This document shows, one piece after another, positions 1 through 64,000 of a stretch of DNA of 64,000 nucleotides. Source of the DNA: Aneurinibacillus uraniidurans (lineage in GTDB: Bacteria; Bacillota; Bacilli; Aneurinibacillales; Aneurinibacillaceae); the NCBI RefSeq assembly GCF_028471905.1, contig NZ_CP116902.1:780501-844500 (forward strand), given 5' to 3'. The notes under the pieces were generated by a model. It searched no databases and was not told the origin of the DNA. It worked only from the letters and a program-made list of their open reading frames with translations. Each line of letters starts with the position of its first letter. The first letter of the stretch is position 1. Position numbers and translations under genes: made by a program.

Positions 1-24
1 AAATAATAGTACATGGAATCGAGA

Positions 25-57
25 CACTCCTTTTCTGGAATGAATGGAAAAGGAGTG
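25..57. repeat. Inverted repeat upstream of the prepilin peptidase gene
   Basis: A perfect 11-bp stem (positions 25-35 with 47-57) encloses an 11-base loop. No clean T-tract follows on the plus strand (only TGATTT), so it is a weak terminator candidate. It may be an attenuator or mRNA-stability hairpin between an upstream pilus gene outside the window and the prepilin peptidase gene. Confidence 0.5.
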
Positions 58-104
58 TGATTTCCCGGAAAGACAAAAATTAAGAGGGAACAGGGAGGAG
101 GAGC

Positions 105-875
105 GTGGTGATCAGCTCTATCATAACTGGATTCTTTTTTTTATATGGGCTGATACTAGGCTCGTTCTTCAATGTTGTTGGACTCAGAATGCCGAACGGA
201 GAGTCGATCGTGCGACCGCGTTCGTATTGTCCGCACTGCCGTCGTACGTTAGCGGCACGTGATCTGGTGCCGATTCTATCGTATATGTGGAATAAGGGAC
301 ATTGTCGATACTGCGGGAATCCAATCCCGCCGGGTTATTCTGTTATGGAATTCATAACCGGACTGTTATTCGCAGCGACGTATCAGGCATTTGGCTTGAC
401 GCCTGAGACAGGCATGGTTTTGCTGTTCATCTCTGTTCTCGTTATTGTCACGGTATCGGACCTGGCGTATTTTCTTATTCTGGATAAAATCACATTTCCG
501 GCGTTTTTTGCGATACTCATTCTTCGTTTTTTCATTCACCCGAATGAGTCATATGAAGCCCATCTCATTGGTGCTGGGCTTGGATTTGGCATCTTTTATA
601 TCATCGCTATGTTTGCACGGGGTGGATTCGGTTTTGGAGATGTAAAGCTGTTTACAGTCGTCGGATTATTTCTTGGCTGGCCGCGTCTGCTAGTGGTCAT
701 CATGTTATCCACCTGCCTTGGTACATTATTCGGGCTGCTTATGATGATAGCAGGACGAGCGACAGAAGGGCGCAAGACTGCCATTCCGTTTGGTCCGTTT
801 ATCGCACTTGGAAGCGTATTGGCTGTCTTTTTCGGTTATGATTTGATTGACTGGTACTGGAGTCTGTTCTGGTGA
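105..875 (+). CDS. pilD: Type IV prepilin peptidase / N-methyltransferase (PilD/ComC family)
   Basis: This membrane aspartic protease cleaves the leader of type IV prepilins and N-methylates the new terminus. The 256-residue protein opens with a hydrophobic segment. Four cysteines in two CxxC pairs (C42, C45, C67, C70) form the cytoplasmic zinc-binding loop of the methyltransferase part. The C-terminal half has several membrane spans and both catalytic aspartates, in a TVSDL motif near residue 119 and a GFGFGD motif near residue 179. The GTG start at 105 follows a strong GGGAGGAGGAG ribosome site. The pilM, pilN and pilO genes follow with short gaps, so the substrates are probably pilins encoded upstream of the window. 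ComC in B. subtilis occupies the equivalent chromosomal position and serves competence pili. Confidence 0.93.
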   Translation: MVISSIITGFFFLYGLILGSFFNVVGLRMPNGESIVRPRSYCPHCRRTLAARDLVPILSYMWNKGHCRYCGNPIPPGYSVMEFITGLLFAATYQAFGLTPETGMVLLFISVLVIVTVSDLAYFLILDKITFPAFFAILILRFFIHPNESYEAHLIGAGLGFGIFYIIAMFARGGFGFGDVKLFTVVGLFLGWPRLLVVIMLSTCLGTLFGLLMMIAGRATEGRKTAIPFGPFIALGSVLAVFFGYDLIDWYWSLFW

Positions 876-923
876 CCGTCATTTTGTAGTATGATTTTTC
901 TGGGAAAATAGAGGGGGATAGCT

Positions 924-1925
924 ATGAAACTTCCATTTTTTCGGCAGTCTGTCGGTTCGGTAGGCATGCTGCTGACAGATACCGGCCTGCGGTACGCGGA
1001 AGTTCGTACTACAGGGGAGCGGGTTCAAGTCAGACAGGCAGGGCTGATTGAGCTTGAGTCTGGTTGTGTAGAAGGCGGACGAATTGTGGATATGGAGAAA
1101 ACAGTCGCTCGCCTTAGCGCCGGGCTTACGCGGACCCGTTTAAAGCATAAGCGCGTGAGCATATCGGTCCCGACCTCAATGATCATTGTCCGGGCGGTTC
1201 CGCTTCCAAAAGTCCCGGCTCGTGAAGCGCGCCCACTTCTGGAGATGGAGCTTTCTTCTACCGTGCATCTGCCGTTTACGAATCCATATTTTGATTATTA
1301 TAAACTTCCAGATGAAGTGGTAGAAGAGAGAGAAGATGAGGCGGGTCAAAAGGAGAGTATACGGCTTGACAACTATCTGGTGGTGGCAGCCCCAGGCAAT
1401 ATAGTTGAAGAGTATGTCCAGCTTTTTGAGCGACTTGATCTATCGCTTTATGCGATTGATATTGAGCCGCTGGCACTGCATCGCCTTCTTATGCAGGCTG
1501 GAGTAGACCACGAATCGTGTATAATGTATATGCAGTTTGATACAGATGCGATTAATGTCTCCTTTTTTCGGGAGAATGCCCCTGAGTTCATCCGCAGTAT
1601 CCCGCTTACGATGCCCAATTATCAGTCGGTAGAGGGGACACATCTCTCAGATGGTCTGGAGGCATTGGCGGTTGAGGCAGCCCGTGAGGTCGAGCGTGTG
1701 CTAAACTTTTATCAGTTTACGATCAAAAATGACGGAACGCGTGTTAGAACGCTATACATTACCGGTACGTTCGTTGGGATTGAGAACGTGATTGAATCCA
1801 TGCGTGGCGTATTGTCCGGGATTGAGATTAGCCTGTTTCCGGCTGACAATATTATGCATCCGTTTTTTGAAGATCGTGACATTCAAGATTATATAATTCC
1901 AATTGGATTATCCATGAAAGGTTGA
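924..1925 (+). CDS. pilM: Type IV pilus assembly protein PilM
   Basis: PilM is an actin-like cytoplasmic ATPase-fold protein that binds the short cytoplasmic tail of PilN and links the pilus motor to the alignment complex. The 333-residue product begins with a hydrophobic FFRQSVGSVGMLLTDTGLR segment typical of PilM, in which the first strand carries the nucleotide-binding fold. No membrane segment is apparent. The start at 924 has a GAGGGGGAT ribosome site. The gene lies 48 bases after the peptidase gene and its stop overlaps the pilN ribosome-site region, which indicates translational coupling. The family call rests on fold-like sequence features and on the adjacent PilN and PilO proteins. 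Confidence 0.88.
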   Translation: MKLPFFRQSVGSVGMLLTDTGLRYAEVRTTGERVQVRQAGLIELESGCVEGGRIVDMEKTVARLSAGLTRTRLKHKRVSISVPTSMIIVRAVPLPKVPAREARPLLEMELSSTVHLPFTNPYFDYYKLPDEVVEEREDEAGQKESIRLDNYLVVAAPGNIVEEYVQLFERLDLSLYAIDIEPLALHRLLMQAGVDHESCIMYMQFDTDAINVSFFRENAPEFIRSIPLTMPNYQSVEGTHLSDGLEALAVEAAREVERVLNFYQFTIKNDGTRVRTLYITGTFVGIENVIESMRGVLSGIEISLFPADNIMHPFFEDRDIQDYIIPIGLSMKG

Positions 1926-1930
1926 GCGGC

Positions 1931-2542
1931 ATGGTTGAGATTAATCTTCTTCCCCCGAAAAAACCAAAAATCAACACGCCTAGACTGACAGTGGGTATTC
2001 TGGCATTTGTCTGGGGAGTCGGCACGATTGTGACCGGGTACGCGCATTATTGTGCGGTACAGGAACAAAAAGCATTGTCTCAACAGATTGAGCAGCAGGA
2101 GAAGATCCTATCCCGTGCCGAGCAAAAGCAAAGTGAAGATCACTCACCGGCTACGTGGAAACAGTACGCTGATCTTTCGGAAAAAATGAAGCAATTGTTT
2201 TATCCACCAACCGTAATGCTCGATGAACTGGCACAAAGCCTGCCTGCGAATAGTCGATTGACTGAGGTGAAGTATACGCTAAATGGGCAGATTACCGTCC
2301 AGGGATATTTTGAGAAATATGAAGACATTGCCGCGTATGTCCATCATCTGGAGAAGTCACCTCACATGGTCAGTGCTACGATGAAAAGCATTACCGCGCT
2401 TCCGGTTACATGGAACGGAAAAGAAGAGCTGTCTCCGTTAGCAAAAGCTGCAGGAGGCAAGGTACAACCGCGCTATCGGGCCGAATTTACCCTGGTTGCG
2501 GTGACAATTGATGAGAAGAATGTTGTGCGGAAGAAGGGATAG
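1931..2542 (+). CDS. pilN: Type IV pilus assembly protein PilN
   Basis: PilN is a bitopic inner-membrane protein that pairs with PilO and docks onto PilM. The product starts MVEINLLPPKK, which carries the conserved INLLPP motif of the PilM-binding tail. A single membrane span follows (about residues 20-40) and then a coiled-coil stretch rich in Gln and Glu. I chose ATG 1931 because it places the INLLPP motif at the N-terminus; the in-frame TTG at 1922 overlaps the pilM stop. The gene follows pilM with only 5 bases between and precedes pilO by 3 bases. Confidence 0.9.
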   Translation: MVEINLLPPKKPKINTPRLTVGILAFVWGVGTIVTGYAHYCAVQEQKALSQQIEQQEKILSRAEQKQSEDHSPATWKQYADLSEKMKQLFYPPTVMLDELAQSLPANSRLTEVKYTLNGQITVQGYFEKYEDIAAYVHHLEKSPHMVSATMKSITALPVTWNGKEELSPLAKAAGGKVQPRYRAEFTLVAVTIDEKNVVRKKG

Positions 2543-2545
2543 CTG

Positions 2546-3334
2546 ATGGAAGAAAAGCAGCGCCAATCGATTCTTGTTTTATTCAGTCTGCTATTCGTAC
2601 TACTTGCAGTTTACTACTTTCTGTATTATCAGCCTGCTGTGCGAGAGAAAGAACAAGCTGAGGTACGTGTAGAGACACTAAAAAGCAAAGTGAGTGCCTT
2701 ATCATCCAGACAAAAACAGACAGATGGCAAACCACCGCAGGAGCAGGTACAAAAAATTACTGAGCGCATCCCGGTTGAACCGTATACCGATCAGCTTGTG
2801 CTTGATCTGGGAAATTTGCAGAGTGTAGGTCGTGTGCGGATTGTGAACGTTTCGTTTGAGGAAGGGAAAGACGTAAACGTCAAGCAGCTCGCAGCATTGT
2901 TCGGAACGCCGCTTGCAAACGAGCAAGGGGACAAGAAGACGTCGCTTGAAGAAAAGCTCGATGTGACCGAGAAAAAAGAAGCAGCATCTGTCAAAAATGA
3001 CGTAAAGCCTTCTGTGAATGTACAGGCTGTTGAGCAGGCACTTCCATCTGAAACGTTGAAAGCGGTAGAGATGAAGCTTACGGTGAAAGGGAATTATTCT
3101 GATATTTATACGTTTGTTAACGAACTACAAAATATCTCGCGTTACCTGCGTGTTGATGAGTTGTCGTTTACTTCTCCACGAAAAGATGATTTTGTGATTC
3201 CGAAAGACCAGCAGTTGAATGCGTCTCTCAAATTGACAAGCTACTACGCACCGCAGTATGCACCATTGCTTGATAAGAAACCGGAGCCGGTCGTGCCGGC
3301 TGCTGCAGGAAAGAAAGATCCAACCGTTGAATAA
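2546..3334 (+). CDS. pilO: Type IV pilus assembly protein PilO
   Basis: PilO heterodimerises with PilN in the cell-envelope alignment complex. The 262-residue protein has a short charged N-terminus, one membrane helix (about residues 10-27), a coiled coil (about 30-60) and an extracytoplasmic ferredoxin-like region. Family PilO proteins are usually near 200 residues. The extra length is a Lys/Glu-rich linker around residues 110-165, after which the KLTVKGNYSDIYTFVNEL segment resumes the conserved fold. The gene is the last of the operon and is followed 10 bases later by an intrinsic terminator. No PilP or PilQ homologue follows, as expected in a Gram-positive organism. Confidence 0.87.
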   Translation: MEEKQRQSILVLFSLLFVLLAVYYFLYYQPAVREKEQAEVRVETLKSKVSALSSRQKQTDGKPPQEQVQKITERIPVEPYTDQLVLDLGNLQSVGRVRIVNVSFEEGKDVNVKQLAALFGTPLANEQGDKKTSLEEKLDVTEKKEAASVKNDVKPSVNVQAVEQALPSETLKAVEMKLTVKGNYSDIYTFVNELQNISRYLRVDELSFTSPRKDDFVIPKDQQLNASLKLTSYYAPQYAPLLDKKPEPVVPAAAGKKDPTVE

Positions 3335-3344
3335 GTACAGCCCG

Positions 3345-3366
3345 CCGCGCATTGCGCGGTTTTTTT
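3345..3366 (+). terminator. Intrinsic terminator of the pil operon
   Basis: A six-base-pair all-GC stem (CCGCGC/GCGCGG) with an ATT loop is followed by seven T residues. It lies 10 bases after the pilO stop and closes the pilus operon. Confidence 0.9.
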
Positions 3367-3555
3367 ATTCCAGAAATAAAGGAATTATATGATTATTACA
3401 TACCTTCTATGATTCTCTTTTGAAAAATAACATTAACATCATATATATAGTGCAACTTTTGCATCACATACATATTACTATTCATTTCTGTGTTATTATC
3501 TCGATAAAAGTATAGGCAGTACCCAATATCTTACTACAATTAGGGAGGAGCATAG

Positions 3556-5301
3556 GTGAACATTCGATTCCAGTCATTAAGAACAAAGGTCATCATTTTA
3601 TGTTTATTTATTTTATTAATTCCTACTATCTTTATTGGGATCAGTACATATCAATCAACGAAAAACAAGTTAGATGAAGCTGGGAAACTGCAGCTTAAAC
3701 AAAATGTCAAACTAGTAATTGGCATGATCAATCTTATGAACGAGCAAGTCGAGGTAGGGCATCTAACGAAAGAAGAAGCGCAGGAAAAAGTTCGGCAGCA
3801 ATTACTGGGCGAAAAAAATGATAAAAATGTTCGTCCGATGAAAAAAGAATATACCGTTGGTAAAACCGGCTATCCATGGGCTGTAAACACAGATGCTATT
3901 TCCGTTATGAACCCGAACAATGAAGGACAAAACATCATGAATGTTAAAACTCCGGACGGGATTATTTTAGGGAAATCAATTGTTGAAACAGGGACAAACG
4001 GCGGCGGATATTTGACTTATAAATATAAGCTTCCCGACAATCCAAATAAATTAGAAACGAAAGTAGTGTATGTTGAAGCTGACCCCCACTGGGGCTGGGT
4101 TGTAGGCTCGGGGGCTTATGTCACTGAATTCAACCAGGGAGCTAACTACATCCTTTATCTTGTCATAATAATTTCAGGTATTGCTGTTCTTCTGGGAGCT
4201 ATTATTGCCGGCTTCTTTTCGACACACCTCACAAGGCCAATTCTCGTTATCGCAAGAAAATTGAATGAAGTAGCAGCAGGCGATTTTACCGTTGAACCTG
4301 TTACGGTTCATTCAAAAGATGAAGTTGGCGAACTGGCGAAAGACTTTAATCATATGGTTACAAACATGAAGCAGGTTATTAGTGAAGTGAACTTGTCTGC
4401 TCAACATGTTGCTGCTTCATCAGAAGAATTAACAGCAAGTGCCGAGCAAACAAGCAAAGCAACGGAACAAATTACAGTAGCGATACAAGAATCAGCAAAC
4501 GGGGCTGAAAAACAACAAGCAATGCTCCAACGAACAACTAGTTCTTTTGAAGAAATATCTGTAGGAATGCAGCGTATTGCCGAGAGTTCACGGACGATTT
4601 CCGACTCATCTGCCAATACGACAGAAACGGCGAAATCTGGTGAGGTCGCGGTTCAGAAGACGGTCAAGCAAATGAATTCGATCAGTATGTCTGTAAACGA
4701 GTCTGATACTGTCATTAAGTTATTGGATCAACGGACGAAAGAAATCGCAAAAATATTGAGTGTGATTACCGATATTTCGGCGCAAACGAACTTGTTGGCA
4801 CTTAATGCGGCAATCGAAGCCGCACGGGCGGGGGAACACGGAAAAGGGTTTGCTGTTGTAGCAGAAGAAGTAAGAAAGTTGGCTGATCAATCCAGCCAGT
4901 CTTCTAGTCAAATCACAAAATTAATTGAAGAAATACATAAAGATATGGAGAATTCCATTCAAACGATGGGCAAAGTGAAGGAAGAAGTAGTGTCCGGGCT
5001 GGAAATCGCAAATGAAACGGAGAAAAGATTTCATGATATTCTCGTTTCTACAAGCCAGATTTCCCAGCAAATTGAGGAATTGGCGAGTGTCACCGAGCAG
5101 ATATCTGCTAGTGTGCAGGAAGTTTCAGCAAGCGGGGAGAACGTTGCCCATATTGCTCAACAATCCCTGGCAAATTCACAAGACATTGCGGCTGCTTCTG
5201 AGGAACAACTGGCTTCCATGGAGGAAGTTACATCACTAGCAGCTACTCTGTCGAAGATGGCAGAGGAATTACAAGCACTCACTATTAGATTTAAGATTTA
5301 G
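3556..5301 (+). CDS. Methyl-accepting chemotaxis protein with extracellular Cache-type sensor
   Basis: This 581-residue chemoreceptor has a first membrane helix at about 12-32, an extracellular sensor at about 35-195 and a second helix at about 198-220. A HAMP linker follows ([20 protein letters not shown] region), then a long cytoplasmic signalling helix bundle. The signalling hairpin is clear, with [18 protein letters not shown] and [15 protein letters not shown]. The sensor contains [10 protein letters not shown] and [11 protein letters not shown], which resemble the single-Cache (sCache_2) fold that binds small organic acids or other metabolites; the ligand is unknown. The GTG start at 3556 follows GGGAGGAG. 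The gene is monocistronic between two strong terminators and looks more AT-rich than its neighbours by eye. No C-terminal CheR-binding pentapeptide is visible. Confidence 0.92.
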
Positions 5302-5322
5302 CCCCGTTCCATCTGAAAAATA

Positions 5323-5370
5323 AAATAGACCTCCCGCTTACCAGGCGCAAGGGAGGTCTATTTCTTTTTT
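5323..5370 (+). terminator. Intrinsic terminator after the chemoreceptor gene
   Basis: A perfect 13-bp stem (5323-5335 with 5351-5363) with a 15-base loop is followed by CTTTTTT. It isolates the chemoreceptor transcript from the SPOR-domain gene. Confidence 0.93.
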
Positions 5371-5372
5371 AT

Positions 5373-5401
5373 ACATAAACACCCGTAGTGAAACATATCG
5401 T
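5373..5401 (+). promoter_or_regulatory. Possible sporulation-type (sigma-E-like) promoter for the SpoIIB-like gene
   Basis: ACATAAA (5373-5379) and CATATCGT (5394-5401) are separated by 14 bases. This resembles the sigma-E pattern of an ATA-containing -35 box and a CATA-containing -10 box. The match is imperfect in the -10 half, so this is only a candidate. It lies 44 bases upstream of the chosen start. Confidence 0.27.
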
Positions 5402-5444
5402 ATAGCAAGGACAAGCAAAGAGTGAGAGAAAGGAGACGCTTTTG

Positions 5445-6590
5445 ATGAGCAAATGTCCAGACTATACGATTCGTACTCGACCCGTCCCCGAAGCGTCCAA
5501 GAAAGACAAAGAAACGAAAAATCCAAAGGTAACACTGAATACAGCACCTGTTTCTCAGGTGATAGATAGCAGCACTCCCCCTGTTATTGAGCCTGTTCCG
5601 ATTGAAACAGATATACCACATGAGAGTGAAATCGTACCGTATGTAGAAGAAGCGGTCGGAAGAAGCGGCTTCATGGGAGGGAAAAATCGAAATTGGAATC
5701 GAAATAAAAAAGCGCAGCGGGCATTCGCGATACGGATCACCGGAATTGTCGGGGGAGCGGTTGCGGTTGGCCTGTTATTCGGTTATGCGGCGCTGCAGAT
5801 GCTTGCCGTCCCAGAAGAAAAGCAGCGATCTGCTCCAGCCTCGCCTGTAACTGTTCAGCACGATGTTCCTCCCCCTGCTCCGGCTGCTTCTGTTCCGAAG
5901 CCGAAAGTCGAAGCGGCTGCACCAACTGCCCAAGCTGTCCAAACAAAATCGGTAGTGATCTCATTCCCTGCACTTCCGCTTTATATGGTGCAGGGCGGAG
6001 TCTTTACGACAAAAGAAGGAGCGGCGCAGGAGCAGGCGGCCTATAAGCAGAAAGGCTGGCCCGTATATCAAGTAGCAGATGGCGGCAAGTTCGCGGTGTT
6101 TCTCGGTATGGGAAGCTCCAAGGAGGAGGCGACGGCCATTGCTCAAATGTATCGGGACGCAAAGCAGGCGGTATATGTGAAAGAGAAGCCTGTAGCTGCC
6201 ACGTCGGTTACGATTGCGGTGCCAGCAGGGCTAGAAGCGAAAGAAGTTGCGAATATCACAAAGATCGGGGACGTGCAGGCAGCCTTATGTAAAGAACTGT
6301 CAGCTATGACCAGCGAAGGTTTCCGAGAAGGGAAGGTAGCACCTGAACGTATGCAGCGGGTAGTGGAGCTTCATCAGCAGCTGCTTGATACGGGACGAAG
6401 CCTGCTTGCTGTTACAGATGAAAAAAAGAAGCCGCTCATTCAGACAGCATTGAACGAAGCAACGAGATCAATAGCGGCGACCAAACAGTTTAGCTCACAG
6501 TCAAACCGGACGTATTTGTGGCAGGCAGAAGAGGCCATGATGAAGTGGATGGGAGCTTCGCAAGCATGGCAAAATTCTTTGAAGCAGTAG
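5445..6590 (+). CDS. SPOR-domain membrane protein, SpoIIB-like
   Basis: The 381-residue protein has a long disordered, charged N-terminal cytoplasmic region and one membrane helix at about residues 98-117 (RITGIVGGAVAVGLLFGYA). A Pro/Ala-rich linker follows, then a SPOR domain beginning near YMVQGGVFTTKEGA and including YQVADGGKFAVFLGMGSSKEEA. SPOR domains bind denuded peptidoglycan at septa. The gene occupies the spoIIB position of B. subtilis, between the prepilin peptidase region and maf, so a SpoIIB-like role in septal peptidoglycan processing during engulfment is the best inference. A C-terminal helical extension of about 125 residues follows the SPOR domain. ATG 5445 is preferred over TTG 5442 because AGGAG at 5431-5435 is well spaced to it. 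Confidence 0.78.
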   Translation: MSKCPDYTIRTRPVPEASKKDKETKNPKVTLNTAPVSQVIDSSTPPVIEPVPIETDIPHESEIVPYVEEAVGRSGFMGGKNRNWNRNKKAQRAFAIRITGIVGGAVAVGLLFGYAALQMLAVPEEKQRSAPASPVTVQHDVPPPAPAASVPKPKVEAAAPTAQAVQTKSVVISFPALPLYMVQGGVFTTKEGAAQEQAAYKQKGWPVYQVADGGKFAVFLGMGSSKEEATAIAQMYRDAKQAVYVKEKPVAATSVTIAVPAGLEAKEVANITKIGDVQAALCKELSAMTSEGFREGKVAPERMQRVVELHQQLLDTGRSLLAVTDEKKKPLIQTALNEATRSIAATKQFSSQSNRTYLWQAEEAMMKWMGASQAWQNSLKQ

Positions 6591-6611
6591 AAGGAGGGAG
6601 ACCTCCTTTTT
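6591..6611 (+). terminator. Intrinsic terminator after the SPOR-domain gene
   Basis: A stem AAGGAGG/CCTCCTT with a four-base loop is followed by a short T run. It starts immediately after the stop codon. Confidence 0.7.
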
Positions 6612-6721
6612 CTTATTGTGCTGGTCCCATGACTTTGTTACACTAGATTACAATATGTGTTTACATGGAAGAAGAGGCACATGAACTTACTTAAATTGCA
6701 TTTTTTGACTAAAGCAGGTGA

Positions 6722-7333
6722 ATGATGTTGGCAAAGGCAAAACAGCGCTCGTTAATTCTTGCATCCGCATCACCGCGGCGCAAAGAGCTTCTTGAAGGAC
6801 TCGGTTTGGCGTTTACTGTACAGCCGAGTGTAGCGAATGAAGTAGTGGAGGGGGACGTCTCTCCAGAAGAATTCGTAACCACCCTAGCTCGACGTAAAGC
6901 CCGTGATGTTGCATTTTCTCTTGCGGAGTCGGAAGAAGAAGTAGCGCTTGTCATCGGCTCGGATACCGTTGTCGTTTTAGGCGATGAGATTCTCGGTAAG
7001 CCGGCGGATGAGTTAGACGCGTTTCGTATTTTATCAAGCCTTCAGGGGAAAACCCATATCGTATATACCGGGGTATGCATCGTAGAAGCAGCGACTGGCA
7101 AAGAAAAAGTGGGCTATCGGGCAACCCGTGTTACGATGCGACCGTTGTCCCCTGACCGTATTCGTCGCTATATCGCTACAGGTGAACCGATGGATAAAGC
7201 GGGAGCCTACGGGATTCAGGGATACGGTGCCACGCTTGTCGAGAATATGGAAGGCGATTATTTTTCGGTTGTTGGCCTGCCGGTGTCATTGGTCAGTGAC
7301 TTTTTGGAAGAATTTGGTGTACAATTGCTCTAG
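6722..7333 (+). CDS. maf: Maf family nucleotide pyrophosphatase (septum formation inhibitor)
   Basis: Maf proteins hydrolyse dTTP, UTP and modified nucleotides to monophosphates; in B. subtilis Maf affects septation during competence and sporulation. The 203-residue product has the diagnostic N-terminal LILASASPRRKELL motif, the VIGSDTVVVLGDEILGKP active-site region and the GAYGIQGYGATLVENMEGDYFSVVGLP signature. ATG 6722 and ATG 6725 are both possible. The AGGTG at 6716-6720 is very close to both, so 6725 (or TTG 6728) may be the true start. The gene precedes radC and mreB as in B. subtilis. Confidence 0.95.
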   Translation: MMLAKAKQRSLILASASPRRKELLEGLGLAFTVQPSVANEVVEGDVSPEEFVTTLARRKARDVAFSLAESEEEVALVIGSDTVVVLGDEILGKPADELDAFRILSSLQGKTHIVYTGVCIVEAATGKEKVGYRATRVTMRPLSPDRIRRYIATGEPMDKAGAYGIQGYGATLVENMEGDYFSVVGLPVSLVSDFLEEFGVQLL

Positions 7334-7417
7334 GTGCTTATTGCGCCTGAGGGGCGTACACATCATGTACAGCAGCGAGAACCCCCGGATTTTATAGGGA
7401 AATGGGGGAAGATCGAC

Positions 7418-8122
7418 ATGCATCCAGATAATACGACAGGGTCGTGTGTGATGCTGCGTGATATACCGGCGGCAGAGAGACCCAGGGAGCGGATGGAGCG
7501 GTTTGGACCTACTGCACTATCGAATGAAGAACTGCTCGCCGTGCTGCTCAGAACGGGCACGAAGCAGGAATCTGCACTAGCTCTTGCCGGGCGTATGTTA
7601 TACGAGATCGGTGACTTGCGCGGATTAAAGTCTGTTTCGCTTGAAGAGTTGACGACCATTAAGGGGATAGGAAGCGCAAAAGCACTTCTTATTCTTGCCG
7701 GGTTGGAGCTTGGACGCCGCATTGCACTTCCGCCGCTCAACCGTGTTGCCGTGCGTTCACCGAAAGATGTGGCGGATGTGATGATGGAAGAGCTGCGTTA
7801 TCACACACAGGAGCATTTTGTCTGCTTGTACTTGAATACGAAAAATCAAATTATTGGAAAAGATACGGTATTTATTGGAAGCCTGAATTCATCGGTCGTC
7901 CATCCCCGTGAAGTGTTTCACAAAGCGATTCGTCGCAGCAGCGCATCGGTGATTTGTCTTCATAATCATCCGAGTGGAGATCCCATTCCAAGTAAGGAAG
8001 ATATTGATGTAACACGCCGCTTGCGGGAAGCTGGTAAAATACTGGGGATTGAATTGCTTGATCATGTTATTATAGGAGATGGACGGTTTTATAGCTTAAA
8101 AGAAAAAGGACATTTTATATGA
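7418..8122 (+). CDS. radC: RadC family JAB/MPN-domain protein
   Basis: RadC proteins combine an N-terminal helix-hairpin-helix region with a C-terminal JAMM metalloprotease-like domain. Their cellular role remains unclear despite the historical DNA-repair name. The 234-residue product shows the ALSNEELLAVLLRTGT start, a hairpin motif (LTTIKGIGSAKALLILA) and the metal-binding HNHPSGDPIPSKEDID motif. Homologues run about 220-235 residues. The longer in-frame ORF from 7334 was trimmed to ATG 7418, which has GGGGGAA at 7404-7410 with good spacing. Confidence 0.93.
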   Translation: MHPDNTTGSCVMLRDIPAAERPRERMERFGPTALSNEELLAVLLRTGTKQESALALAGRMLYEIGDLRGLKSVSLEELTTIKGIGSAKALLILAGLELGRRIALPPLNRVAVRSPKDVADVMMEELRYHTQEHFVCLYLNTKNQIIGKDTVFIGSLNSSVVHPREVFHKAIRRSSASVICLHNHPSGDPIPSKEDIDVTRRLREAGKILGIELLDHVIIGDGRFYSLKEKGHFI

Positions 8123-8138
8123 TGGTGCTTTTTCCTGA

Positions 8139-8166
8139 TTGAAAATAAGGGACATTCGAGTATAAT
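8139..8166 (+). promoter_or_regulatory. Sigma-A-type promoter for mreB
   Basis: TTGAAA (8139-8144) and TATAAT (8161-8166) are separated by 16 bases. The promoter lies just downstream of the radC stop and about 57 bases before the mreB start. Confidence 0.72.
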
Positions 8167-8222
8167 TTTATAGTTGTCGTATGACAGATCCGATCTGTAG
8201 CATGAAGGGAGATATCACACCA

Positions 8223-9263
8223 ATGTTTGGTAGCTTTAATAGAGACATGGGTATTGATTTAGGAACAGCAAATACGTTAGTGTATGCAAAATCGAAAGGA
8301 ATCGTAGTACGTGAACCGTCTGTAGTTGCACTGCGTACGGATACGGGCAGTATTGAAGCGGTAGGGAATTCTGCGAAGAGCATGATTGGTCGTACGCCAG
8401 GTAATATTGTGGCAGTGCGTCCGATGAAGGATGGCGTAATCGCAGACTTTGAAACAACAGCGACGATGCTGCGCTATTTTATTGAGCAGGCACAAAAAAG
8501 TCGTGGACTGTTCTCACGCAAACCGAACGTTATGGTGTGCGTGCCATCTGGCATTACCGCAGTAGAGAAGCGTGCGGTAGAAGATGCAACAAAACTTGCA
8601 GGGGCACGGGAAGCTTTTACGATTGAAGAGCCGTTCGCAGCGGCGATTGGTGCTGATCTTCCGGTATGGGAACCAACAGGAAGTATGGTAGTTGATATCG
8701 GCGGTGGCACAACAGAGGTTGCGATTATCTCACTGGGCGGTATTGTAACAAGCAAGTCAATTCGTGTTGCAGGCGATGAGATGGATGAAGCGATCATCCA
8801 ATACATTAAGAAGAAATACAGCCTGATGATCGGGGAACGTACAGCTGAAATCCTGAAAATGGAGATTGGTTCTGCGATTCCACCAGAACAGAAGGAAACA
8901 ATGGACATTCGCGGACGTGACCTGATTACAGGCCTACCGAAAACGATTGAAATTACCGCACAGGAAATTGCTGAAGCATTAAGTGAAACGGTAACAAGCA
9001 TTGTTGATGCTGTGAAAATCACATTGGAGAAAAGCCCACCAGAGCTGGCGGCAGATATTATGGATCGTGGAATTGTGCTGACAGGTGGCGGTGCACTGCT
9101 TCGCAATCTGGACAGGCTTCTCACTGAGGAAACTGGCATGCCGGTTATCGTAGCGGAGAACGCGCTCGACTGTGTAGCAATTGGTACAGGACGTGCGCTT
9201 GAGAACTTGCATTTGTTTAAATCAAAGTCAGGCATTACTCAGCGTTCCGGACGCAATCGATAA
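8223..9263 (+). CDS. mreB: Rod shape-determining protein MreB
   Basis: MreB is the bacterial actin that moves with the elongation machinery and orients cell-wall synthesis. The 346-residue product has phosphate-binding motifs [10 protein letters not shown] near the N-terminus and [11 protein letters not shown] in the middle, plus the adenosine motif [11 protein letters not shown] near the C-terminus. ATG 8223 is selected over the upstream ATG 8181 because GAAGGGAGA (8204-8212) precedes it and [15 protein letters not shown] matches family N-termini. A promoter sits directly upstream, and mreC and mreD follow closely. Confidence 0.97.
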
Positions 9264-9277
9264 GCGGGTGTTGACGG

Positions 9278-10198
9278 GTGATCAATTTTTTTGGCAATAA
9301 ACGACTCATTGCAATATTGATTGGCCTGATTGTGCTGATCGTCATTATGGGTGCTACCATCAAGGAGCGCCCTTTTGCTACCTGGCCGGAGCGAGTGCTT
9401 AGGGATACGTCTTCGTTTGTACAGGGTATCTTTTATAAGCCGGCTTTGATGGTATCTGGTGCTGCTGGCGGTGTCCGACATATCTTTAATGTGTATGAGG
9501 AGAATAAACAGCTGAAGGCGGATCAGAACCAGTATGCTCACGTAAAGGCAGAAGCAGAAGAGTTGAAGCGGCAAAACCGCGAGCTTCGTCTGATGCTCGA
9601 TATTAAAGATAACAAGCTGTCCAAGTACGACACAATAGCAGCGGATGTGATTGCGCGTACGCCAGATCGATGGAATAACCTGTTAACAATCAGCAAGGGA
9701 AAAAATGATGGTGTGACACCAAACATGGCGGTTCTTTCGTCTGACGGAGCTCTCATTGGACGGGTGCAGTCTGTATCTACGTTCTCCTCACAAGTAGAGC
9801 TTTTAATGGATATTGAAGAGGAGAATCACATTGCGGCTGTAATTCAGGGAACGCAGGCGATCTATGGTGTTATTGAAAGCTATGACTTGGATAAGCATGA
9901 ACTGATTATGCGGAAAATCCCGAAAGTAAAAGATTTGAAAATTACGCCGGGACAATATGTCACAACGTCGGGCATGGGTGGCGTAATGCCGGCCGGTTTA
10001 TTAATTGGTCAGGTTAGTTCCGTTGGTGAAGGAGATTATGGTCTGACACAGACGGCACGGATTACACCTTTGGCGAACTTCTATCAGCTAGAGCATGTAT
10101 TTGTTGTCAATCGCAGTTTTGTCGCACCACCTGTTGTTAACAATCCAACGCCAAAGCCCGGTAGTCAAACAGGAGAAGGGCAGGGAGTGGGGCAATGA
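9278..10198 (+). CDS. mreC: Rod shape-determining protein MreC
   Basis: MreC is a bitopic membrane protein that scaffolds the elongasome and activates RodA-PBP2. The 306-residue product has a short cytoplasmic N-terminus, a membrane helix (about residues 9-27), a coiled coil (about 70-110, EENKQLKADQNQYAHVKAEA) and two beta-barrel-like extracellular subdomains (TPDRWNNLLTISKGKNDGV onward). The C-terminus is a Pro/Gly/Gln tail. The GTG start at 9278 lies 14 bases after mreB, and the stop overlaps the mreD start. Confidence 0.96.
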   Translation: MINFFGNKRLIAILIGLIVLIVIMGATIKERPFATWPERVLRDTSSFVQGIFYKPALMVSGAAGGVRHIFNVYEENKQLKADQNQYAHVKAEAEELKRQNRELRLMLDIKDNKLSKYDTIAADVIARTPDRWNNLLTISKGKNDGVTPNMAVLSSDGALIGRVQSVSTFSSQVELLMDIEEENHIAAVIQGTQAIYGVIESYDLDKHELIMRKIPKVKDLKITPGQYVTTSGMGGVMPAGLLIGQVSSVGEGDYGLTQTARITPLANFYQLEHVFVVNRSFVAPPVVNNPTPKPGSQTGEGQGVGQ

Positions 10199-10713
10199 GG
10201 AATGGATGGCTTTATGCGGTAATGCTCCTCTTTTTTATCCTGGAAGGTACGGTGGCTCAGGTGTTCGCTCCGGATGTATGGGGGGCGAGCTGGATTGTTG
10301 TGCCGCGTTTTGCCCTGGCTGGAATTGTGCTGATCGGACTGTATGCAGGCCGGAGAAAGGGGCTTATCTTCGGCCTTTTCTTCGGTCTTTTGTATGATGT
10401 ACTATATGCACAGGTGATTGGGGTAGAAGTACTTGCGATGGGGACGATGGGGTATCTAGCTGGTCTTACGTCTCGTTATTTCCATCAGAACTTTATGCTT
10501 GCCGTGGTCGATGTGATCGTGCTGACTGCGTTACATGAGTGGATCACATATGAAATTTATGATTTATTTAATCTTGCTTCTATGAATCTGTTACATTTGT
10601 TTATCAAGGAGATTATACCTACTGCTGTGTGTAGTGCACTGTTTACGCTTATTGTGTTCCGACCTTTCAGCTATATTTTGAACCGGACTCTTCTTAAGAA
10701 GGAGATTGTATAG
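10195..10713 (+). CDS. mreD: Rod shape-determining protein MreD
   Basis: MreD is a small polytopic membrane partner of MreC. The 172-residue protein is hydrophobic throughout, with five or six predicted spans and the RFALAGIVLIGLYAGRRKG loop. Its ATG overlaps the mreC stop as ATGA, which is classic translational coupling. The product length matches the family. Confidence 0.93.
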   Translation: MRNGWLYAVMLLFFILEGTVAQVFAPDVWGASWIVVPRFALAGIVLIGLYAGRRKGLIFGLFFGLLYDVLYAQVIGVEVLAMGTMGYLAGLTSRYFHQNFMLAVVDVIVLTALHEWITYEIYDLFNLASMNLLHLFIKEIIPTAVCSALFTLIVFRPFSYILNRTLLKKEIV

Positions 10714-10775
10714 GGAAGGAAGGAAAAAATGTGCTTTGTAGCGAATAGACAAGGAGGTAGGGGGAAGGCTAGCAT

Positions 10776-11444
10776 ATGGTAAAAGTAAAGCAAAACGTAT
10801 GGATAAAAGGGACGAAAGACGGACTTGTCTTTCATCTTGATGATGCTTGCGCCTTTAGCGACCTGCTTGATGAGCTGCAGGAAAAAGTGCATAACAGTCA
10901 CCAGCAGATTTTAAGTGGCCCGATCATTAGTGTCGTGCTTAAATTCGGGCGGCGCTATGTAACGGCAGAGCAAGAGGAGAGTATCCGAGAGATTCTACGC
11001 CATCGTGGCAATCTAGTTGTGCGAAAAGTAGAATCTGATGTCATTACCAAAGAGGAAGCGTTGCAGGAAAAGTTGTCTGCGCAGATGCAGATTTATTCGC
11101 GGACTGTGCGCTCAGGTCAAGTTATCCGACATAATGGGGATCTCTTGCTGCTTGGCGATGTGAATTCGGGGGCGCTTGTTGTTTGTACAGGTAACATTTA
11201 TGTATTGGGTTCTCTTCGAGGAACGGTACATGCGGGAGCGGAAGGATGCGAAGAGGCGATTATTGCCGCGTATGACTTCATCCCAAGCCAGGTACGAATT
11301 GCAGGTGTGTTGTTTTCTGATTCACCGGAGGCAGAGCAAATTACGCGGATGGAGTTTGTCTATGTAAGAGACAACCATCTTATAAAGGCACCGATGAGCC
11401 AGCTTCATAAAATACGGCCCGGTCTTGGGCAGTTTGTCATATGA
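10776..11444 (+). CDS. minC: Septum site-determining protein MinC
   Basis: MinC inhibits FtsZ assembly away from midcell when recruited by MinD. The 222-residue product has an N-terminal FtsZ-inhibiting domain and a C-terminal beta-helix domain that dimerises and binds MinD. The start of the latter is marked by VRSGQVIRHNGDLLLLGDVNSGA, and IYVLGSLRGTVHAGA is typical of MinC. It has strong ribosome sites (AAGGAGG and GGGGGAAGG) and sits 23 bases upstream of minD. Confidence 0.96.
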   Translation: MVKVKQNVWIKGTKDGLVFHLDDACAFSDLLDELQEKVHNSHQQILSGPIISVVLKFGRRYVTAEQEESIREILRHRGNLVVRKVESDVITKEEALQEKLSAQMQIYSRTVRSGQVIRHNGDLLLLGDVNSGALVVCTGNIYVLGSLRGTVHAGAEGCEEAIIAAYDFIPSQVRIAGVLFSDSPEAEQITRMEFVYVRDNHLIKAPMSQLHKIRPGLGQFVI

Positions 11445-11467
11445 GATAGAGAAGAGGGGGAATCCTC

Positions 11468-12265
11468 ATGAGTGAAGCCATTGTAGTGACTTCAGGGAAA
11501 GGCGGAGTCGGCAAAACGACAACGACAGCGAATATCGGGACAGCGCTAGCTCAGTTGGGCAAAAAAGTATGCATGATTGATACAGACATTGGCCTACGCA
11601 ATCTTGATCTTGTCATGGGACTGGAAAATCGAATCATCTTTGATCTTGTGGATGTGGTGGAAGGAAACTGTAAGCTGCATCAAGCGATGATTAAAGACAA
11701 GCGGTTTGATGATTTACTGTACTTGCTTCCAGCCGCTCAGACGAAAGATAAGTCTGCGGTCACAACAGAGCAGATGAAGAAACTGGTGGATGAGTTAAAA
11801 GCAGATTTTGATATCGTACTGATTGACTGTCCGGCAGGTATTGAGCAGGGCTTTAAAAATGCAGTAGTTGGCGCAGATAAGGCAATTGTCGTTACAACGC
11901 CGGAAATCTCCTCCATTCGGGACGCAGACCGGGTGATTGGTCTACTTGAACGAGAGAATCTTACGGCGACATATCTCGTTATCAACCGTATTCGCCCACA
12001 TATGACACAGAGCGGTGATATGCTTGATGTAGAAGATGTTGTGTCTATGCTGTCCGTTGACCCGATCGGCTATGTGCCGGATGATGAAGAAGTAATTAAG
12101 CATTTGAATTTACGAGAGCCCGTCGCAATGAATCATGAAGCAAAAGCAGGTATTGCATACCGGAACATCGCGCGCCGGATGCTTGGCGATTCGGTTCCAT
12201 TTTTAAACATGGACGAGCCGGATGGATTTTTTAAAAAGGTCAAGCGGTTGTTTGGAATGAAATAG
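11468..12265 (+). CDS. minD: Septum site-determining ATPase MinD
   Basis: MinD is a membrane-binding ParA-family ATPase that localises MinC. The deviant Walker A motif (SGKGGVGKTTTTANIG) is at residues 9-24 and the Walker B region is FDIVLIDCPAGIEQGF. The C-terminus ends in a basic amphipathic helix (FFKKVKRLFGMK), the expected membrane-targeting sequence. The 265-residue length matches B. subtilis MinD. The polar partner, DivIVA or MinJ, is not encoded in this window. Confidence 0.97.
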   Translation: MSEAIVVTSGKGGVGKTTTTANIGTALAQLGKKVCMIDTDIGLRNLDLVMGLENRIIFDLVDVVEGNCKLHQAMIKDKRFDDLLYLLPAAQTKDKSAVTTEQMKKLVDELKADFDIVLIDCPAGIEQGFKNAVVGADKAIVVTTPEISSIRDADRVIGLLERENLTATYLVINRIRPHMTQSGDMLDVEDVVSMLSVDPIGYVPDDEEVIKHLNLREPVAMNHEAKAGIAYRNIARRMLGDSVPFLNMDEPDGFFKKVKRLFGMK

Positions 12266-12299
12266 CGCGGTGCGTGTACGCATCGGAGGATAGACGACC

Positions 12300-13436
12300 A
12301 TGGAGTTCGACAAGAAATATATACGGAATTTAGACTGGCTGTTGATTTTACTTTTGATGTGCCTCGGTATTTTTAGTTTTATCGGGATTTCCGGGGCGAC
12401 GACTTCAGCTAACTACGAATGGAAGCAAGTAATCTGGTACGGGTTTGGGTTTCTTGTTCTGACCGGGGTTTTGCTGTTTGATTATCATTCGTTTAGCAAT
12501 GGGGCGTATGCGCTGTATGGATTCGGGCTTGTTCTGATTATCGGGGTGTTATTCACTCCCTTAAAAAGTGGTGCGCACAGTTGGTATCAGCTGGGTGTAA
12601 TTGACTTTCAGCCTTCTGAGTTGATGAAAATTTTTACAATTATAGCGGTCGCCCGGTATTTATCGAAGATGGATGAGTTGGAAGAAAGTATTGCAGATTT
12701 CCGTCATCTGTTTCGCATCCTTTTGCTTATAGGTGTGCCGACTTTTTTAATTTTCATACAACCGGATCTTGGGACTTCACTCGTCTTCATGGGTATTTTG
12801 TTCAGCATATTAATCGTAGCAGGCTTGCCTGTCCGGTATTTTGCCATTATGGGTGCGCTTGTTGCTATTTTTCTCGGATCGCTGATGTATATTTTCACGT
12901 ATCACCAGCAGTTTTTTACTGAGCATATTATGCATGAGTACCAGTGGATGAGGATTGCGTCCTGGCTGGACCCATATAACGATAAATATAAGAAGGAAGG
13001 CTACCAGCTTCGTCAGTCACTGACGGCGATCGGGTCCGGCCAGCTTGCCGGCAAAGGAATTAATCAGGGCACACAGGCACGTAATGGCTGGGTGCCAGTT
13101 GGGGAAAGTGACTTTGTATTTACCGTTATTGGGGAAGAGCTTGGCTTTATCGGTTCGAGTATTTTAATCTTTCTGTATTTCTTTTTTGTATACAGGATGG
13201 TGCGCATTGCGATGGAGGCTAAAGATACGTTTGGTATGTATGTCATAGCCGGTGTGATCGGAATGTATGTGTTTCAGATTTTCGAGAACATCGGCATGAC
13301 GATTCAATTGATGCCTATTACCGGGATCCCGCTTCCGTTCATCAGTTATGGAGGAAGTTCGCTTATCACAAACTTTCTTGTTATGGGGATTGTGCTGAAC
13401 ATCGGGATGCGCCGCAAAAAGCTTATGTTTGATTAA
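12300..13436 (+). CDS. rodA: SEDS family peptidoglycan glycosyltransferase RodA
   Basis: RodA polymerises lipid II into glycan strands in the elongation complex. The 378-residue polytopic protein has about ten membrane spans and SEDS motifs including WYQLGVIDFQPSELMKIF, PDLGTSLVFMG and GIPLPFISYGGSSL near the C-terminus. Assignment to RodA rather than FtsW or SpoVE rests on the sequence start and on the mre/min neighbourhood. It lies 34 bases after minD in the same orientation and is probably cotranscribed. Confidence 0.88.
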   Translation: MEFDKKYIRNLDWLLILLLMCLGIFSFIGISGATTSANYEWKQVIWYGFGFLVLTGVLLFDYHSFSNGAYALYGFGLVLIIGVLFTPLKSGAHSWYQLGVIDFQPSELMKIFTIIAVARYLSKMDELEESIADFRHLFRILLLIGVPTFLIFIQPDLGTSLVFMGILFSILIVAGLPVRYFAIMGALVAIFLGSLMYIFTYHQQFFTEHIMHEYQWMRIASWLDPYNDKYKKEGYQLRQSLTAIGSGQLAGKGINQGTQARNGWVPVGESDFVFTVIGEELGFIGSSILIFLYFFFVYRMVRIAMEAKDTFGMYVIAGVIGMYVFQIFENIGMTIQLMPITGIPLPFISYGGSSLITNFLVMGIVLNIGMRRKKLMFD

Positions 13437-13503
13437 GAATATCGCCCATTTCCTTCTCATACACTTGTACTACGAAACGGACAAGGGAGAGGGGGATGGG
13501 CGT

Positions 13504-14481
13504 ATGTCATTTTATGATACAGACGGCATTAAACGCCGCCGGGAAGAGAGGGTACGTCGCTTGCGGGAGCAGATGGAGAATACCTACTCTTCCTATTTTT
13601 TTGATGAGCCAGATAAGTCTTTGCCGTATGAAGAAGAGGAGCATGATTCGTATCGGGTAGACCGGGCGTATCGTGAGCGTTATCAGGAGAGACGGGATGA
13701 GCGATATGAACCGGAGCGAAATCGATATTACGAACATGAAGAGCCGTATCACCGATATCATTACACAGGAGAACCATACTCTAGGTACTCGGATGAGCGA
13801 TATATCCCGGCAGCTCGCCTTCCGGGCAATCGATCGCAGAAGAGGCGTCCGGGAACGCCTTCTGGACCGATGCGTCGTGGGGATAAATGGTTAATCAAGG
13901 TTATTGCTTCGCTGTTTGTGTTAAGTACAGCCTACATTGTGCAAACTGTCCCGTTTCCTGGTGTGGAAAAATACCGAGCCGTACTTGGGGAGGTATTCGA
14001 TCGTTCGTATGACTTTGAAGCGATGTCTGCCTGGTATGAACAAAAATTTGGAGCGGTGCCAACGCTGCTTCCGGCGGTCGGCGCTCCGGGCAATGACGCC
14101 AAGCCTGTACTTCAGTCGCAAGGGCTTCTTCTGAAAGCTCCTTCTTCCGGCAAGGTTGTACAAACGTTTGCCCAACAGGGAAGCGGTGTGTTTTTTACTC
14201 CCGGTACAGCGGAGATTCGCGCGGTGGATCAGGGGTGGGTGACATTCGCAGGGGAGAAGGATGGGCTGGGGAATACGGTAATCATTCAGCATGCGAAAGG
14301 AATAGAGACATGGTATTCGGGTCTTGGTAGTGTAAGTGTGAAGCAGAATGACTGGATTGAAGTACAGAAAGAGATCGGCCGTGTTGCAGCAGCGGCGGAT
14401 AATAAAGTAAGACCGGTATATTTTGCGGTGAAGAAAAATGGGCAATTTATTGACCCGCAGGGCGTGGTGCGCTTTGACTAG
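13504..14481 (+). CDS. spoIVFA: Stage IV sporulation protein FA (SpoIVFA), inactive LytM-like domain
   Basis: SpoIVFA tethers and inhibits the SpoIVFB protease in the outer forespore membrane until SpoIVB cleaves it. The 325-residue product has an N-terminal cytoplasmic region rich in Arg, Tyr and Glu (about residues 1-125), a membrane helix near 128-145 and a C-terminal M23/LytM-like domain. The zinc ligands are absent: the YAHL-type motif reads YSGL and the HLHF-type motif reads PVYF. This matches the non-enzymatic role of the family. ATG 13504 is chosen for its GGGGGATG ribosome site; the longer frame from 13429 overlaps rodA. The 3' end overlaps spoIVFB. Confidence 0.87.
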   Translation: MSFYDTDGIKRRREERVRRLREQMENTYSSYFFDEPDKSLPYEEEEHDSYRVDRAYRERYQERRDERYEPERNRYYEHEEPYHRYHYTGEPYSRYSDERYIPAARLPGNRSQKRRPGTPSGPMRRGDKWLIKVIASLFVLSTAYIVQTVPFPGVEKYRAVLGEVFDRSYDFEAMSAWYEQKFGAVPTLLPAVGAPGNDAKPVLQSQGLLLKAPSSGKVVQTFAQQGSGVFFTPGTAEIRAVDQGWVTFAGEKDGLGNTVIIQHAKGIETWYSGLGSVSVKQNDWIEVQKEIGRVAAAADNKVRPVYFAVKKNGQFIDPQGVVRFD

Positions 14482-15319
14482 CATTGCGTTTCACGTCCAC
14501 CCGGTTTTCTGGGCGCTTATGCTACTTGCCCTTCTTGCAGGACAGTTCGTTCAGGTTATGACACTGTTTGTGCTTGTGCTGCTGCATGAAGCAGGTCATG
14601 TTGTGGCGGCGCTTCTCTATGGCTGGCGTATTCGTAAAATTGAGCTGCTCCCATTTGGCGGCGTGGCTGAAATGGATGAGTGGGGCGGCACACGAGCACG
14701 CGAAGAAATTGTGGTCACATTGGCGGGTCCTGCTGTGAATGGCGTTCTCATTCTGGTTGGCTGGTTTCTGGAATATATGGGAATATGGTCGTCTGTGTGG
14801 ACGGCTTTTTTTGTGTATAGCAATATGGTGCTTGCCTTATTTAACTTGCTTCCCATCTGGCCTCTCGACGGAGGACGTCTGCTGCAAACTGGATACAGTT
14901 TTTTTATCTCGTACCGTCGTTCTATGGACGTAACGTTATATGGAAGTGTACTCGGAGCGCTTGTGTTGTTGTATTGGAGTTGTACGCAGCCTGCGCCCCA
15001 TCTTAATGGGATAGCGGTGTCGTTTTACTTGTTGTTCCATAATGTGATGGATTATCGACAGCGTCCGTATTTGTTCCTGCGTTTTTTGCTTTCTAGGCAG
15101 GCGTGTCTGTCTCGCTATGCGGAAGGGCTGGCCATTTTACCTGTGCGAATTGCACCGGATATGCGCGTGCATGAAGCTGTACGTACCTTGCGGCGGAATC
15201 GGTATCATCATTTTTGGCTGACAGGGGAGCAGCGCGACTTTATACCGGAAGAAAAGCTGCTTGCGTCTTTTTTTGATGTGCGGTTTAGGAATTGTACAGT
15301 GCAGGAACTTTTGCGCTAA
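14438..15319 (+). CDS. spoIVFB: Stage IV sporulation protein FB (SpoIVFB), site-2-type intramembrane metalloprotease
   Basis: SpoIVFB cleaves pro-sigma-K in the mother cell. The product has an early HVHP motif, the zinc-binding HEAGH motif in a hydrophobic segment and the second motif NLLPIWPLDGG. These are separated by membrane segments, and a C-terminal CBS-like region ends the protein, as in B. subtilis SpoIVFB. The start is uncertain. ATG 14438 overlaps spoIVFA by 44 bases and has a weak ribosome site, and TTG 14474 would give an N-terminus closer to the family length. The pairing with spoIVFA is conserved. Confidence 0.9.
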   Translation: MGNLLTRRAWCALTSIAFHVHPVFWALMLLALLAGQFVQVMTLFVLVLLHEAGHVVAALLYGWRIRKIELLPFGGVAEMDEWGGTRAREEIVVTLAGPAVNGVLILVGWFLEYMGIWSSVWTAFFVYSNMVLALFNLLPIWPLDGGRLLQTGYSFFISYRRSMDVTLYGSVLGALVLLYWSCTQPAPHLNGIAVSFYLLFHNVMDYRQRPYLFLRFLLSRQACLSRYAEGLAILPVRIAPDMRVHEAVRTLRRNRYHHFWLTGEQRDFIPEEKLLASFFDVRFRNCTVQELLR

Positions 15320-15358
15320 AATGGAAAGCAGGATGTTGAGATATGAGGGGGAACGGCG

Positions 15359-16801
15359 TTGAGAAGGATTGTTGTGAACGGTGTGGGCCGCGAAACGCGG
15401 GTTGCTATACTAGAAGGAAACCGATTAATGGAATACTACATGGAACGTCCTGAAGCAGATCGGATTGTTGGAAACATTTACAGAGGCCGGGTAGAGAATG
15501 TGCTGCCCGGCATGCAGGCCGCTTTTGTCGATATTGGTACGGGAAAAAATGCATTTTTATATATTGATGACTGTCTGTCACCAGGAGAGGAGGGCAAGAA
15601 CAAGCCTGCGATTAATCAAGTGGTGACACAAGGGCAAGAAATTGTGGTACAGGTGAGCAAAGAGCCGTTTGGCACAAAAGGGGCACGTGTTACGAAGCAA
15701 GTTTCATTGCCAGGTCGGTACGGTGTATTTATGCCGGAGGTGGATTATATCGGGGTTTCACGGCGCATTCAGCAGGAGTCTGAACGTACGCGCCTGCGGA
15801 ACATCGCAGCAGCAGCACTTCAGCCAGGCGAGGGCGCGATTATTCGGACACTGGCGGACGGGGCAAGTCAGGAAGAGCTTACAGCGGATCTTGCTTTTTT
15901 ACGTGCTAGGTGGCAGCGAGCGTGGAATGAGATGAAAGAGCGAAAATCACCTGTGCTCGTACATCGGGACATGGACCTCATCTCGCGCGTTGCGCGTGAC
16001 ATGCTAAGCGAAGATGTAGAAGAGCTGGTAGTGGACAGCCGCGCATGCTATCAGGAAATACGGGAGTTGTTAGCCCATTATCGCCCGTCGCTTACTGACC
16101 GGGTGAAGCTACATAGTGGGCCTGCCGATTTGTTTGTCCACTATGGGGTAGAGAGCGAGATTGAGAAGGCACTTCGTCGCAAAGTTTGGCTTAAGAACGG
16201 TGGGTATCTTGTGATTGACCAGACGGAAGCGATGACGGTATTTGATGTGAATACGGGTAAATTCACGGGTAATCACGATCTGGAAGAGACCGTTGTCAAA
16301 ACGAATGTAGAAGCGTGTCGGGAAATTGCCCGTCAGCTTCGCCTGCGCCGGATCGGCGGTATCATTATTATTGATTTCATCGATATGAAACAGGACGAGC
16401 ATCGGGCTCGGGTGCTGGAAGCGATGAGCCAGGAACTTAGAAAAGACCGGACGAAAACACACTTGCTTGGTTTTACAAAGCTTGGTCTGCTGGAGATGAC
16501 TCGCAAAAAAGAGCATCAGACACTTTCTGATACGCTGCTGCGTTCTTGTCCATCCTGCGAAGGCCGGGGTCACATTTTGTCTGAAGAAACATTGCTGGGA
16601 GAATTGGAGCGCGAGTTGATTGCTCATGGACGGGACGATCGACATGAATATGCTGCCGTGGAAGTTCATCCACACCTGCTGGCATTTTTTGAACGGCATC
16701 AGGAGGAACTTACACAGGCAAGCGGTCTTGATGTGCGCTGGCAGTCGAATGAAGCGCTTGATCAAAAGAGTTATCGCATTACGCAGCTTGGCAGTAAATA
16801 A
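15359..16801 (+). CDS. rng: Ribonuclease G/E family endoribonuclease
   Basis: This single-strand-specific RNA endonuclease processes rRNA and mRNA. The 480-residue protein has an S1-like RNA-binding insertion near residues 37-120 (GNIYRGRVENVLPGMQAAFVD). The catalytic Mg-binding aspartates lie in TVFDVNTGKFTG and IIIIDFIDMK. A CPSCEGRG zinc-link motif is present near residue 400. It lacks the long C-terminal scaffold of E. coli RNase E. The TTG start at 15359 follows GAGGGGGAA. The gene is absent from this place in B. subtilis but is common in Bacillales that carry RNase G. Confidence 0.95.
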   Translation: MRRIVVNGVGRETRVAILEGNRLMEYYMERPEADRIVGNIYRGRVENVLPGMQAAFVDIGTGKNAFLYIDDCLSPGEEGKNKPAINQVVTQGQEIVVQVSKEPFGTKGARVTKQVSLPGRYGVFMPEVDYIGVSRRIQQESERTRLRNIAAAALQPGEGAIIRTLADGASQEELTADLAFLRARWQRAWNEMKERKSPVLVHRDMDLISRVARDMLSEDVEELVVDSRACYQEIRELLAHYRPSLTDRVKLHSGPADLFVHYGVESEIEKALRRKVWLKNGGYLVIDQTEAMTVFDVNTGKFTGNHDLEETVVKTNVEACREIARQLRLRRIGGIIIIDFIDMKQDEHRARVLEAMSQELRKDRTKTHLLGFTKLGLLEMTRKKEHQTLSDTLLRSCPSCEGRGHILSEETLLGELERELIAHGRDDRHEYAAVEVHPHLLAFFERHQEELTQASGLDVRWQSNEALDQKSYRITQLGSK

Positions 16802-16849
16802 TGGTTGCTTTTGTTGGTAGATTGTGATAACCTTTTTTCTGTTGGTTAG

Positions 16850-16940
16850 TGTGCTTGACGCCTCAAGCAGACTCCAACCGCTCGATTAAGGTTATGAAGT
16901 CGGCTGAGGCCGCACCGGATATTGGCGAGTCTGAGTATAT
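16850..16940 (+). ncRNA. Ribosomal protein L21 leader (putative autoregulatory mRNA structure)
   Basis: The leader between rng and rplU contains a compact hairpin (GCTTGA 16853-16858 with TCAAGC 16863-16868). A second structured stretch around GGCTGAGGCCGCACC lies about 20 bases before the ribosome site. Firmicutes commonly carry an L21 leader RNA here that represses rplU-rpmA expression. The call rests on position and hairpins; I could not run a covariance model. Confidence 0.55.
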
Positions 16941-16955
16941 GGAGGAGGTGCAATT

Positions 16956-17267
16956 ATGTACGCAATTATCGAAACAGGTGGTAAGCAATACAAAGTAGAA
17001 CAAGGTACTGAACTCTACATCGAGAAGCTCGAAACAGCTGAAGGTGAGACAGTAACATTCGACAAAGTGTTGCTTGTAGCTGGTGAAAACGGTGTGAAAG
17101 CAGGTGCTCCGCTTGTAGCAGGAGCGACTGTAACAGCGAAAGTAGAACGTCACGGTAAAGGTCAAAAAATTATCGTGTACAAATACAAAGCGAAAAAGAA
17201 CTACCGTCGTAAGCAAGGTCACCGTCAACCGTACACGAAGGTTGTTATTGAAGCAATCAACGCGTAA
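16956..17267 (+). CDS. rplU: 50S ribosomal protein L21
   Basis: L21 is a 103-residue large-subunit protein that binds 23S rRNA and contacts L20. The product opens [17 protein letters not shown] and ends with basic [13 protein letters not shown], both diagnostic. Codon use looks strongly biased, as expected of a highly expressed gene. The ribosome site GGAGGAGG is strong. The stop codon overlaps the start of the next gene (TAATG). Confidence 0.99.
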
Positions 17268-17605
17268 TGATTACGGTGCAAGTGAAACGACGCGCAGACG
17301 AGTCGATTTATGAGATTAAGATTCGCGGACATGCTGGTTCTGCCGAGCACGGTCAAGATCTGGTGTGCGCCGCTGTTTCCGCTATTTCACTCGGCTCTGT
17401 CAATGCGGTTGAAATGGTACTAAGCATCGAACTGCCTGCGAAGCTGGGGAAGAGTGGATTCCTTCATCTTAAAGTTCCGGACGAGTATGAACCGGAAGTG
17501 GCGGAGAAGGTTCAGCTTCTTCTCGAAGGCATGATTGCCTCGCTTCGCGCAGTGGAGATGAGTAACGGAGCATATGTCCGTATACAGGACACACGTAACT
17601 ATTGA
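17267..17605 (+). CDS. prp: Ribosomal-processing cysteine protease Prp (YsxB)
   Basis: Prp removes the N-terminal extension of L27 in Firmicutes, a step needed for a functional ribosome. The 112-residue product has the catalytic [19 protein letters not shown] segment, with the conserved His (GHA) and Cys (LVCAA). It lies between rplU and rpmA, overlapping rplU by one base. Its substrate is encoded directly downstream and carries the matching cleavage sequence. Confidence 0.95.
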
Positions 17606-17618
17606 GGAGGTGGATCTC

Positions 17619-17909
17619 ATGTTAAGAATGGATCTTCAATTCTTCGCCTCTAAAAAAGGGGTAGGTAGCACGAAGAACGGACGTGACTCGATCTCGAAGC
17701 GCCTTGGCGCTAAGCGTGCAGACGGTCAGTTCGTAAAAGCGGGCAACATCCTGTACCGCCAACGTGGTACGAAGATTTATCCAGGTGCGAATGTAGGCCG
17801 TGGCGGTGACGACACGCTGTTCGCTCTCGCAGATGGCATCGTTCGTTTCAAACGTCTTGGTCGTGACCGCAAACAAGTGGTTATCGAGCCAGTAGCAAAC
17901 GAAGCGTAA
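17619..17909 (+). CDS. rpmA: 50S ribosomal protein L27 with a Prp-cleaved N-terminal extension
   Basis: L27 reaches toward the peptidyl-transferase centre. The 96-residue product begins [18 protein letters not shown]. The LQFFA/SKKG junction is the known Prp recognition site, so the mature protein should start at SKKGVGS. ATG 17619 was chosen for the GAGGAGGTGG ribosome site and because the preceding in-frame codons overlap prp. An intrinsic terminator follows at 17925. Confidence 0.98.
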
Positions 17910-17924
17910 TAGAGCGCCTAACAT

Positions 17925-17955
17925 AAGGCTGTCGACTCACGTCGGCAGCCTTTTT
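17925..17955 (+). terminator. Intrinsic terminator of the rplU-prp-rpmA operon
   Basis: An 11-bp stem with one G-T wobble (17925-17935 with 17942-17952) and a T run separates the ribosomal protein genes from spo0B. Confidence 0.88.
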
Positions 17956-18005
17956 GTGTGAACATAGATGGGGAGAGGAACACATATTACTTTTCTCTAC
18001 CCTCA

Positions 18006-18014
18006 TGATATAAT
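18006..18014 (+). promoter_or_regulatory. Extended -10 promoter for spo0B-obgE
   Basis: TGATATAAT at 18006-18014 fits an extended -10 element (TGnTATAAT). No good -35 box lies 17 bases upstream. It stands 32 bases before the spo0B start. Confidence 0.5.
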
Positions 18015-18045
18015 GGATAGAAAAGCCAACAGGGAGAGAAGCCGG

Positions 18046-18600
18046 ATGAATCAATTGATCGAAGTTATCAATCATCAGCGGCATGACTGGTTAAACCATA
18101 TTCAGGTCCTATTTGGATATTTAAAGCTTCAAAAATACGATTTATGTGAAGAATATATATATCGTGTCATTAAAGAGGCGAATCGAGATACGCTGATTGC
18201 GCGTCTTGCCCATCCATCTCTTGTAGCGTACCTGCTTTCATTTAATGCCTTGCACAAGGAAGTGGTACTGGATGTCGAGATTCCAGCACCATTCTCGCTG
18301 CTAGAGCGGCCCGATATTGGAAGTTGTATTCTGCGTATGGTGGAGATATACCGCCAGCATGCGCAGATGAATGGAGAGGCGAATACGCTTCTGCTTACAT
18401 TGACATATAGCGGAGACTGCCTGCATGGAGTCGCTGATTATGCCGGGCGTCTGGATGCGGCTGGAATGAGGCAGGCGCTTGCAGCAATGGAGCAGGAGAC
18501 GATAGAGCTTGGCGGACGGTTTGTCATGGATATTCACACGAATGAAGAGTCGGTGATGGAGTGTATCATCCCGTTTATTGCAGAAGTGGACAAGTCTTAG
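18046..18600 (+). CDS. spo0B: Sporulation initiation phosphotransferase Spo0B
   Basis: Spo0B passes phosphate from Spo0F to Spo0A in the sporulation phosphorelay. The 184-residue product contains HQRHDWLNHIQVLFGYL near the N-terminus; the His of RHDWLN is the phospho-accepting residue of the four-helix dimer. The remainder resembles a degenerate histidine-kinase ATPase domain. The ORF could start at 17968, but ATG 18046 has AGGGAGAGAA at 18031-18040 and gives the family length. The position between rpmA and obgE is conserved in B. subtilis. Confidence 0.9.
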   Translation: MNQLIEVINHQRHDWLNHIQVLFGYLKLQKYDLCEEYIYRVIKEANRDTLIARLAHPSLVAYLLSFNALHKEVVLDVEIPAPFSLLERPDIGSCILRMVEIYRQHAQMNGEANTLLLTLTYSGDCLHGVADYAGRLDAAGMRQALAAMEQETIELGGRFVMDIHTNEESVMECIIPFIAEVDKS

Positions 18601-18616
18601 ATAAGGTGGAATCAAC

Positions 18617-19897
18617 ATGTTTGTAGATAGCGTAAAAATATATGTAAAAGGCGGCGACGGCGGCAATGGCATGGTTGCATTTCGTCGTGAGAAATACGTA
18701 GCCGCAGGTGGTCCTGCTGGCGGCGATGGTGGACGTGGTGGCGATGTTGTGTTTGTGGTAGACGAAGGGCTGCGCACACTTGTTGACTTCCGTTACCAGC
18801 GCCATTTTAAAGCAACACGCGGTGAAAACGGACGAACGAAGTCCCAGCATGGTGCGGGTGCGGACGATATGGTCGTACGGGTACCACCGGGAACGACTGT
18901 GATCGATGATGATACGCAGCAAGTTATTGCGGACCTCGTTATGCACGGCCAGCGAGCAGTAATCGCTCGTGGTGGACGTGGTGGCCGCGGTAATACTCGT
19001 TTTGCGACACCGGCGAACTCCGCTCCCGAGATCGCAGAGAACGGTGAACCAGGTCAGGAGCGCTATGTGCGCCTCGAACTGAAGGTGCTTGCGGATGTCG
19101 GACTGGTTGGTTTTCCAAGCGTCGGTAAATCAACGTTGTTGTCTGTTGTATCAGCAGCCCGCCCGAAAATTGCGGCGTATCACTTTACAACGATTACGCC
19201 TAATCTCGGTGTGGTAGATATTGATGAGGAACGCAGCTTTGTAATGGCAGACTTGCCAGGATTGATTGAAGGGGCGCATGAAGGGGTGGGCCTTGGTCAT
19301 CAATTCTTGCGTCATGTAGAGCGGACGCGTGTCATTGTTCATGTGGTGGACATGGCAGGCTCTGAAGGACGTGATCCGTATACCGACTACGTGCAGATCA
19401 ATGAAGAGCTGAAGTTGTACAATCGGAAGCTCGAAGATCGCCCGCAGATTATTGCCGCGAACAAGATGGACATTCCAGGTGCAGAAGAAAATCTCGCTGA
19501 ATTCAAGGAGAAGGTAGGCGATGTGCCAATCTTCCCGATCTCGGCCGCGACCAATCAGGGCATTCGCGAGCTGATGTATGCGGTAGCCGACAAGCTTGAT
19601 GAGATTCCGTTCTTGCCGGATGTCGAGGATGTAGCAGAGGAAGAGACAACTGTCATGTACCGTGCAGAGCAGGAAGGACCAGGCTTTACGGTGCGCCGCG
19701 ATAATGAGACGTATGTAGTGGAAGGCGAGAAACTCGAGAAGCTGGTTAAGATGACAAATCTGAATAGCCATGATTCGATTCAGCGTTTTGCCCGTACGAT
19801 GCGGAACATGGGTGTGGACGATGCGCTGCGTAAAAAAGGCGCGAAGAATGGGGATATTGTGGTTATTGGCAAGTTTGAGTTTGAGTTTGTGGAATAG
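18617..19897 (+). CDS. obgE: GTPase Obg/CgtA
   Basis: Obg is an essential GTPase involved in 50S subunit assembly, the stringent response and sporulation initiation. The 426-residue protein has the glycine-rich Obg domain ([17 protein letters not shown] at the N-terminus), a G domain with [11 protein letters not shown] (G1), [12 protein letters not shown] (G3) and NKMD (G4), and the C-terminal OCT domain. The 16-base gap to spo0B indicates one operon. Confidence 0.98.
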
Positions 19898-19904
19898 AGG
19901 ATAG

Positions 19905-20028
19905 GCAAAAGTATGGTGGCGGAGAGCGGAGAAGAGCGGTGCTATTTTATGCGCTGCGGGGAAGTAGGGACTGTTCGCTCCAGGAGACTGGCGGACTCGC
20001 CCGCAAAGCGCTTCCGAAATACTTTTGC
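19905..20028 (+). repeat. Intergenic inverted-repeat element, copy A
   Basis: The 367-base gap between obgE and the DedA gene holds this element. Its ends form a 10-bp perfect inverted repeat (GCAAAAGTAT 19905-19914 with 20019-20028). Its core at 19960-19983 reads GGAAGTAGGGACTGTTCGCT followed by CCAG. The core recurs on the plus strand at 44677-44697 and on the minus strand at 44960-44983 and 48173-48194. A small CCAG/CTGG hairpin and a GGCGGACTCGCC stem lie inside. From 20029 to 20264 I see no further gene or clear signal beyond the DedA ribosome site. Confidence 0.75.
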
Positions 20029-20264
20029 TATGCCCACTATTACATTTAAATACAGGCTACGCCTGCTTTCAGTGAAGTGAAATTGCATAGATGTAAATAG
20101 GAGGGGGACTCAATCGATGATTGGGAACCCTTGTTTTTGTTGCTCATTGATGAGTGGATATCCTGCAATATTTGATTTGTTCATACATAGACGTTACCAT
20201 TGTGTTTAGTGCCAATACGGTAGAAAATAACGTAGGGGAAAAAGGATTAAGGGGCGACTTGCAT

Positions 20265-20867
20265 ATGGAGCATCAGTTAGATTACCTGCTTACTCACTAT
20301 GGCTATTTCGGAATTGTACTTGCTCTTGTAGGAGGCATTGTTGGTCTGCCTTTGCCTGATGAAATTGTGCTGACGTATGTAGGTTATAACATATATCAGG
20401 GAAAGATGCTGTATGCGCTGGCAGTAGTAAGCGCTGTTATAGGTGCGCTCACGGGAATTACGATTAGCTATTTGTTGGGGATAAAGTTAGGCAGCCCTTT
20501 CCTGAAAAAGTTTGGTCCTAAGATTCATATTACAGAAGAAAAAATAGAGCGTACGCAAGCGCTGTTCGATAAATTTGGCCCGTTTCTGCTCCTTATCGGT
20601 TATTTCATTCCCGGTGTACGGCATATTACTGCTTATTTGGCGGGTGTTTCCTGTTTGGGGTTTCGGAAATTTGCCCTTTATGCGTATGTAGGAGGGGTAT
20701 TGTGGATTTTTACTTTTATCACATTAGGGAAAGTATTGGGACCTGATTGGAAAAAAGCAGAACATTATATCCGTCCGAATGGTGGTTTACTTTTTATACT
20801 GGCTGTAGTGTTGGTTTTCCTTGTTTTTCTCTATCGCAGGATGAAAAAAGGGGATTATAATTCATAA
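20265..20867 (+). CDS. DedA family membrane protein
   Basis: DedA proteins are membrane transporters or flippases; some family members flip phosphatidylethanolamine or C55 carrier lipid. The 200-residue product has the conserved E/D-rich N-terminal re-entrant loop (GIVGLPLPDEIVLTYVGY), the FGPFLLLIGYFIPGVRHI motif with its conserved Arg, and four or more membrane spans. ATG 20265 is selected because family homology begins there; the upstream in-frame extension (from 20154) lacks a ribosome site. The gene is the plus-strand member of a block that interrupts the usual obg-pheB adjacency. Confidence 0.88.
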   Translation: MEHQLDYLLTHYGYFGIVLALVGGIVGLPLPDEIVLTYVGYNIYQGKMLYALAVVSAVIGALTGITISYLLGIKLGSPFLKKFGPKIHITEEKIERTQALFDKFGPFLLLIGYFIPGVRHITAYLAGVSCLGFRKFALYAYVGGVLWIFTFITLGKVLGPDWKKAEHYIRPNGGLLFILAVVLVFLVFLYRRMKKGDYNS

Positions 20868-20944
20868 AAGGACAACGGAGATGGGAACGTGTGGTCGTTC
20901 GGCTGCTGCAGCGATAAGACGATAGCGGGTATTCAGTTAGAAAA

Positions 20945-20994
20945 CATAACGACAAGCCCCTTCTCTGAATTGAGTAAAGGGGCTTGTCGTTATG
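20945..20994 (-). terminator. Strong hairpin terminator for the minus-strand gene pair
   Basis: A perfect 18-bp stem (20945-20962 with 20977-20994) is followed on the minus strand by TTTTCT. It lies just beyond the stop of the DUF4328-like gene. On the plus strand no T tract follows, so it mainly serves the minus strand. Confidence 0.75.
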
Positions 20995-21007
20995 TAGGAT
21001 GAGATGA

Positions 21008-21634
21008 TTAGGTAGCAAAAGTAGAGTCCGTGTTTTCTTGTCCGTGAGACTCTGGGGTAGAATGTGATAATGCCTCAAGACCAGATATGATCGTTCGTGT
21101 CATCTGCAAGCAAATCAGTGTAAATAGGGCCTCAATGAAAGATGAGAGAATAAACAGTGCGTTTACAACATCGGGCATTTTTTCAATGACGCGATTTATC
21201 ATATTGAACATAAAAAACACCAAGTAATACCATGGTAAATATGCACGTAATTGTTGCCCTTCTTTTATTGCATTTCTTCCGTCTGTGATGAAAAAGGCAG
21301 CAAGTTTTGAAAATACATTCCATATGCCATACAGGGAATAAAACGGTATGATGAAACTGCATATGGACCAGGTTGGTTTAATCGGATAGACGGGATCAAA
21401 TTTTCTTACGTCTAGGTGTACTTGATAAAGCCATGTAAAAAAAACAAGAATGGTGAGGATCCAAAGCAGGATGTTGAACAATGTGATAAAGTCATCCAAA
21501 GATGAGAAGTATGCATCGTACCAGTTGGGTGTAAGTGTCATAATCGTTGAACCGAGCAAGGAAAATAGGGATAAAAAAAGGCCAACTTGTAAAAATATCA
21601 CAAGAATATTGCCTGCTTTTTTGGATGTTAGCAT
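21008..21634 (-). CDS. Polytopic membrane protein, DUF4328-like
   Basis: The 208-residue protein has four or five hydrophobic helices. Loop motifs TWLYQVHLDVRKFDP and PIKPTWSICSFIIPFYSLYGIWNVF resemble the DUF4328 pattern of a W-containing loop followed by a P/W-rich helix. The family has no assigned biochemical function. The ATG at 21634 follows AAGGAGAG at good spacing. The gene lies 25 bases downstream of the S16-protease gene on the same strand, so the two are probably cotranscribed. The DUF assignment is from memory of the motif pattern and is tentative. Confidence 0.6.
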   Translation of the reverse strand: MLTSKKAGNILVIFLQVGLFLSLFSLLGSTIMTLTPNWYDAYFSSLDDFITLFNILLWILTILVFFTWLYQVHLDVRKFDPVYPIKPTWSICSFIIPFYSLYGIWNVFSKLAAFFITDGRNAIKEGQQLRAYLPWYYLVFFMFNMINRVIEKMPDVVNALFILSSFIEALFTLICLQMTRTIISGLEALSHSTPESHGQENTDSTFAT

Positions 21635-21659
21635 GGAAGTCTCTCCTTATTGCTTATGT

Positions 21660-22406
21660 TTAGGGAAGGGCTCGCAGAAAGGCTAGTGCTTCATCAATTG
21701 TGTCTACCGGGACGAGCTGTAGTTTCATTCGATGCTCTTGTACGATACGTTCCGCTTCTTCCTGGTTGCTTATTTCTCCAGGTGGAGTCCATTCTTTATC
21801 TTTTGGTATGAAGAAGTAATCCACGTTGTTTTGCTGCGCGGTTAAGAGTTTTTCACGAATGGCTCCAACCGAACCGACATATTGATCGTCTTCTAGTGCG
21901 CCGGTTCCAGCAATCATATATGCACCTCGTTTCGTAAAATCTTCACCTGTACGTTCCTCAATGAGTCCAAGCCCGACCATCAGGCCGAACGAGTCACCTG
22001 TGTATATTTCTGTTTCTGCTAGCAGGCGCTTCTTTGTATCGTCAAACGCTGTGACGGGCTGATGGGTAATACGAGCAGCTGCTTCAATGGCATGATTAAT
22101 AGCATCCTCGCGCCATTCAGCTTCTTCTTCATATGCCACTTCTTCTTTATCTACAGGCTGAAAGTTAATTTTGTTATCGTATACAAAAGATAACGCGAGC
22201 TTCTCGTACCAATTTTTTGTGACCCCACTGCGTACATAGACGAAGTTAACGTGACCATTCGTGCCGATTTTGTTTACTGAATCAATGTCTCCTGTCGTTG
22301 TAAATTCTTCATGGTGTGGAATAAACGCACAGATCGAGAGACTAAGCGGGATAAGCATTAAGAGAAAGGCAAGTCGATTTTCTTTGAAATTCACACAAGA
22401 TAGCAT
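21660..22406 (-). CDS. Membrane-anchored Lon-type (S16 family) serine protease domain protein
   Basis: The product has an N-terminal hydrophobic helix (about residues 12-28) followed by a region ending in a Lon proteolytic domain. The catalytic Ser is probably in GDSFGLMVGLG, which corresponds to the Lon GPSAG motif, and the catalytic Lys is in VGAIREKLLTAQQ. No AAA+ ATPase domain is present. Related stand-alone proteins in Bacilli include YlbL, which has an additional PDZ domain not apparent here. The ATG at 22406 abuts its AAAGG ribosome site, so the GTG at 22394 may be the real start. The protein may act on envelope substrates together with the adjacent membrane protein. Confidence 0.72.
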   Translation of the reverse strand: MLSCVNFKENRLAFLLMLIPLSLSICAFIPHHEEFTTTGDIDSVNKIGTNGHVNFVYVRSGVTKNWYEKLALSFVYDNKINFQPVDKEEVAYEEEAEWREDAINHAIEAAARITHQPVTAFDDTKKRLLAETEIYTGDSFGLMVGLGLIEERTGEDFTKRGAYMIAGTGALEDDQYVGSVGAIREKLLTAQQNNVDYFFIPKDKEWTPPGEISNQEEAERIVQEHRMKLQLVPVDTIDEALAFLRALP

Positions 22407-22568
22407 CCTTTCTATAGTATTAAAAATCCTGATTAGTATAAATATTACAATTTGTTCCTTTGTTATTGCAAGAATATTTATTTAAGTATGAATACAGCAG
22501 TTCCTAGCTCCCCGCTGCAGACTATCGCTTTACACATACATAAAATTTGAAAAATAAACAAATATCCC

Positions 22569-22597
22569 TTGTAAGGCTGTAAAAAAGCAGGTATACT
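22569..22597 (+). promoter_or_regulatory. Sigma-A-type promoter for the pheB-hom-thrC-thrB-pheA operon
   Basis: TTGTAA (22569-22574) and TATACT (22592-22597) are spaced by 17 bases, 42 bases before the pheB start. No T-box or other leader is visible between promoter and gene, and the untranslated leader would be about 35 bases. Confidence 0.68.
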
Positions 22598-22639
22598 GTC
22601 CATTGTATATAAACATTTGTTTTTACCGGGAGGACTTAT

Positions 22640-23086
22640 ATGGAGAAGAGAGAGGAGCAGTTTTATCTGATCCGCTCGGATGTGCTGCCGGAATCGATTG
22701 CCAAAACAATTGAAGCAAAAAAACTGCTGGATTCTGGAGCGGTAGCTACCGTAAATGAAGCGGTGGATCGGGTTGGGTTAAGTCGAAGTGCTTACTACAA
22801 ATACAAGGATAGCATATTTCCGTTTAACTCGATGATGCAGAACATGATCGTTACACTGTCCTTGTATCTGGAGCATCGGTCAGGCGTGCTGTCGAGCGTG
22901 TTGAAGTTCGTGGCTGAACGGGGCGGAAATGTATTAACGATAAACCAAACCATTCCACTACAAGGAATGGCGAATGTAGCGATGTCGATTGATACAGCGC
23001 AGCTGTCGCAGTCGACGACAGAGTTTCTCGAAGAATTACATGAACTTGACGGAGTCCGCCGCGCTGCGATTGTCGGCCGAGGGTAA
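22640..23086 (+). CDS. pheB: ACT-domain protein PheB
   Basis: The 148-residue protein has an N-terminal helix-turn-helix-like segment (AVATVNEAVDRVGLSRSAYYKYK) and a C-terminal ACT domain (SLYLEHRSGVLSSVLKFVAERGGNVLTI). ACT domains bind amino acids. In B. subtilis pheB lies next to pheA and was once called chorismate mutase, but its real function is uncertain; a regulatory role is likely from its architecture. It is the first gene of the operon, with GGGAGGA as ribosome site. Confidence 0.88.
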   Translation: MEKREEQFYLIRSDVLPESIAKTIEAKKLLDSGAVATVNEAVDRVGLSRSAYYKYKDSIFPFNSMMQNMIVTLSLYLEHRSGVLSSVLKFVAERGGNVLTINQTIPLQGMANVAMSIDTAQLSQSTTEFLEELHELDGVRRAAIVGRG

Positions 23087-23162
23087 CGTCTGTAGGAATA
23101 AAGGAGAGGAAAGATGATCTTTCCTCCCACCATCTATTTTCACAGAAAAGAGGAGCGATATA

Positions 23163-24467
23163 ATGCGAGGAAACACAGTCAAGATAGGCTTAATGGGATT
23201 AGGAACAGTTGGAACCGGTGTAGTTCGTATCGTGCAGGGGCATCAGGAAGATTTGCAGAAGCAAACAGGCCTTGCCATTGAGGTTGCGAAGGTGCTTGTA
23301 AAAAATGCAGACAAAGAACGTAATATTTCCTTAGATAATGACATTCTAACAACTAATCCAGCTGATCTGGTCGAGAACCCAGAGATTGATGTAATCGTAG
23401 AAGTAATCGGCGGGATCAACCCGACGAAACAATACATGCTGCAGGCGCTTGAGAACGGAAAACATATCGTTACGGCGAACAAAGATTTAATGGCGCTGCA
23501 CGGAGCAGAAATCCTATCCAAAGCACAGGAAAAAGGCTGCGATGTTTTTTATGAAGCGAGCGTAGGGGGCGGCATTCCGATTTTGCGTGCGCTTGTAGAA
23601 GGCTTCTCGTCCGACCGCATTACTAAAATGATGGGGATTGTAAACGGAACAACCAACTACATCATGACCAAGATGAGCCAGGAAGGTGCAGATTACGCAG
23701 AAGTGTTGAAAGAAGCACAGGAGCTTGGTTACGCGGAATCTGATCCGACTGCAGACGTAGAAGGACACGATGCAGCACGTAAGATGGCGATTCTCGGTAC
23801 GCTTGGTTTCCATGTAGATATGAATCTGGATGATGTAGACTGCGAGGGAATCTCTCGTGTATCAGCCGAAGATATCGCTCATGCAAAACAACTTGGCTAT
23901 GAGATCAAGCTGCTCGGCATTGCACAACGCGACGGGGAACTGATTGATGTGAGTGTGCAGCCGACGCTTGTAGCACGCAGTCATCCGCTTGCTTCTGTTA
24001 ATGGCGTTTTTAATGCCGTATATGTACACGGTGAAGCGGTAGGCGAGACAATGTTCTACGGACCAGGTGCAGGGGAGCTTCCGACTGCGACAGCGGTTGT
24101 GTCTGACCTTGTTACTGTAGTAAAAAACAAAAAGCTCGGCGTCAATGGTCGTGGCAGTGTAGCTCCATACAAGGAAAAGCACCTGAAAACAGACGATCAA
24201 ATCGTTTCGAAATATTTCCTTCGTTTGATTGTTGATGACAAACGCGGCGTTTTGGCGCAAATCACTCGCATTCTCGCTGATCATGATGTAAGCTTAGAAC
24301 AAGTTCTTCAACAGCCGTACAATGATGGTAAGCAGTCGGAAATTATTCTCGTTACGCATCATGCGTCCCGGAAAAATATTTTCGATGTACGTAAGCAGTT
24401 TGAAGAAATAGACAGTGTATATGAAGTGAAAAGCCTCTATCGGGTAGAAGGCGGGGAGGAGCAATAA
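23163..24467 (+). CDS. hom: Homoserine dehydrogenase
   Basis: This enzyme reduces aspartate semialdehyde to homoserine with NAD(P)H at the branch to threonine and methionine. The 434-residue protein has an N-terminal Rossmann fold with [12 protein letters not shown], the catalytic region with [16 protein letters not shown] and [14 protein letters not shown], and a C-terminal ACT domain ([20 protein letters not shown]) that typically senses threonine. Its end meets thrC with one base between stop and start. The length fits the ACT-containing class. Confidence 0.97.
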
Positions 24468-24468
24468 C

Positions 24469-25527
24469 ATGGCAGGCATTATTGAACGTTACGCAAATCA
24501 ATTACCGGTGACAGAGAAAACACCTCGGCTCACACTGCATGAGGGGAATACACCGCTTATTTTCGCACCAAAATTGTCGGAAGAATTGGATTTAGAAGTT
24601 TATTTCAAATATGAAGGATTGAATCCGACAGGTTCTTTTAAAGACCGCGGGATGGTTATGGCGGTAGCGAAAGCGGTAGAAGAAGGCAGCCATACGATTA
24701 TGTGTGCGTCTACTGGGAATACATCCGCAGCCGCAGCGGCGTATGCGGCACGTGCAAACTTGCGCTGTATCGTACTTATTCCGAACAACAACATTGCACT
24801 TGGCAAGTTGGCGCAGGCGATGATGTACGGAGCAGAAATTATCGCAATCGAAGGCAACTTCGATCAGGCGCTGCAAATCGTGCGCGACATTACAGAAAAG
24901 CACCCGATCACACTTGTGAACTCGGTGAACCCATACCGTCTGGAAGGTCAGAAAACAGCGGCATTCGAGGTTTGCGACGAACTTGGTAAAGCACCAGACA
25001 TTCTTGCGATCCCGGTTGGTAACGCAGGCAACATCTCTGCATACTGGAAAGGATTCAAAGAATATTACGAAGCAGGCAAAATCGCAAGCAAGCCGCGTAT
25101 GTTCGGTTTTGAAGCGGAAGGTGCCGCTGCTCTTGTAAAAGGCGAGCCGATCGAAAATCCAGAAACACTTGCGACTGCGATCCGAATCGGAAAACCAGCT
25201 AGCTGGGATCTGGCGCTTGCAGCGCGTGACGAATCAAACGGTCATATTGACTTTGTAACCGATGATGAAATCGTAGCGGCTTATCGTAAGCTTGCATCGA
25301 TGGAAGGCATCTTCGCAGAGCCGGCTTCTGCGGCATCCCTTGCAGGTATTATTAAAATGCGTAAGCTTGGCAAGCTCGAAGCAGGCAAGCAAGTTGTCTG
25401 TGTTCTGACAGGAAACGGCTTGAAAGACCCGAACATTGCGATCAAGTCTGCAGGTATTGAGCCTGTTGTCGTGGAAAGCACAGAAGAAGCCGTTCTTGGC
25501 ATTATCGCTCAGGGAGCGGGGGTATAA
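24469..25527 (+). CDS. thrC: Threonine synthase
   Basis: ThrC is a PLP enzyme that converts O-phosphohomoserine to threonine. The 352-residue product has the PLP-lysine motif [13 protein letters not shown] near residue 50 and the phosphate-binding loop region [12 protein letters not shown]. The length is typical of the short Gram-positive class. It sits between hom and thrB with 1-2 base spacing, which indicates tight coupling. Confidence 0.97.
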
Positions 25528-25529
25528 AC

Positions 25530-26462
25530 GTGCAGAACGGAAAGGTAACGGTCAAGGTCCCAGCTAGCACCGCCAACCTCGGTCCGGGATTTGACACGCT
25601 TGGAATGGCATTTCAACTGTACACAACGATTTCTTTAGAAGCGGCGGATGAGACAATCATCCGCCTTCACGGTTCACAGCTTGAAGGAATTGCAACGGAT
25701 AAAACAAACTTAATCTATAAGGTAGCGGCCGACCTATTTGAGAAAGCCGGTAAGCCTGTGCCAGAGCTTATCATTGATATTGATAGCGATGTACCGCTCA
25801 CGCGGGGTCTTGGCAGTAGTGCATCTGCAATTGTGGGCGCACTTGTGGCAGCGAATGAGCTGGCAGGCAAACCGTTTACAACGGATGAGTTGTTTACGAT
25901 GGCAACCAAACGGGAAGGGCACCCGGATAATGTGGGGGCTGCTTTATTTGGCGGCATCATTGTAGCACTAATAGATGGAAACGATGTACCGTATGTGCGT
26001 CTGCCAGTACCGGAGCATCTTGGTGCGCTTGTTGTCATTCCAGATTTCATGCTTTCGACAGAGAAGTCGCGTGATGTGCTGCCTTCGATGTACAGCCGGC
26101 ATGATGTTGTGCATACATCCAGTCATACAGGTGTACTCGTTGCAGCTCTTGCAACCGGGCAGCTTGGACTGTTAAAGTCAGCGATGAAGGATGTACTGCA
26201 CCAGCCATATCGTGTACCGCTTGTACCTGGTTTGGAGTCGATTATTGAAGATGCTACGAAGTATGGTGCACTAGGTGCTGCCTTATCCGGGGCAGGCCCG
26301 ACCATTATTGCCTTTGTAGATCGTCGGAATTCGACGGCTGAATTAGAAGCATTTATGGTGAACGCCCTGGCAGAGCAGGGAATTGCCTGTACGGTGATGA
26401 ATCTCATTCCGGATACACAAGGTGTTCAGATAGAAGCCTGCTTGTCCGGCGTGACGCGCTAG
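25530..26462 (+). CDS. thrB: Homoserine kinase
   Basis: ThrB phosphorylates homoserine to supply ThrC. It belongs to the GHMP kinase family. The 310-residue protein shows the N-terminal VPASTANLGPGFDTLGMA motif, the glycine-rich ATP loop LTRGLGSSASAIVGAL and the C-terminal GALGAALSGAGPT motif. The GTG start at 25530 follows GGGAGCGGGGG and begins two bases after thrC. Confidence 0.97.
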   Translation: MQNGKVTVKVPASTANLGPGFDTLGMAFQLYTTISLEAADETIIRLHGSQLEGIATDKTNLIYKVAADLFEKAGKPVPELIIDIDSDVPLTRGLGSSASAIVGALVAANELAGKPFTTDELFTMATKREGHPDNVGAALFGGIIVALIDGNDVPYVRLPVPEHLGALVVIPDFMLSTEKSRDVLPSMYSRHDVVHTSSHTGVLVAALATGQLGLLKSAMKDVLHQPYRVPLVPGLESIIEDATKYGALGAALSGAGPTIIAFVDRRNSTAELEAFMVNALAEQGIACTVMNLIPDTQGVQIEACLSGVTR

Positions 26463-26474
26463 GGGGATCTGGAT

Positions 26475-27344
26475 ATGCAGAGGAAATTTTCATTTCTTGG
26501 TCCGAGCGGCACGAACACAGAGGAAGCAGCCCGGTATTTGTTCCAGGAGGAAAGTGATGGGTTTCTGCCGTATCGTACGATTCCAGATTGTTTGGAAGCC
26601 GCTGTGGCCGGAAAGGTTACGCACGCGGTTGTACCGTGGGAAAATTCGCTGGAAGGCTCGGTTAATTTGACGCTTGATTGGATGATTCATAAGGTGAATC
26701 TGCCTATTCTCGCTGAAGTGATTTTGCCGATCTCTCATCAGCTTGTGAGTGCCAAGCGCCCGGAGCGTATCGACTATAAGGATGTAACCAAAGTCATGTC
26801 GCATCCGCAGGGAATTGCGCAGTGCCACAATTTTCTGCGTGATTACTTGCCGCATGCAGAGATTGAATATACGAGCAGCACAGCGGAATCGGCCCGCATC
26901 GTAAGTGAGCATCCGAATGAGCCGTGGCTGGGAATTTGTCCGATGCAGGCGGTGTACTCATATCCGGTAGATCTGATGGAGGCAAATATTGAAGATTCGT
27001 CTGAGCATAATTTTACGTGCTTCGTCGTGGTGAGTAACAGTCCACTTGAACTGCCCGAATCAGACATGCATAAGACGACGATTCTTGTTACGCTGCCATC
27101 TGATTTTCCAGGAGCACTTCATCAGGTGCTAGCCGCATTCTCATGGCGTCGCCTCAACTTGTCGCGCATCGAGTCGCGCCCGACGAAAACGGGGCTTGGC
27201 AATTATCATTTCGTGATTGATATTGATCATAAAATGGATGATATTCTCATGCCAGGTGCATTTGCGGAGATGGAGGCGCTAGGGTGCCAGATTCGTGTTC
27301 TTGGGACGTACCCGGTTTATTTGAAAGCAGAAACCAGCAAATAG
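26475..27344 (+). CDS. pheA: Prephenate dehydratase with altered TRF motif
   Basis: PheA converts prephenate to phenylpyruvate in phenylalanine synthesis. The 289-residue protein has the dehydratase domain (FSFLGPSGTNTEEAA at the start, VPWENSLEGSVNLTLDW, STAESARIVSE) and a C-terminal ACT domain with LPSDFPGALHQVLAAFSWR and NLSRIESRP, the phenylalanine-binding ESRP motif. The conserved TRF active-site motif reads TCF here (HNFTCF, near residue 181), an Arg-to-Cys replacement encoded by TGC. The gene ends the operon and is followed by a bidirectional terminator. Confidence 0.95.
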   Translation: MQRKFSFLGPSGTNTEEAARYLFQEESDGFLPYRTIPDCLEAAVAGKVTHAVVPWENSLEGSVNLTLDWMIHKVNLPILAEVILPISHQLVSAKRPERIDYKDVTKVMSHPQGIAQCHNFLRDYLPHAEIEYTSSTAESARIVSEHPNEPWLGICPMQAVYSYPVDLMEANIEDSSEHNFTCFVVVSNSPLELPESDMHKTTILVTLPSDFPGALHQVLAAFSWRRLNLSRIESRPTKTGLGNYHFVIDIDHKMDDILMPGAFAEMEALGCQIRVLGTYPVYLKAETSK

Positions 27345-27356
27345 ATCTTGCAATCC

Positions 27357-27403
27357 ATACAAAAAACTCGCCTATGGGTAAAAATTAGGCGAGTTTTTTG
27401 TAT
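27357..27403. terminator. Bidirectional terminator between pheA and the convergent kinase gene
   Basis: A long perfect stem (27357-27374 with 27386-27403) contains a GC core and internal A and T runs, so transcripts from both sides end in TTTTTT. Confidence 0.92.
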
Positions 27404-27411
27404 CCTTAAGC

Positions 27412-28413
27412 TCAGAGGGAAGCCTGGTATAGGAAGCGTTCATATCCAGAAAAAAAGGAGGCTCTTCGCTTCTTGCCCTTTAGAAGAATAGACACATAAT
27501 ATTCGACCCGACTTACATGTGGATTTAATCCACTATCATATACCCCGTTTACTTCACGCAGGAAGTTATCAGGGAAGCGTATAAGTAGAAAAATAAGTGC
27601 GACCTGTTGTTCTGTCAGTGGTCGAATCGCGCGATATGCAGAAATCGCTTGTTCAAACACATCCATATCCCAGTATTGTAGGGCAAGCGCACGATTCAAC
27701 AACTGTACAAGGTCGACAATTGGTGTATCATATCCTGCTGTATCGAAATCGATCAGAGACGTATGCTCGTTATGAATCAGGAAATTATGACTGGCCATAT
27801 CCTTATGGGAAATGCGCTGGTCGCGTAGCGCTTCTTTGTAGTCTCGCGTAAGCAGAGAGTTGCGAGCGATCGCAAGTACATAGCTCGCTTCCTCCCGAAT
27901 ATAGGATGCATTCAATTGAACAAGTTGGGTCAGTCGTGTCCGGGGAAGCTCCTGATTCTCAAGTCGGGTACATACATTTTGAAAGTCCTCTAGCCGCTTC
28001 TCCCATTTGGTGAGTAGGGGTACCCCAGTTTCAGGCGGTGGACCATACGGAATGTTACTAGAAAACAGATGGAAATGTGCGAGCGTTTGGATAGCACGGA
28101 TAATATCAGTACGGTGAAAATAGCTTCCGTTGCGACCAGACACGTATTCCATTGCGGTCATATAGCGGTCGTTCCATTTAAAAACAGGAACGTTTTGAAT
28201 AGTTGGAACGTAGCGCACAACATTTGTAAATCCTCGTTCATGAAGCAGGGCAGAGAGTCGAGTCACCCACGCAGCTTGGGGGAAATCATCATATCCTTTT
28301 ATAACCCAGGTGCCACGATTTGTTTCACAATGCCATACGGTATGGCGTGCCCGCAGGCGAGTAACACGGCAATTATACATTTGTTCAATGGCTGTGACCA
28401 GTGATTGTTCCAT
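27412..28413 (-). CDS. CotS/YsxE-type spore-coat protein kinase-like
   Basis: The 333-residue product belongs to the APH/CotS-type kinase-like fold. The Brenner-like catalytic motif ISHKDMASHNFLIH (Asp and Asn) and the metal-binding LIDFDTAGYDTPIVDL motif are present, and an N-terminal lobe carries GTWVIKGYDDF with the probable ATP-contact Lys. CotS, CotI and YsxE in Bacilli are spore-coat proteins. The gene is on the minus strand and the safA-like gene is upstream on the same strand, with a terminator between them, so it is probably separately expressed. The start is ATG 28413 with AGGAGGAGC. Family membership is clear, but the exact paralogue is not. Confidence 0.8.
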   Translation of the reverse strand: MEQSLVTAIEQMYNCRVTRLRARHTVWHCETNRGTWVIKGYDDFPQAAWVTRLSALLHERGFTNVVRYVPTIQNVPVFKWNDRYMTAMEYVSGRNGSYFHRTDIIRAIQTLAHFHLFSSNIPYGPPPETGVPLLTKWEKRLEDFQNVCTRLENQELPRTRLTQLVQLNASYIREEASYVLAIARNSLLTRDYKEALRDQRISHKDMASHNFLIHNEHTSLIDFDTAGYDTPIVDLVQLLNRALALQYWDMDVFEQAISAYRAIRPLTEQQVALIFLLIRFPDNFLREVNGVYDSGLNPHVSRVEYYVSILLKGKKRRASFFSGYERFLYQASL

Positions 28414-28480
28414 GTGCTCCTCCTGAGATCGCCCTTATATGTTCGCACCCTCATCTTTTTCCCTGTATCTATTTTTACAG

Positions 28481-28510
28481 AAAAAAAGCGGGGCGTATAG
28501 ATGCCCCGCT
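28481..28510 (-). terminator. Intrinsic terminator of the safA-like gene
   Basis: On the minus strand an eight-bp GC stem (AGCGGGGC/GCCCCGCT, 28487-28510) is followed by seven T residues. It begins 9 bases after the stop of the SafA-like gene. Confidence 0.92.
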
Positions 28511-28518
28511 GTACAATG

Positions 28519-30198
28519 TTAGTCTGTAGAAAGCGAGGAACCGTCTTCTCGTTTACATCCACAGCCTTTTTTCTTTTTGCCCCATGCTGGTGCGATCGGT
28601 GGATGATATGGCATGCAATCGTATCCGTATGGCGTAAATGGCGGCATGGTGGTTGGTGCATACGGATTCATGATGTTGCCTGTAATCTGGGGATGACTCG
28701 GTGGTAGCATCATGTTATCAGTAATCGGCATCTGAGCCTGAGGGAACATCATGTTATCTGTAACCGGTGGATGCCCTGGAGGTAATGTCATAGCGCCAGT
28801 AATGGATGGATGCCCCGGAGGCAGCATCATATTATCCATAATCGGCATCTGAGCCTGAGGTAGCATCATGTTATCAGTAACCGGTGGATGCCCTGGAGGC
28901 AATGTCATAGCGCCAGTAATGGATGGATGGCCCGGAGGCAGCATCATATTATCCATAATCGGCATCTGAGCCTGAGGTAGCATCATGTTATCAGTAACCG
29001 GTGGATGCCCTGGAGGCAATGTCATAGCGCCAGTAATGGATGGATGGCCCGGAGGCAGCATCATATTATCCATAATCGGCATCTGAGCCTGAGGTAGCAT
29101 CATGTTGCCAGTAACCGGTGGGTGTCCTGGAGGTAATGTCATAGCGCCAGTAATGGATGGATGGCCCGGAGGCAGCATCATATTATCGGTAATCGGTAGC
29201 TGTGCCTGAGGCAGCATCATATTATCGGTAATCGGCATCTGAGCCTGGGGTAGCATCATGTTGCCTGTAACGGATGGATGCCCCGGTGGTACCATCATAT
29301 CCATCATGATTTCACTGCCATCACCTGGTGTTGTCAGTGGCATTGTCGGCTGAAAGGGTGACATTGTTCCCATGTATGGAGTCGGTTGCGGCATTGGAGA
29401 CGGCATCATATGCCAGTGACCGCAGCCTGGCATCACTGGCATAGGCATCATTGGTCCACAATGCATTGGCATTGTTGGCATTGACGGTTGCATAATCGGT
29501 TTCTGGGCTGGCTTGACTGCAGGCTTTTTTGCTGCAGGCGGTGCCGGTTGTGCTTCTGGCATGATTGGCTGTTGTGGCATAACCGGTGGCATAATAGGTG
29601 GCATCGGCATAGGTTGCACAGGCATTTGCGGCATTACTGGCATCACAGGCTTTACTGGTGCCGGTGGAGCCACAGGTAGTGGTGGGTTCTCCATTATAGG
29701 CTTTACTGGTGCCGGTGCTGGTGGAGCTACAGGTAATGGTGGGTTCTCCATTATAGGCTTTACTGGTGCCGGTGCTGGTGGAGCCACAGGTAGTGGCGGG
29801 TTCTCCATTATGGGCATTTCTACTGGTGGTGCGACAGGTGGGATAGGGAGCACAACAGAAGGCTGTTCCTTGATTGGCTTTTCTTTCACGTGCTTTTCTT
29901 TGAAATATTTCTCACCACGAAGATCATCACCGCCATCGATTGCGGATACTGCAGTCAATTCGAGATCAGGAGCCGTATCAGAAACCGTATCGGTACTCGG
30001 TTTTGGCGTGTGTGGGGTAGCCGGGAGATCAGAAACAAGCAGGGTGCTGCCAGTCGGAATTTTTACTTTTAGGCCTGGCGTCAGTTTCTCAGGGTGTTTG
30101 ATATGTCCGTTTACTTGCTTAATCGTAGTAGCGTCAAGGTTGTATCTTTGCGCGATTTTCCCAAGGGTATCGCCTTTTTTCACGACGTGAATTTTCAT
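28519..30198 (-). CDS. safA: SafA-like spore-coat morphogenetic protein with LysM and Pro/Met repeats
   Basis: SafA organises the inner spore coat and is recruited by SpoVID. The product opens with MKIHVVKKGDTLGKIAQRY, a LysM domain nearly colinear with B. subtilis SafA, over residues 2-46. The rest is low-complexity. A Pro/Ala/Val region with three 19-residue units (PIMENPPLPVAPPAPAPVK) is followed by a Met/Pro/His region built on 13-residue units. Four of the 39-residue super-units are almost identical. It ends in a lysine and cysteine cluster (KKKKGCGCK). The 559-residue length exceeds B. subtilis SafA (about 390) because of the repeats. The start is ATG 30198 with GGGAGGAAGG upstream. The family call is good for the LysM end and inferred for the rest. 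Confidence 0.82.
   Translation of the reverse strand: MKIHVVKKGDTLGKIAQRYNLDATTIKQVNGHIKHPEKLTPGLKVKIPTGSTLLVSDLPATPHTPKPSTDTVSDTAPDLELTAVSAIDGGDDLRGEKYFKEKHVKEKPIKEQPSVVLPIPPVAPPVEMPIMENPPLPVAPPAPAPVKPIMENPPLPVAPPAPAPVKPIMENPPLPVAPPAPVKPVMPVMPQMPVQPMPMPPIMPPVMPQQPIMPEAQPAPPAAKKPAVKPAQKPIMQPSMPTMPMHCGPMMPMPVMPGCGHWHMMPSPMPQPTPYMGTMSPFQPTMPLTTPGDGSEIMMDMMVPPGHPSVTGNMMLPQAQMPITDNMMLPQAQLPITDNMMLPPGHPSITGAMTLPPGHPPVTGNMMLPQAQMPIMDNMMLPPGHPSITGAMTLPPGHPPVTDNMMLPQAQMPIMDNMMLPPGHPSITGAMTLPPGHPPVTDNMMLPQAQMPIMDNMMLPPGHPSITGAMTLPPGHPPVTDNMMFPQAQMPITDNMMLPPSHPQITGNIMNPYAPTTMPPFTPYGYDCMPYHPPIAPAWGKKKKGCGCKREDGSSLSTD
28727..29194 (-). repeat. Tandem 117-bp repeats (four copies) in the safA-like gene
   Basis: Sequence starting GGCATCTGAGCCTG recurs at 28727, 28844, 28961 and 29078, each 117 bp (39 codons) apart, with very few differences. 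A further start at 29234 is offset by 156 bp (117 plus 39). The 39-residue unit consists of three 13-residue subunits with the pattern xITxxMxLPxxHP, so there is a shorter 39-bp period inside. Near-identity at DNA level suggests recent expansion or gene conversion. Confidence 0.9.
29651..29815 (-). repeat. Tandem 51-57-bp Pro/Ala/Val-coding repeats in the safA-like gene
   Basis: TTTACTGGTGCCGGTG begins at 29651, 29702 and 29759 on the plus strand (spacing 51 and 57), encoding three PIMENPPLPVAPPAPA-type units. The six-base difference removes one APA dipeptide. Confidence 0.85.
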
Positions 30199-30334
30199 AA
30201 TGATGGACCTTCCTCCCTTTCAAAAGTACGGTACATCATATTCATAGGCGGGCGATTTGCCACCCTGTATAAAAAAATCCCTTACAGGACAAACTAGGAA
30301 GTAAAAAACTTTCTTTGTTGAAGAAGGGATACGT

Positions 30335-30922
30335 ATGCAGAATCAAAAAACGCCAGATACATCGCGCCGTCGCTGGTGGACCATTGTCGCGTTTGCTGTT
30401 TTGCTTGGACTTATATTCGGCGGCGGCTTGCTGTATGGCTACCGGATGATTGAATCGAGTAAGGGGCGCGAAGCAGCACGTCAGGCGGTTGATGTTTTGT
30501 TACAGCGTACCTATTTATGTGGCAAAATGGAAGAAGAGACTCGGCGTGAATTTATATCGTCTTCTAAAGAGCTTACAGAGCGCTATTCAGAATGGACACT
30601 CGTTTCGAATGAACAAAATAAATATACATTTAGGCAGGATGTAGATGCACTTGCGCCCGGCTGTGAGGGACGAGCATACTTTGGAATAAGTGAACATGGC
30701 GATTTGACGCTGTTTGAAGGTCGCCCGAAAGATGGAAAAGTGATGCAGACATTTTTCCAGATTGATACGAAAAAGCTGGAAGCGACTCTTCCAAAAGAAG
30801 AGCTTGTTTTGTTACGTCAGGGTATTCGGGTGCATGATAAAGCAGAATATCACTCGATTTTATCTACGTATGAAGAATTTGCGGATACAAATGAGAAAGA
30901 TGCGGCGACTATGGCTCATTAG
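30335..30922 (+). CDS. bofC: Bypass-of-forespore protein BofC
   Basis: BofC is a forespore-expressed secreted protein that restrains SpoIVB and so times pro-sigma-K activation. The 195-residue product has an N-terminal signal-anchor helix (about 14-36), then an extracytoplasmic domain with QRTYLCGKMEEETRR. The C-terminal segment FFQIDTKKLEATLPKEEL followed by LRQGIRVHDKAEYH matches the conserved BofC C-terminal domain. It sits upstream of ruvA as in B. subtilis. The same window encodes SpoIVFA and SpoIVFB, the pathway this protein controls. Confidence 0.88.
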   Translation: MQNQKTPDTSRRRWWTIVAFAVLLGLIFGGGLLYGYRMIESSKGREAARQAVDVLLQRTYLCGKMEEETRREFISSSKELTERYSEWTLVSNEQNKYTFRQDVDALAPGCEGRAYFGISEHGDLTLFEGRPKDGKVMQTFFQIDTKKLEATLPKEELVLLRQGIRVHDKAEYHSILSTYEEFADTNEKDAATMAH

Positions 30923-31017
30923 CCAGGCGCCGTATTTTTATGGGAAAGAAAATATGTTCGTGTTTTTTCGGATAGTGTACAATAGAAGGATAAGAGAACA
31001 CGGGAGGATAAGGTTTC

Positions 31018-31653
31018 ATGATTGATTTTATTGAAGGACAGGTTGCCTACGTCGAGACGGATGCGGTTGTTATCGCGTCTAATGGAGTGGGGTATCGCAT
31101 ATTTACAGGGAATCCATTCCGCTATCGCGAAGGGGAAGCGCAGGCGGTTCGTGTGTATACTCATCACTATGTGCGGGAAGATGCGATGCATTTGTATGGA
31201 TTTGCGACGCGGGGTGAGCGGGATTTATTTCGTAAGCTGCTCGATGTATCGGGGATTGGGCCGAAGGGAGCACTGGCGATGGTAGCGGCAGGAACACCGG
31301 AGCAGATCATCGGTGCGGTTGCACATGAGGATATTGATTTTCTGACACGCTTTCCGGGCATCGGGAAAAAGACGGCACAACGCATTATTCTTGATCTGAA
31401 AGACAAGCTGAAAAAAATGCCGGTACTTACAGTCGCTACGCGCGTAGAAGGAATGCCAGATACGGCTGAACAAGAAAATTTGTTTAGCGCATTTACAGAG
31501 CCGAAAGAAGAAGCAATGGAAGCGCTCGGTGCGCTTGGCTACAGTCAGGCGGAGATTCAGAAGGTCATGAAGAAGATGGAAAAAGACGGGACCGATCTTG
31601 GATCAACGGATCAGATTATTAAGCGGGCGCTGCAGTTATTTGTTATGAAGTAA
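31018..31653 (+). CDS. ruvA: Holliday junction branch-migration protein RuvA
   Basis: RuvA binds four-way DNA junctions and loads RuvB. The 211-residue protein has an N-terminal OB fold (MIDFIEGQVAYVETDAVVI), tandem helix-hairpin-helix motifs (VSGIGPKGALAM and FPGIGKKTAQRIILDLKDK) and a C-terminal RuvB-binding three-helix domain (EEAMEALGALGYSQAEI). It is followed 9 bases later by ruvB. Confidence 0.98.
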   Translation: MIDFIEGQVAYVETDAVVIASNGVGYRIFTGNPFRYREGEAQAVRVYTHHYVREDAMHLYGFATRGERDLFRKLLDVSGIGPKGALAMVAAGTPEQIIGAVAHEDIDFLTRFPGIGKKTAQRIILDLKDKLKKMPVLTVATRVEGMPDTAEQENLFSAFTEPKEEAMEALGALGYSQAEIQKVMKKMEKDGTDLGSTDQIIKRALQLFVMK

Positions 31654-31662
31654 GGGGGAAGT

Positions 31663-32670
31663 ATGATGGATGAACGAATGGTTTCGGCGAATTCTTTTGA
31701 TGCCGGAGAACATACGATGGAATTCAGCCTTCGTCCCCGCTATCTGGCGGAATACATCGGCCAGAAGCAGATTAAAGACAATTTGAAGATCTTTATCGAA
31801 GCCGCTAAAATGCGCAGTGAAGCATTGGACCATGTGCTTTTATATGGGCCGCCGGGACTTGGCAAGACTACATTATCGATGATTATCGCCAATGAACTCG
31901 GTGTGAACTTGCGTACGACATCGGGACCGGCGATTGAGCGTCCGGGTGATCTGGCAGCCATTCTTACCGGGCTTGGTGAGGGGGACGTATTGTTCATCGA
32001 TGAGATTCATCGCCTGCCGCGCAGTGTAGAAGAAGTGCTGTATCCGGCGATGGAAGATTATGCGCTTGATATTGTCATCGGCAAGGGACCGGGGGCAAAA
32101 TCAGTGCGCCTGGACCTGCCGCCGTTCACGCTGGTTGGGGCGACGACAAGGGCGGGGATGCTGTCAGCTCCGCTTCGTGACCGATTCGGCGTGGTGAGTC
32201 GGCTTGAATATTATACGGTACAGGAATTAGCATACATTATCTTGCGTGCGGCGGAATTGTTTGACGTAGAGATTCGCGGTGAGGGAGCGGAGGAGATTGC
32301 GCGTCGTTCCCGTGGTACGCCGCGTATTGCGAACCGACTATTGAAGCGGGTGCGTGATTTTGCTCAGGTGCAAGGAGATGGCATTATTACTGATGCGGTG
32401 GCACAAGAAGCATTAGAACGTATTCAGGTGGATCGACTTGGGCTTGATGACATTGATCATAAGCTGTTGTTTGCGATCATGGACTTGTTCCGGGGCGGTC
32501 CAGTCGGACTTGATACGCTATCGGCGACGATCAGTGAGGAAGCGACGACGATTGAGGATGTGTGTGAGCCGTATCTGATGCAGATTGGCTTTTTGCAGCG
32601 GACGCCGCGCGGGCGCATCGTCACACCGCACGCCTATCAATATTTTGGTCGGGAGGTGCCAGGGACGTGA
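31663..32670 (+). CDS. ruvB: Holliday junction branch-migration ATPase RuvB
   Basis: RuvB is the hexameric AAA+ motor of branch migration. The 335-residue protein has Walker [12 protein letters not shown], Walker [11 protein letters not shown], sensor 1 [10 protein letters not shown] and a C-terminal winged helix ([27 protein letters not shown]). Two in-frame ATGs exist at 31663 and 31666; AGGGGGAA at 31653-31660 suits the second slightly better. The downstream start overlaps its stop. Confidence 0.98.
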
Positions 32671-32885
32671 ATCCAATGGCAAAATTGCTTATTATCGGTG
32701 GCGTCATTCTAATCGTCTTTGGTTTGCTCTGGCAAATCGGGGGACGGTTCCTGCATCTTGGGCGCCTGCCTGGTGACATTGTCGTGGAGAAAGAAAATGT
32801 CCGGTTTTATTTTCCCGTTGTCACCTGTATTGTGCTCAGCGTTGTGCTGTCGCTTATTATGTATGTGATTCGCTTGTTTCGATAA
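32667..32885 (+). CDS. Small two-span membrane protein, DUF2905 family
   Basis: The 72-residue protein has two hydrophobic helices flanking the conserved [25 protein letters not shown] loop, which is diagnostic of DUF2905. The function is unknown. It is commonly linked to ruvAB or queA in Bacillales. The GTG start at 32667 overlaps the ruvB stop and is preceded by GGGAGGTG at 8 bases; ATG 32676 is an alternative. A terminator follows. Confidence 0.85.
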
Positions 32886-32890
32886 TGAAG

Positions 32891-32931
32891 GAAAAACGAG
32901 GGCTTCTACACGGCCGCTCGTTTTTCTTTCG
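32891..32931 (+). terminator. Intrinsic terminator after the ruvAB-DUF2905 unit
   Basis: A 10-bp stem (GAAAAACGAG 32891-32900 with CTCGTTTTTC 32917-32926) is followed by TTTC. It lies 5 bases after the DUF2905 stop. Confidence 0.75.
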
Positions 32932-32954
32932 AATCACGAATGAGGAGGAACTGT

Positions 32955-33782
32955 ATGCAACCAGAAGGATTATTTGGCCAGCATATCTGGCGGCTTGTAG
33001 ATCAGTCGAAAACACACTCGTCGTTTCATGCCCTGTATTCGTTCGCTATGGACGATACCCTTTGTACATCTGTCCAGCAGGGGATAAGTCCGGCAGTTGT
33101 ACGGACATGGGTACATCATCAGAATATTGTGCTTGGTAATGTGGATACGAAGCTTACCAGGCTTGCGGATGGACTTGCCTACTTACGGGAGTGCGGCTAT
33201 ATGCCAATTGTTCGTAATTCTGGCGGGGCAGCGGTTGTGCTGGATACGGAAGTGCTCAATGTGTCGCTGATTTTGCCTACTACGGATGCCTTTTCCGATA
33301 TTCACGCTGGATATCGGGCAATGGTTGAATTCATTCGTCTGTTACTTGCACCATATGGGGCGGTAGTGGATACCGGAGAAGTAGTAGGTTCATATTGCCC
33401 GGGTGATTTTGACGTAAGTATCGGTGGTCGTAAGTTTGGTGGATTAGCACAGCGCAGGCGGCGTGGTGCAGTCGCGGTGCAAGCGTTTCTTTTGGCTAAT
33501 GGAAGTGGAGCCCAGCGTGCGGAATTGGTGAAGCGATTTTATTCTATTTCTGCGGTAGAAGGCGATGCATATCCAGATGTGAATCCGGGTACATTGGCGT
33601 CTCTAAGTGAACTGCTTGGCGTTACGATTTCATGTGCTGATCTACAGGCGCGTATCGCAGAAGTACTGGCGGAAAAGGCAGATGAAGTTCGTACATCCGT
33701 ACAACTTTTGCCGCAGGAATTAGAAGAGTTCAACCGTAATTTGGCAGGGATGCAGGCACGAAATCCGCAGCTTGAACTGTAA
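32955..33782 (+). CDS. lipL: Octanoyl/lipoyl-protein transferase, LipL-like
   Basis: The 275-residue product belongs to the biotin/lipoate ligase (BPL/LplA) fold. It has the RNSGGAAVVLDTEVLNVSL substrate-binding segment and the IGGRKFGGLAQRRRRGAVAVQAFLL motif. The GSYCPGDFDVSI segment contains a Cys that matches the catalytic Cys of the LipL amidotransferase, which moves octanoyl or lipoyl groups from GcvH to E2 subunits. LipM or an LplA-type ligase are alternatives. ATG 32955 has the strong GAGGAGG site at 32942-32948. It is monocistronic or a first gene, with a terminator upstream. Confidence 0.77.
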   Translation: MQPEGLFGQHIWRLVDQSKTHSSFHALYSFAMDDTLCTSVQQGISPAVVRTWVHHQNIVLGNVDTKLTRLADGLAYLRECGYMPIVRNSGGAAVVLDTEVLNVSLILPTTDAFSDIHAGYRAMVEFIRLLLAPYGAVVDTGEVVGSYCPGDFDVSIGGRKFGGLAQRRRRGAVAVQAFLLANGSGAQRAELVKRFYSISAVEGDAYPDVNPGTLASLSELLGVTISCADLQARIAEVLAEKADEVRTSVQLLPQELEEFNRNLAGMQARNPQLEL

Positions 33783-33875
33783 TCGTTCATAGAAGTTTTA
33801 GATGTTTCCCCCCTTTCTCTCTCATTTTTTGCTAGAATGGTAGCGTAAGAAAAAAAGAGAAAGGGTGGGAGAGTT

Positions 33876-35279
33876 ATGAAACTGGGAAAAGTATTACCTG
33901 CAGTTCTCAGCATGGGACTGTTGCTTCCGGTGACTACGAATGTTGCATTTGCTGATGAACCTCAGGTGAGAGTGGAAGTGACAACGCCTTTCTCACTTGC
34001 TGCTTCCGAGGTTGTGACCAAAGTTTCGTTTACTGTGCTCGATACATATAGCGTTCAAGGTAATTCAGGTGTTACATTAACTCCTGGACAAAACTATTAC
34101 GTAAAGATAGAAGCGGGAAAACTGCGATTATATGAAGATGGTTTGCTTCCACAATTGCTCGCAGAAAGCTCCACATCGATTGTCGTAGAACCAGTACAGC
34201 CAGATACTGAGCAAGCTGTGGTACAACTGAAAGGAAAGAAAAGTACATACGGGTATCGGGACGCGATGGAATTCCGTCTGAGTACAAAAGGCGTACTCCA
34301 GACGATCGCTTCGATCAACAATATTGACATGGAAGATTACTTACGAGGTGTCGTACCACGTGAGATGAGCAGTTCATGGGAAAGAGAAGCGCTCAAAGCG
34401 CAAGCGGTTGCGGCACGTACATATGCGATGCGTCAGATGAAAGCGAATCCGCTCATTAACGACACAGTGAAGTATCAGGCATATGAAGGGGTTAACATTG
34501 AAGGGGCGAATTCGAATGCGGCTGTCGCGGAAACAGCCGGACAGGTACTCACGTACGATGGTAAACTAATCGATGCCCTGTACAGTGCAAGTAACGGCGG
34601 ATATACAGAGGGACCGGAAAATGTATGGAATGGATCGCCAATTCCATACTTAACAGCCAAACCGGACCCGTATGATAGCGTAATCTCACCGTATAAAAGC
34701 TGGCAGGTCACACTGAAAGCAGCCGACATTCAGAGTAAGATTAAAAATATGAAGCCGGCGACGGGTACGATTACAGGTGTGACAGCTCAGACGGATGAGT
34801 CCGGACGAGTGGTTGATCTGGCTATTCAGGGAGACAAGGGAGTCGTTCATCTGAAAAAAGATGCGACTCGTACTGTGCTTGGACTGAAAAGCATGCGTTA
34901 CAGCGTACAGGCGAATGGAGGAGACACAGCAGGCGGAACGTCGGTAGCTCAGTCATTGATGGCGATTGATGGAAGCGGCAGTGTGGCGAACCCGAATGCA
35001 GTTATGATGACGAACGGCACTGTAACCAAACAGGCAACAGAACCGATCTATGTGCAGAGCGCTTCAGGAGTGGTAGCTCCAACAACAACTTCTCCTTCAG
35101 TTTCACAACCAGGTAAACCGCTTATGTCTGTGACATTTACAGGCAGCGGTTGGGGACATGGTGTTGGGATGAGTCAGTGGGGGGCCAAACAGATGGCCAA
35201 GGAAGGCAAGACATATGAGGATATCCTAGACTTCTACTATGGCCCAGCTCGTGCAGTAGGTGGGTATGGCGCGGAATAA
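33876..35279 (+). CDS. SpoIID/LytB domain secreted protein
   Basis: The 467-residue product has a Sec signal peptide (about residues 1-26, ending VAFADEP). Its mature part carries the SpoIID/LytB domain: DYLRGVVPREMSSSW, EALKAQAVAARTYAM, LYSASNGGYTE and a C-terminal SGWGHGVGMSQWGAKQMA. SpoIID is a lytic transglycosylase of engulfment, and LytB-type proteins modulate autolysins. The domain is certain, but the specific role is not: the gene differs in position from the classical spoIID, and the protein has a 100-residue N-terminal beta-rich extension and a Thr/Ser/Pro linker near residue 405. The ribosome site is AAAGGGTGGGAG. Confidence 0.86.
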   Translation: MKLGKVLPAVLSMGLLLPVTTNVAFADEPQVRVEVTTPFSLAASEVVTKVSFTVLDTYSVQGNSGVTLTPGQNYYVKIEAGKLRLYEDGLLPQLLAESSTSIVVEPVQPDTEQAVVQLKGKKSTYGYRDAMEFRLSTKGVLQTIASINNIDMEDYLRGVVPREMSSSWEREALKAQAVAARTYAMRQMKANPLINDTVKYQAYEGVNIEGANSNAAVAETAGQVLTYDGKLIDALYSASNGGYTEGPENVWNGSPIPYLTAKPDPYDSVISPYKSWQVTLKAADIQSKIKNMKPATGTITGVTAQTDESGRVVDLAIQGDKGVVHLKKDATRTVLGLKSMRYSVQANGGDTAGGTSVAQSLMAIDGSGSVANPNAVMMTNGTVTKQATEPIYVQSASGVVAPTTTSPSVSQPGKPLMSVTFTGSGWGHGVGMSQWGAKQMAKEGKTYEDILDFYYGPARAVGGYGAE

Positions 35280-35294
35280 TCCGCGCCTTTTCTT
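35268..35294 (+). terminator. Intrinsic terminator overlapping the stop codon of the SpoIID/LytB gene
   Basis: An eight-bp stem (GGCGCGGA 35268-35275 with TCCGCGCC 35280-35287) is followed by TTTTCTT. The TAA stop at 35277-35279 lies in the loop, so the last codons of the gene form the 5' arm of the terminator. Confidence 0.88.
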
Positions 35295-35369
35295 GCATAA
35301 GGCGGCAAAAATCGGTATGATTAAAATCGTTACATCTACTGAGGCTACAAAGAAATTGAGGGATCGAAC

Positions 35370-36398
35370 GTGAACGTTCAAGATTTTGACTTTTATCTGC
35401 CGGAAGAACTGATTGCCCAGAATCCGCTTACAGATCGGACAGGCTCACGCCTGCTTGTGCTCGATAAGGAAAGCGGTGCGGTAGTACATCGGCAGTTTAC
35501 CGACCTAAAGGAATATGTGAAAGCCGGCGATACACTTGTATTGAATGATACACGCGTTATTCCTGCCCGGCTTTTTGGTGTGAAAGAAGGAACAGGTGCA
35601 CATATTGAGGTGCTTCTCCTGAAACCGCTCGGTGACGACAAGTGGGAAACGCTTGTGCGTCCAGGCAAGCGTGTGCGAGAAGGTGCACGTATTCAGTTCG
35701 GAGACGGACTGCTTGTGGCAGAATGCTTGGGCAGCACCGAAATTGGTGGCCGGATTATGAAATTTGAATACGAAGGCATCTTTAACGAACTGCTTGATCA
35801 ACTTGGTGAAATGCCACTTCCACCATACATTAAGGCACAGTTATCCGACCGTGAGCGCTACCAGACTGTGTATGCGAAGCACAGTGGTTCGGCGGCAGCA
35901 CCGACAGCGGGCCTGCATTTTACAGAAGAATATTTAGAGGAACTCAAAGCGCTTGGTGTAAATCTCGCATTCGTGACGCTTCATGTCGGGCTTGGGACAT
36001 TCCGTCCAGTATCGGCGGATACGATTGAAGAGCATGAGATGCACAGTGAGTTTTACAGCTTGAATGAAGAGAATGCTCGCATTATTAATGAAACGAAAGC
36101 GCGCGGCAACCGTATTATAGCTGTAGGGACAACATCCTGTCGTACGCTGGAGACAATCGGAAAGAAATATAATGGGGAGCTTCGAGCCGAAGAAGGCTGG
36201 ACGGAGATTTTCATTTATCCGGGTTATGAATTCTCGGTCATTGACGGGATGGTGACGAATTTTCACCTGCCGAAATCGACGCTTGTGATGCTAATTAGTG
36301 CACTTGCAGGACGTGAACATGTTCTGCATGCTTATAAGGAAGCGGTAGAAGAGAAATATCGGTTTTTCAGCTTTGGCGATGCGATGCTTATTTTGTAG
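35370..36398 (+). CDS. queA: tRNA preQ1(34) S-adenosylmethionine ribosyltransferase-isomerase QueA
   Basis: QueA transfers the ribose of SAM to preQ1 at tRNA position 34 to form epoxyqueuosine. The 342-residue product has [13 protein letters not shown] at the start, [13 protein letters not shown], the [15 protein letters not shown] motif and [20 protein letters not shown] near the end. The GTG start at 35370 is preceded by GAGGGA. Tgt follows 18 bases later, so both queuosine steps are coupled. Confidence 0.97.
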
Positions 36399-37547
<1,149 letters not shown>

Positions 37548-37609
37548 TCCAACGTTATGCGTTGGGACAAAAATACACTATCTAAGTCAAAAAGGAGGAT
37601 TTTATTGTA

Positions 37610-37924
37610 ATGGGACAGGGAGCAACACAATCAATTATACTATGGGTAATTATGTTTGCGATCTTTTACTTCCTTCTGATTCGTCCGAATCAGAAGCGCC
37701 AAAAGCAGCGCAATCTTATGCTGGGTCAGTTGAAAAAGGGAGATAAAGTCGTAACAATCGGTGGCCTGCATGGCACGATTGATCTGATCAACGAAGAAGC
37801 AGGTACAGTTGTACTGAACGCGGGCGGCAACAAGCTGACGTTTGATAAAGCAGCAGTACAAAATGTAGTCGGTGAGAAGGCAACGGCACCGTCTCTTGAG
37901 AAGAAAGAAGAAGAGAGTAAGTAA
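37610..37924 (+). CDS. yajC: Preprotein translocase accessory subunit YajC
   Basis: YajC is a small single-span membrane protein associated with SecDF. The 104-residue product has a membrane helix at residues 9-27 (ILWVIMFAIFYFLLI), the RPNQKRQKQ motif and the conserved KKGDKVVTIGGLHGTI beta region. It is 4.5 kb upstream of secD. The ribosome site AAAGGAGG is 12 bases from the start codon, longer than usual. A terminator follows. Confidence 0.95.
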   Translation: MGQGATQSIILWVIMFAIFYFLLIRPNQKRQKQRNLMLGQLKKGDKVVTIGGLHGTIDLINEEAGTVVLNAGGNKLTFDKAAVQNVVGEKATAPSLEKKEEESK

Positions 37925-37927
37925 AAC

Positions 37928-37960
37928 AAAACGGTGGTCCCATAGCGGGCCACCGTTTTT
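37928..37960. terminator. Bidirectional terminator between yajC and kimA
   Basis: A 10-bp stem (AAAACGGTGG 37928-37937 with 37950-37959) is flanked by A and T runs on both sides. It can stop yajC on the plus strand and kimA on the minus strand. Confidence 0.88.
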
Positions 37961-37983
37961 ATGTTGTAGAGGCTGTCCTCTTT

Positions 37984-39804
37984 TTATTTCTTCAAACGAT
38001 ACGGCACAGTAGCGATCTTAACATCCTGCCGAGCAAATAAATAAGCTCGCAATAGAAGACTAGTCTGATTGTGAAGTAAATTGTGCCAGCGTCTCTTTGT
38101 AATGAACTGCGGAACGAGTACAGTAACATGATCTGTGGCTGCTGTTTTCCATTCCACAGTGTCAATGAACTTCATCAACGGCCGTACAATACTACGATAG
38201 TGAGAGCGTAATACGATTAACCGGACACCCGGGTTCCATTCGTCCCACTTTCGCTGCATTTTCTTGATGGATTCATCATCGAAACCTACATATACAGCGA
38301 CCACATCGTCCGTCAGCGATTGAGCATAACTAATCGAATTCCGTACCACTTGTGTGATACTTGCAACTGGAATGACAATCACACTTCCTTTTGCGACAGG
38401 TTTTTCTGTTGTAATGTCAATCCGTAATTCATCAGCCAGATCACGATAATGCTGATTGATCTTCTTAAAAATCATAATAACCGTCGGAAGGAAGATGAAG
38501 ATCAGCCATACTTGTGAGAATTTAGTTATGAGAAAGATCAAACTAATGGTCAAAGTCGTCAGCATCCCGATCGTGTTAATCGTGAACGGAACGATCCAGC
38601 CTGCTGGTTTCTTTGTAATCCAACGTTTCATCATGCCGGCCTGCGACAGTGTAAACGGAACGAATACACCAATCGCATATAATGGGATTAGATTTTCGGT
38701 ATCGCCACCAGAGATGATGATTAAAATTGCCGATAGGATAGCTAGTACAATGATTCCATTCGAAAATCCAAGTCGGTCACCGCGTACCATAAACATGTTC
38801 GGCATAAATCGATCTTTCGCCAGCATAAAAGCAAGCAGTGGAAACGCAGCAAAGGCGGTGTTAGCCGCGAGAAATAAAATTGCCGCTGTTACCGTTTGAA
38901 TAAAATAATAAACAGTGCCACGGCCAAAAGTAGCAGATGCAATTTGTGATACTACAGTTTCCTCAGCCTTCGGTGCAATACCGTACGCATAGGCTAGCAG
39001 ACTGATCCCGATAAACATGGTTCCAAGAATGAGCCCCATCATCATGAGGGTTTTGGCTGCGTTTCGTTCAGCGGGTGCTTTAAAATTCGGGATCGCATTT
39101 GACACGGCTTCAACACCTGTAAGTGCCGAACAACCGGAACTGAATGCTTTTAGAAGAATGAATAGTGTGATTCCAGGTACAGCTGCGCCGTACGGGGAAG
39201 GTGTTACTTGGTGAACATGTCCCGTCGCCCACTGGTATCCACCACCGATGATTAAAAGGAAAACAGCGACGACAAATAAGTACACCGGTATCATAAGAAT
39301 AGAAGCAGATTCGGTTATGCCTCGCAGGTTCAGAAGTGTGAGTGTTAGGATCATCAGGATGGCAATTGCAACCCTATGGTCATGAAGTACAGGAATGGCA
39401 GACGTAATCGCATCGGTTCCAGCCGAAGAACTTACGGCTACGGTTAGGATGTAGTCCACCAAAAGTGACCCACCAGCCACCAGTCCAGTTGAGACACCGA
39501 GGTTATCCTTAGCAACAATATAAGCGCCGCCACCGGATGGATAAGCATAAATCGTCTGTCTATAAGATAGAACTAGGATAGTCAGCAGTCCAAGAACTGC
39601 AATTGAGATTGGGATGGAATACCAGAGTGCTGCCGTTCCCAATGTAATAAGAACAAGTAAAATTTGCTCCGTTCCGTATGCGACAGAAGACAGAGCATCA
39701 GAAGATAGAACAGCAAGCGCTTTTAGCTTGCTTAACTTCTCTTCGGCTAACTCATGAGATTTCATCGGTCGGCCGATCAAAAAACGCTTTAATTTTGTCA
39801 CCAT
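37984..39804 (-). CDS. kimA: KimA-type high-affinity potassium importer (APC superfamily)
   Basis: KimA (formerly YdaO) is a K+/H+ symporter of the APC superfamily, inhibited by c-di-AMP through its cytoplasmic USP-like domain. The 606-residue product matches the family in length and in sequence landmarks: KLKALAVLSSDALSSVAYGTEQ, YAYPSGGGAYIV, SLLVDYILTVAVSSSAGTDA and AFSSGCSALTGVEA. It has twelve membrane spans to about residue 450 and a C-terminal region with VQKSI-like VVRNSISYAQSL, LIVLRSHYRS and FPQFITKKRWH-like QFITKRRWHNLLHNQ. It was assigned by comparison with remembered B. subtilis KimA; a general amino-acid permease is less likely. The start is ATG 39804 with GTAGGAGAA. Confidence 0.87.
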   Translation of the reverse strand: MVTKLKRFLIGRPMKSHELAEEKLSKLKALAVLSSDALSSVAYGTEQILLVLITLGTAALWYSIPISIAVLGLLTILVLSYRQTIYAYPSGGGAYIVAKDNLGVSTGLVAGGSLLVDYILTVAVSSSAGTDAITSAIPVLHDHRVAIAILMILTLTLLNLRGITESASILMIPVYLFVVAVFLLIIGGGYQWATGHVHQVTPSPYGAAVPGITLFILLKAFSSGCSALTGVEAVSNAIPNFKAPAERNAAKTLMMMGLILGTMFIGISLLAYAYGIAPKAEETVVSQIASATFGRGTVYYFIQTVTAAILFLAANTAFAAFPLLAFMLAKDRFMPNMFMVRGDRLGFSNGIIVLAILSAILIIISGGDTENLIPLYAIGVFVPFTLSQAGMMKRWITKKPAGWIVPFTINTIGMLTTLTISLIFLITKFSQVWLIFIFLPTVIMIFKKINQHYRDLADELRIDITTEKPVAKGSVIVIPVASITQVVRNSISYAQSLTDDVVAVYVGFDDESIKKMQRKWDEWNPGVRLIVLRSHYRSIVRPLMKFIDTVEWKTAATDHVTVLVPQFITKRRWHNLLHNQTSLLLRAYLFARQDVKIATVPYRLKK

Positions 39805-39850
39805 GTTTTTCTCCTACCAATTTTTATCTATATATTGCCCCTAAAAACGT

Positions 39851-39898
39851 AGAAAACACCGATCGCTGAATGTTATTCCAGCCTGATCCGTGTTTTCT
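39851..39898 (-). promoter_or_regulatory. Imperfect hairpin in the kimA leader
   Basis: AGAAAACAC (39851-39859) pairs with GTGTTTTCT (39890-39898). GATC/GATC and GCTGAA/TTCCAGC pairings extend the stem inside. On the minus strand it is followed by TACGTTTTTAGG and then by kimA. A TACAAT box (39910-39905 on the minus strand) would start transcription right at the hairpin. It could be a terminator of the upstream gene or an attenuator of kimA. I could not find the conserved ydaO riboswitch elements. Confidence 0.45.
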
Positions 39899-39932
39899 GT
39901 ACCTATTGTACGAAAAAAGAAAAGAAAAAGCA

Positions 39933-40313
39933 TTATTTTTTTCCGGACATATTTACTCCGATGATCCCACCCATTGCTGAGCAGGCAAGTGCCATGAGCA
40001 GCTGATACACTTGCGTCATCCCCATTTTGGCATCGAATCCGAGGAAACTCACAAGCAGCATAAATAAAAAATACAGCAGTCCAGTCAGTCCACCATAATA
40101 CCAGCCTTTCTCACCGCTGCGTTTCCCGGAGACAAATCCGCCGACAAACAGAGCAAGTCCATTTACCATATAAACGTATAGCGGTAAGGAGGACTCTTTT
40201 GTGCCTGAAAAGGCTAGCAGACTTGACGTCACAAGTGCCCCGATCAATACGATTGCAAGTGCATAGACGAACCCGGCAAGCATCGGCAGTTTTACCGGTT
40301 CCATTTTCCACAT
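39933..40313 (-). CDS. TIGR04086 (YrzE-like) membrane protein
   Basis: The 126-residue protein has four membrane helices with glycine-rich packing motifs (GLALFVGGFVSGKRSGEKGWYYGGLTG and CSAMGGIIGVNMSGKK). These match the YrzE/TIGR04086 family, which has no known function. B. subtilis yrzE lies at the same place beside spoVB. The start is ATG 40313 with GAGGTG at 7 bases. Confidence 0.85.
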   Translation of the reverse strand: MWKMEPVKLPMLAGFVYALAIVLIGALVTSSLLAFSGTKESSLPLYVYMVNGLALFVGGFVSGKRSGEKGWYYGGLTGLLYFLFMLLVSFLGFDAKMGMTQVYQLLMALACSAMGGIIGVNMSGKK

Positions 40314-40394
40314 CGTACAACACCTCGCTTTCTGTCATCACTATATGAGCCAAGCTGCCGGATTATGTGCGGGTTGTATTAGATATGCACCAAT

Positions 40395-41978
40395 CTAGCG
40401 GCGGGGCAGGAAATACGCAAGGGTGCGTCCGATCCAAGGAATGCGTTGTACATCCTGTTTGCCAATGATTCCAAGCCCGATTAGCAGCAGGGTGTATAGC
40501 ACGAATGAGGCTGCAATTGCTACACTGATCGCTTTGACGAGTGGGATGGCATGAGAGACGCTGTATGACACCGTGTATGAGGCGGCATAGCCGATGACGA
40601 TGCCGCTCCCGATTACTTTGGCCGTATCAGTGAGATTGATCGTAAAGCCAGTTAGGCGACTGATGCTGTAGAAGTGAAGCAGGGTGACGGACAAAATGCT
40701 AATGTTGACAGACAGCACAACTCCATCTACGCCGAGTTCGGGCCGGGATGCCAGCGCAAAAATGGCCGCTGTTTTCAGAACGGCTCCAATGATTGTGTTT
40801 CGCATTGCCTCTCTCGCATGATCCAGCCCTTGAAGTGCCGCCTGTAACGGTGCCTGAAAATATAAAAACAGGGAGTATGGCGCCATCAATTTCAGAAAAT
40901 GACCAACCTGTTTATCATGATAGAGAAGTTCGGCAAGCGGAGCAGCGAATACATACAGAAGAGCGGCAAATGGCGCACCGATTACAAGAGATAGCCGGAT
41001 GGATTGGTAAAGGCGGCGATGAATGAGCCGCATGTTTTTCTGGGCCGCTGCTTCTGCCACGGCAGGAACGAGTGAAACGGAAAGCGAATACGTAATAAAA
41101 GTCGGGAAAATCAGAAGTGGGATCGCCATCCCGGCTAACTGACCGTAGAAGCTCGTAGCAGCAGAAGCGGACAGGCCTGCTAAGACCAGACTTTGCGAGA
41201 CGATAATCGGTTCAATGAAAAAGGTAAGCGAGCCGACGAGTCGACTGCCTGTGACCGGAAGTGAGATGGCAAACAGACTGCGCAGTGTATCGCGGTGATT
41301 GGTGAGTAAGTCTCGGAAACGTCCAAAACTACCCGCAGGCTTCGGAAAGCGCTGACGGCGGAACTGGAACAATAGACTGAGCATGCCAACAGCTTCGCCG
41401 CATACGACGCCGAGCATGGCCCCTGCTGCCGCATATTCAACTCCTCGGGGCATGAGCCAGTTGGCAAGGATGATAACGGTAAACATGCGGACGATCTGCT
41501 CGACTACTTGCGAGGCGGCGGTAGGAGTCATATTTTGTCGTCCCTGGAAATAGCCGCGCAGCACAGATGAGATCGCCACAAGCGGTACGATCGGCGAGAT
41601 GGCGAGCAGTGGATAGAAAGCACGCTCGTCCGTTAGAAAATATCGGGAAATTACAGATGCGCCTACAATCATAATCGTCGTAAACACAAAACTTAGGATA
41701 GATACAATGGCAAGCGAGAGCTGTAAAATGACACGTACTCGTTTTTGATCCCCTGCTACATCAGCTTCCGCGATCAGTTTGGACACGGAGATGTTGAGAC
41801 CGAATGTAGCGAGTGAGATAATGAGGATGAACGTTGGAACGGCCATCTGATACAACCCGAGTCCTTCCGCCCCAATAATGCGTGCAAGCATAATCCGGTT
41901 TACGAAGCCGAGAACTTTGACGATGAGACCGGCCAGGACAAGAATAAGAGTTCCTTTCATAAATGTTTGTTTGCTCAT
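40395..41978 (-). CDS. spoVB: Stage V sporulation protein B (SpoVB), lipid-flippase-like exporter
   Basis: SpoVB belongs to the MOP exporter superfamily and is required for spore cortex synthesis, probably by flipping lipid-linked cortex precursors. The 527-residue product has about fourteen membrane helices. It starts MSKQTFMKGTLILVLAGLIVKVLGFVNRIMLAR, of which GLIVKVLGFVNR and RIIGAEGLGLYQM are diagnostic. The ORF could extend to 42047, but ATG 41978 gives the family N-terminus. It sits upstream of the YrzE-like gene on the same strand. Confidence 0.92.
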   Translation of the reverse strand: MSKQTFMKGTLILVLAGLIVKVLGFVNRIMLARIIGAEGLGLYQMAVPTFILIISLATFGLNISVSKLIAEADVAGDQKRVRVILQLSLAIVSILSFVFTTIMIVGASVISRYFLTDERAFYPLLAISPIVPLVAISSVLRGYFQGRQNMTPTAASQVVEQIVRMFTVIILANWLMPRGVEYAAAGAMLGVVCGEAVGMLSLLFQFRRQRFPKPAGSFGRFRDLLTNHRDTLRSLFAISLPVTGSRLVGSLTFFIEPIIVSQSLVLAGLSASAATSFYGQLAGMAIPLLIFPTFITYSLSVSLVPAVAEAAAQKNMRLIHRRLYQSIRLSLVIGAPFAALLYVFAAPLAELLYHDKQVGHFLKLMAPYSLFLYFQAPLQAALQGLDHAREAMRNTIIGAVLKTAAIFALASRPELGVDGVVLSVNISILSVTLLHFYSISRLTGFTINLTDTAKVIGSGIVIGYAASYTVSYSVSHAIPLVKAISVAIAASFVLYTLLLIGLGIIGKQDVQRIPWIGRTLAYFLPRR

Positions 41979-42076
41979 AATATAAACGCCTCGCTTTAGA
42001 GTGGAAGAATCTTTGCCTAAACATATGCATGTACCCCTGTGAAACATGACTTTGATCGAGAGGATGGGACAACGCG

Positions 42077-42307
42077 ATGGAGAATAAATCGTTCGAGCAA
42101 GACATCATGTACATATGCGAGTTGAAAATACAAGAGTTTCACTTGCTTGGATATGAGAACATCACACCTGAGGAGATCTGGAAGTGTGTATCGGAGAAAT
42201 ATAAGGAGATTCCCCCATTGCACCGGGTTGTGAATGATATCTTATCATTGAAGCCGGGACGTCTGATGAACTGGATGACGATGCAGGCGTTCAAAGGTGA
42301 AATGTGA
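42077..42307 (+). CDS. comN: ComN-like post-transcriptional regulator (YrzD family)
   Basis: The 76-residue protein matches the small ComN/YrzD family: QDIMYICELKIQEFHLLGYENI, TPEEIWKCVSEKYKE and LHRVVNDILSLKPGRLMNWMT. In B. subtilis ComN affects comE mRNA localisation at division sites and binds DivIVA. The gene is divergent from spoVB and upstream of secD, exactly as yrzD in B. subtilis. The ribosome site is GAGAGGATGG. Confidence 0.85.
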   Translation: MENKSFEQDIMYICELKIQEFHLLGYENITPEEIWKCVSEKYKEIPPLHRVVNDILSLKPGRLMNWMTMQAFKGEM

Positions 42308-42348
42308 ATTTTATGGAAGTCTTTCAAAATTCCTCTTCTTTCGAAAAA

Positions 42349-42378
42349 TTGACAGTAAAATTTATAGACGCTTATAAT
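42349..42378 (+). promoter_or_regulatory. Sigma-A promoter for secD-secF
   Basis: TTGACA (42349-42354) and TATAAT (42373-42378) are consensus matches with an 18-base spacer. The promoter lies about 38 bases before the secD start. Confidence 0.85.
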
Positions 42379-42415
42379 AGAGTGTATTGGTTTGAAAAAG
42401 GAGGAAACACGGGAG

Positions 42416-43651
42416 ATGATTAAGTGGAGTCGCATTGTTACGTTGCTCCTTATTACTGCTGTCATTTTCGGCACAGTGGCAATGACGGGCAAAAAAGTAG
42501 CAATGAATACAACCCTTGGCCTTGATTTACGCGGAGGGTTTGAAATCCTGTATGAAGTAGCACCGCTGGATCCGAAACAGAAAGCAACGAAGCAGACGCT
42601 TCAGGATGCGGTGCATGCACTTGAGAGCCGTGTGAACGTTCTCGGTGTATCTGAGCCTGAGATTCAGGCGGAAGGAGAAAACCGGATTCGCGTACGCTTA
42701 GCTGGGGTAACCGATCAGCAGAAGGCGCGGGATTTGATTGGTAAGCCAGCGAAATTGACGTTCCGTGACGCGCAGGGCAATATTCTGATGGACGGTGGCG
42801 ACCTGGCGGAGAACGGAGCACAAGGAGCGTTTGATCAATACCAGCGTCCGATTGTGTCGCTGAAGTTTAAAGATCCGAAGAAATTTGCGGACGTAACACA
42901 GAAGTATATTGGCAAACCGATGGCGATCTATCTGGATCAGGAGCTTATTACAGCACCGACGATTCAAAGTGTAATCCCGAATGGTATGGCCCAGATTGAT
43001 GGTCAGAAATCAATTGAAGAAGCGAAAAATCTTGCGGCGATTCTGAATGCCGGAGCGCTTCCGGTTCAGATGAAAGAAATATTCTCGACAAGTGTCGGGG
43101 CGAAGCTTGGTCAGGAAGCATTGCAGAGTGGGGTAGAAGCGGGCTTGATCGGAACCGCGATCGTGCTTGTGTTCATGATGGTGTATTACCGGATGCCAGG
43201 CGTAATTGCCTGCATTACGCTGGTCGCTTATATTTATCTCCTGATGTTGATGCAGAACTTGATGCATGCAACCTTAACGCTTCCGGGGATTGCAGCCTTT
43301 ATCCTTGGGATCGGGATGGCAGTCGATGCGAATATCATTATGTATGAACGGATTAAAGAAGAGCTGCGCAGTGGCAAGTCGTACTTGTCTGCGATGCGTG
43401 CCGGTTCTAAACGTTCGCTTAGCACGATTCTTGATGCGAACGTAACGAGTATTATCGGGGCGCTTGTACTGTTCTGGTTCGGTTCAAGCTCCATCCGTGG
43501 TTTTGCGATTACCTTGATTTTAAGTATTCTGGTCAGCCTGGTAACAGCAGTAGCAGGTTCAAGGCTGCTGCTCAATCTGGCGGTGCGCTCCAACTTGTTC
43601 AATAAGCCCGGTTATTATGGGGTAAAGGAGCGTGACATTCGTGAATTATAA
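42416..43651 (+). CDS. secD: Protein translocase subunit SecD
   Basis: SecD uses the proton gradient to pull secreted proteins through SecYEG. The product has an N-terminal membrane helix and then the GLDLRGGFEILYEV motif that starts the large periplasmic-type domain. Five more helices follow, with the signatures GIGMAVDANIIMYERIKEEL and TSIIGALVLFWFGSSSIRGFA. ATG 42416 is preferred to TTG 42392. At 411 residues it lacks the fused SecF half present in B. subtilis SecDF; secF is a separate gene downstream. Confidence 0.97.
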   Translation: MIKWSRIVTLLLITAVIFGTVAMTGKKVAMNTTLGLDLRGGFEILYEVAPLDPKQKATKQTLQDAVHALESRVNVLGVSEPEIQAEGENRIRVRLAGVTDQQKARDLIGKPAKLTFRDAQGNILMDGGDLAENGAQGAFDQYQRPIVSLKFKDPKKFADVTQKYIGKPMAIYLDQELITAPTIQSVIPNGMAQIDGQKSIEEAKNLAAILNAGALPVQMKEIFSTSVGAKLGQEALQSGVEAGLIGTAIVLVFMMVYYRMPGVIACITLVAYIYLLMLMQNLMHATLTLPGIAAFILGIGMAVDANIIMYERIKEELRSGKSYLSAMRAGSKRSLSTILDANVTSIIGALVLFWFGSSSIRGFAITLILSILVSLVTAVAGSRLLLNLAVRSNLFNKPGYYGVKERDIREL

Positions 43652-44558
43652 TCAAAAGTTTGATGAATACAAGTTAGACTTCGTTAAGCATCGCAAGAAA
43701 TACTTTATTGTATCACTTGTTTTGATCGTAGCTGGGATCATCTCTCTTTTAACGATGGGATTAAATCTTGGCGTTGACTTCAAGAGTGGAACGCGCGTGC
43801 AGGTACAAATCGGTAAAACGTTCCAGGAAAACGAAGTGCAGCAGATCGTCGAGAAGACCGGGCTTAAACCTGGTAGTGTAACGACAGCCGGGGATAAGAA
43901 AGATATGGCGGTTATTCAATTTGCGGAGCCGATTCATAAGGATGAAGTTGCGAAGTTGACCAAAGCGATGCAGGATAAGTACGGCAAAAACATCTCTTTG
44001 CAGGAGAGTACCGTAAATCCGATCATCAGTCGTGAGCTGGCACGTTCGGCAGTGTACTCGATTCTTATTGCCTCCGTGTTCATTGTGCTCTACATTACGA
44101 TTCGCTTCGAGTTCCGTTTTGCGTTCTCGTCCATTTTGGCGCTCTTGCATAACGTGTTTCTTGTACTTACGGTTTTTAGCTTATTCCGAATTGAAGTCGA
44201 CCTGCCGTTCATTGCGGCGATCTTGACTATCGTCGGATATTCGATTCACGATAACATCATCATTTTTGACCGGATTCGCGATAACTTGAAACATGCGAAG
44301 CTGAAATCAATTCAGGACATTGAGGACCTGGTCAATTATAGTATTGGACAAACCTTGGCGCGTTCGATTAATACGGTCTTGACAGTTGTTATCTGCGCAC
44401 TGGCCCTGTATATTTTCGGTGGAGAGAGCATCCGCAACTTTATGCTGGCGCTTATCATCGGCCTGATCTTCGGGGCATACTCTTCCATCTTCATTGCCAG
44501 TCAGATCTGGGTGTCATGGCGTGAACGTGATTTTAAAAAGCAAAAAAAGGCTGCGTAG
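43641..44558 (+). CDS. secF: Protein translocase subunit SecF
   Basis: SecF forms a complex with SecD. The 305-residue product has KLDFVKHRKKYFIVSLVLIV as first helix, then LGVDFKSGTRVQV and the signatures VGYSIHDNIIIFDRIRDNLK and NTVLTVVICALALYIFGG. GTG 43641 is chosen over GTG 43632 because AAGGAG (43625-43630) is 10 bases from it. The gene overlaps secD by 11 bases, which supports translational coupling and stoichiometric production. Confidence 0.96.
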   Translation: MNYNQKFDEYKLDFVKHRKKYFIVSLVLIVAGIISLLTMGLNLGVDFKSGTRVQVQIGKTFQENEVQQIVEKTGLKPGSVTTAGDKKDMAVIQFAEPIHKDEVAKLTKAMQDKYGKNISLQESTVNPIISRELARSAVYSILIASVFIVLYITIRFEFRFAFSSILALLHNVFLVLTVFSLFRIEVDLPFIAAILTIVGYSIHDNIIIFDRIRDNLKHAKLKSIQDIEDLVNYSIGQTLARSINTVLTVVICALALYIFGGESIRNFMLALIIGLIFGAYSSIFIASQIWVSWRERDFKKQKKAA

Positions 44559-44573
44559 TAGAATAGCCGTATA

Positions 44574-44608
44574 GAAAAGCTGTCCCATGAGTAGTGGGGC
44601 AGCTTTTT
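44574..44608 (+). terminator. Intrinsic terminator of secD-secF
   Basis: A stem AAAAGCTGTCCCA/TGGGGCAGCTTTT with a seven-base loop is followed by T residues, 15 bases after the secF stop. Confidence 0.9.
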
Positions 44609-44618
44609 TGTGGAATCC

Positions 44619-44700
44619 GAAGTGTGGTGGCGGGAGGGGGGAGAAGGGATGAGCCGTTCGCTTGGTTACGCGTGCAGGGAAGTGGTAACTGTCCGCTCAA
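44619..44700 (+). repeat. Intergenic repeat element, copy B (partial)
   Basis: This plus-strand copy starts AAGTGTGGTGGCGGG and carries the core GGAAGTGGTAACTGTCCGCT at 44677-44697. It lacks a recognisable 3' half. It faces copy C in the opposite orientation in the same 566-base gap between secF and recJ. From about 44700 to 44810 I see nothing identifiable. Confidence 0.7.
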
Positions 44701-44810
44701 CGTAAGGGATGATTCACATACGGTATTCGGTGGTTTTAGCGAAAAAAATGAGCTGTTTTTTTTACTACATAGCGAAGCTGATCTCTATCATGTTTGGCGG
44801 TTGTCTGCCA

Positions 44811-45041
44811 AAGTTTGGGTAGGGGCGGAGGAGGCAGGCGCTGTGGAACGCTTTTGCGCGATTACCTAGCGGAAGGGGACAGGCGAACGGGATTTTGCCT
44901 GCAATTCTTCAGTGAATCAACATCATGGTTTTTCTTTTGCAGGCGAGTTCGCATGTCACCTGGAGCGGACAGTCTCTACTTCCTTGTAAGTGTAATCAAG
45001 TGACAAAGCGCCTGCCTCCTCCGCTCCTCCACTACACTTTT
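44811..45041 (-). repeat. Intergenic inverted-repeat element, copy C (long)
   Basis: Perfect 17-bp arms (44825-44841 with 45008-45024) and further partial pairing outside (AAGTTTGGGTAG with CCACTACACTT) bound a 231-bp element. Read on the minus strand it begins AGTGTAGTGGAGGAGCGGAG and contains the core at 44983-44960, GGAAGTAGAGACTGTCCGCT followed by CCAG. Internal complementary segments GCCTGCA and TGCAGGC suggest a branched structure. It overlaps several short spurious reading frames but no credible gene. Confidence 0.78.
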
Positions 45042-45064
45042 GAGCCAGACAAATCCAAAAGCAG

Positions 45065-45094
45065 TTGCCCCTGTTTTCTTGTGTCCTGTATAAT
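45065..45094 (+). promoter_or_regulatory. Likely promoter for recJ-apt
   Basis: TTGCCC (45065-45070) and TATAAT (45089-45094) are spaced by 18 bases. It is immediately downstream of repeat copy C and 31 bases before the recJ start. Confidence 0.6.
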
Positions 45095-45124
45095 GAACAA
45101 GTGTTTAGGAAGGGTGGGAGAAAC

Positions 45125-47467
45125 GTGCTTAAATCGAAAACCCGCTGGAAGATGAAAGCAACGGACGAAGTGGCTGTACAAACGCTTGCGCAAACGCTGC
45201 GCATCTCCCCACTGCTGGCGCATTTGCTTGTGGGGCGCGGGATTGATACGTCAGAGAAGGCAGAACGATTTCTCGGTGGAAATGAAGGAGATTTATACGA
45301 TCCGTTTCTGCTTGATGATATGGAGAAGGCAATTACCCGTGTGCGCGAAGCAATTGATAGTGGGGAGCCGATTTTAATTTATGGTGATTATGATGCCGAT
45401 GGTGTGACAAGTACAAGCATTATGATACACACACTCCGAATGGCAGGTGCTGTGTTTCAATATTACATACCGAACCGTTTCACAGAAGGGTACGGCTTGA
45501 ATGAAGAGGCGCTGGTGAAGGCGGCGGAGAACGGATTCGGTGTAGTGGTCACGGTTGATACCGGGATTAGCGCTGTAAAAGAAGCAGAAACTGCAAAAGA
45601 ATTGGGCATTGATCTCATTATTACCGATCACCACGAACCGCCGGCAATCATTCCAGACGCATACGCTGTTATTAATCCGAAGAAACCAGGTTGCCCGTAT
45701 CCATTCGATATGCTGGCGGGTGCCGGGGTTGCGTTTAAATTTGCGCATGCGCTGCTTGGCGAGATTCCACATCATCTGCTGGAAATCGCAGCAATTGGCA
45801 CAATTGCGGATCTAGTACCACTTGTAGATGAGAACCGATTGATTGCTAGACTTGGTTTGCAGGCGCTTGATCGTTCGGTAAATCCGGGTGTGCAGGCACT
45901 TAAAAAAGTATGCAGCATCGAAGGCAAGGTATCGGCGTATCATATCGGCTTTGGGATGGGACCGCGTATTAATGCGACAGGCCGCCTGGAGACAGCAGAC
46001 CGCGCTGTGAAAATGTTTATTACGAACAAGCTGGAAGAGGCAGAACTGTATGCACAGGAGCTTGATGAACTGAACAAAGAACGGCAGGAACTGGTAGAAA
46101 CGATTACGGCTGAAGCAGAGCAGCTTGTGTTAGCTATGCCGGATGAGCAGACGAATGTCATTGTTGTAGCGAAAGAAGGCTGGAATGAAGGGGTTATTGG
46201 GATTGTCGCCTCTCGTCTTGTGGAGCGCTTTTATCGCCCGACTATCGTATTAAGTATCAACCGGGAGCACAACAAGGCCAAAGGATCGGCCCGCAGTATT
46301 GCTGGATTTAATATGTATGAGGCACTGACGGAGTGCGCGGACATCCTGCCGCATTATGGCGGGCATCCGATGGCAGCGGGTATGACACTTGCAGAAGAGA
46401 ACGTGGACGTACTGCGCAGTCGCTTGAATGCCTTGGCCAAGGAATGGCTAACAGACGAAGACTATATTCCGATTACAGCAGTGGATGCAGTCTGTACGCT
46501 CGCAGAAGCGAATCTTGAGACGATTGAGCAGATTGAGCGAATGGCGCCATTTGGCATTGGGAACCCAAGTCCACGTATCGTGATGGAAGGCGTTGAAATT
46601 TCCGATTTACGTATTATTGGCAAAGATGAGAATCATATTAAATGCCAGTTCCGTCAGGATGGTGTGAAGCTCGATGGTATCGGATTTAAAATGGCTGATA
46701 TTGTGCCGGAATTACCGACACAAGGAGAAGTGAATGTAGTTGGCGAATTATCTGTTAATGAATGGAATCATACACGCCGCCCGCAGTTTATCTTAAAAGA
46801 CATTAGTGTACCGGGCATGCAGATTTTTGACTGGCGCGGTGCACGTAATAAGGAAGAGAAGCTGCGCTTGCTTGGGGAAACGGGACAGATGGTGCGTGTG
46901 GTCGCATTTCGAGAGCGCAATCAGCAGGCTTTAACTCGTATTCTCTCAGCGTTTCCGAACCTTATGGCAGACGGAGATGGGCATACACAAGTTGTGTTAT
47001 ACGATCTGCCAGTTTCCAGAGAAGAACTGGCGGCAGTACTTGCCAGCTATCCAGACGTAGATCGCTTGTACTGTCTGTTCGGAGAAGAGCCGACATCTTT
47101 GCCGTCCATTCCTACAAACGAGCAGTTTAAGGATGTATATAAGACGGTATATCAGCATAAAACAGTGGCGTATGCAGATGTAAAGAATCTTGCACAGGCG
47201 AAAAAACTGACGCCATCAGCAGCACAATTCATCTTGTCTGTCTTTACAGAGCTTTCATTTCTGGAGGATACCGGACGAGAATACCGATTCGTGGCAAATC
47301 CGGCCAAAAAAGAGCTGATTGTGTCTGAGCTTTACAGACAGCAGCAGGCTGCACTCGAAATAGAGACTGAATTACTTTATTCCTCATATCAATCACTGTG
47401 CGTATTTCTACGCTTGCATATGGGAGATCGCACACAGAAGAAGGAGATAGCTACCTATGGACTTTAA
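45125..47467 (+). CDS. recJ: Single-stranded-DNA-specific exonuclease RecJ
   Basis: RecJ degrades single-stranded DNA 5'-3' in recombination and repair. The 780-residue protein has DHH-family motifs: [26 protein letters not shown] and ITDHHEPP. The DHHA1 region includes [18 protein letters not shown] and [13 protein letters not shown], and an OB fold follows. A C-terminal domain of about 220 residues is typical of Firmicute RecJ. The GTG start at 45125 follows AAGGGTGGGAG; the in-frame extension to 45065 runs through the promoter and is rejected. Confidence 0.96.
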
Positions 47468-47972
47468 AGAGAAAATTCGCGTGATTCTTGATTACCCGCA
47501 AGAGGGCATCCGCTTCAAAGACATTACGACGCTTTTGCAGGACGGCCCGGCATACAAGGCAGCCATTCAGGAAATGGCCAAATTCGCTGCAGACAAACAG
47601 GTCGACATTGTGGTCGGTCCAGAAGCACGCGGCTTCGTTATCGGCTGCCCGCTTGCAATTGAACTCGGCGCAGGCTTCGCTCCTGTTCGTAAAAAAGGCA
47701 AGCTGCCGTATGAAACAATTCAAGCGGAATATACACTCGAATACGGAAAAGATGCGCTTGCGATGCACAAAGATGCAATCAAACCCGGTCAGCGCGTCCT
47801 AATCGCAGACGATCTGCTTGCCACAGGTGGCACGATCCAGACGACGATTGATCTCGTGAAGCAGCTTGGTGGGGAAATCGTTGGCCTTGCGTTTTTGATC
47901 GAGCTGACGTATCTCGATGGTCGTGACAAAATTAATAGTGACTATGATGTGTTTACGCTGGTGCAATACTAA
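47457..47972 (+). CDS. apt: Adenine phosphoribosyltransferase
   Basis: Apt salvages adenine to AMP using PRPP. The 171-residue product has the [16 protein letters not shown] motif and the PRPP-binding [18 protein letters not shown] loop. It overlaps the end of recJ by 11 bases. An unusually long 19-bp palindromic terminator follows. The recJ-apt-relA order is conserved in Bacilli. Confidence 0.98.
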
Positions 47973-48025
47973 GGAGCACATAAGATAAAGTTACGATTGT
48001 TCCTTGTAGTAGTGGATATTATAGT

Positions 48026-48065
48026 AAAAAGAGCTTCTTTTGCGCACGCAAAAGAAGCTCTTTTT
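48026..48065 (+). terminator. Intrinsic terminator after apt
   Basis: A 19-bp perfectly palindromic stem (48026-48044 with 48047-48065), rich in A then T, gives a bidirectional terminator shape. It lies 54 bases after the apt stop. Confidence 0.9.
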
Positions 48066-48118
48066 AAAATCAATTAGATCAAAGCGAGCCGTTTTTAATC
48101 TTTTGAATGACACAAAAA

Positions 48119-48251
48119 GTTAGTAGAAGCGTGGAAGGGAGGAGCAATGAACGCTTGTACGCGACCGCTCTTCTGGAGCGGACAGCCCTACTTCATTCGC
48201 GGTAGAGCGTACCAAAGTGAAGGATCCTCCCTTCCACGCTTCCACTACACT
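48119..48251 (-). repeat. Intergenic inverted-repeat element, copy D
   Basis: A 23-bp inverted repeat with one mismatch (48121-48143 with 48225-48247) bounds this element between apt and relA. Read on the minus strand it begins AGTGTAGTGGAAGCGTGG. The core at 48194-48173 reads GAAGTAGGGCTGTCCGCTCC. An inner CCGCTC/GAGCGG hairpin surrounds part of the core. The rest of the 387-base gap holds only the apt terminator and the relA leader. Confidence 0.8.
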
Positions 48252-48359
48252 TTCTGTAACATCAAACCAGAAAAAGAAACACCTGCTCTTGACCTCCGTT
48301 TCCCGTTCTAACATAATAAAAGGTAATATTCTAGGGGAGTGTTAAAGGAGACAAGATTC

Positions 48360-50546
48360 ATGAGCATCGAAACGGCGATTGAAACTGCGATCGACCAGGT
48401 TACAGACAAAGCGAAAACGTATCTGCCGCAAAAAGACATTGACTTTCTCATCCGTGCCTATGAATTCGCCAGAGAAGCTCATGAGGGACAAATTCGAAAG
48501 TCCGGGCAGCCGTATATTATCCATCCGATTGCCGTTGCTGGTATTCTGATTGATTTACAGATGGACGCTGTTACCGTAGCGGCGGCCTTCCTGCATGATG
48601 TGGTAGAAGACACAGACGTTACAAGCGAACAAATTGCCGGAAACTTCGGTCAAGAGGTAGCTAATCTTGTAGAAGGCGTTACAAAGCTTGGTCGGATCAA
48701 ACTAAAATCCAAAGAGCAGCAACAGGCCGAAAATCACCGCAAAATGTTTTTGGCCATGGCGAAAGACCTACGTGTCGTCATGATCAAGCTAGCCGATCGC
48801 CTGCATAACATGCGGACACTTAAATACTTACCAGAACCAAAACAGCGTCAAATATCCGATGAGACGCTGGATATTTTTGCCCCACTTGCGCACCGTCTTG
48901 GAATCGCATCCATCAAGTGGGAAATGGAAGATACCGGCCTCCGCTACATTAATCCACAGCAATATTATCGCATTGTAAACTTAATGAAGAAGAAGCGTGC
49001 AGAGCGTGAGAAATATATTCATGGTGTAATTGATCTGCTGCAAGAGCGATTGAACGAACTATCGATTACATCAGAGATTTCTGGACGGCCTAAACATATT
49101 TATAGCATTTATCGCAAAATGGTGAAGCAGAACAAGGAATTCAATGAGATTTATGATTTGCTCGCTGTGCGCATTATTGTTGATGACATCAGAGATTGTT
49201 ATGCGGCACTCGGAATCGTGCACACATTATGGAAGCCGATGCCGGGCCGCTTCAAAGATTACATTGCCATGCCAAAAGCGAACATGTATCAGTCGCTCCA
49301 TACAACTGTGATCGGACCGAGCGGAGAGCCACTGGAAGTACAAATTCGCACCACCGAGATGCACCGCATTGCCGAGTACGGGATTGCGGCGCACTGGGCG
49401 TATAAAGAAGGCCAGAACATCGCAGGGGAAGCGACGTTTGAGACGAAATTGTCCTGGTTCCGTGAAATTTTAGAGTGGCAGCAAGATACACGCGATGCGC
49501 AGGAGTTCATGGAATCACTTAAAATGGACCTATTTGCTGATCTTGTTTTCGTATTTACACCGAAGGGCGATGTTATTGAGCTGCCAAAAGGCTCAGTACC
49601 GCTTGACTTTGCGTACCGTATTCACTCCGAAGTCGGGAATCGGACGATTGGCTCGAAAGTGAACGGCAAAATAGTACCGCTTGATCATCAGCTTAAAACG
49701 GGTGATATTGTTGAAATTTTGACATCAAAGCACAGCTATGGACCGAGTCGAGACTGGCTTAAAATTACGAAATCTTCGCAAGCACGTAATAAAATCAAGC
49801 AATGGTTTAAGAAAGAGAAGCGCGAAGAGAACGTAGCAAAAGGCCGCGAAATGGTTGAGGCAGAACTTAAGCGGAACAACTTTGAGCCAAAAGAAGTGAT
49901 GATCGGGGATAACTTGCTTGAAGTGGCGCATAAGTTCAATTTTCAGGGAGAGGAAGATATGTTTGCGGCGGTCGGGTACGGCGGCATTACCGGCGCACAG
50001 ATCGCGACTCGCCTGACGGACAAGCTGCGCAAAGAGCGGGAAGAGCTATCGAATACCGCTGAGATTCGTCCTGATGCACCACGCAAGCGTCCAGAAAACG
50101 GGGTGAGCGTGCGCGGGATTGATAATCTGCTGATTCGCTTCTCCCGCTGCTGTAATCCGGTGCCGGGTGATGATATCATCGGCTTCATTACTCGTGGTCG
50201 CGGGGTGTCTGTACACCGTGGTGATTGTCCAAACTTACAATCCTGTAGTGAAGAAGACCAGGCACGCCTCATTCAGGTTGAGTGGGATGCGGATACGAAG
50301 CATGAATTTAATGTTGACATCGAGGTTACCGGCCATGACCGAAGCGGTCTACTGAACGAAGTGCTTGCCACTGTCGCGGATATGAAGACGAATATCACCG
50401 CGATGTCCGGTAAAACCGATAAAAACAGAGTCGCAAAAATCAACATGACGATTGCGATTCAAAATCTTGACCATTTGCATAAAGTAGTCGAACGTATCAA
50501 AAAAATTCGCGATGTCTATTCAGTACGTCGCGTACTAAATACGTAA
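48360..50546 (+). CDS. relA: Bifunctional (p)ppGpp synthetase/hydrolase Rel
   Basis: Rel makes and degrades (p)ppGpp in response to amino-acid starvation at the ribosome. The 728-residue protein has an intact HD hydrolase domain (GQPYIIHPIAVA, FLHDVVEDTD) and a synthetase domain (GRPKHIYSIYRKM, RFKDYIAMPK, YQSLHTTV). A TGS domain (VFTPKGDVIELPKGS), a conserved zinc-finger-like region (FSRCCNPVPGDDIIGFITRGRG) and a C-terminal ACT domain follow. Both catalytic halves appear functional. ATG 48360 fits AAAGGAGA better than the GTG 48339 extension. Confidence 0.97.
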   Translation: MSIETAIETAIDQVTDKAKTYLPQKDIDFLIRAYEFAREAHEGQIRKSGQPYIIHPIAVAGILIDLQMDAVTVAAAFLHDVVEDTDVTSEQIAGNFGQEVANLVEGVTKLGRIKLKSKEQQQAENHRKMFLAMAKDLRVVMIKLADRLHNMRTLKYLPEPKQRQISDETLDIFAPLAHRLGIASIKWEMEDTGLRYINPQQYYRIVNLMKKKRAEREKYIHGVIDLLQERLNELSITSEISGRPKHIYSIYRKMVKQNKEFNEIYDLLAVRIIVDDIRDCYAALGIVHTLWKPMPGRFKDYIAMPKANMYQSLHTTVIGPSGEPLEVQIRTTEMHRIAEYGIAAHWAYKEGQNIAGEATFETKLSWFREILEWQQDTRDAQEFMESLKMDLFADLVFVFTPKGDVIELPKGSVPLDFAYRIHSEVGNRTIGSKVNGKIVPLDHQLKTGDIVEILTSKHSYGPSRDWLKITKSSQARNKIKQWFKKEKREENVAKGREMVEAELKRNNFEPKEVMIGDNLLEVAHKFNFQGEEDMFAAVGYGGITGAQIATRLTDKLRKEREELSNTAEIRPDAPRKRPENGVSVRGIDNLLIRFSRCCNPVPGDDIIGFITRGRGVSVHRGDCPNLQSCSEEDQARLIQVEWDADTKHEFNVDIEVTGHDRSGLLNEVLATVADMKTNITAMSGKTDKNRVAKINMTIAIQNLDHLHKVVERIKKIRDVYSVRRVLNT

Positions 50547-50567
50547 CAGGACAACAAGGAGAGCAGC

Positions 50568-51011
50568 ATGCGAGTAGTACTTCAACGTTCTAAACAGGCG
50601 TCTGTAACCGTAGCGGGCAAGGTTGTGGGCAGTATCGAATCGGGTCTCGTCCTGCTTGTTGGCATTACGCATACGGATACGAAAGATGATGTGGAATATG
50701 TCGCAGACAAAATTGCCAAGCTTCGTATTTTTGAAGATGAAGATGGCAAAATGAATCATTCGGTAGAGGAATCAGGTGGCGCGATTCTTTCAGTCTCTCA
50801 GTTTACCTTGTATGGGGATACGCGCAAAGGCCGCCGTCCAGGGTTCAGTGAAGCGGCTCGCCCGGAACACGCACAGCCGCTGTACGATTTCTTCAACGAG
50901 AAACTTCGGGAGCGCGGCCTGCGCGTTGAAACGGGAGTTTTTGGCGCGATGATGGATGTCGCGCTCGTTAATGATGGACCGGTGACATTCATTGTTGAGA
51001 GTAAGTCATAA
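50568..51011 (+). CDS. dtd: D-aminoacyl-tRNA deacylase
   Basis: Dtd removes D-amino acids mischarged onto tRNA. The 147-residue product has the two catalytic motifs [15 protein letters not shown] and NDGPVTF, plus [15 protein letters not shown] at the start. It follows relA by 21 bases and is followed by a bidirectional terminator. Confidence 0.98.
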
Positions 51012-51020
51012 ACGATACGA

Positions 51021-51059
51021 AAAAAGCCAGATAGCATGTAAGTGCTTATCTGGCTTTTT
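51021..51059. terminator. Bidirectional terminator between dtd and the methyltransferase gene
   Basis: A 13-bp stem (AAAAAGCCAGATA 51021-51033 with 51047-51059) bears terminal A and T runs serving both convergent genes. Confidence 0.93.
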
Positions 51060-51083
51060 GCTATTAAAATCTGTAGCTCACCT

Positions 51084-51635
51084 TTATCTTGTTTTTCTGC
51101 ATACATACACAAAAGCAGGAAAGATATTGAGTGGTACAAATGTAATGCGTATATCGTCAAAGCGCTGTGCTAGCTGCTTTTTCATCTGTAACGAATACTG
51201 GAACGCGATAAACGTTCCACCTGGTGCAAGCGAACGCTCTACTTCGTCCATCAGTTCATCGCGCAGCTCCTGTGGAAAATTCATGAACGGAAGCCCGGAT
51301 AGAATGTAGTCGAAGCCGTTAATTCCATGAAGACGCATCGCATGGCTCATCGTACGTGCATTCGGATAGTGATGCATCTCCGGATAGTCGGTTTCAAGAG
51401 AGTTGCGCATCGTACTGTCCTGTTCAAAAATAAGTGCCTGACATTCTGATCTTTTCAGGCGAGCGATATAGCGAGTGAATACACCGGTTCCGGCTCCAAG
51501 CTCTGCGATGCTATGTGCTGTTTCCCATTGTACCGGCTGCGTCATAGCACGGGCGAGGAATCGGGAACTTGGTGCAATGCTGCCAATCGTACGAGGAGAA
51601 CGGATGAATTTAGAAAGAAACAAAAGCTTTTCCAT
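51084..51635 (-). CDS. SAM-dependent methyltransferase (phospholipid N-methyltransferase-like)
   Basis: The 183-residue protein starts with FIRSPRTIGSIAPSSRFLARAM, typical of PmtA-type and KsgA-related methyltransferases. Motif I follows as IAELGAGTGVFTRYIA, the ADOMET acidic region as LIFEQD and a motif IV-like segment as FDYILSGLPFMNFP. The substrate is unknown; the family includes phospholipid and rRNA methylators. The start is ATG 51635 with AAGGAG. The next 318 bases (51636-51953) contain no gene, only the promoter and hairpin described for hemZ. Confidence 0.75.
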   Translation of the reverse strand: MEKLLFLSKFIRSPRTIGSIAPSSRFLARAMTQPVQWETAHSIAELGAGTGVFTRYIARLKRSECQALIFEQDSTMRNSLETDYPEMHHYPNARTMSHAMRLHGINGFDYILSGLPFMNFPQELRDELMDEVERSLAPGGTFIAFQYSLQMKKQLAQRFDDIRITFVPLNIFPAFVYVCRKTR

Positions 51636-51847
51636 GGAACACGACTCCTTAATTTTAATTCTTATTTATCCTACTGTGTTACTTGTATTATAAACGATAA
51701 GTAAGATAAATGCGAAAAGAAATACGCAGAAAAAGAAAAATCGGGCTCGTGAAACGAATCACGTCCCGATGAATTATGTTCCTCAGTCGGATAGATGCGA
51801 AATTTGAAGGCTTTATTTTTGACGAAATAGAAAAACATCGCTTCGTT

Positions 51848-51884
51848 TGGTATAGTGAATGGGATGAGATGAGTGCGCTCATCT
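51848..51884 (+). promoter_or_regulatory. Extended -10 promoter and short hairpin upstream of hemZ
   Basis: TGGTATAGT (51848-51856) fits an extended -10. Eleven bases downstream lies a seven-bp hairpin (AGATGAG 51867-51873 with CTCATCT 51878-51884), near the predicted mRNA 5' end. A stabilising or regulatory role is possible. Confidence 0.45.
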
Positions 51885-51953
51885 AGATAAGGTGCGGGCT
51901 GCATTTGTGTACAGTGGGGCACATCGAACAAATGAAAAACAAAGGAGTGCCGT

Positions 51954-53450
51954 ATGATTATCCGAGTAGCCGGGGTTGATGAGGTTTTTCACCGATCCCT
52001 TGACCATATTATCCATTTATTTTTTGAAGATGTGCATGTCGTGTTTACAGAAGAAACACCTGCTCATATAACGATTGCGATTGAGGTAAACGAACAGCAG
52101 GGGGAGATCGTATCTCGCGCTGTTCTTGAAGTAGCAGGGGAGTATTCTACATATGAAAATTGTTACAGTCGTGTGGTGACAGTTGAGATCGGTAGCAAGG
52201 AGCATCGGAGGCAGGTACGACAAGTTATCAGCCATTCGCTTCTTCATGTTCTGCAAGAGTATACAGGGATGGAGCAGCCGTGGGGCATCCTTACCGGTAT
52301 CCGTCCAACCAAGCTTTTACATGCGAGCGTGCGCGATGGCATTCCAATGGAGCAGGCTCATCAGCAGCTGCGTGAGAACTATCTCATTCACGATGCGAAA
52401 ATCAAGCTGATGCAGCAGATTGTCGACCGCCAGCGGGCGATGGTACCGGATTTGTATGATTTGCAAAGGGAAGTTAGCATCTACATTGGAATCCCGTTCT
52501 GTCCAACCAAATGCGCATATTGTACATTTCCGGCATATGCGATTAACGGTCGACAAGGCTCCGTTGATTCGTTTCTTGGGGGACTGCATCATGAAATGCG
52601 CGAGATTGGACGCTGGCTAAAAGAGCGGGATATACGCATTACGACGATTTATTTTGGCGGCGGAACGCCAACGAGTATTACCGCTGAAGAAATGGATATG
52701 CTGTATGAAGAGATGTATCAGTCGTTTCCTCATATGGATCACGTACGCGAAATTACAGTCGAAGCCGGTCGACCAGATACCATTACGCCGGAGAAGCTCG
52801 CTGTACTGAACAAATGGAAGATCGACCGGATTAGCATCAATCCGCAGTCATATATCGAGGAAACACTTAAGGCAATTGGTCGTCATCATACTGTCGAAGA
52901 GACGATTGAGAAGTTCAAGCTGGCGCGTGAGGCAGGCATGAATAACATCAATATGGATCTTATTATCGGTCTGCCCGGTGAAGGTGTACCAGAATTCGAA
53001 TATACACTGAATGAGACGGCGAAATTGATGCCGGAATCGGTAACGGTCCATACGTTGTCATTTAAACGCGCAAGTGAGATGACACGTAATAAGGAGAAGT
53101 ACCGGGTTGCGGGCCGCGAAGAAATCAATGAGATGATGCAGCGGGCCGAGCAATGGACGCAGTCGCATGGATATGTACCGTATTACTTGTATCGCCAGAA
53201 GAATATCCTCGGCAACCTTGAAAACGTCGGCTATGCGATCCCCGGTCAGGAGAGTATCTATAACATCATGATCATGGAAGAAGTACAGTCGATTATCGGA
53301 CTTGGCTGTGGGGCAGCGAGTAAATGGGTGCATCCAAAAACCGGTGTTATTAGTCGGTTTGCTAATCCGAAAGAACCGAAAGCGTATAATGATTCATATG
53401 AGCATTATACACAAGCAAAAATTGAGGCGTTGAATGACCTGTTTTCTTGA
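51954..53450 (+). CDS. hemZ: Coproporphyrinogen III dehydrogenase HemZ (radical SAM)
   Basis: HemZ is a HemN-like radical-SAM protein assigned to oxygen-independent coproporphyrinogen oxidation. The 498-residue product has the [4Fe-4S]-SAM motif CPTKCAYC with the phenylalanine-containing FCPTKCAYCTFP context. It also has the YFGGGTPTSIT and VEAGRPDTIT motifs and an extended N-terminal domain of about 170 residues that HemN lacks. HemW-like heme chaperones are a related alternative. The hisS promoter overlaps its stop codon. Confidence 0.85.
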   Translation: MIIRVAGVDEVFHRSLDHIIHLFFEDVHVVFTEETPAHITIAIEVNEQQGEIVSRAVLEVAGEYSTYENCYSRVVTVEIGSKEHRRQVRQVISHSLLHVLQEYTGMEQPWGILTGIRPTKLLHASVRDGIPMEQAHQQLRENYLIHDAKIKLMQQIVDRQRAMVPDLYDLQREVSIYIGIPFCPTKCAYCTFPAYAINGRQGSVDSFLGGLHHEMREIGRWLKERDIRITTIYFGGGTPTSITAEEMDMLYEEMYQSFPHMDHVREITVEAGRPDTITPEKLAVLNKWKIDRISINPQSYIEETLKAIGRHHTVEETIEKFKLAREAGMNNINMDLIIGLPGEGVPEFEYTLNETAKLMPESVTVHTLSFKRASEMTRNKEKYRVAGREEINEMMQRAEQWTQSHGYVPYYLYRQKNILGNLENVGYAIPGQESIYNIMIMEEVQSIIGLGCGAASKWVHPKTGVISRFANPKEPKAYNDSYEHYTQAKIEALNDLFS

Positions 53451-53475
53451 CAAATGGTGTCGAAACAGGTAACCT
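53447..53475 (+). promoter_or_regulatory. Promoter for the hisS-aspS T-box operon
   Basis: A consensus TTGACA (53447-53452) overlaps the hemZ stop. A weaker TAACCT (53470-53475) lies 17 bases downstream. A TGTCGAA heptamer, the Spo0A box consensus, lies at 53458-53464 between them, possibly by chance. Confidence 0.5.
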
Positions 53476-53481
53476 AAGGAC

Positions 53482-53742
53482 GATTATAAAAAATGGATAG
53501 TGATCTAATGAAGGGCATAAAGTAATCTGAAAGCCCTGCGATACAGAGAGGAATGCCTAGGGCTGGAAGCATTCTGCGCAGTTCAGATGAAAGACAACCT
53601 GGAAGACCGATGGCAACATACGGCGCCTCTCCTGCGTTATGGGAGTTTCGAGTGGGATTTTTGAATCCAAGTAGGGTGGCACCACGGGAATTGTAACCAA
53701 TCTCTCGTCCCTGACAATTTTGTCAGTGGCGGGAGATTTTTT
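53482..53742 (+). ncRNA. T-box riboswitch controlling hisS-aspS, probable Asp (GAC) specifier
   Basis: The leader carries the T-box sequence AGGGTGGCACCACGGG (53673-53688) and a downstream terminator stem (about 53699-53738) with TTTTTT. Stem I can be folded: TCTGAA (53526-53531) pairs with TTCAGA (53582-53587), an inner CTGCG/CGCAG stem follows, and GAATGC/GCATTC closes the distal loop. The specifier loop then has AGTA on the 5' side and GAAAGACAACC on the 3' side, placing GAC (53593-53595) as specifier. GAC is an Asp codon although the first gene is hisS. The specifier call is inference; the T-box itself is certain. Confidence 0.9.
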
Positions 53743-53771
53743 AATTTCTAAAACAGTAAGGTGGGAAAAAT

Positions 53772-55037
53772 ATGATCCAGGTCCCAAGAGGAACAGCGGA
53801 TGTATTGCCGGGCGAGATTGAGCTGTGGCAGTATATCGAGAATGCGGCGCGGGATATTTGCCGCCGTTATAATTATGCGGAAATTCGTACGCCTGTGTTT
53901 GAACATACGGAACTGTTCCAGCGCGGTGTCGGGGAAACAACAGACATCGTCGAGAAAGAAATGTATACGTTCACGGACCGGGGTGGCCGGAGTCTGACGC
54001 TGCGCCCGGAAGGAACAGCGTCAACGGTTCGTTCTTATGTGGAGAACAAAATGTTTGGCCTCCCGAATCAGCCGGTGAAGCTGTACTACATCGGCCAAAT
54101 GTTCCGCTATGAGCGGCCACAGGCGGGTCGGATGCGCCAGTTTACCCAGTTTGGGGTAGAAGCGATTGGCAGTCATGATCCGGCTATTGATGCCGAGACG
54201 ATTGCGCTTGCAATGCGTCTATATGAAGAGCTGGGTTTGAAGAACCTGCATGTCGAGCTGAATAGCCTGGGTGATGCAGAAAGTCGTCAGGCACATCGTG
54301 ATGCGCTCGTGAAGCACTTTGAGCCGCACATTGAAGAGTTTTGCGCAGATTGTCAGTCGCGCCTTGCACGCAACCCGCTGCGTATTCTGGATTGCAAGAA
54401 GGATGCGGATAAAGAGCTGATGAAAACAGCACCTGTTATCCTTGATTACTTAAATGAGGAATCACGCACATACTTTGAAAAGGTGAAACAGCATCTTGAT
54501 CATCTCGGCATCGCATATAATGTGAATCCGAATCTCGTGCGCGGCCTGGACTACTATACACATACTGCGTTTGAAATTATGGAGCGTGGCATTGGTGCGG
54601 TGAGTACGATTTGCGGCGGTGGTCGCTACAACGGACTCGTCGAGCAAGTCGGCGGCAACGATATGCCGGGTATTGGCTTTGCGATGAGCATTGAGCGTGT
54701 GCTGCTCGCTCTTAAAACGCAGGGCATTGAGCTTCCAATTCAACAAGGCGTAGACTGCTTTGTGATTGGTATGGGTGATGAAGCAGAAAGCAAGGCATTC
54801 CAATTGCTCGATTTGCTTCGCGCTGGCGGTGTGTCGGCGGACAAAGATTTTATGGGCCGGAAGATGAAGGCACAGCTAAAAGCGGCAGATCGTCTGCAAG
54901 CAAAGGCCGTTGTTATTATTGGGGAAGATGAACTGGCACGCGAGGCAGCCATGGTGAAAAACATGGCCAGCGGTGAGCAGCAGGAAGTACCATTTGATAA
55001 GCTTGTAGCGCATGTACAGGAAATCTGCAGCAAGTAA
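53772..55037 (+). CDS. hisS: Histidyl-tRNA synthetase
   Basis: HisRS is a class II synthetase that charges tRNA-His. The 421-residue product opens [21 protein letters not shown] and has motif 2 ([24 protein letters not shown]). Both histidine-binding segments are present ([15 protein letters not shown] and [14 protein letters not shown]), as are motif 3 with [12 protein letters not shown] and a C-terminal anticodon-binding domain. It is controlled by the T-box directly upstream and followed by aspS. Confidence 0.98.
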
Positions 55038-55061
55038 AAAAAGAAAGTGGGAGTTATTGAG

Positions 55062-56846
55062 ATGGAATTCAACCAACGAACTGTATTTTGCGGCACGCTC
55101 CGCAAATCTGATGTAGGCACAGAAGTTACACTGAACGGCTGGGTACAGAAGCGCCGCGACTTAGGCGGTGTTATTTTCATCGATCTGCGCGATCGTACAG
55201 GTCTTGTACAAGTTGTATTAAACCCGGAATTTAATGCATCCGCACACGAAATCGGCGACAAAGTACGTACTGAATATGTGATCAGTGTGAAAGGGAAAGT
55301 AGTTGAGCGTGATGCTGAGACTGTGAACCCGAACATGCTGACAGGGGAAATTGAAGTACAGGTTGATGAGATCGAAATCATCAACGCTGCGAAAACACCA
55401 CCGTTCTTTATTGAAGATGGTGTTGAAGTAGACGAGCAAGTACGTCTGAAATACCGTTATCTTGACCTGCGTCGTCCAGAGATGTACAAAACGCTGCAAA
55501 TGCGTCATAAAGTAACGAAGATTATCCGCGACTACCTCGACAGCCGTGAATTCCTTGAAGTGGAAACACCGATCCTGACGAAGAGTACACCAGAAGGTGC
55601 GCGTGATTATCTCGTACCGAGCCGTGTAAGCCCAGGCGAATTCTTCGCCCTGCCACAGTCACCACAGCTTTTCAAGCAGCTTCTTATGGTAGCTGGCTAT
55701 GAGCGTTATTTCCAAATTGCGCGTTGCTTCCGTGATGAAGACTTGCGTGCTGACCGTCAGCCAGAATTTACACAGGTCGATATTGAAACATCATTCCTTA
55801 ACATGGAAGAGCTTCTGTCCATGATGGAAGGCATGATGAAGATGGTTTGCAAGGAAGTGCTTGGTGTTGAAGTGGAAACACCATTCCAACGTTTGACTTA
55901 CGCGGATGCGATGAATCGTTATGGTTCAGACAAACCGGACCTGCGCTTTGGCATGGAGCTTGTTGACATTGGCGATATCGCAGAAGACTGCGGCTTCCAA
56001 GTATTCAGCAGCGTAATCAAAAAAGGCAATCAAGTAAAAGGTATTAACGTGAAAGGCTGCGCTCATTACTCACGTAAAGACGTAGATGAGCTGATGAAAT
56101 TTGCGGCTCGTTATGGTGCGAAAGGTCTTGCATGGATGGCGTTTAAAGACGATGAAATTAAAGGACCAATCGCAAAATTCTTCTCGGAAGAAGAAATCAG
56201 CCAAATCAAAGAACGTATGCAAGTAGAAGATAACGATCTGATTCTGTTTGTTGCCGACAAAGCGAAGGTTGTCGCAGACTCTCTTGGTGCGCTTCGTCTG
56301 AAGTTTGGTAAAGAGCTCGGTCTGATTGATGAGAGCAAATTTGCCTTCGCATGGGTTGTGGACTTCCCGCTGCTTGAATGGGATGAAGATGCGAAACGCT
56401 ACGTTGCCCTGCACCACCCATTCACACGTCCGCGTCCAGAAGATGTGGAGCTGTTCGACAGCGAGCCAGGTCAAATTCGTGCACAAGCGTACGACATGGT
56501 ACTCAACGGCTATGAAATCGGCGGCGGAAGCATGCGGATTTACAAACGTGATGTACAGGAAAAAATGTTCAAAGCACTTGGCTTCAGTCAAGAAGAAGCA
56601 CAAGAGCAGTTTGGCTTCTTGCTCGACGCATTCGAATACGGTACACCGCCACACGGTGGAATGGCATTCGGTCTCGACCGCATTGTAATGATTCTTGCTA
56701 ACCGCACAAGCCTGCGTGACACCATTGCCTTCCCGAAAACAGCAAGCGCACGCGATGTGATGACGGATGCACCGGCAACAGTTGATGTGAAGCAGCTCGA
56801 AGAACTTTCGATTCGTGTATCAATGCCGAAAAAAGAAACAAAATAA
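55062..56846 (+). CDS. aspS: Aspartyl-tRNA synthetase
   Basis: AspRS is a class II synthetase of the long bacterial type. The 594-residue product has an N-terminal OB fold ([22 protein letters not shown]), motif 1 ([26 protein letters not shown]) and motif 2 ([26 protein letters not shown]). The inserted GAD domain and motif 3 ([14 protein letters not shown]) follow. ATG 55062 is preferred over GTG 55047. It is the second gene of the T-box operon, so an Asp specifier would sense its own substrate tRNA. Confidence 0.98.
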
Positions 56847-56867
56847 AAATTGGGTCAAAGCTACCGC

Positions 56868-56896
56868 TTGAAATCGCTTTCTTTTTTGTGTAAGAT
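56868..56896 (+). promoter_or_regulatory. Promoter of 6S RNA
   Basis: TTGAAA (56868-56873) and TAAGAT (56891-56896) with a 17-base spacer start right after the aspS stop and precede the structured RNA. Confidence 0.75.
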
Positions 56897-56902
56897 AGAA
56901 AC

Positions 56903-57105
56903 ACAAACAGCATAGAGCCCTACAATGTACGTGAATACCCGATTGTTTTGTACCAACAGATTTTTTACGGGAGATCGGAATCTTGATAAGGAACAGATGC
57001 CGCCACCACGTAGCGGACCTGCAAGCTATCGAGTAGATTGCCCACCTGCGCAAGCAGGTTCAAAACACCGGCGCACGGCATTTTGGGGTTCTTTGCTTGC
57101 GTAGC
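56903..57105 (+). ncRNA. ssrS: 6S RNA (bsrA-type)
   Basis: 6S RNA binds sigma-A RNA polymerase as an open-promoter mimic. This non-coding stretch between aspS and tcdA is where B. subtilis bsrA lies. The ends can pair over a long range: the segment around GAGCCCTACAATGTACGTG (near 56913-56935) with the segment around GCACGGCATTTTGGGGTTC (near 57073-57092). A second stem forms from GATTGTTTTG with CAAAACACC, leaving central bulges and an apical arm, as expected for 6S RNA. The length near 200 bases fits. The ends are approximate. Confidence 0.8.
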
Positions 57106-57118
57106 AATTGAACGTTAG

Positions 57119-57152
57119 GCCCGCAGACAATCTTTGTCATGCGGGCTTTTTT
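57119..57152 (+). terminator. Intrinsic terminator of 6S RNA
   Basis: A seven-bp stem GCCCGCA/TGCGGGC is extended by a GACAA/TTGTC pair and followed by six T residues. It ends 30 bases before tcdA. Confidence 0.9.
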
Positions 57153-57182
57153 ATGTAAATACTTGATTATAAGGAGAATGAC

Positions 57183-57950
57183 ATGCTGCATCAATTTTCA
57201 CGAACAGAACTTGTCGTCGGACGTGAGGGACTTGAGATGTTTAAGAACAGCACAGTTGCTGTGCTGGGAGCAGGTGGAGTCGGCTCGTTTACGATGGAGT
57301 CACTCGCTCGCACAGGAATTGGCAAACTGATTTTAGTTGATAAAGACGACGTAGATATTACGAACTGTAACCGCCAGCTTCCGGCTACGTTAGAAACCGT
57401 CGGCCAGGAAAAGGTTGAGGTTATGAAGCAGCGTATTGCAGCGATTAATCCGGAATGCGAAGTTGTGACGCTTAAAATGTTTTATAATGAAGAGACGTAT
57501 GAACAGCTGTTTGCACATAAGATTGACTATGTGGCAGATGCAATCGATACGGTATCGGCTAAGCTGCATTTGATCTTGCAGTGCCGTGAGCGTAACATTC
57601 CGCTTATTAGCAGCATGGGAGCGGCGAATAAGCTTGATCCAACCAAGTTTCAGGTAGCGGATCTATTTGATACATCCTATGACCCAATTGCCAAGGTACT
57701 GCGCCGTGAGCTGCGGAAGAAGGGTATTAAGAAAGGTGTTAAAGTGGTGTATTCAACCGAAGCACCGATTTTGCAACGAGAAGATGTACTGGAGCAGGTT
57801 GTACAAAATCCAGATTCCCCGATTCGTAAAGCAACTCGTCCACCGGCAAGCGTAGCATTTGTACCGTCTGTTGCGGGATTGATCATGACAAGCGTGATTA
57901 TCCGCGATATGATGGATAAAGCAGGAATTGAAGTGCATCGCGCCGATTAG
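57183..57950 (+). CDS. tcdA: tRNA threonylcarbamoyladenosine dehydratase
   Basis: TcdA (CsdL, YrvM) converts t6A37 of tRNA to its cyclic form. It belongs to the E1/ThiF family. The 255-residue product has the nucleotide-binding loop VAVLGAGGVGSFTMESLARTGIG, the NCNRQLPATLETVGQEKVEVM motif and the conserved YSTEAPI segment. It follows the 6S RNA gene, as yrvM does in B. subtilis. Confidence 0.94.
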   Translation: MLHQFSRTELVVGREGLEMFKNSTVAVLGAGGVGSFTMESLARTGIGKLILVDKDDVDITNCNRQLPATLETVGQEKVEVMKQRIAAINPECEVVTLKMFYNEETYEQLFAHKIDYVADAIDTVSAKLHLILQCRERNIPLISSMGAANKLDPTKFQVADLFDTSYDPIAKVLRRELRKKGIKKGVKVVYSTEAPILQREDVLEQVVQNPDSPIRKATRPPASVAFVPSVAGLIMTSVIIRDMMDKAGIEVHRAD

Positions 57951-57979
57951 AACGTGACAGGGTAAGGAGTGAAGGAACT

Positions 57980-59320
57980 GTGGACTTGTTCTCATATGCC
58001 CATGAAGAAGAAAAGGAACACGGAAACAGTCGGCATCAACCACTAGCAGACCGGATGCGACCGCGTACACTTGATGAGTTTGCTGGACAAGCACATATCC
58101 TGGGAGAAGGAAAACTCCTGCGCCGGGCGATTGAAGCCGATCAGGTGTCATCGCTTATTTTTTACGGGCCACCTGGTACGGGCAAGACGACATTAGCTCG
58201 AATCATTGCACGCACGACAAAAACCTATTTTACCGACCTGAATGCGGTGACTGCTGGGGTTGCGGACATTCGTCGTGTTGTTGAGGAAGCGAAGCAGCGG
58301 CGTGATATGTATGAGCAGGGCACGACGTTGTTTGTGGATGAGATTCATCGCTTTAATAAGGGGCAGCAGGATGCGCTGCTTCCGTATGTGGAAGATGGTA
58401 CAATTCGGTTGATCGGAGCGACAACGGAAAATCCGTTTTTTGAAGTGAATGCAGCGCTTCTGTCGCGTTCGCAGTTGTTTAGTTTACAGGCGCTAACGGA
58501 GGAAGACTTAAGCGGGGTTATTGACCGGGTACTGGCTGATCAAGAGCGCGGCTATGGAGAATTGTCGGTACAGCTTGATGCGGATGCGCGTAACCACTTG
58601 ATTCATTATGCGGAAGGCGACAGTCGCCGCCTGCTTAATGCGTTGGAGCTTGCCGTGGCAACGACACCGCGCGATAAAAATGGTGGCATTCGGATTACCC
58701 TGGATGTGGCGGTCGATTCCATTCAGCGTCGTGCGGTCCGGTATGATAAAACGGGAGATAACCATTACGATACGATTTCAGCGTATATTAAGTCGATTCG
58801 GGGCTCAGACCCGGACGGCGCAGTATACTGGCTGGCTCGTATGATTGATGCTGGGGAAGATCCGCGTTTTATCGCTCGTCGTCTGGTGATTGCGGCGTCC
58901 GAAGATGTTGGCAATGGAGATCCGCGGGCGTTGCAGGTGGCCATTGCTGCCTTTCAGGCGGTTGAGCTGGTTGGAATGCCGGAAGGACGTATTCCGCTCG
59001 CGCAGGCGACGACATATCTGGCGTCCGCACCGAAAAGCAATGCGTCGTATATGGCAATCAATGATGCATTACACACCGTACGGCAGAGTGGACATGGCTC
59101 GGTTCCACTGCACTTGCGTGATTCGCATTATAAGGGAGCCGAGAAACTGGGGCACGGAAAAGAGTACGTATATCCACATGATTATCCGAACGCATATGTA
59201 CCGCAGCAGTATTTGCCGGATGGAGTACGGGCAGACTTTTATAAACCGAAAGAAATTGGGTACGAACGGCATATGAAACAGTACTTACAGACGATTCGTT
59301 CGAATACGAAAAAACCATAG
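57980..59320 (+). CDS. rarA: Replication-associated recombination ATPase RarA (MgsA)
   Basis: RarA is an AAA+ protein acting at stalled replication forks. The 446-residue protein has RPRTLDEFAGQAHILGEGKLLRRA, Walker A GPPGTGKTTLARIIA, Walker B TLFVDEIHRFNKGQQDALLPYVEDG, sensor IGATTENPFFEVNAALLSRSQ and a C-terminal tetramerisation domain. The GTG start at 57980 has AAGGAGTG 8 bases away. Confidence 0.95.
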   Translation: MDLFSYAHEEEKEHGNSRHQPLADRMRPRTLDEFAGQAHILGEGKLLRRAIEADQVSSLIFYGPPGTGKTTLARIIARTTKTYFTDLNAVTAGVADIRRVVEEAKQRRDMYEQGTTLFVDEIHRFNKGQQDALLPYVEDGTIRLIGATTENPFFEVNAALLSRSQLFSLQALTEEDLSGVIDRVLADQERGYGELSVQLDADARNHLIHYAEGDSRRLLNALELAVATTPRDKNGGIRITLDVAVDSIQRRAVRYDKTGDNHYDTISAYIKSIRGSDPDGAVYWLARMIDAGEDPRFIARRLVIAASEDVGNGDPRALQVAIAAFQAVELVGMPEGRIPLAQATTYLASAPKSNASYMAINDALHTVRQSGHGSVPLHLRDSHYKGAEKLGHGKEYVYPHDYPNAYVPQQYLPDGVRADFYKPKEIGYERHMKQYLQTIRSNTKKP

Positions 59321-59334
59321 AAGAGGGGATGTAC

Positions 59335-59754
59335 TTGAAGATTTCAACTAAAGGCCGCTACGGTCTGACGATTATGATGGAACTAGCCCGCCGTTATGGG
59401 GAGGGTCAGATGTCGCTTAAATCAATCGCCCAGAAGCATGATTTATCTGAGCATTATCTTGAGCAACTTGTTGCACCGCTGCGCAATGCCGGGCTTGTGA
59501 AAAGCATTCGTGGTGCGTATGGTGGATATATTTTGGCGCGTGTTCCAGAGGAGATTACGGCTGGAGATGTGATTCGGGTGCTTGAAGGTCCGATTAGTCC
59601 GGTTGAATTTGAGGAAGAGGAAGATCCAGCAAAGCGTGATTTATGGATGCGTATCCGGGATAGCATCAGCGAAGTGCTGGATACGACTACACTGCAAGAT
59701 TTGATTTCGTTCAAAGGGGACGACAATCTCGATTCGTACATGTTTTATATTTAA
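59335..59754 (+). CDS. cymR: Cysteine metabolism repressor CymR (Rrf2 family)
   Basis: CymR represses cysteine and sulfur uptake genes when bound to CysK. The 139-residue product is almost colinear with B. subtilis CymR: MKISTKGRYGLTIMMELA, a winged helix (LKSIAQKHDLSEHYLEQLV), IRGAYGGYILARVPEEITAGD and the C-terminal YMFYI. No Fe-S cysteine ligands are present, as in CymR and unlike IscR. TTG 59335 is chosen because the family begins MKIS and AGAGGGGA ends at 59329; the upstream ATG 59329 would add two residues. Confidence 0.95.
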   Translation: MKISTKGRYGLTIMMELARRYGEGQMSLKSIAQKHDLSEHYLEQLVAPLRNAGLVKSIRGAYGGYILARVPEEITAGDVIRVLEGPISPVEFEEEEDPAKRDLWMRIRDSISEVLDTTTLQDLISFKGDDNLDSYMFYI

Positions 59755-59768
59755 AAGGAGCAGGATGT

Positions 59769-60899
59769 ATGGACATGATCTATCTCGACCATGCGGCTAC
59801 GACTCCGCTACATCCAGACGTTATCGAAGCGATGCTGCCACACTATCAGGAGTTGTACGGCAATCCATCAAGTATGCATCGGTTTGGCCAACAGGCACGC
59901 TTCGTGCTGGATGAGTCGCGCATGGCGATAGCGCGCAGTTTGAATGCTGCGCCAGCTGAAATTATTTTCACAGCAGGTGGCACGGAAGCAGACAATACGG
60001 CGATTTTTGGTGTAGCTGCAGCACAGGCAGAAAAAGGGAAGCATATTATTACAAGTGCGATTGAGCATCACGCGGTGCTGCATGCATGTGAGCGGCTTGC
60101 CCAGCTTGGGTATGAGATTACATATGTGCCAGTGGACTCATATGGTCGGGTTGCAGTCGCGGATGTAGCCGCGGCTATTCGTCCGGATACGATTCTGATT
60201 ACGATCATGTATGGGAACAATGAAGTGGGCACGCTTCAGCCGATTGAGGAGATTGGACAGCTGGCACGGGAGCATGGGGTATATTTTCATACGGATGCCG
60301 TGCAGGCTTTTGGTATTGAAGCCATCGATGTACGTGCCCTGCCGATTGATCTGCTTTCGGTAGCGGCACATAAAATTAACGGACCGAAAGGCATCGGCAT
60401 GCTTTACGTGAACCGGAATGTAAAGATTGAGCCTCATCTATACGGAGGAAATCAGGAGAAGAAGCGCCGCGCTGGAACGGAGAATGTGCCAGGCATTGCT
60501 GGGTTTGCTCGTGCAACTCAATTGGCAATGGAGATGCGGGATAAGCGTCGTGCTGAATATGAAGCGTACCGTCGCGCAATGCTTGCGATCTGGGACGGGG
60601 CTGGTATTACGTACGTGGTGAACGGACATGCAGAAGCATACATGCCGCATATTTTGAATGTAAGCTTTCTCGGGATGAACACGGAAACAATGCTCATGAA
60701 TCTTGATCTTATGGGGATTGCAGCGGCCAGTGGTTCGGCCTGCACATCCGGTTCGCTGGAAATTTCTCATGTGCTGCGTGCGATGAACTTGCCAGAAGAG
60801 CGCCTGACATCAGCGATTCGCTTTAGTTTTGGCTATGGCAATACGGTGGAGCAAGTAGAAGAAGCGGCCCGCCGCATCGTACGTATTATACAAAAATAA
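59769..60899 (+). CDS. iscS: Cysteine desulfurase (IscS/NifS-like, YrvO)
   Basis: This PLP enzyme mobilises sulfur from cysteine for Fe-S clusters and thiolated tRNA. The 376-residue product has MIYLDHAATTPLHPDVIEAM, a PLP-Lys site SVAAHKINGPKGIG, and the active Cys in SGSACTSGSLEISHVL. It lies 14 bases after cymR. In B. subtilis the partner mnmA follows, but here the next genes are TPR and PRC-barrel proteins. Confidence 0.96.
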   Translation: MDMIYLDHAATTPLHPDVIEAMLPHYQELYGNPSSMHRFGQQARFVLDESRMAIARSLNAAPAEIIFTAGGTEADNTAIFGVAAAQAEKGKHIITSAIEHHAVLHACERLAQLGYEITYVPVDSYGRVAVADVAAAIRPDTILITIMYGNNEVGTLQPIEEIGQLAREHGVYFHTDAVQAFGIEAIDVRALPIDLLSVAAHKINGPKGIGMLYVNRNVKIEPHLYGGNQEKKRRAGTENVPGIAGFARATQLAMEMRDKRRAEYEAYRRAMLAIWDGAGITYVVNGHAEAYMPHILNVSFLGMNTETMLMNLDLMGIAAASGSACTSGSLEISHVLRAMNLPEERLTSAIRFSFGYGNTVEQVEEAARRIVRIIQK

Positions 60900-60912
60900 A
60901 GCATGTAAATTC

Positions 60913-60943
60913 ACGCCGCATTCACTCATGAAGCGGCGTTTTC
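60913..60943 (+). terminator. Intrinsic terminator after iscS
   Basis: The CGCCGC/GCGGCG stem, extended inward by TTCA/TGAA, is followed by TTTTC. A TGCTATGAT extended -10 lies just after it at 60944-60952 for the next gene. Confidence 0.78.
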
Positions 60944-60992
60944 TGCTATGATTTAGACATACAGGCAAGAGGATAAAAAGGAGGCAGCAAAC

Positions 60993-61658
60993 GTGAATAA
61001 AACGGCAGAAGACTACAATGATCTTGGATTGCAGGAGCTGACACAAGGACACTTTGAAGAAGCGCTCTCGCTGTTCGAGAAAGCGATTCAGACAGACGGA
61101 AGCTATGCGCATCCATACTGCAACATTGGCAACATTCTTGCGGCGACCGGGCATGAAGATGATGCGGTGCGCTGGTTTACCCGTGCCATTGAACTAAACC
61201 CGCAGCTGGAGTTGGCTTATTATGGTCTGGGTAATTCGTATTTTAATATCGGCAATTATGAATCGGCACGCGTATCGTTTGAGAAGGCAAAAGAAAAAGG
61301 CATGGCTCATCATGACCTTGACTTTATGATTGCGATGTCATACATGCAGGGCGAACAACTGGAAAAAGCAATTGTGTCATTTGAAGCATGCCTTGCTGTA
61401 CAGCCAGACGATGCGGAGGCATACTTCAATAAAGGGATGTCGTATGCCCGTCTTGGTCGCATTGAGGAGGCGAAGCAGGATTTCCTTAAGACAATTGAGC
61501 TGGCACCGGAACATGACGATGCACTGTACAATCTTGGGGTAGCGTATGCATTTCTTGACAACGCAGAGGAGTCGAAGCTGCAGTTTGAGAAGGCGCTTGC
61601 GGTTAATCCGAATCATATTTTGGCCCAGAATGCGCTTGATGAATTAAATAAGCAGTAG
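60993..61658 (+). CDS. TPR-repeat protein (YrrB-like)
   Basis: The 221-residue protein consists of about six tetratricopeptide repeats, such as GHFEEALSLFEKAIQTDGSYAH and GHEDDAVRWFTRAIELNPQLEL. No membrane segment is visible. TPR proteins are protein-interaction scaffolds. YrrB occupies the same position in B. subtilis, where it was proposed to act in tRNA-thiolation or recombination complexes. GTG 60993 is supported by AAAGGAGG at 60977-60984. Confidence 0.85.
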   Translation: MNKTAEDYNDLGLQELTQGHFEEALSLFEKAIQTDGSYAHPYCNIGNILAATGHEDDAVRWFTRAIELNPQLELAYYGLGNSYFNIGNYESARVSFEKAKEKGMAHHDLDFMIAMSYMQGEQLEKAIVSFEACLAVQPDDAEAYFNKGMSYARLGRIEEAKQDFLKTIELAPEHDDALYNLGVAYAFLDNAEESKLQFEKALAVNPNHILAQNALDELNKQ

Positions 61659-61730
61659 CATTGGAAGATGTGTCCGGGCATAGCCTGCCCATGTTGCTCC
61701 ATACTACAAGTACGGAAGGAGATGATCGTC

Positions 61731-62279
61731 ATGCAGCGTGCACGCGACATCATTGGACTTCCTGTTATTGAATGGGAGACGGGCAAAGAGGCGGGCTCTG
61801 TTCAGGATCTTCTGTTTAATAAACAGTGGCAGTATAAGGGGCTTTTACTGGAAGAAAAAAATTTTTTTCATAAGGGAAGCTATGTTCCGGCTTCCGCTGT
61901 TCTTTCGTTTGGCCCTGATTGCATCATGATTCGCGCAGATGCGATCACATCATTTGATTCTTCCTCCATGTGGCAGACGCTTCGCACGGGACGGGCACCG
62001 CTGAAAGGCAAGTCGGTTGTGACCGTGCATGGACGTCATCTTGGATTTGTGGCGGACGTTTATCTTGAGCCGCATGCGGGCAAAATAGTAGGGTACGAGC
62101 TTTCGGACGGTATTTTGTCCGATATGCTGGATGGCCGCAGGGTGATTCGGGACACACAGCGTATCACGCTAGGGAAAAACGCTGTTGTTGTAGAGGATAT
62201 AACAGACAGTGTTCCCTTACATTTGGGAGGATTCAAGTATGATGACGTGCATCAACTGCCAATCGAAAGACATCGGTAA
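61731..62279 (+). CDS. PRC-barrel domain protein (YrrD-like)
   Basis: The 182-residue protein has two PRC-barrel domains: ARDIIGLPVIEWETGKEAGSVQDLLFN and KSVVTVHGRHLGFVADVYLEPHAGKIVGYEL. PRC barrels bind proteins or act in RNA processing and photosynthetic complexes; the function of YrrD is unknown. ATG 61731 is chosen over 61668 because of the GGAAGGAGAT ribosome site. Its 3' end overlaps the next gene by 41 bases. Confidence 0.83.
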   Translation: MQRARDIIGLPVIEWETGKEAGSVQDLLFNKQWQYKGLLLEEKNFFHKGSYVPASAVLSFGPDCIMIRADAITSFDSSSMWQTLRTGRAPLKGKSVVTVHGRHLGFVADVYLEPHAGKIVGYELSDGILSDMLDGRRVIRDTQRITLGKNAVVVEDITDSVPLHLGGFKYDDVHQLPIERHR

Positions 62280-62442
62280 GATCGGGACGAATCAGTATTA
62301 CTGCTGGAACTGCTGTATTGAGTTCACGCTAGCAGGCAGCAAGGTATCGTCGGTATTCCAAGTGGAAGAAGATGGAAGCCTGCATTCGCTGAATGATCTG
62401 TTTTGTGATGATTGCCCGCCGCCATTTGAAACGAACCTGTAA
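62239..62442 (+). CDS. Small zinc-ribbon protein of unknown function
   Basis: The 67-residue protein has CINCQ and CWNCC motifs 16 residues apart, forming a probable Cys4 zinc ribbon, and ends with a CDDCPP motif. GGGAGGA precedes ATG 62239 (ATG 62242 is an alternative). It overlaps yrrD and is followed by another small gene with an AAGGAG site, so translation is likely coupled. I do not recognise a family. Confidence 0.6.
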   Translation: MMTCINCQSKDIGKIGTNQYYCWNCCIEFTLAGSKVSSVFQVEEDGSLHSLNDLFCDDCPPPFETNL

Positions 62443-62454
62443 GGAGTGAGTGCC

Positions 62455-62658
62455 GTGGGTCGTTCTTTATGGATCGGAGTTGCGCTACTTGCTGTAGCAA
62501 TAGGTATAATGCGCCGGAAGCGGCGCAGTCGGGCATGGCAGATGCTTGGCTATGGCCGACGTCTCATGCGCGGTATGGATGTATCTGGTATAACGAGAAT
62601 GTCGTCGCGTTATTTGAAGCGAGCGGGTCGTCGTGCGATTCGTGCGATGGCACGGTAG
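62455..62658 (+). CDS. Small basic single-span membrane protein
   Basis: The 67-residue product has a hydrophobic N-terminal helix (RSLWIGVALLAVAIGIM) followed by a strongly basic tail with many Arg (MRRKRRSRAWQML, RAGRRAIRAMAR). GTG 62455 is chosen because AAGGAG (62441-62446) is 8 bases upstream; GTG 62446 is too close. It may belong to the YrzQ/YrzR-type short proteins of this region, but I cannot confirm this. A terminator follows. Confidence 0.55.
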   Translation: MGRSLWIGVALLAVAIGIMRRKRRSRAWQMLGYGRRLMRGMDVSGITRMSSRYLKRAGRRAIRAMAR

Positions 62659-62674
62659 AACGGTAGAACACAAG

Positions 62675-62721
62675 AAGAAGCTGTCCTAAAAGCCAAAGCA
62701 TGGCGAATGGGACAGCTTCTT
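62675..62721. terminator. Bidirectional terminator between the small genes and the second chemoreceptor
   Basis: AAGAAGCTGTCC (62675-62686) pairs with GGACAGCTTCTT (62710-62721). It has a 23-base loop and T-rich flanks on the plus strand; on the minus strand the flank is weaker. Confidence 0.72.
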
Positions 62722-62724
62722 TTG

Positions 62725-64000
62725 TTATACCGTAAACCGCAGCACTTTTTCATGTGTCTCCGTGGCAAGATGCGATAAATTCTCGATAGCTGCTGCCATT
62801 TCTTCGGCTGAAGTGCTTTGCTGTTCGGCGGCAACTGCAATCTGCGTAAGACCGGTTGATGTCTCCTGGCTTACATCCGTAATGACACTAATCTGGGTAT
62901 GGAGATTGTTGATCAGCTCATGCAACTCCTGTTGCATATGTGTAATTTTTTCCATTTCCTTTTTGGTTTGCTCGGTTTTGCTCACAATGTCATCTAGTGC
63001 GCTTCCACTTCGGTGAACCATATTAATTTGATGTTTCACCTGCTCGACATTCATTTCCATTGAGCGAACCGTGACGGCTGTCTCGCTTTGTACGTGTTCG
63101 ATCAAGTGCATGATTTCCTGTGATGCTTTTGCGGATTCCTCTGCTAGTTTGCGCACTTCGTCTGCGACAACAGCGAATCCTTTTCCTTGCTGTCCGGCGC
63201 GGGCAGCTTCGATGGCGGCGTTTAAGGCAAGCAGATTGGTCTGATCCGCGATTCGGGAAATGACATCAACAATGTTTCCGATCTCTTCCGAGCGTTTGCC
63301 TAACTTTTGAATAGCCTCAGTTGCGAATGTAACGGTTTGGGAGACGACGTCTAAGTGAGTGATCGCATCGTTCACCGCTCCCATGCCGTCTACGGCAGCT
63401 TGCGTTGTCTGAGCTGCTACAGTAAGCGCTTCTTCCGCTGTGAGCGTGGTATGTTCGACTTTTTCCCGCGTTAAATTCATATTGCGATTTACATGTATAA
63501 TTGCTTCTGTTTGCTCTTCGATACTTGCAGCAATCTGATTGACTGTTTGAGCGACCTGTCCAGTGGTAGCGCCGGTTTCTTCTGCGGCAGCTGCCAATTG
63601 TTCCGATGTGGATGATACATTCTCGGATGATTGCTGCATCGTCCGGATCAAAGAGCGTAAATCCTCTGTCATGTGATTAAATCCGTCTGCGAGATGCCCA
63701 ATCTCATCCTGTCGCTTCACAGGAATTTGCACCGTAAGATCTCCCCCGGCGGCTACGCGGAAACTTGCTTCCATCTCGGCGATTGGACGTACGAACATCC
63801 GACGCATGAGGAGTGAGAGAACGATGAGCAGAACGATTAGCGACACAAGAGAGACCCCGAGAATGACGAGGCGCATCGTATGAATCGGCGCATATGCCTC
63901 CGCACTTTCCATTGCCATCGCAACGACCCAGCCGGTTCCTTTGACGGGATGGAAGGCCATGAGCTTTTCTATGCCGTTAAATGTATATTCTAACGTTCCA
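62725..64000 (-). CDS. Methyl-accepting chemotaxis protein, 5' end outside the window (partial)
   Basis: The minus-strand frame stays open to the window edge. The 13 codons upstream of the ATG at 63960 continue a typical dCache sensor (NGIEK followed by [17 protein letters not shown]), so the start lies beyond 64000. Visible parts are the end of the sensor, a membrane helix (about 25-50 of the visible ORF), a HAMP domain ([23 protein letters not shown]) and a full signalling domain. The hairpin is [19 protein letters not shown] with [15 protein letters not shown]. It is distinct in sequence and sensor class from the receptor at 3.5-5.3 kb. The ligand is unknown, though dCache receptors of this type often bind amino acids. 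Confidence 0.9.

Follow-up and report, generated by a model that had tools for sequence, protein, structure and literature searches.

Why does a putative spore-coat gene of Aneurinibacillus uraniidurans carry several nearly identical 117-bp repeats in tandem, how did these repeats reach their present state, and does such an array set the gene apart from its relatives? The gene lies on the minus strand at positions 28519 to 30198 of the 64,000-nucleotide stretch of DNA analyzed here, hereafter the window. We examined the identity and neighborhood of the gene, the layout of its repeats, their counterparts in a sister species, and the arrays of related genes from other genomes.

Identity and Genomic Context of the SafA-Like Gene

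The open reading frame encodes a protein of 559 amino acids with a LysM domain at residues 4 to 48 (30055–30189, minus strand; PF01476, E 3.7e-12), which scores 46.4 bits against a Pfam cut-off of 20.9; beyond this one LysM, the Pfam scan of the protein returned nothing above cut-off. The best NCBIfam match is TIGR02899, the SafA/ExsA domain model, at 46.0 bits, below the curated cut-off of 67.85. The position of the LysM at the extreme N-terminus, together with a proline content of 22.9%, agrees with the known traits of the SafA/ExsA family. The label "SafA-like," given in a preliminary description of this DNA, is fair on these grounds, although the curated SafA cut-off is missed; because of that score we retain "SafA-like" as a name and withhold formal family membership. 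Across the taxonomic family, TIGR02899 is above cut-off in 9 of 11 genomes, and the two exceptions are this genome and that of the sister species (G005). The LysM domains of this gene and of one related locus (L002) have a Gly where nine other aligned rows show the Trp of GDTLW, and an Ala at position 23, which is Phe in nine other aligned rows. The presence of these substitutions in both LysM domains may explain the low SafA score. A second LysM-encoding open reading frame, with a higher score, was considered as an additional SafA of this genome and rejected: its C-terminus is hydrolase-like (NlpC/P60-like, by eye), and it has no proline-rich region.

Upstream, the divergent neighbor is bofC (30335–30922, plus strand; PF08955 and PF08977 above their cut-offs), and ruvA likewise adjoins the SafA-like gene. 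This is the gene order around safA in Bacillus subtilis, so that the gene occupies the safA position. A bofC-like match is found at 55 of 80 related loci. Directly downstream is a CotS-family-like gene of the kinase fold (27412–28413, minus strand), which scores 145.4 bits against TIGR02906, below the cut-off of 172.7, and matches PF01636 above cut-off. A general pairing of kinase and repeat genes, like that of CotH and CotG, was considered and rejected: a downstream CotS-type gene was matched at 6 of the 80 related loci, three of them Aneurinibacillus, with at least 1200 bp of downstream sequence present at 60 of the 80. Elsewhere in the genome, a 554-residue open reading frame encodes a SpoVID-like protein, matched along two stretches (70.5 and 56.4 bits, below the cut-off of 169.85); by eye, the two genes directly after it (L147:3266-5256) are of the CotS/YsxE kinase-fold type. 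In a scan for sigma-E promoters upstream of the SafA-like gene, the best site scored 9 of 16 for the side of this gene and 10 for the opposite side, both short of the 11 to 12 reached by the top tenth of 200 shuffles, so that no candidate is prominent. A search for internal ribosome-binding sites that would allow a C30-like short form gave no match to the pattern used, and the same pattern also failed to match at the gene's own start.

SafA of B. subtilis is described as an inner-coat hub, rich in proline, in which a LysM domain is accompanied by a region that binds SpoVID (PMC6282716). The likenesses to SafA consist of the near-N-terminal LysM, the proline-rich modular body (PMC6282716), and the SpoVID-like gene in the same genome, in addition to the shared gene neighbors. 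The protein differs from SafA in that it falls below the SafA profile cut-off and bears an array of 39-residue blocks. The TIGR02899 description also names ExsA of Bacillus cereus beside SafA. ExsA has repeats of its own, and is reportedly required for coat and exosporium assembly.

Two-Level Organization of the Repeat Array

The main array covers residues 303 to 510 (28669–29292, minus strand). It is comprised of sixteen units of 13 residues (39 bp) belonging to three types, termed A, B, and C, in the order B-C-C-(A-B-C)x4-B. Twelve of the sixteen units make up four 117-bp A-B-C blocks, all on the minus strand: block 1 at 29059–29175, block 2 at 28942–29058, block 3 at 28825–28941, and block 4 at 28708–28824. 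Blocks 2 and 3 are identical in DNA, and block 4 is the most diverged, with 8 to 11 differences from the other blocks. The preliminary description had placed four near-identical 117-bp repeats at 28727–29194; they occur exactly there, differing pairwise at 0 to 10 of 117 bases with the middle two identical, but the full array of sixteen units extends beyond them on both sides.

The periodicity is pronounced. Tandem Repeats Finder (TRF) reports a period of 117 bp at 28691–29235 (4.7 copies, 93% matches) as well as a period of 39 bp (14.2 copies), and when the array is compared with itself at a lag of 117, 339 of 351 bases match. The best lag match elsewhere in the window (outside 28500–30200, at lags of 20 to 500) is 155 of 351. 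Within the array, base differences amount to 26–46% across unit types and to 0–3% among A units. Because the differences across types are large and those from A to A are tiny, the units appear to have been copied as whole 39-residue blocks, and the earlier proposal of a recent duplication of such blocks is borne out.

The array is followed by a C-terminal tail of 49 amino acids and the stop codon (28519–28668, minus strand), in which MNPY and CGC motifs occur. A second, shorter array, also in-frame, was found by TRF at 29657–29815 (minus strand), with 2.8 copies of a 57-bp unit (19 residues, PIMENPPLPVAPPAPAPVK). The sister species has, by eye, two slightly different copies of this unit, so that the second array seems to be variable too.

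Divergence Between Sister Species and Probable Homogenization Within Them

The comparison collections hold one genome per species, and the closest comparison is with the sister species, whose encoded protein is 86% identical. Its array has 14 units against 16 in A. uraniidurans, in the order B-C-(A-B-C)x3-A-B-B. In both species the C-terminal tail is 49 amino acids long, with 90% DNA identity, and the flanking DNA differs by 10–12% (88 gapped columns are omitted in the 5' part). A change of length between conserved ends, as anticipated in the preliminary description, is therefore seen at the species level, and copy number varies in Paenibacillus as well (see below).

The units themselves diverge in a type-dependent manner. 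Among A units, the mean difference is 1.3% within A. uraniidurans and 5.1% within the sister species, and rises to 20.7% when the species are compared. C units show a smaller contrast (10.1% within A. uraniidurans, 1.3% within the sister, and 12.2% between), as do B units with the end units included (18.6, 11.8, and 19.0%, respectively). We constructed a neighbor-joining tree of all 30 units of both arrays with 200 bootstraps. Strong groups are formed by the A units of A. uraniidurans (200/200), the last units of both species (197/200), and all C units (185/200). Moderate values were obtained for all A units (117/200), the A and the C units of the sister (122/200 each), the interior B units of A. 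uraniidurans (103/200) and of the sister (94/200), and the first units (82/200), and the C units of A. uraniidurans were grouped in 0 of 200 bootstraps.

Judging from these sequences, the unit types and the A-B-C block order most likely predate the split of the two species, and the last unit is orthologous between them. At least the A units were most likely homogenized within each species after the split; since the remaining groups have moderate values and the C units of A. uraniidurans do not group, homogenization is well supported for the A units of A. uraniidurans only. The overall pattern looks like concerted evolution via slippage or unequal recombination, either of which would yield the same result.

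Arrays Behind the LysM Domain Among Relatives

Relatives were found with the LysM region alone, and the best 80 of 179 confirmed loci were used; four (L096, L098, L133, and L139) were omitted for masked bases in the open reading frame, leaving 76. An array was counted if it was in-frame, had a period of at least 15 bp, and lay behind the LysM domain, with TRF applied to the relatives from base 151 on. Control open reading frames of at least 200 amino acids, taken from the 72 N-free loci, were scanned whole. In this sample, which is mostly Paenibacillus and non-independent, such an array is present in 66 of the 76 relatives, reaching a TRF score of 100 in 60 of them and of 200 in 50. Five of the 76 open reading frames are cut by contig ends, and among the complete ones the count is 62 of 71. 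An array was found in 3 of 299 neighboring open reading frames, with best scores of 68, 54, and 50.

Repeat units and copy number vary by lineage. This is seen within a set of Paenibacillus proteins whose first 50 residues are 92–96%, and last 25 residues 72–80%, identical to those of one member (L102). Their 36-bp units occur in 4.2 copies in a protein of 531 amino acids, 7.3 in one of 587, 7.8 in one of 620 (L102 itself), 13.7 in one of 680, 8.7 in one of 703, and 21.4 in one of 800. By comparison, four of the relatives that lack such an array (L105, L135, L140, and L146) encode proteins of 423 to 425 amino acids, a shortness that fits arrays as a main source of length change. Altogether 10 of the 76 relatives lack an in-frame array and 6 more have a weak one only, including Aneurinibacillus thermoaerophilus (2.3 copies of 18 bp, score 84), so that the array seems to be dispensable in places, even within the genus. 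Lineage-specific arrays are thus usual in SafA-like coat genes, and that of A. uraniidurans is ordinary among them.

The composition of these proteins was compared as well, given that a Met/Pro/His content unusual for a coat protein had been remarked upon. For two of the three residues this does not hold: proline makes up at least 10% of the sequence behind the LysM domain in 72 of 76 relatives (median 14%), and 45 of 66 arrays contain proportionally more methionine than the sequence outside them. Histidine is indeed atypical, being absent from 40 of the 66 arrays. Of the 66 arrays, 49 have no lysine, and 57 have less of it than the sequence outside them.

A Probable Spacer Between Conserved Ends

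We consider it probable that the protein is a SafA-like morphogenetic protein in which the A-B-C array forms a loosely constrained, flexible spacer or scaffold, homogenized by lineage. The protein would begin with a LysM end for targeting, continue with a low-complexity, Pro/Met-rich middle that holds the tandem arrays, and finish in a tail that is conserved in the sister species, the main array being built on two levels, as 13-residue units within 39-residue blocks. With the A-B-C order most likely in place before the split, each lineage would then have gained, lost, and homogenized blocks through unequal recombination or slippage, with orthology preserved at the last unit and in the flanks. 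The array may set the distance from the spore-binding N-terminus to the C-terminal tail, in which case its exact sequence and copy number would be under loose constraint only.

The function as a flexible, lysine-free spacer or scaffold between conserved ends, which we regard as the most likely one, is proposed by analogy with CotG. The repeats of CotG have been described as spacers between interacting ends, those of CotG-like proteins presumably go back to minigenes that differ among species, and their central repeats are positively charged in most cases (PMC9765600). The two systems share central, lineage-specific tandem repeats and, as proposed here, the spacer role (PMC9765600). They differ in that CotG belongs to an unrelated family and is a positively charged protein of the outer coat, whereas the present array has no lysine in any of its 16 units (0% Lys in the TRF-defined array) and accordingly lacks the positive repeats of CotG-like proteins. 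CotG is not known to have a LysM domain. An AlphaFold model of the array alone, from a single sequence, has a mean pLDDT of 45 and weak strands 39–40 residues apart. Its confidence is too low for a fold search, and it is neither proof of disorder nor support for a fold.

It is possible, if rather unlikely, that the array is neutral, such that an unstructured Pro/Met-rich region tolerates in-frame expansion and the number of units has no effect on the spore. The lineage-differing units, the wide range of copy number, and the 10 of 76 relatives without an in-frame array are what such neutrality would produce. It accounts less readily for arrays that are common in the SafA-like gene and rare in its neighbors (66/76 vs. 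3/299), or for the depletion of lysine in 57 of 66 arrays, although array frequency and low lysine could also follow from base or codon composition.

It is improbable that the array serves as a ladder of glutamine donors for a coat transglutaminase, with copy number setting the cross-linking capacity. Each C unit (LPQAQ) offers two glutamines, the array is free of lysine, as are most arrays of the relatives (49/66), and lysines are found in the linker and tail; over the 181 amino acids of the array delimited by TRF, Gln is 5.5% and Lys 0%, compared with 4.0 and 5.8% outside. The genome also has a TGL-family transglutaminase gene (329.5 bits, well above cut-off), an enzyme described as engaging its Q donor before its K donor (PMC6490927). 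However, the Gln excess is slight here and absent in the sister species (4.7 vs. 4.9%), 27 of the 66 arrays of relatives contain no Gln whatever, and 39 of the 66 have a lower Gln content than the sequence around them. As a general function the ladder was rejected on this composition, and it might apply within the genus.

The 39-residue block might instead be a structural quantum, in which one turn of a beta-type coil takes three 13-residue units and the array, growing by whole blocks only, lengthens a rod in the coat; this reading draws on the low-confidence model strands 39–40 residues apart and the A-B-C order in both sister species, and we consider it very improbable. An assembly artefact is a scarcely credible source of the near-identical blocks: the SafA-like genes of some draft relatives do reach contig ends (L005–L008; 5 of 76 open reading frames are open), where assemblers may struggle, but the genomes of A. 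uraniidurans and its sister are each one contig, blocks 1 and 4 have distinct substitutions, and the sister has the same layout with its own set of substitutions.

No description of this array was found in the open-licence literature searched, including the portions consulted of PMC6282716, PMC9765600, PMC3161080, and PMC6490927. These observations suggest that the fast, lineage-specific turnover of repeats known from CotG is likewise frequent C-terminal to the LysM in the SafA-like proteins sampled, which are mostly from Paenibacillus. The pair of sister species provides a tidy example of block-level homogenization between conserved ends, and may be useful for testing whether the length of a coat protein matters; the array itself may be of use as a typing marker for Aneurinibacillus.

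Two further observations were made. In Paenibacillus, two SafA-like proteins (L092 and L099) have His-rich arrays (33.6 and 12.0% His, respectively), which are possibly metal-binding. In the window, the strongest lag signal beyond the coat gene is at 60993–61658, in what appears by eye to be a TPR-like protein with a 102-bp (34-residue) periodicity.
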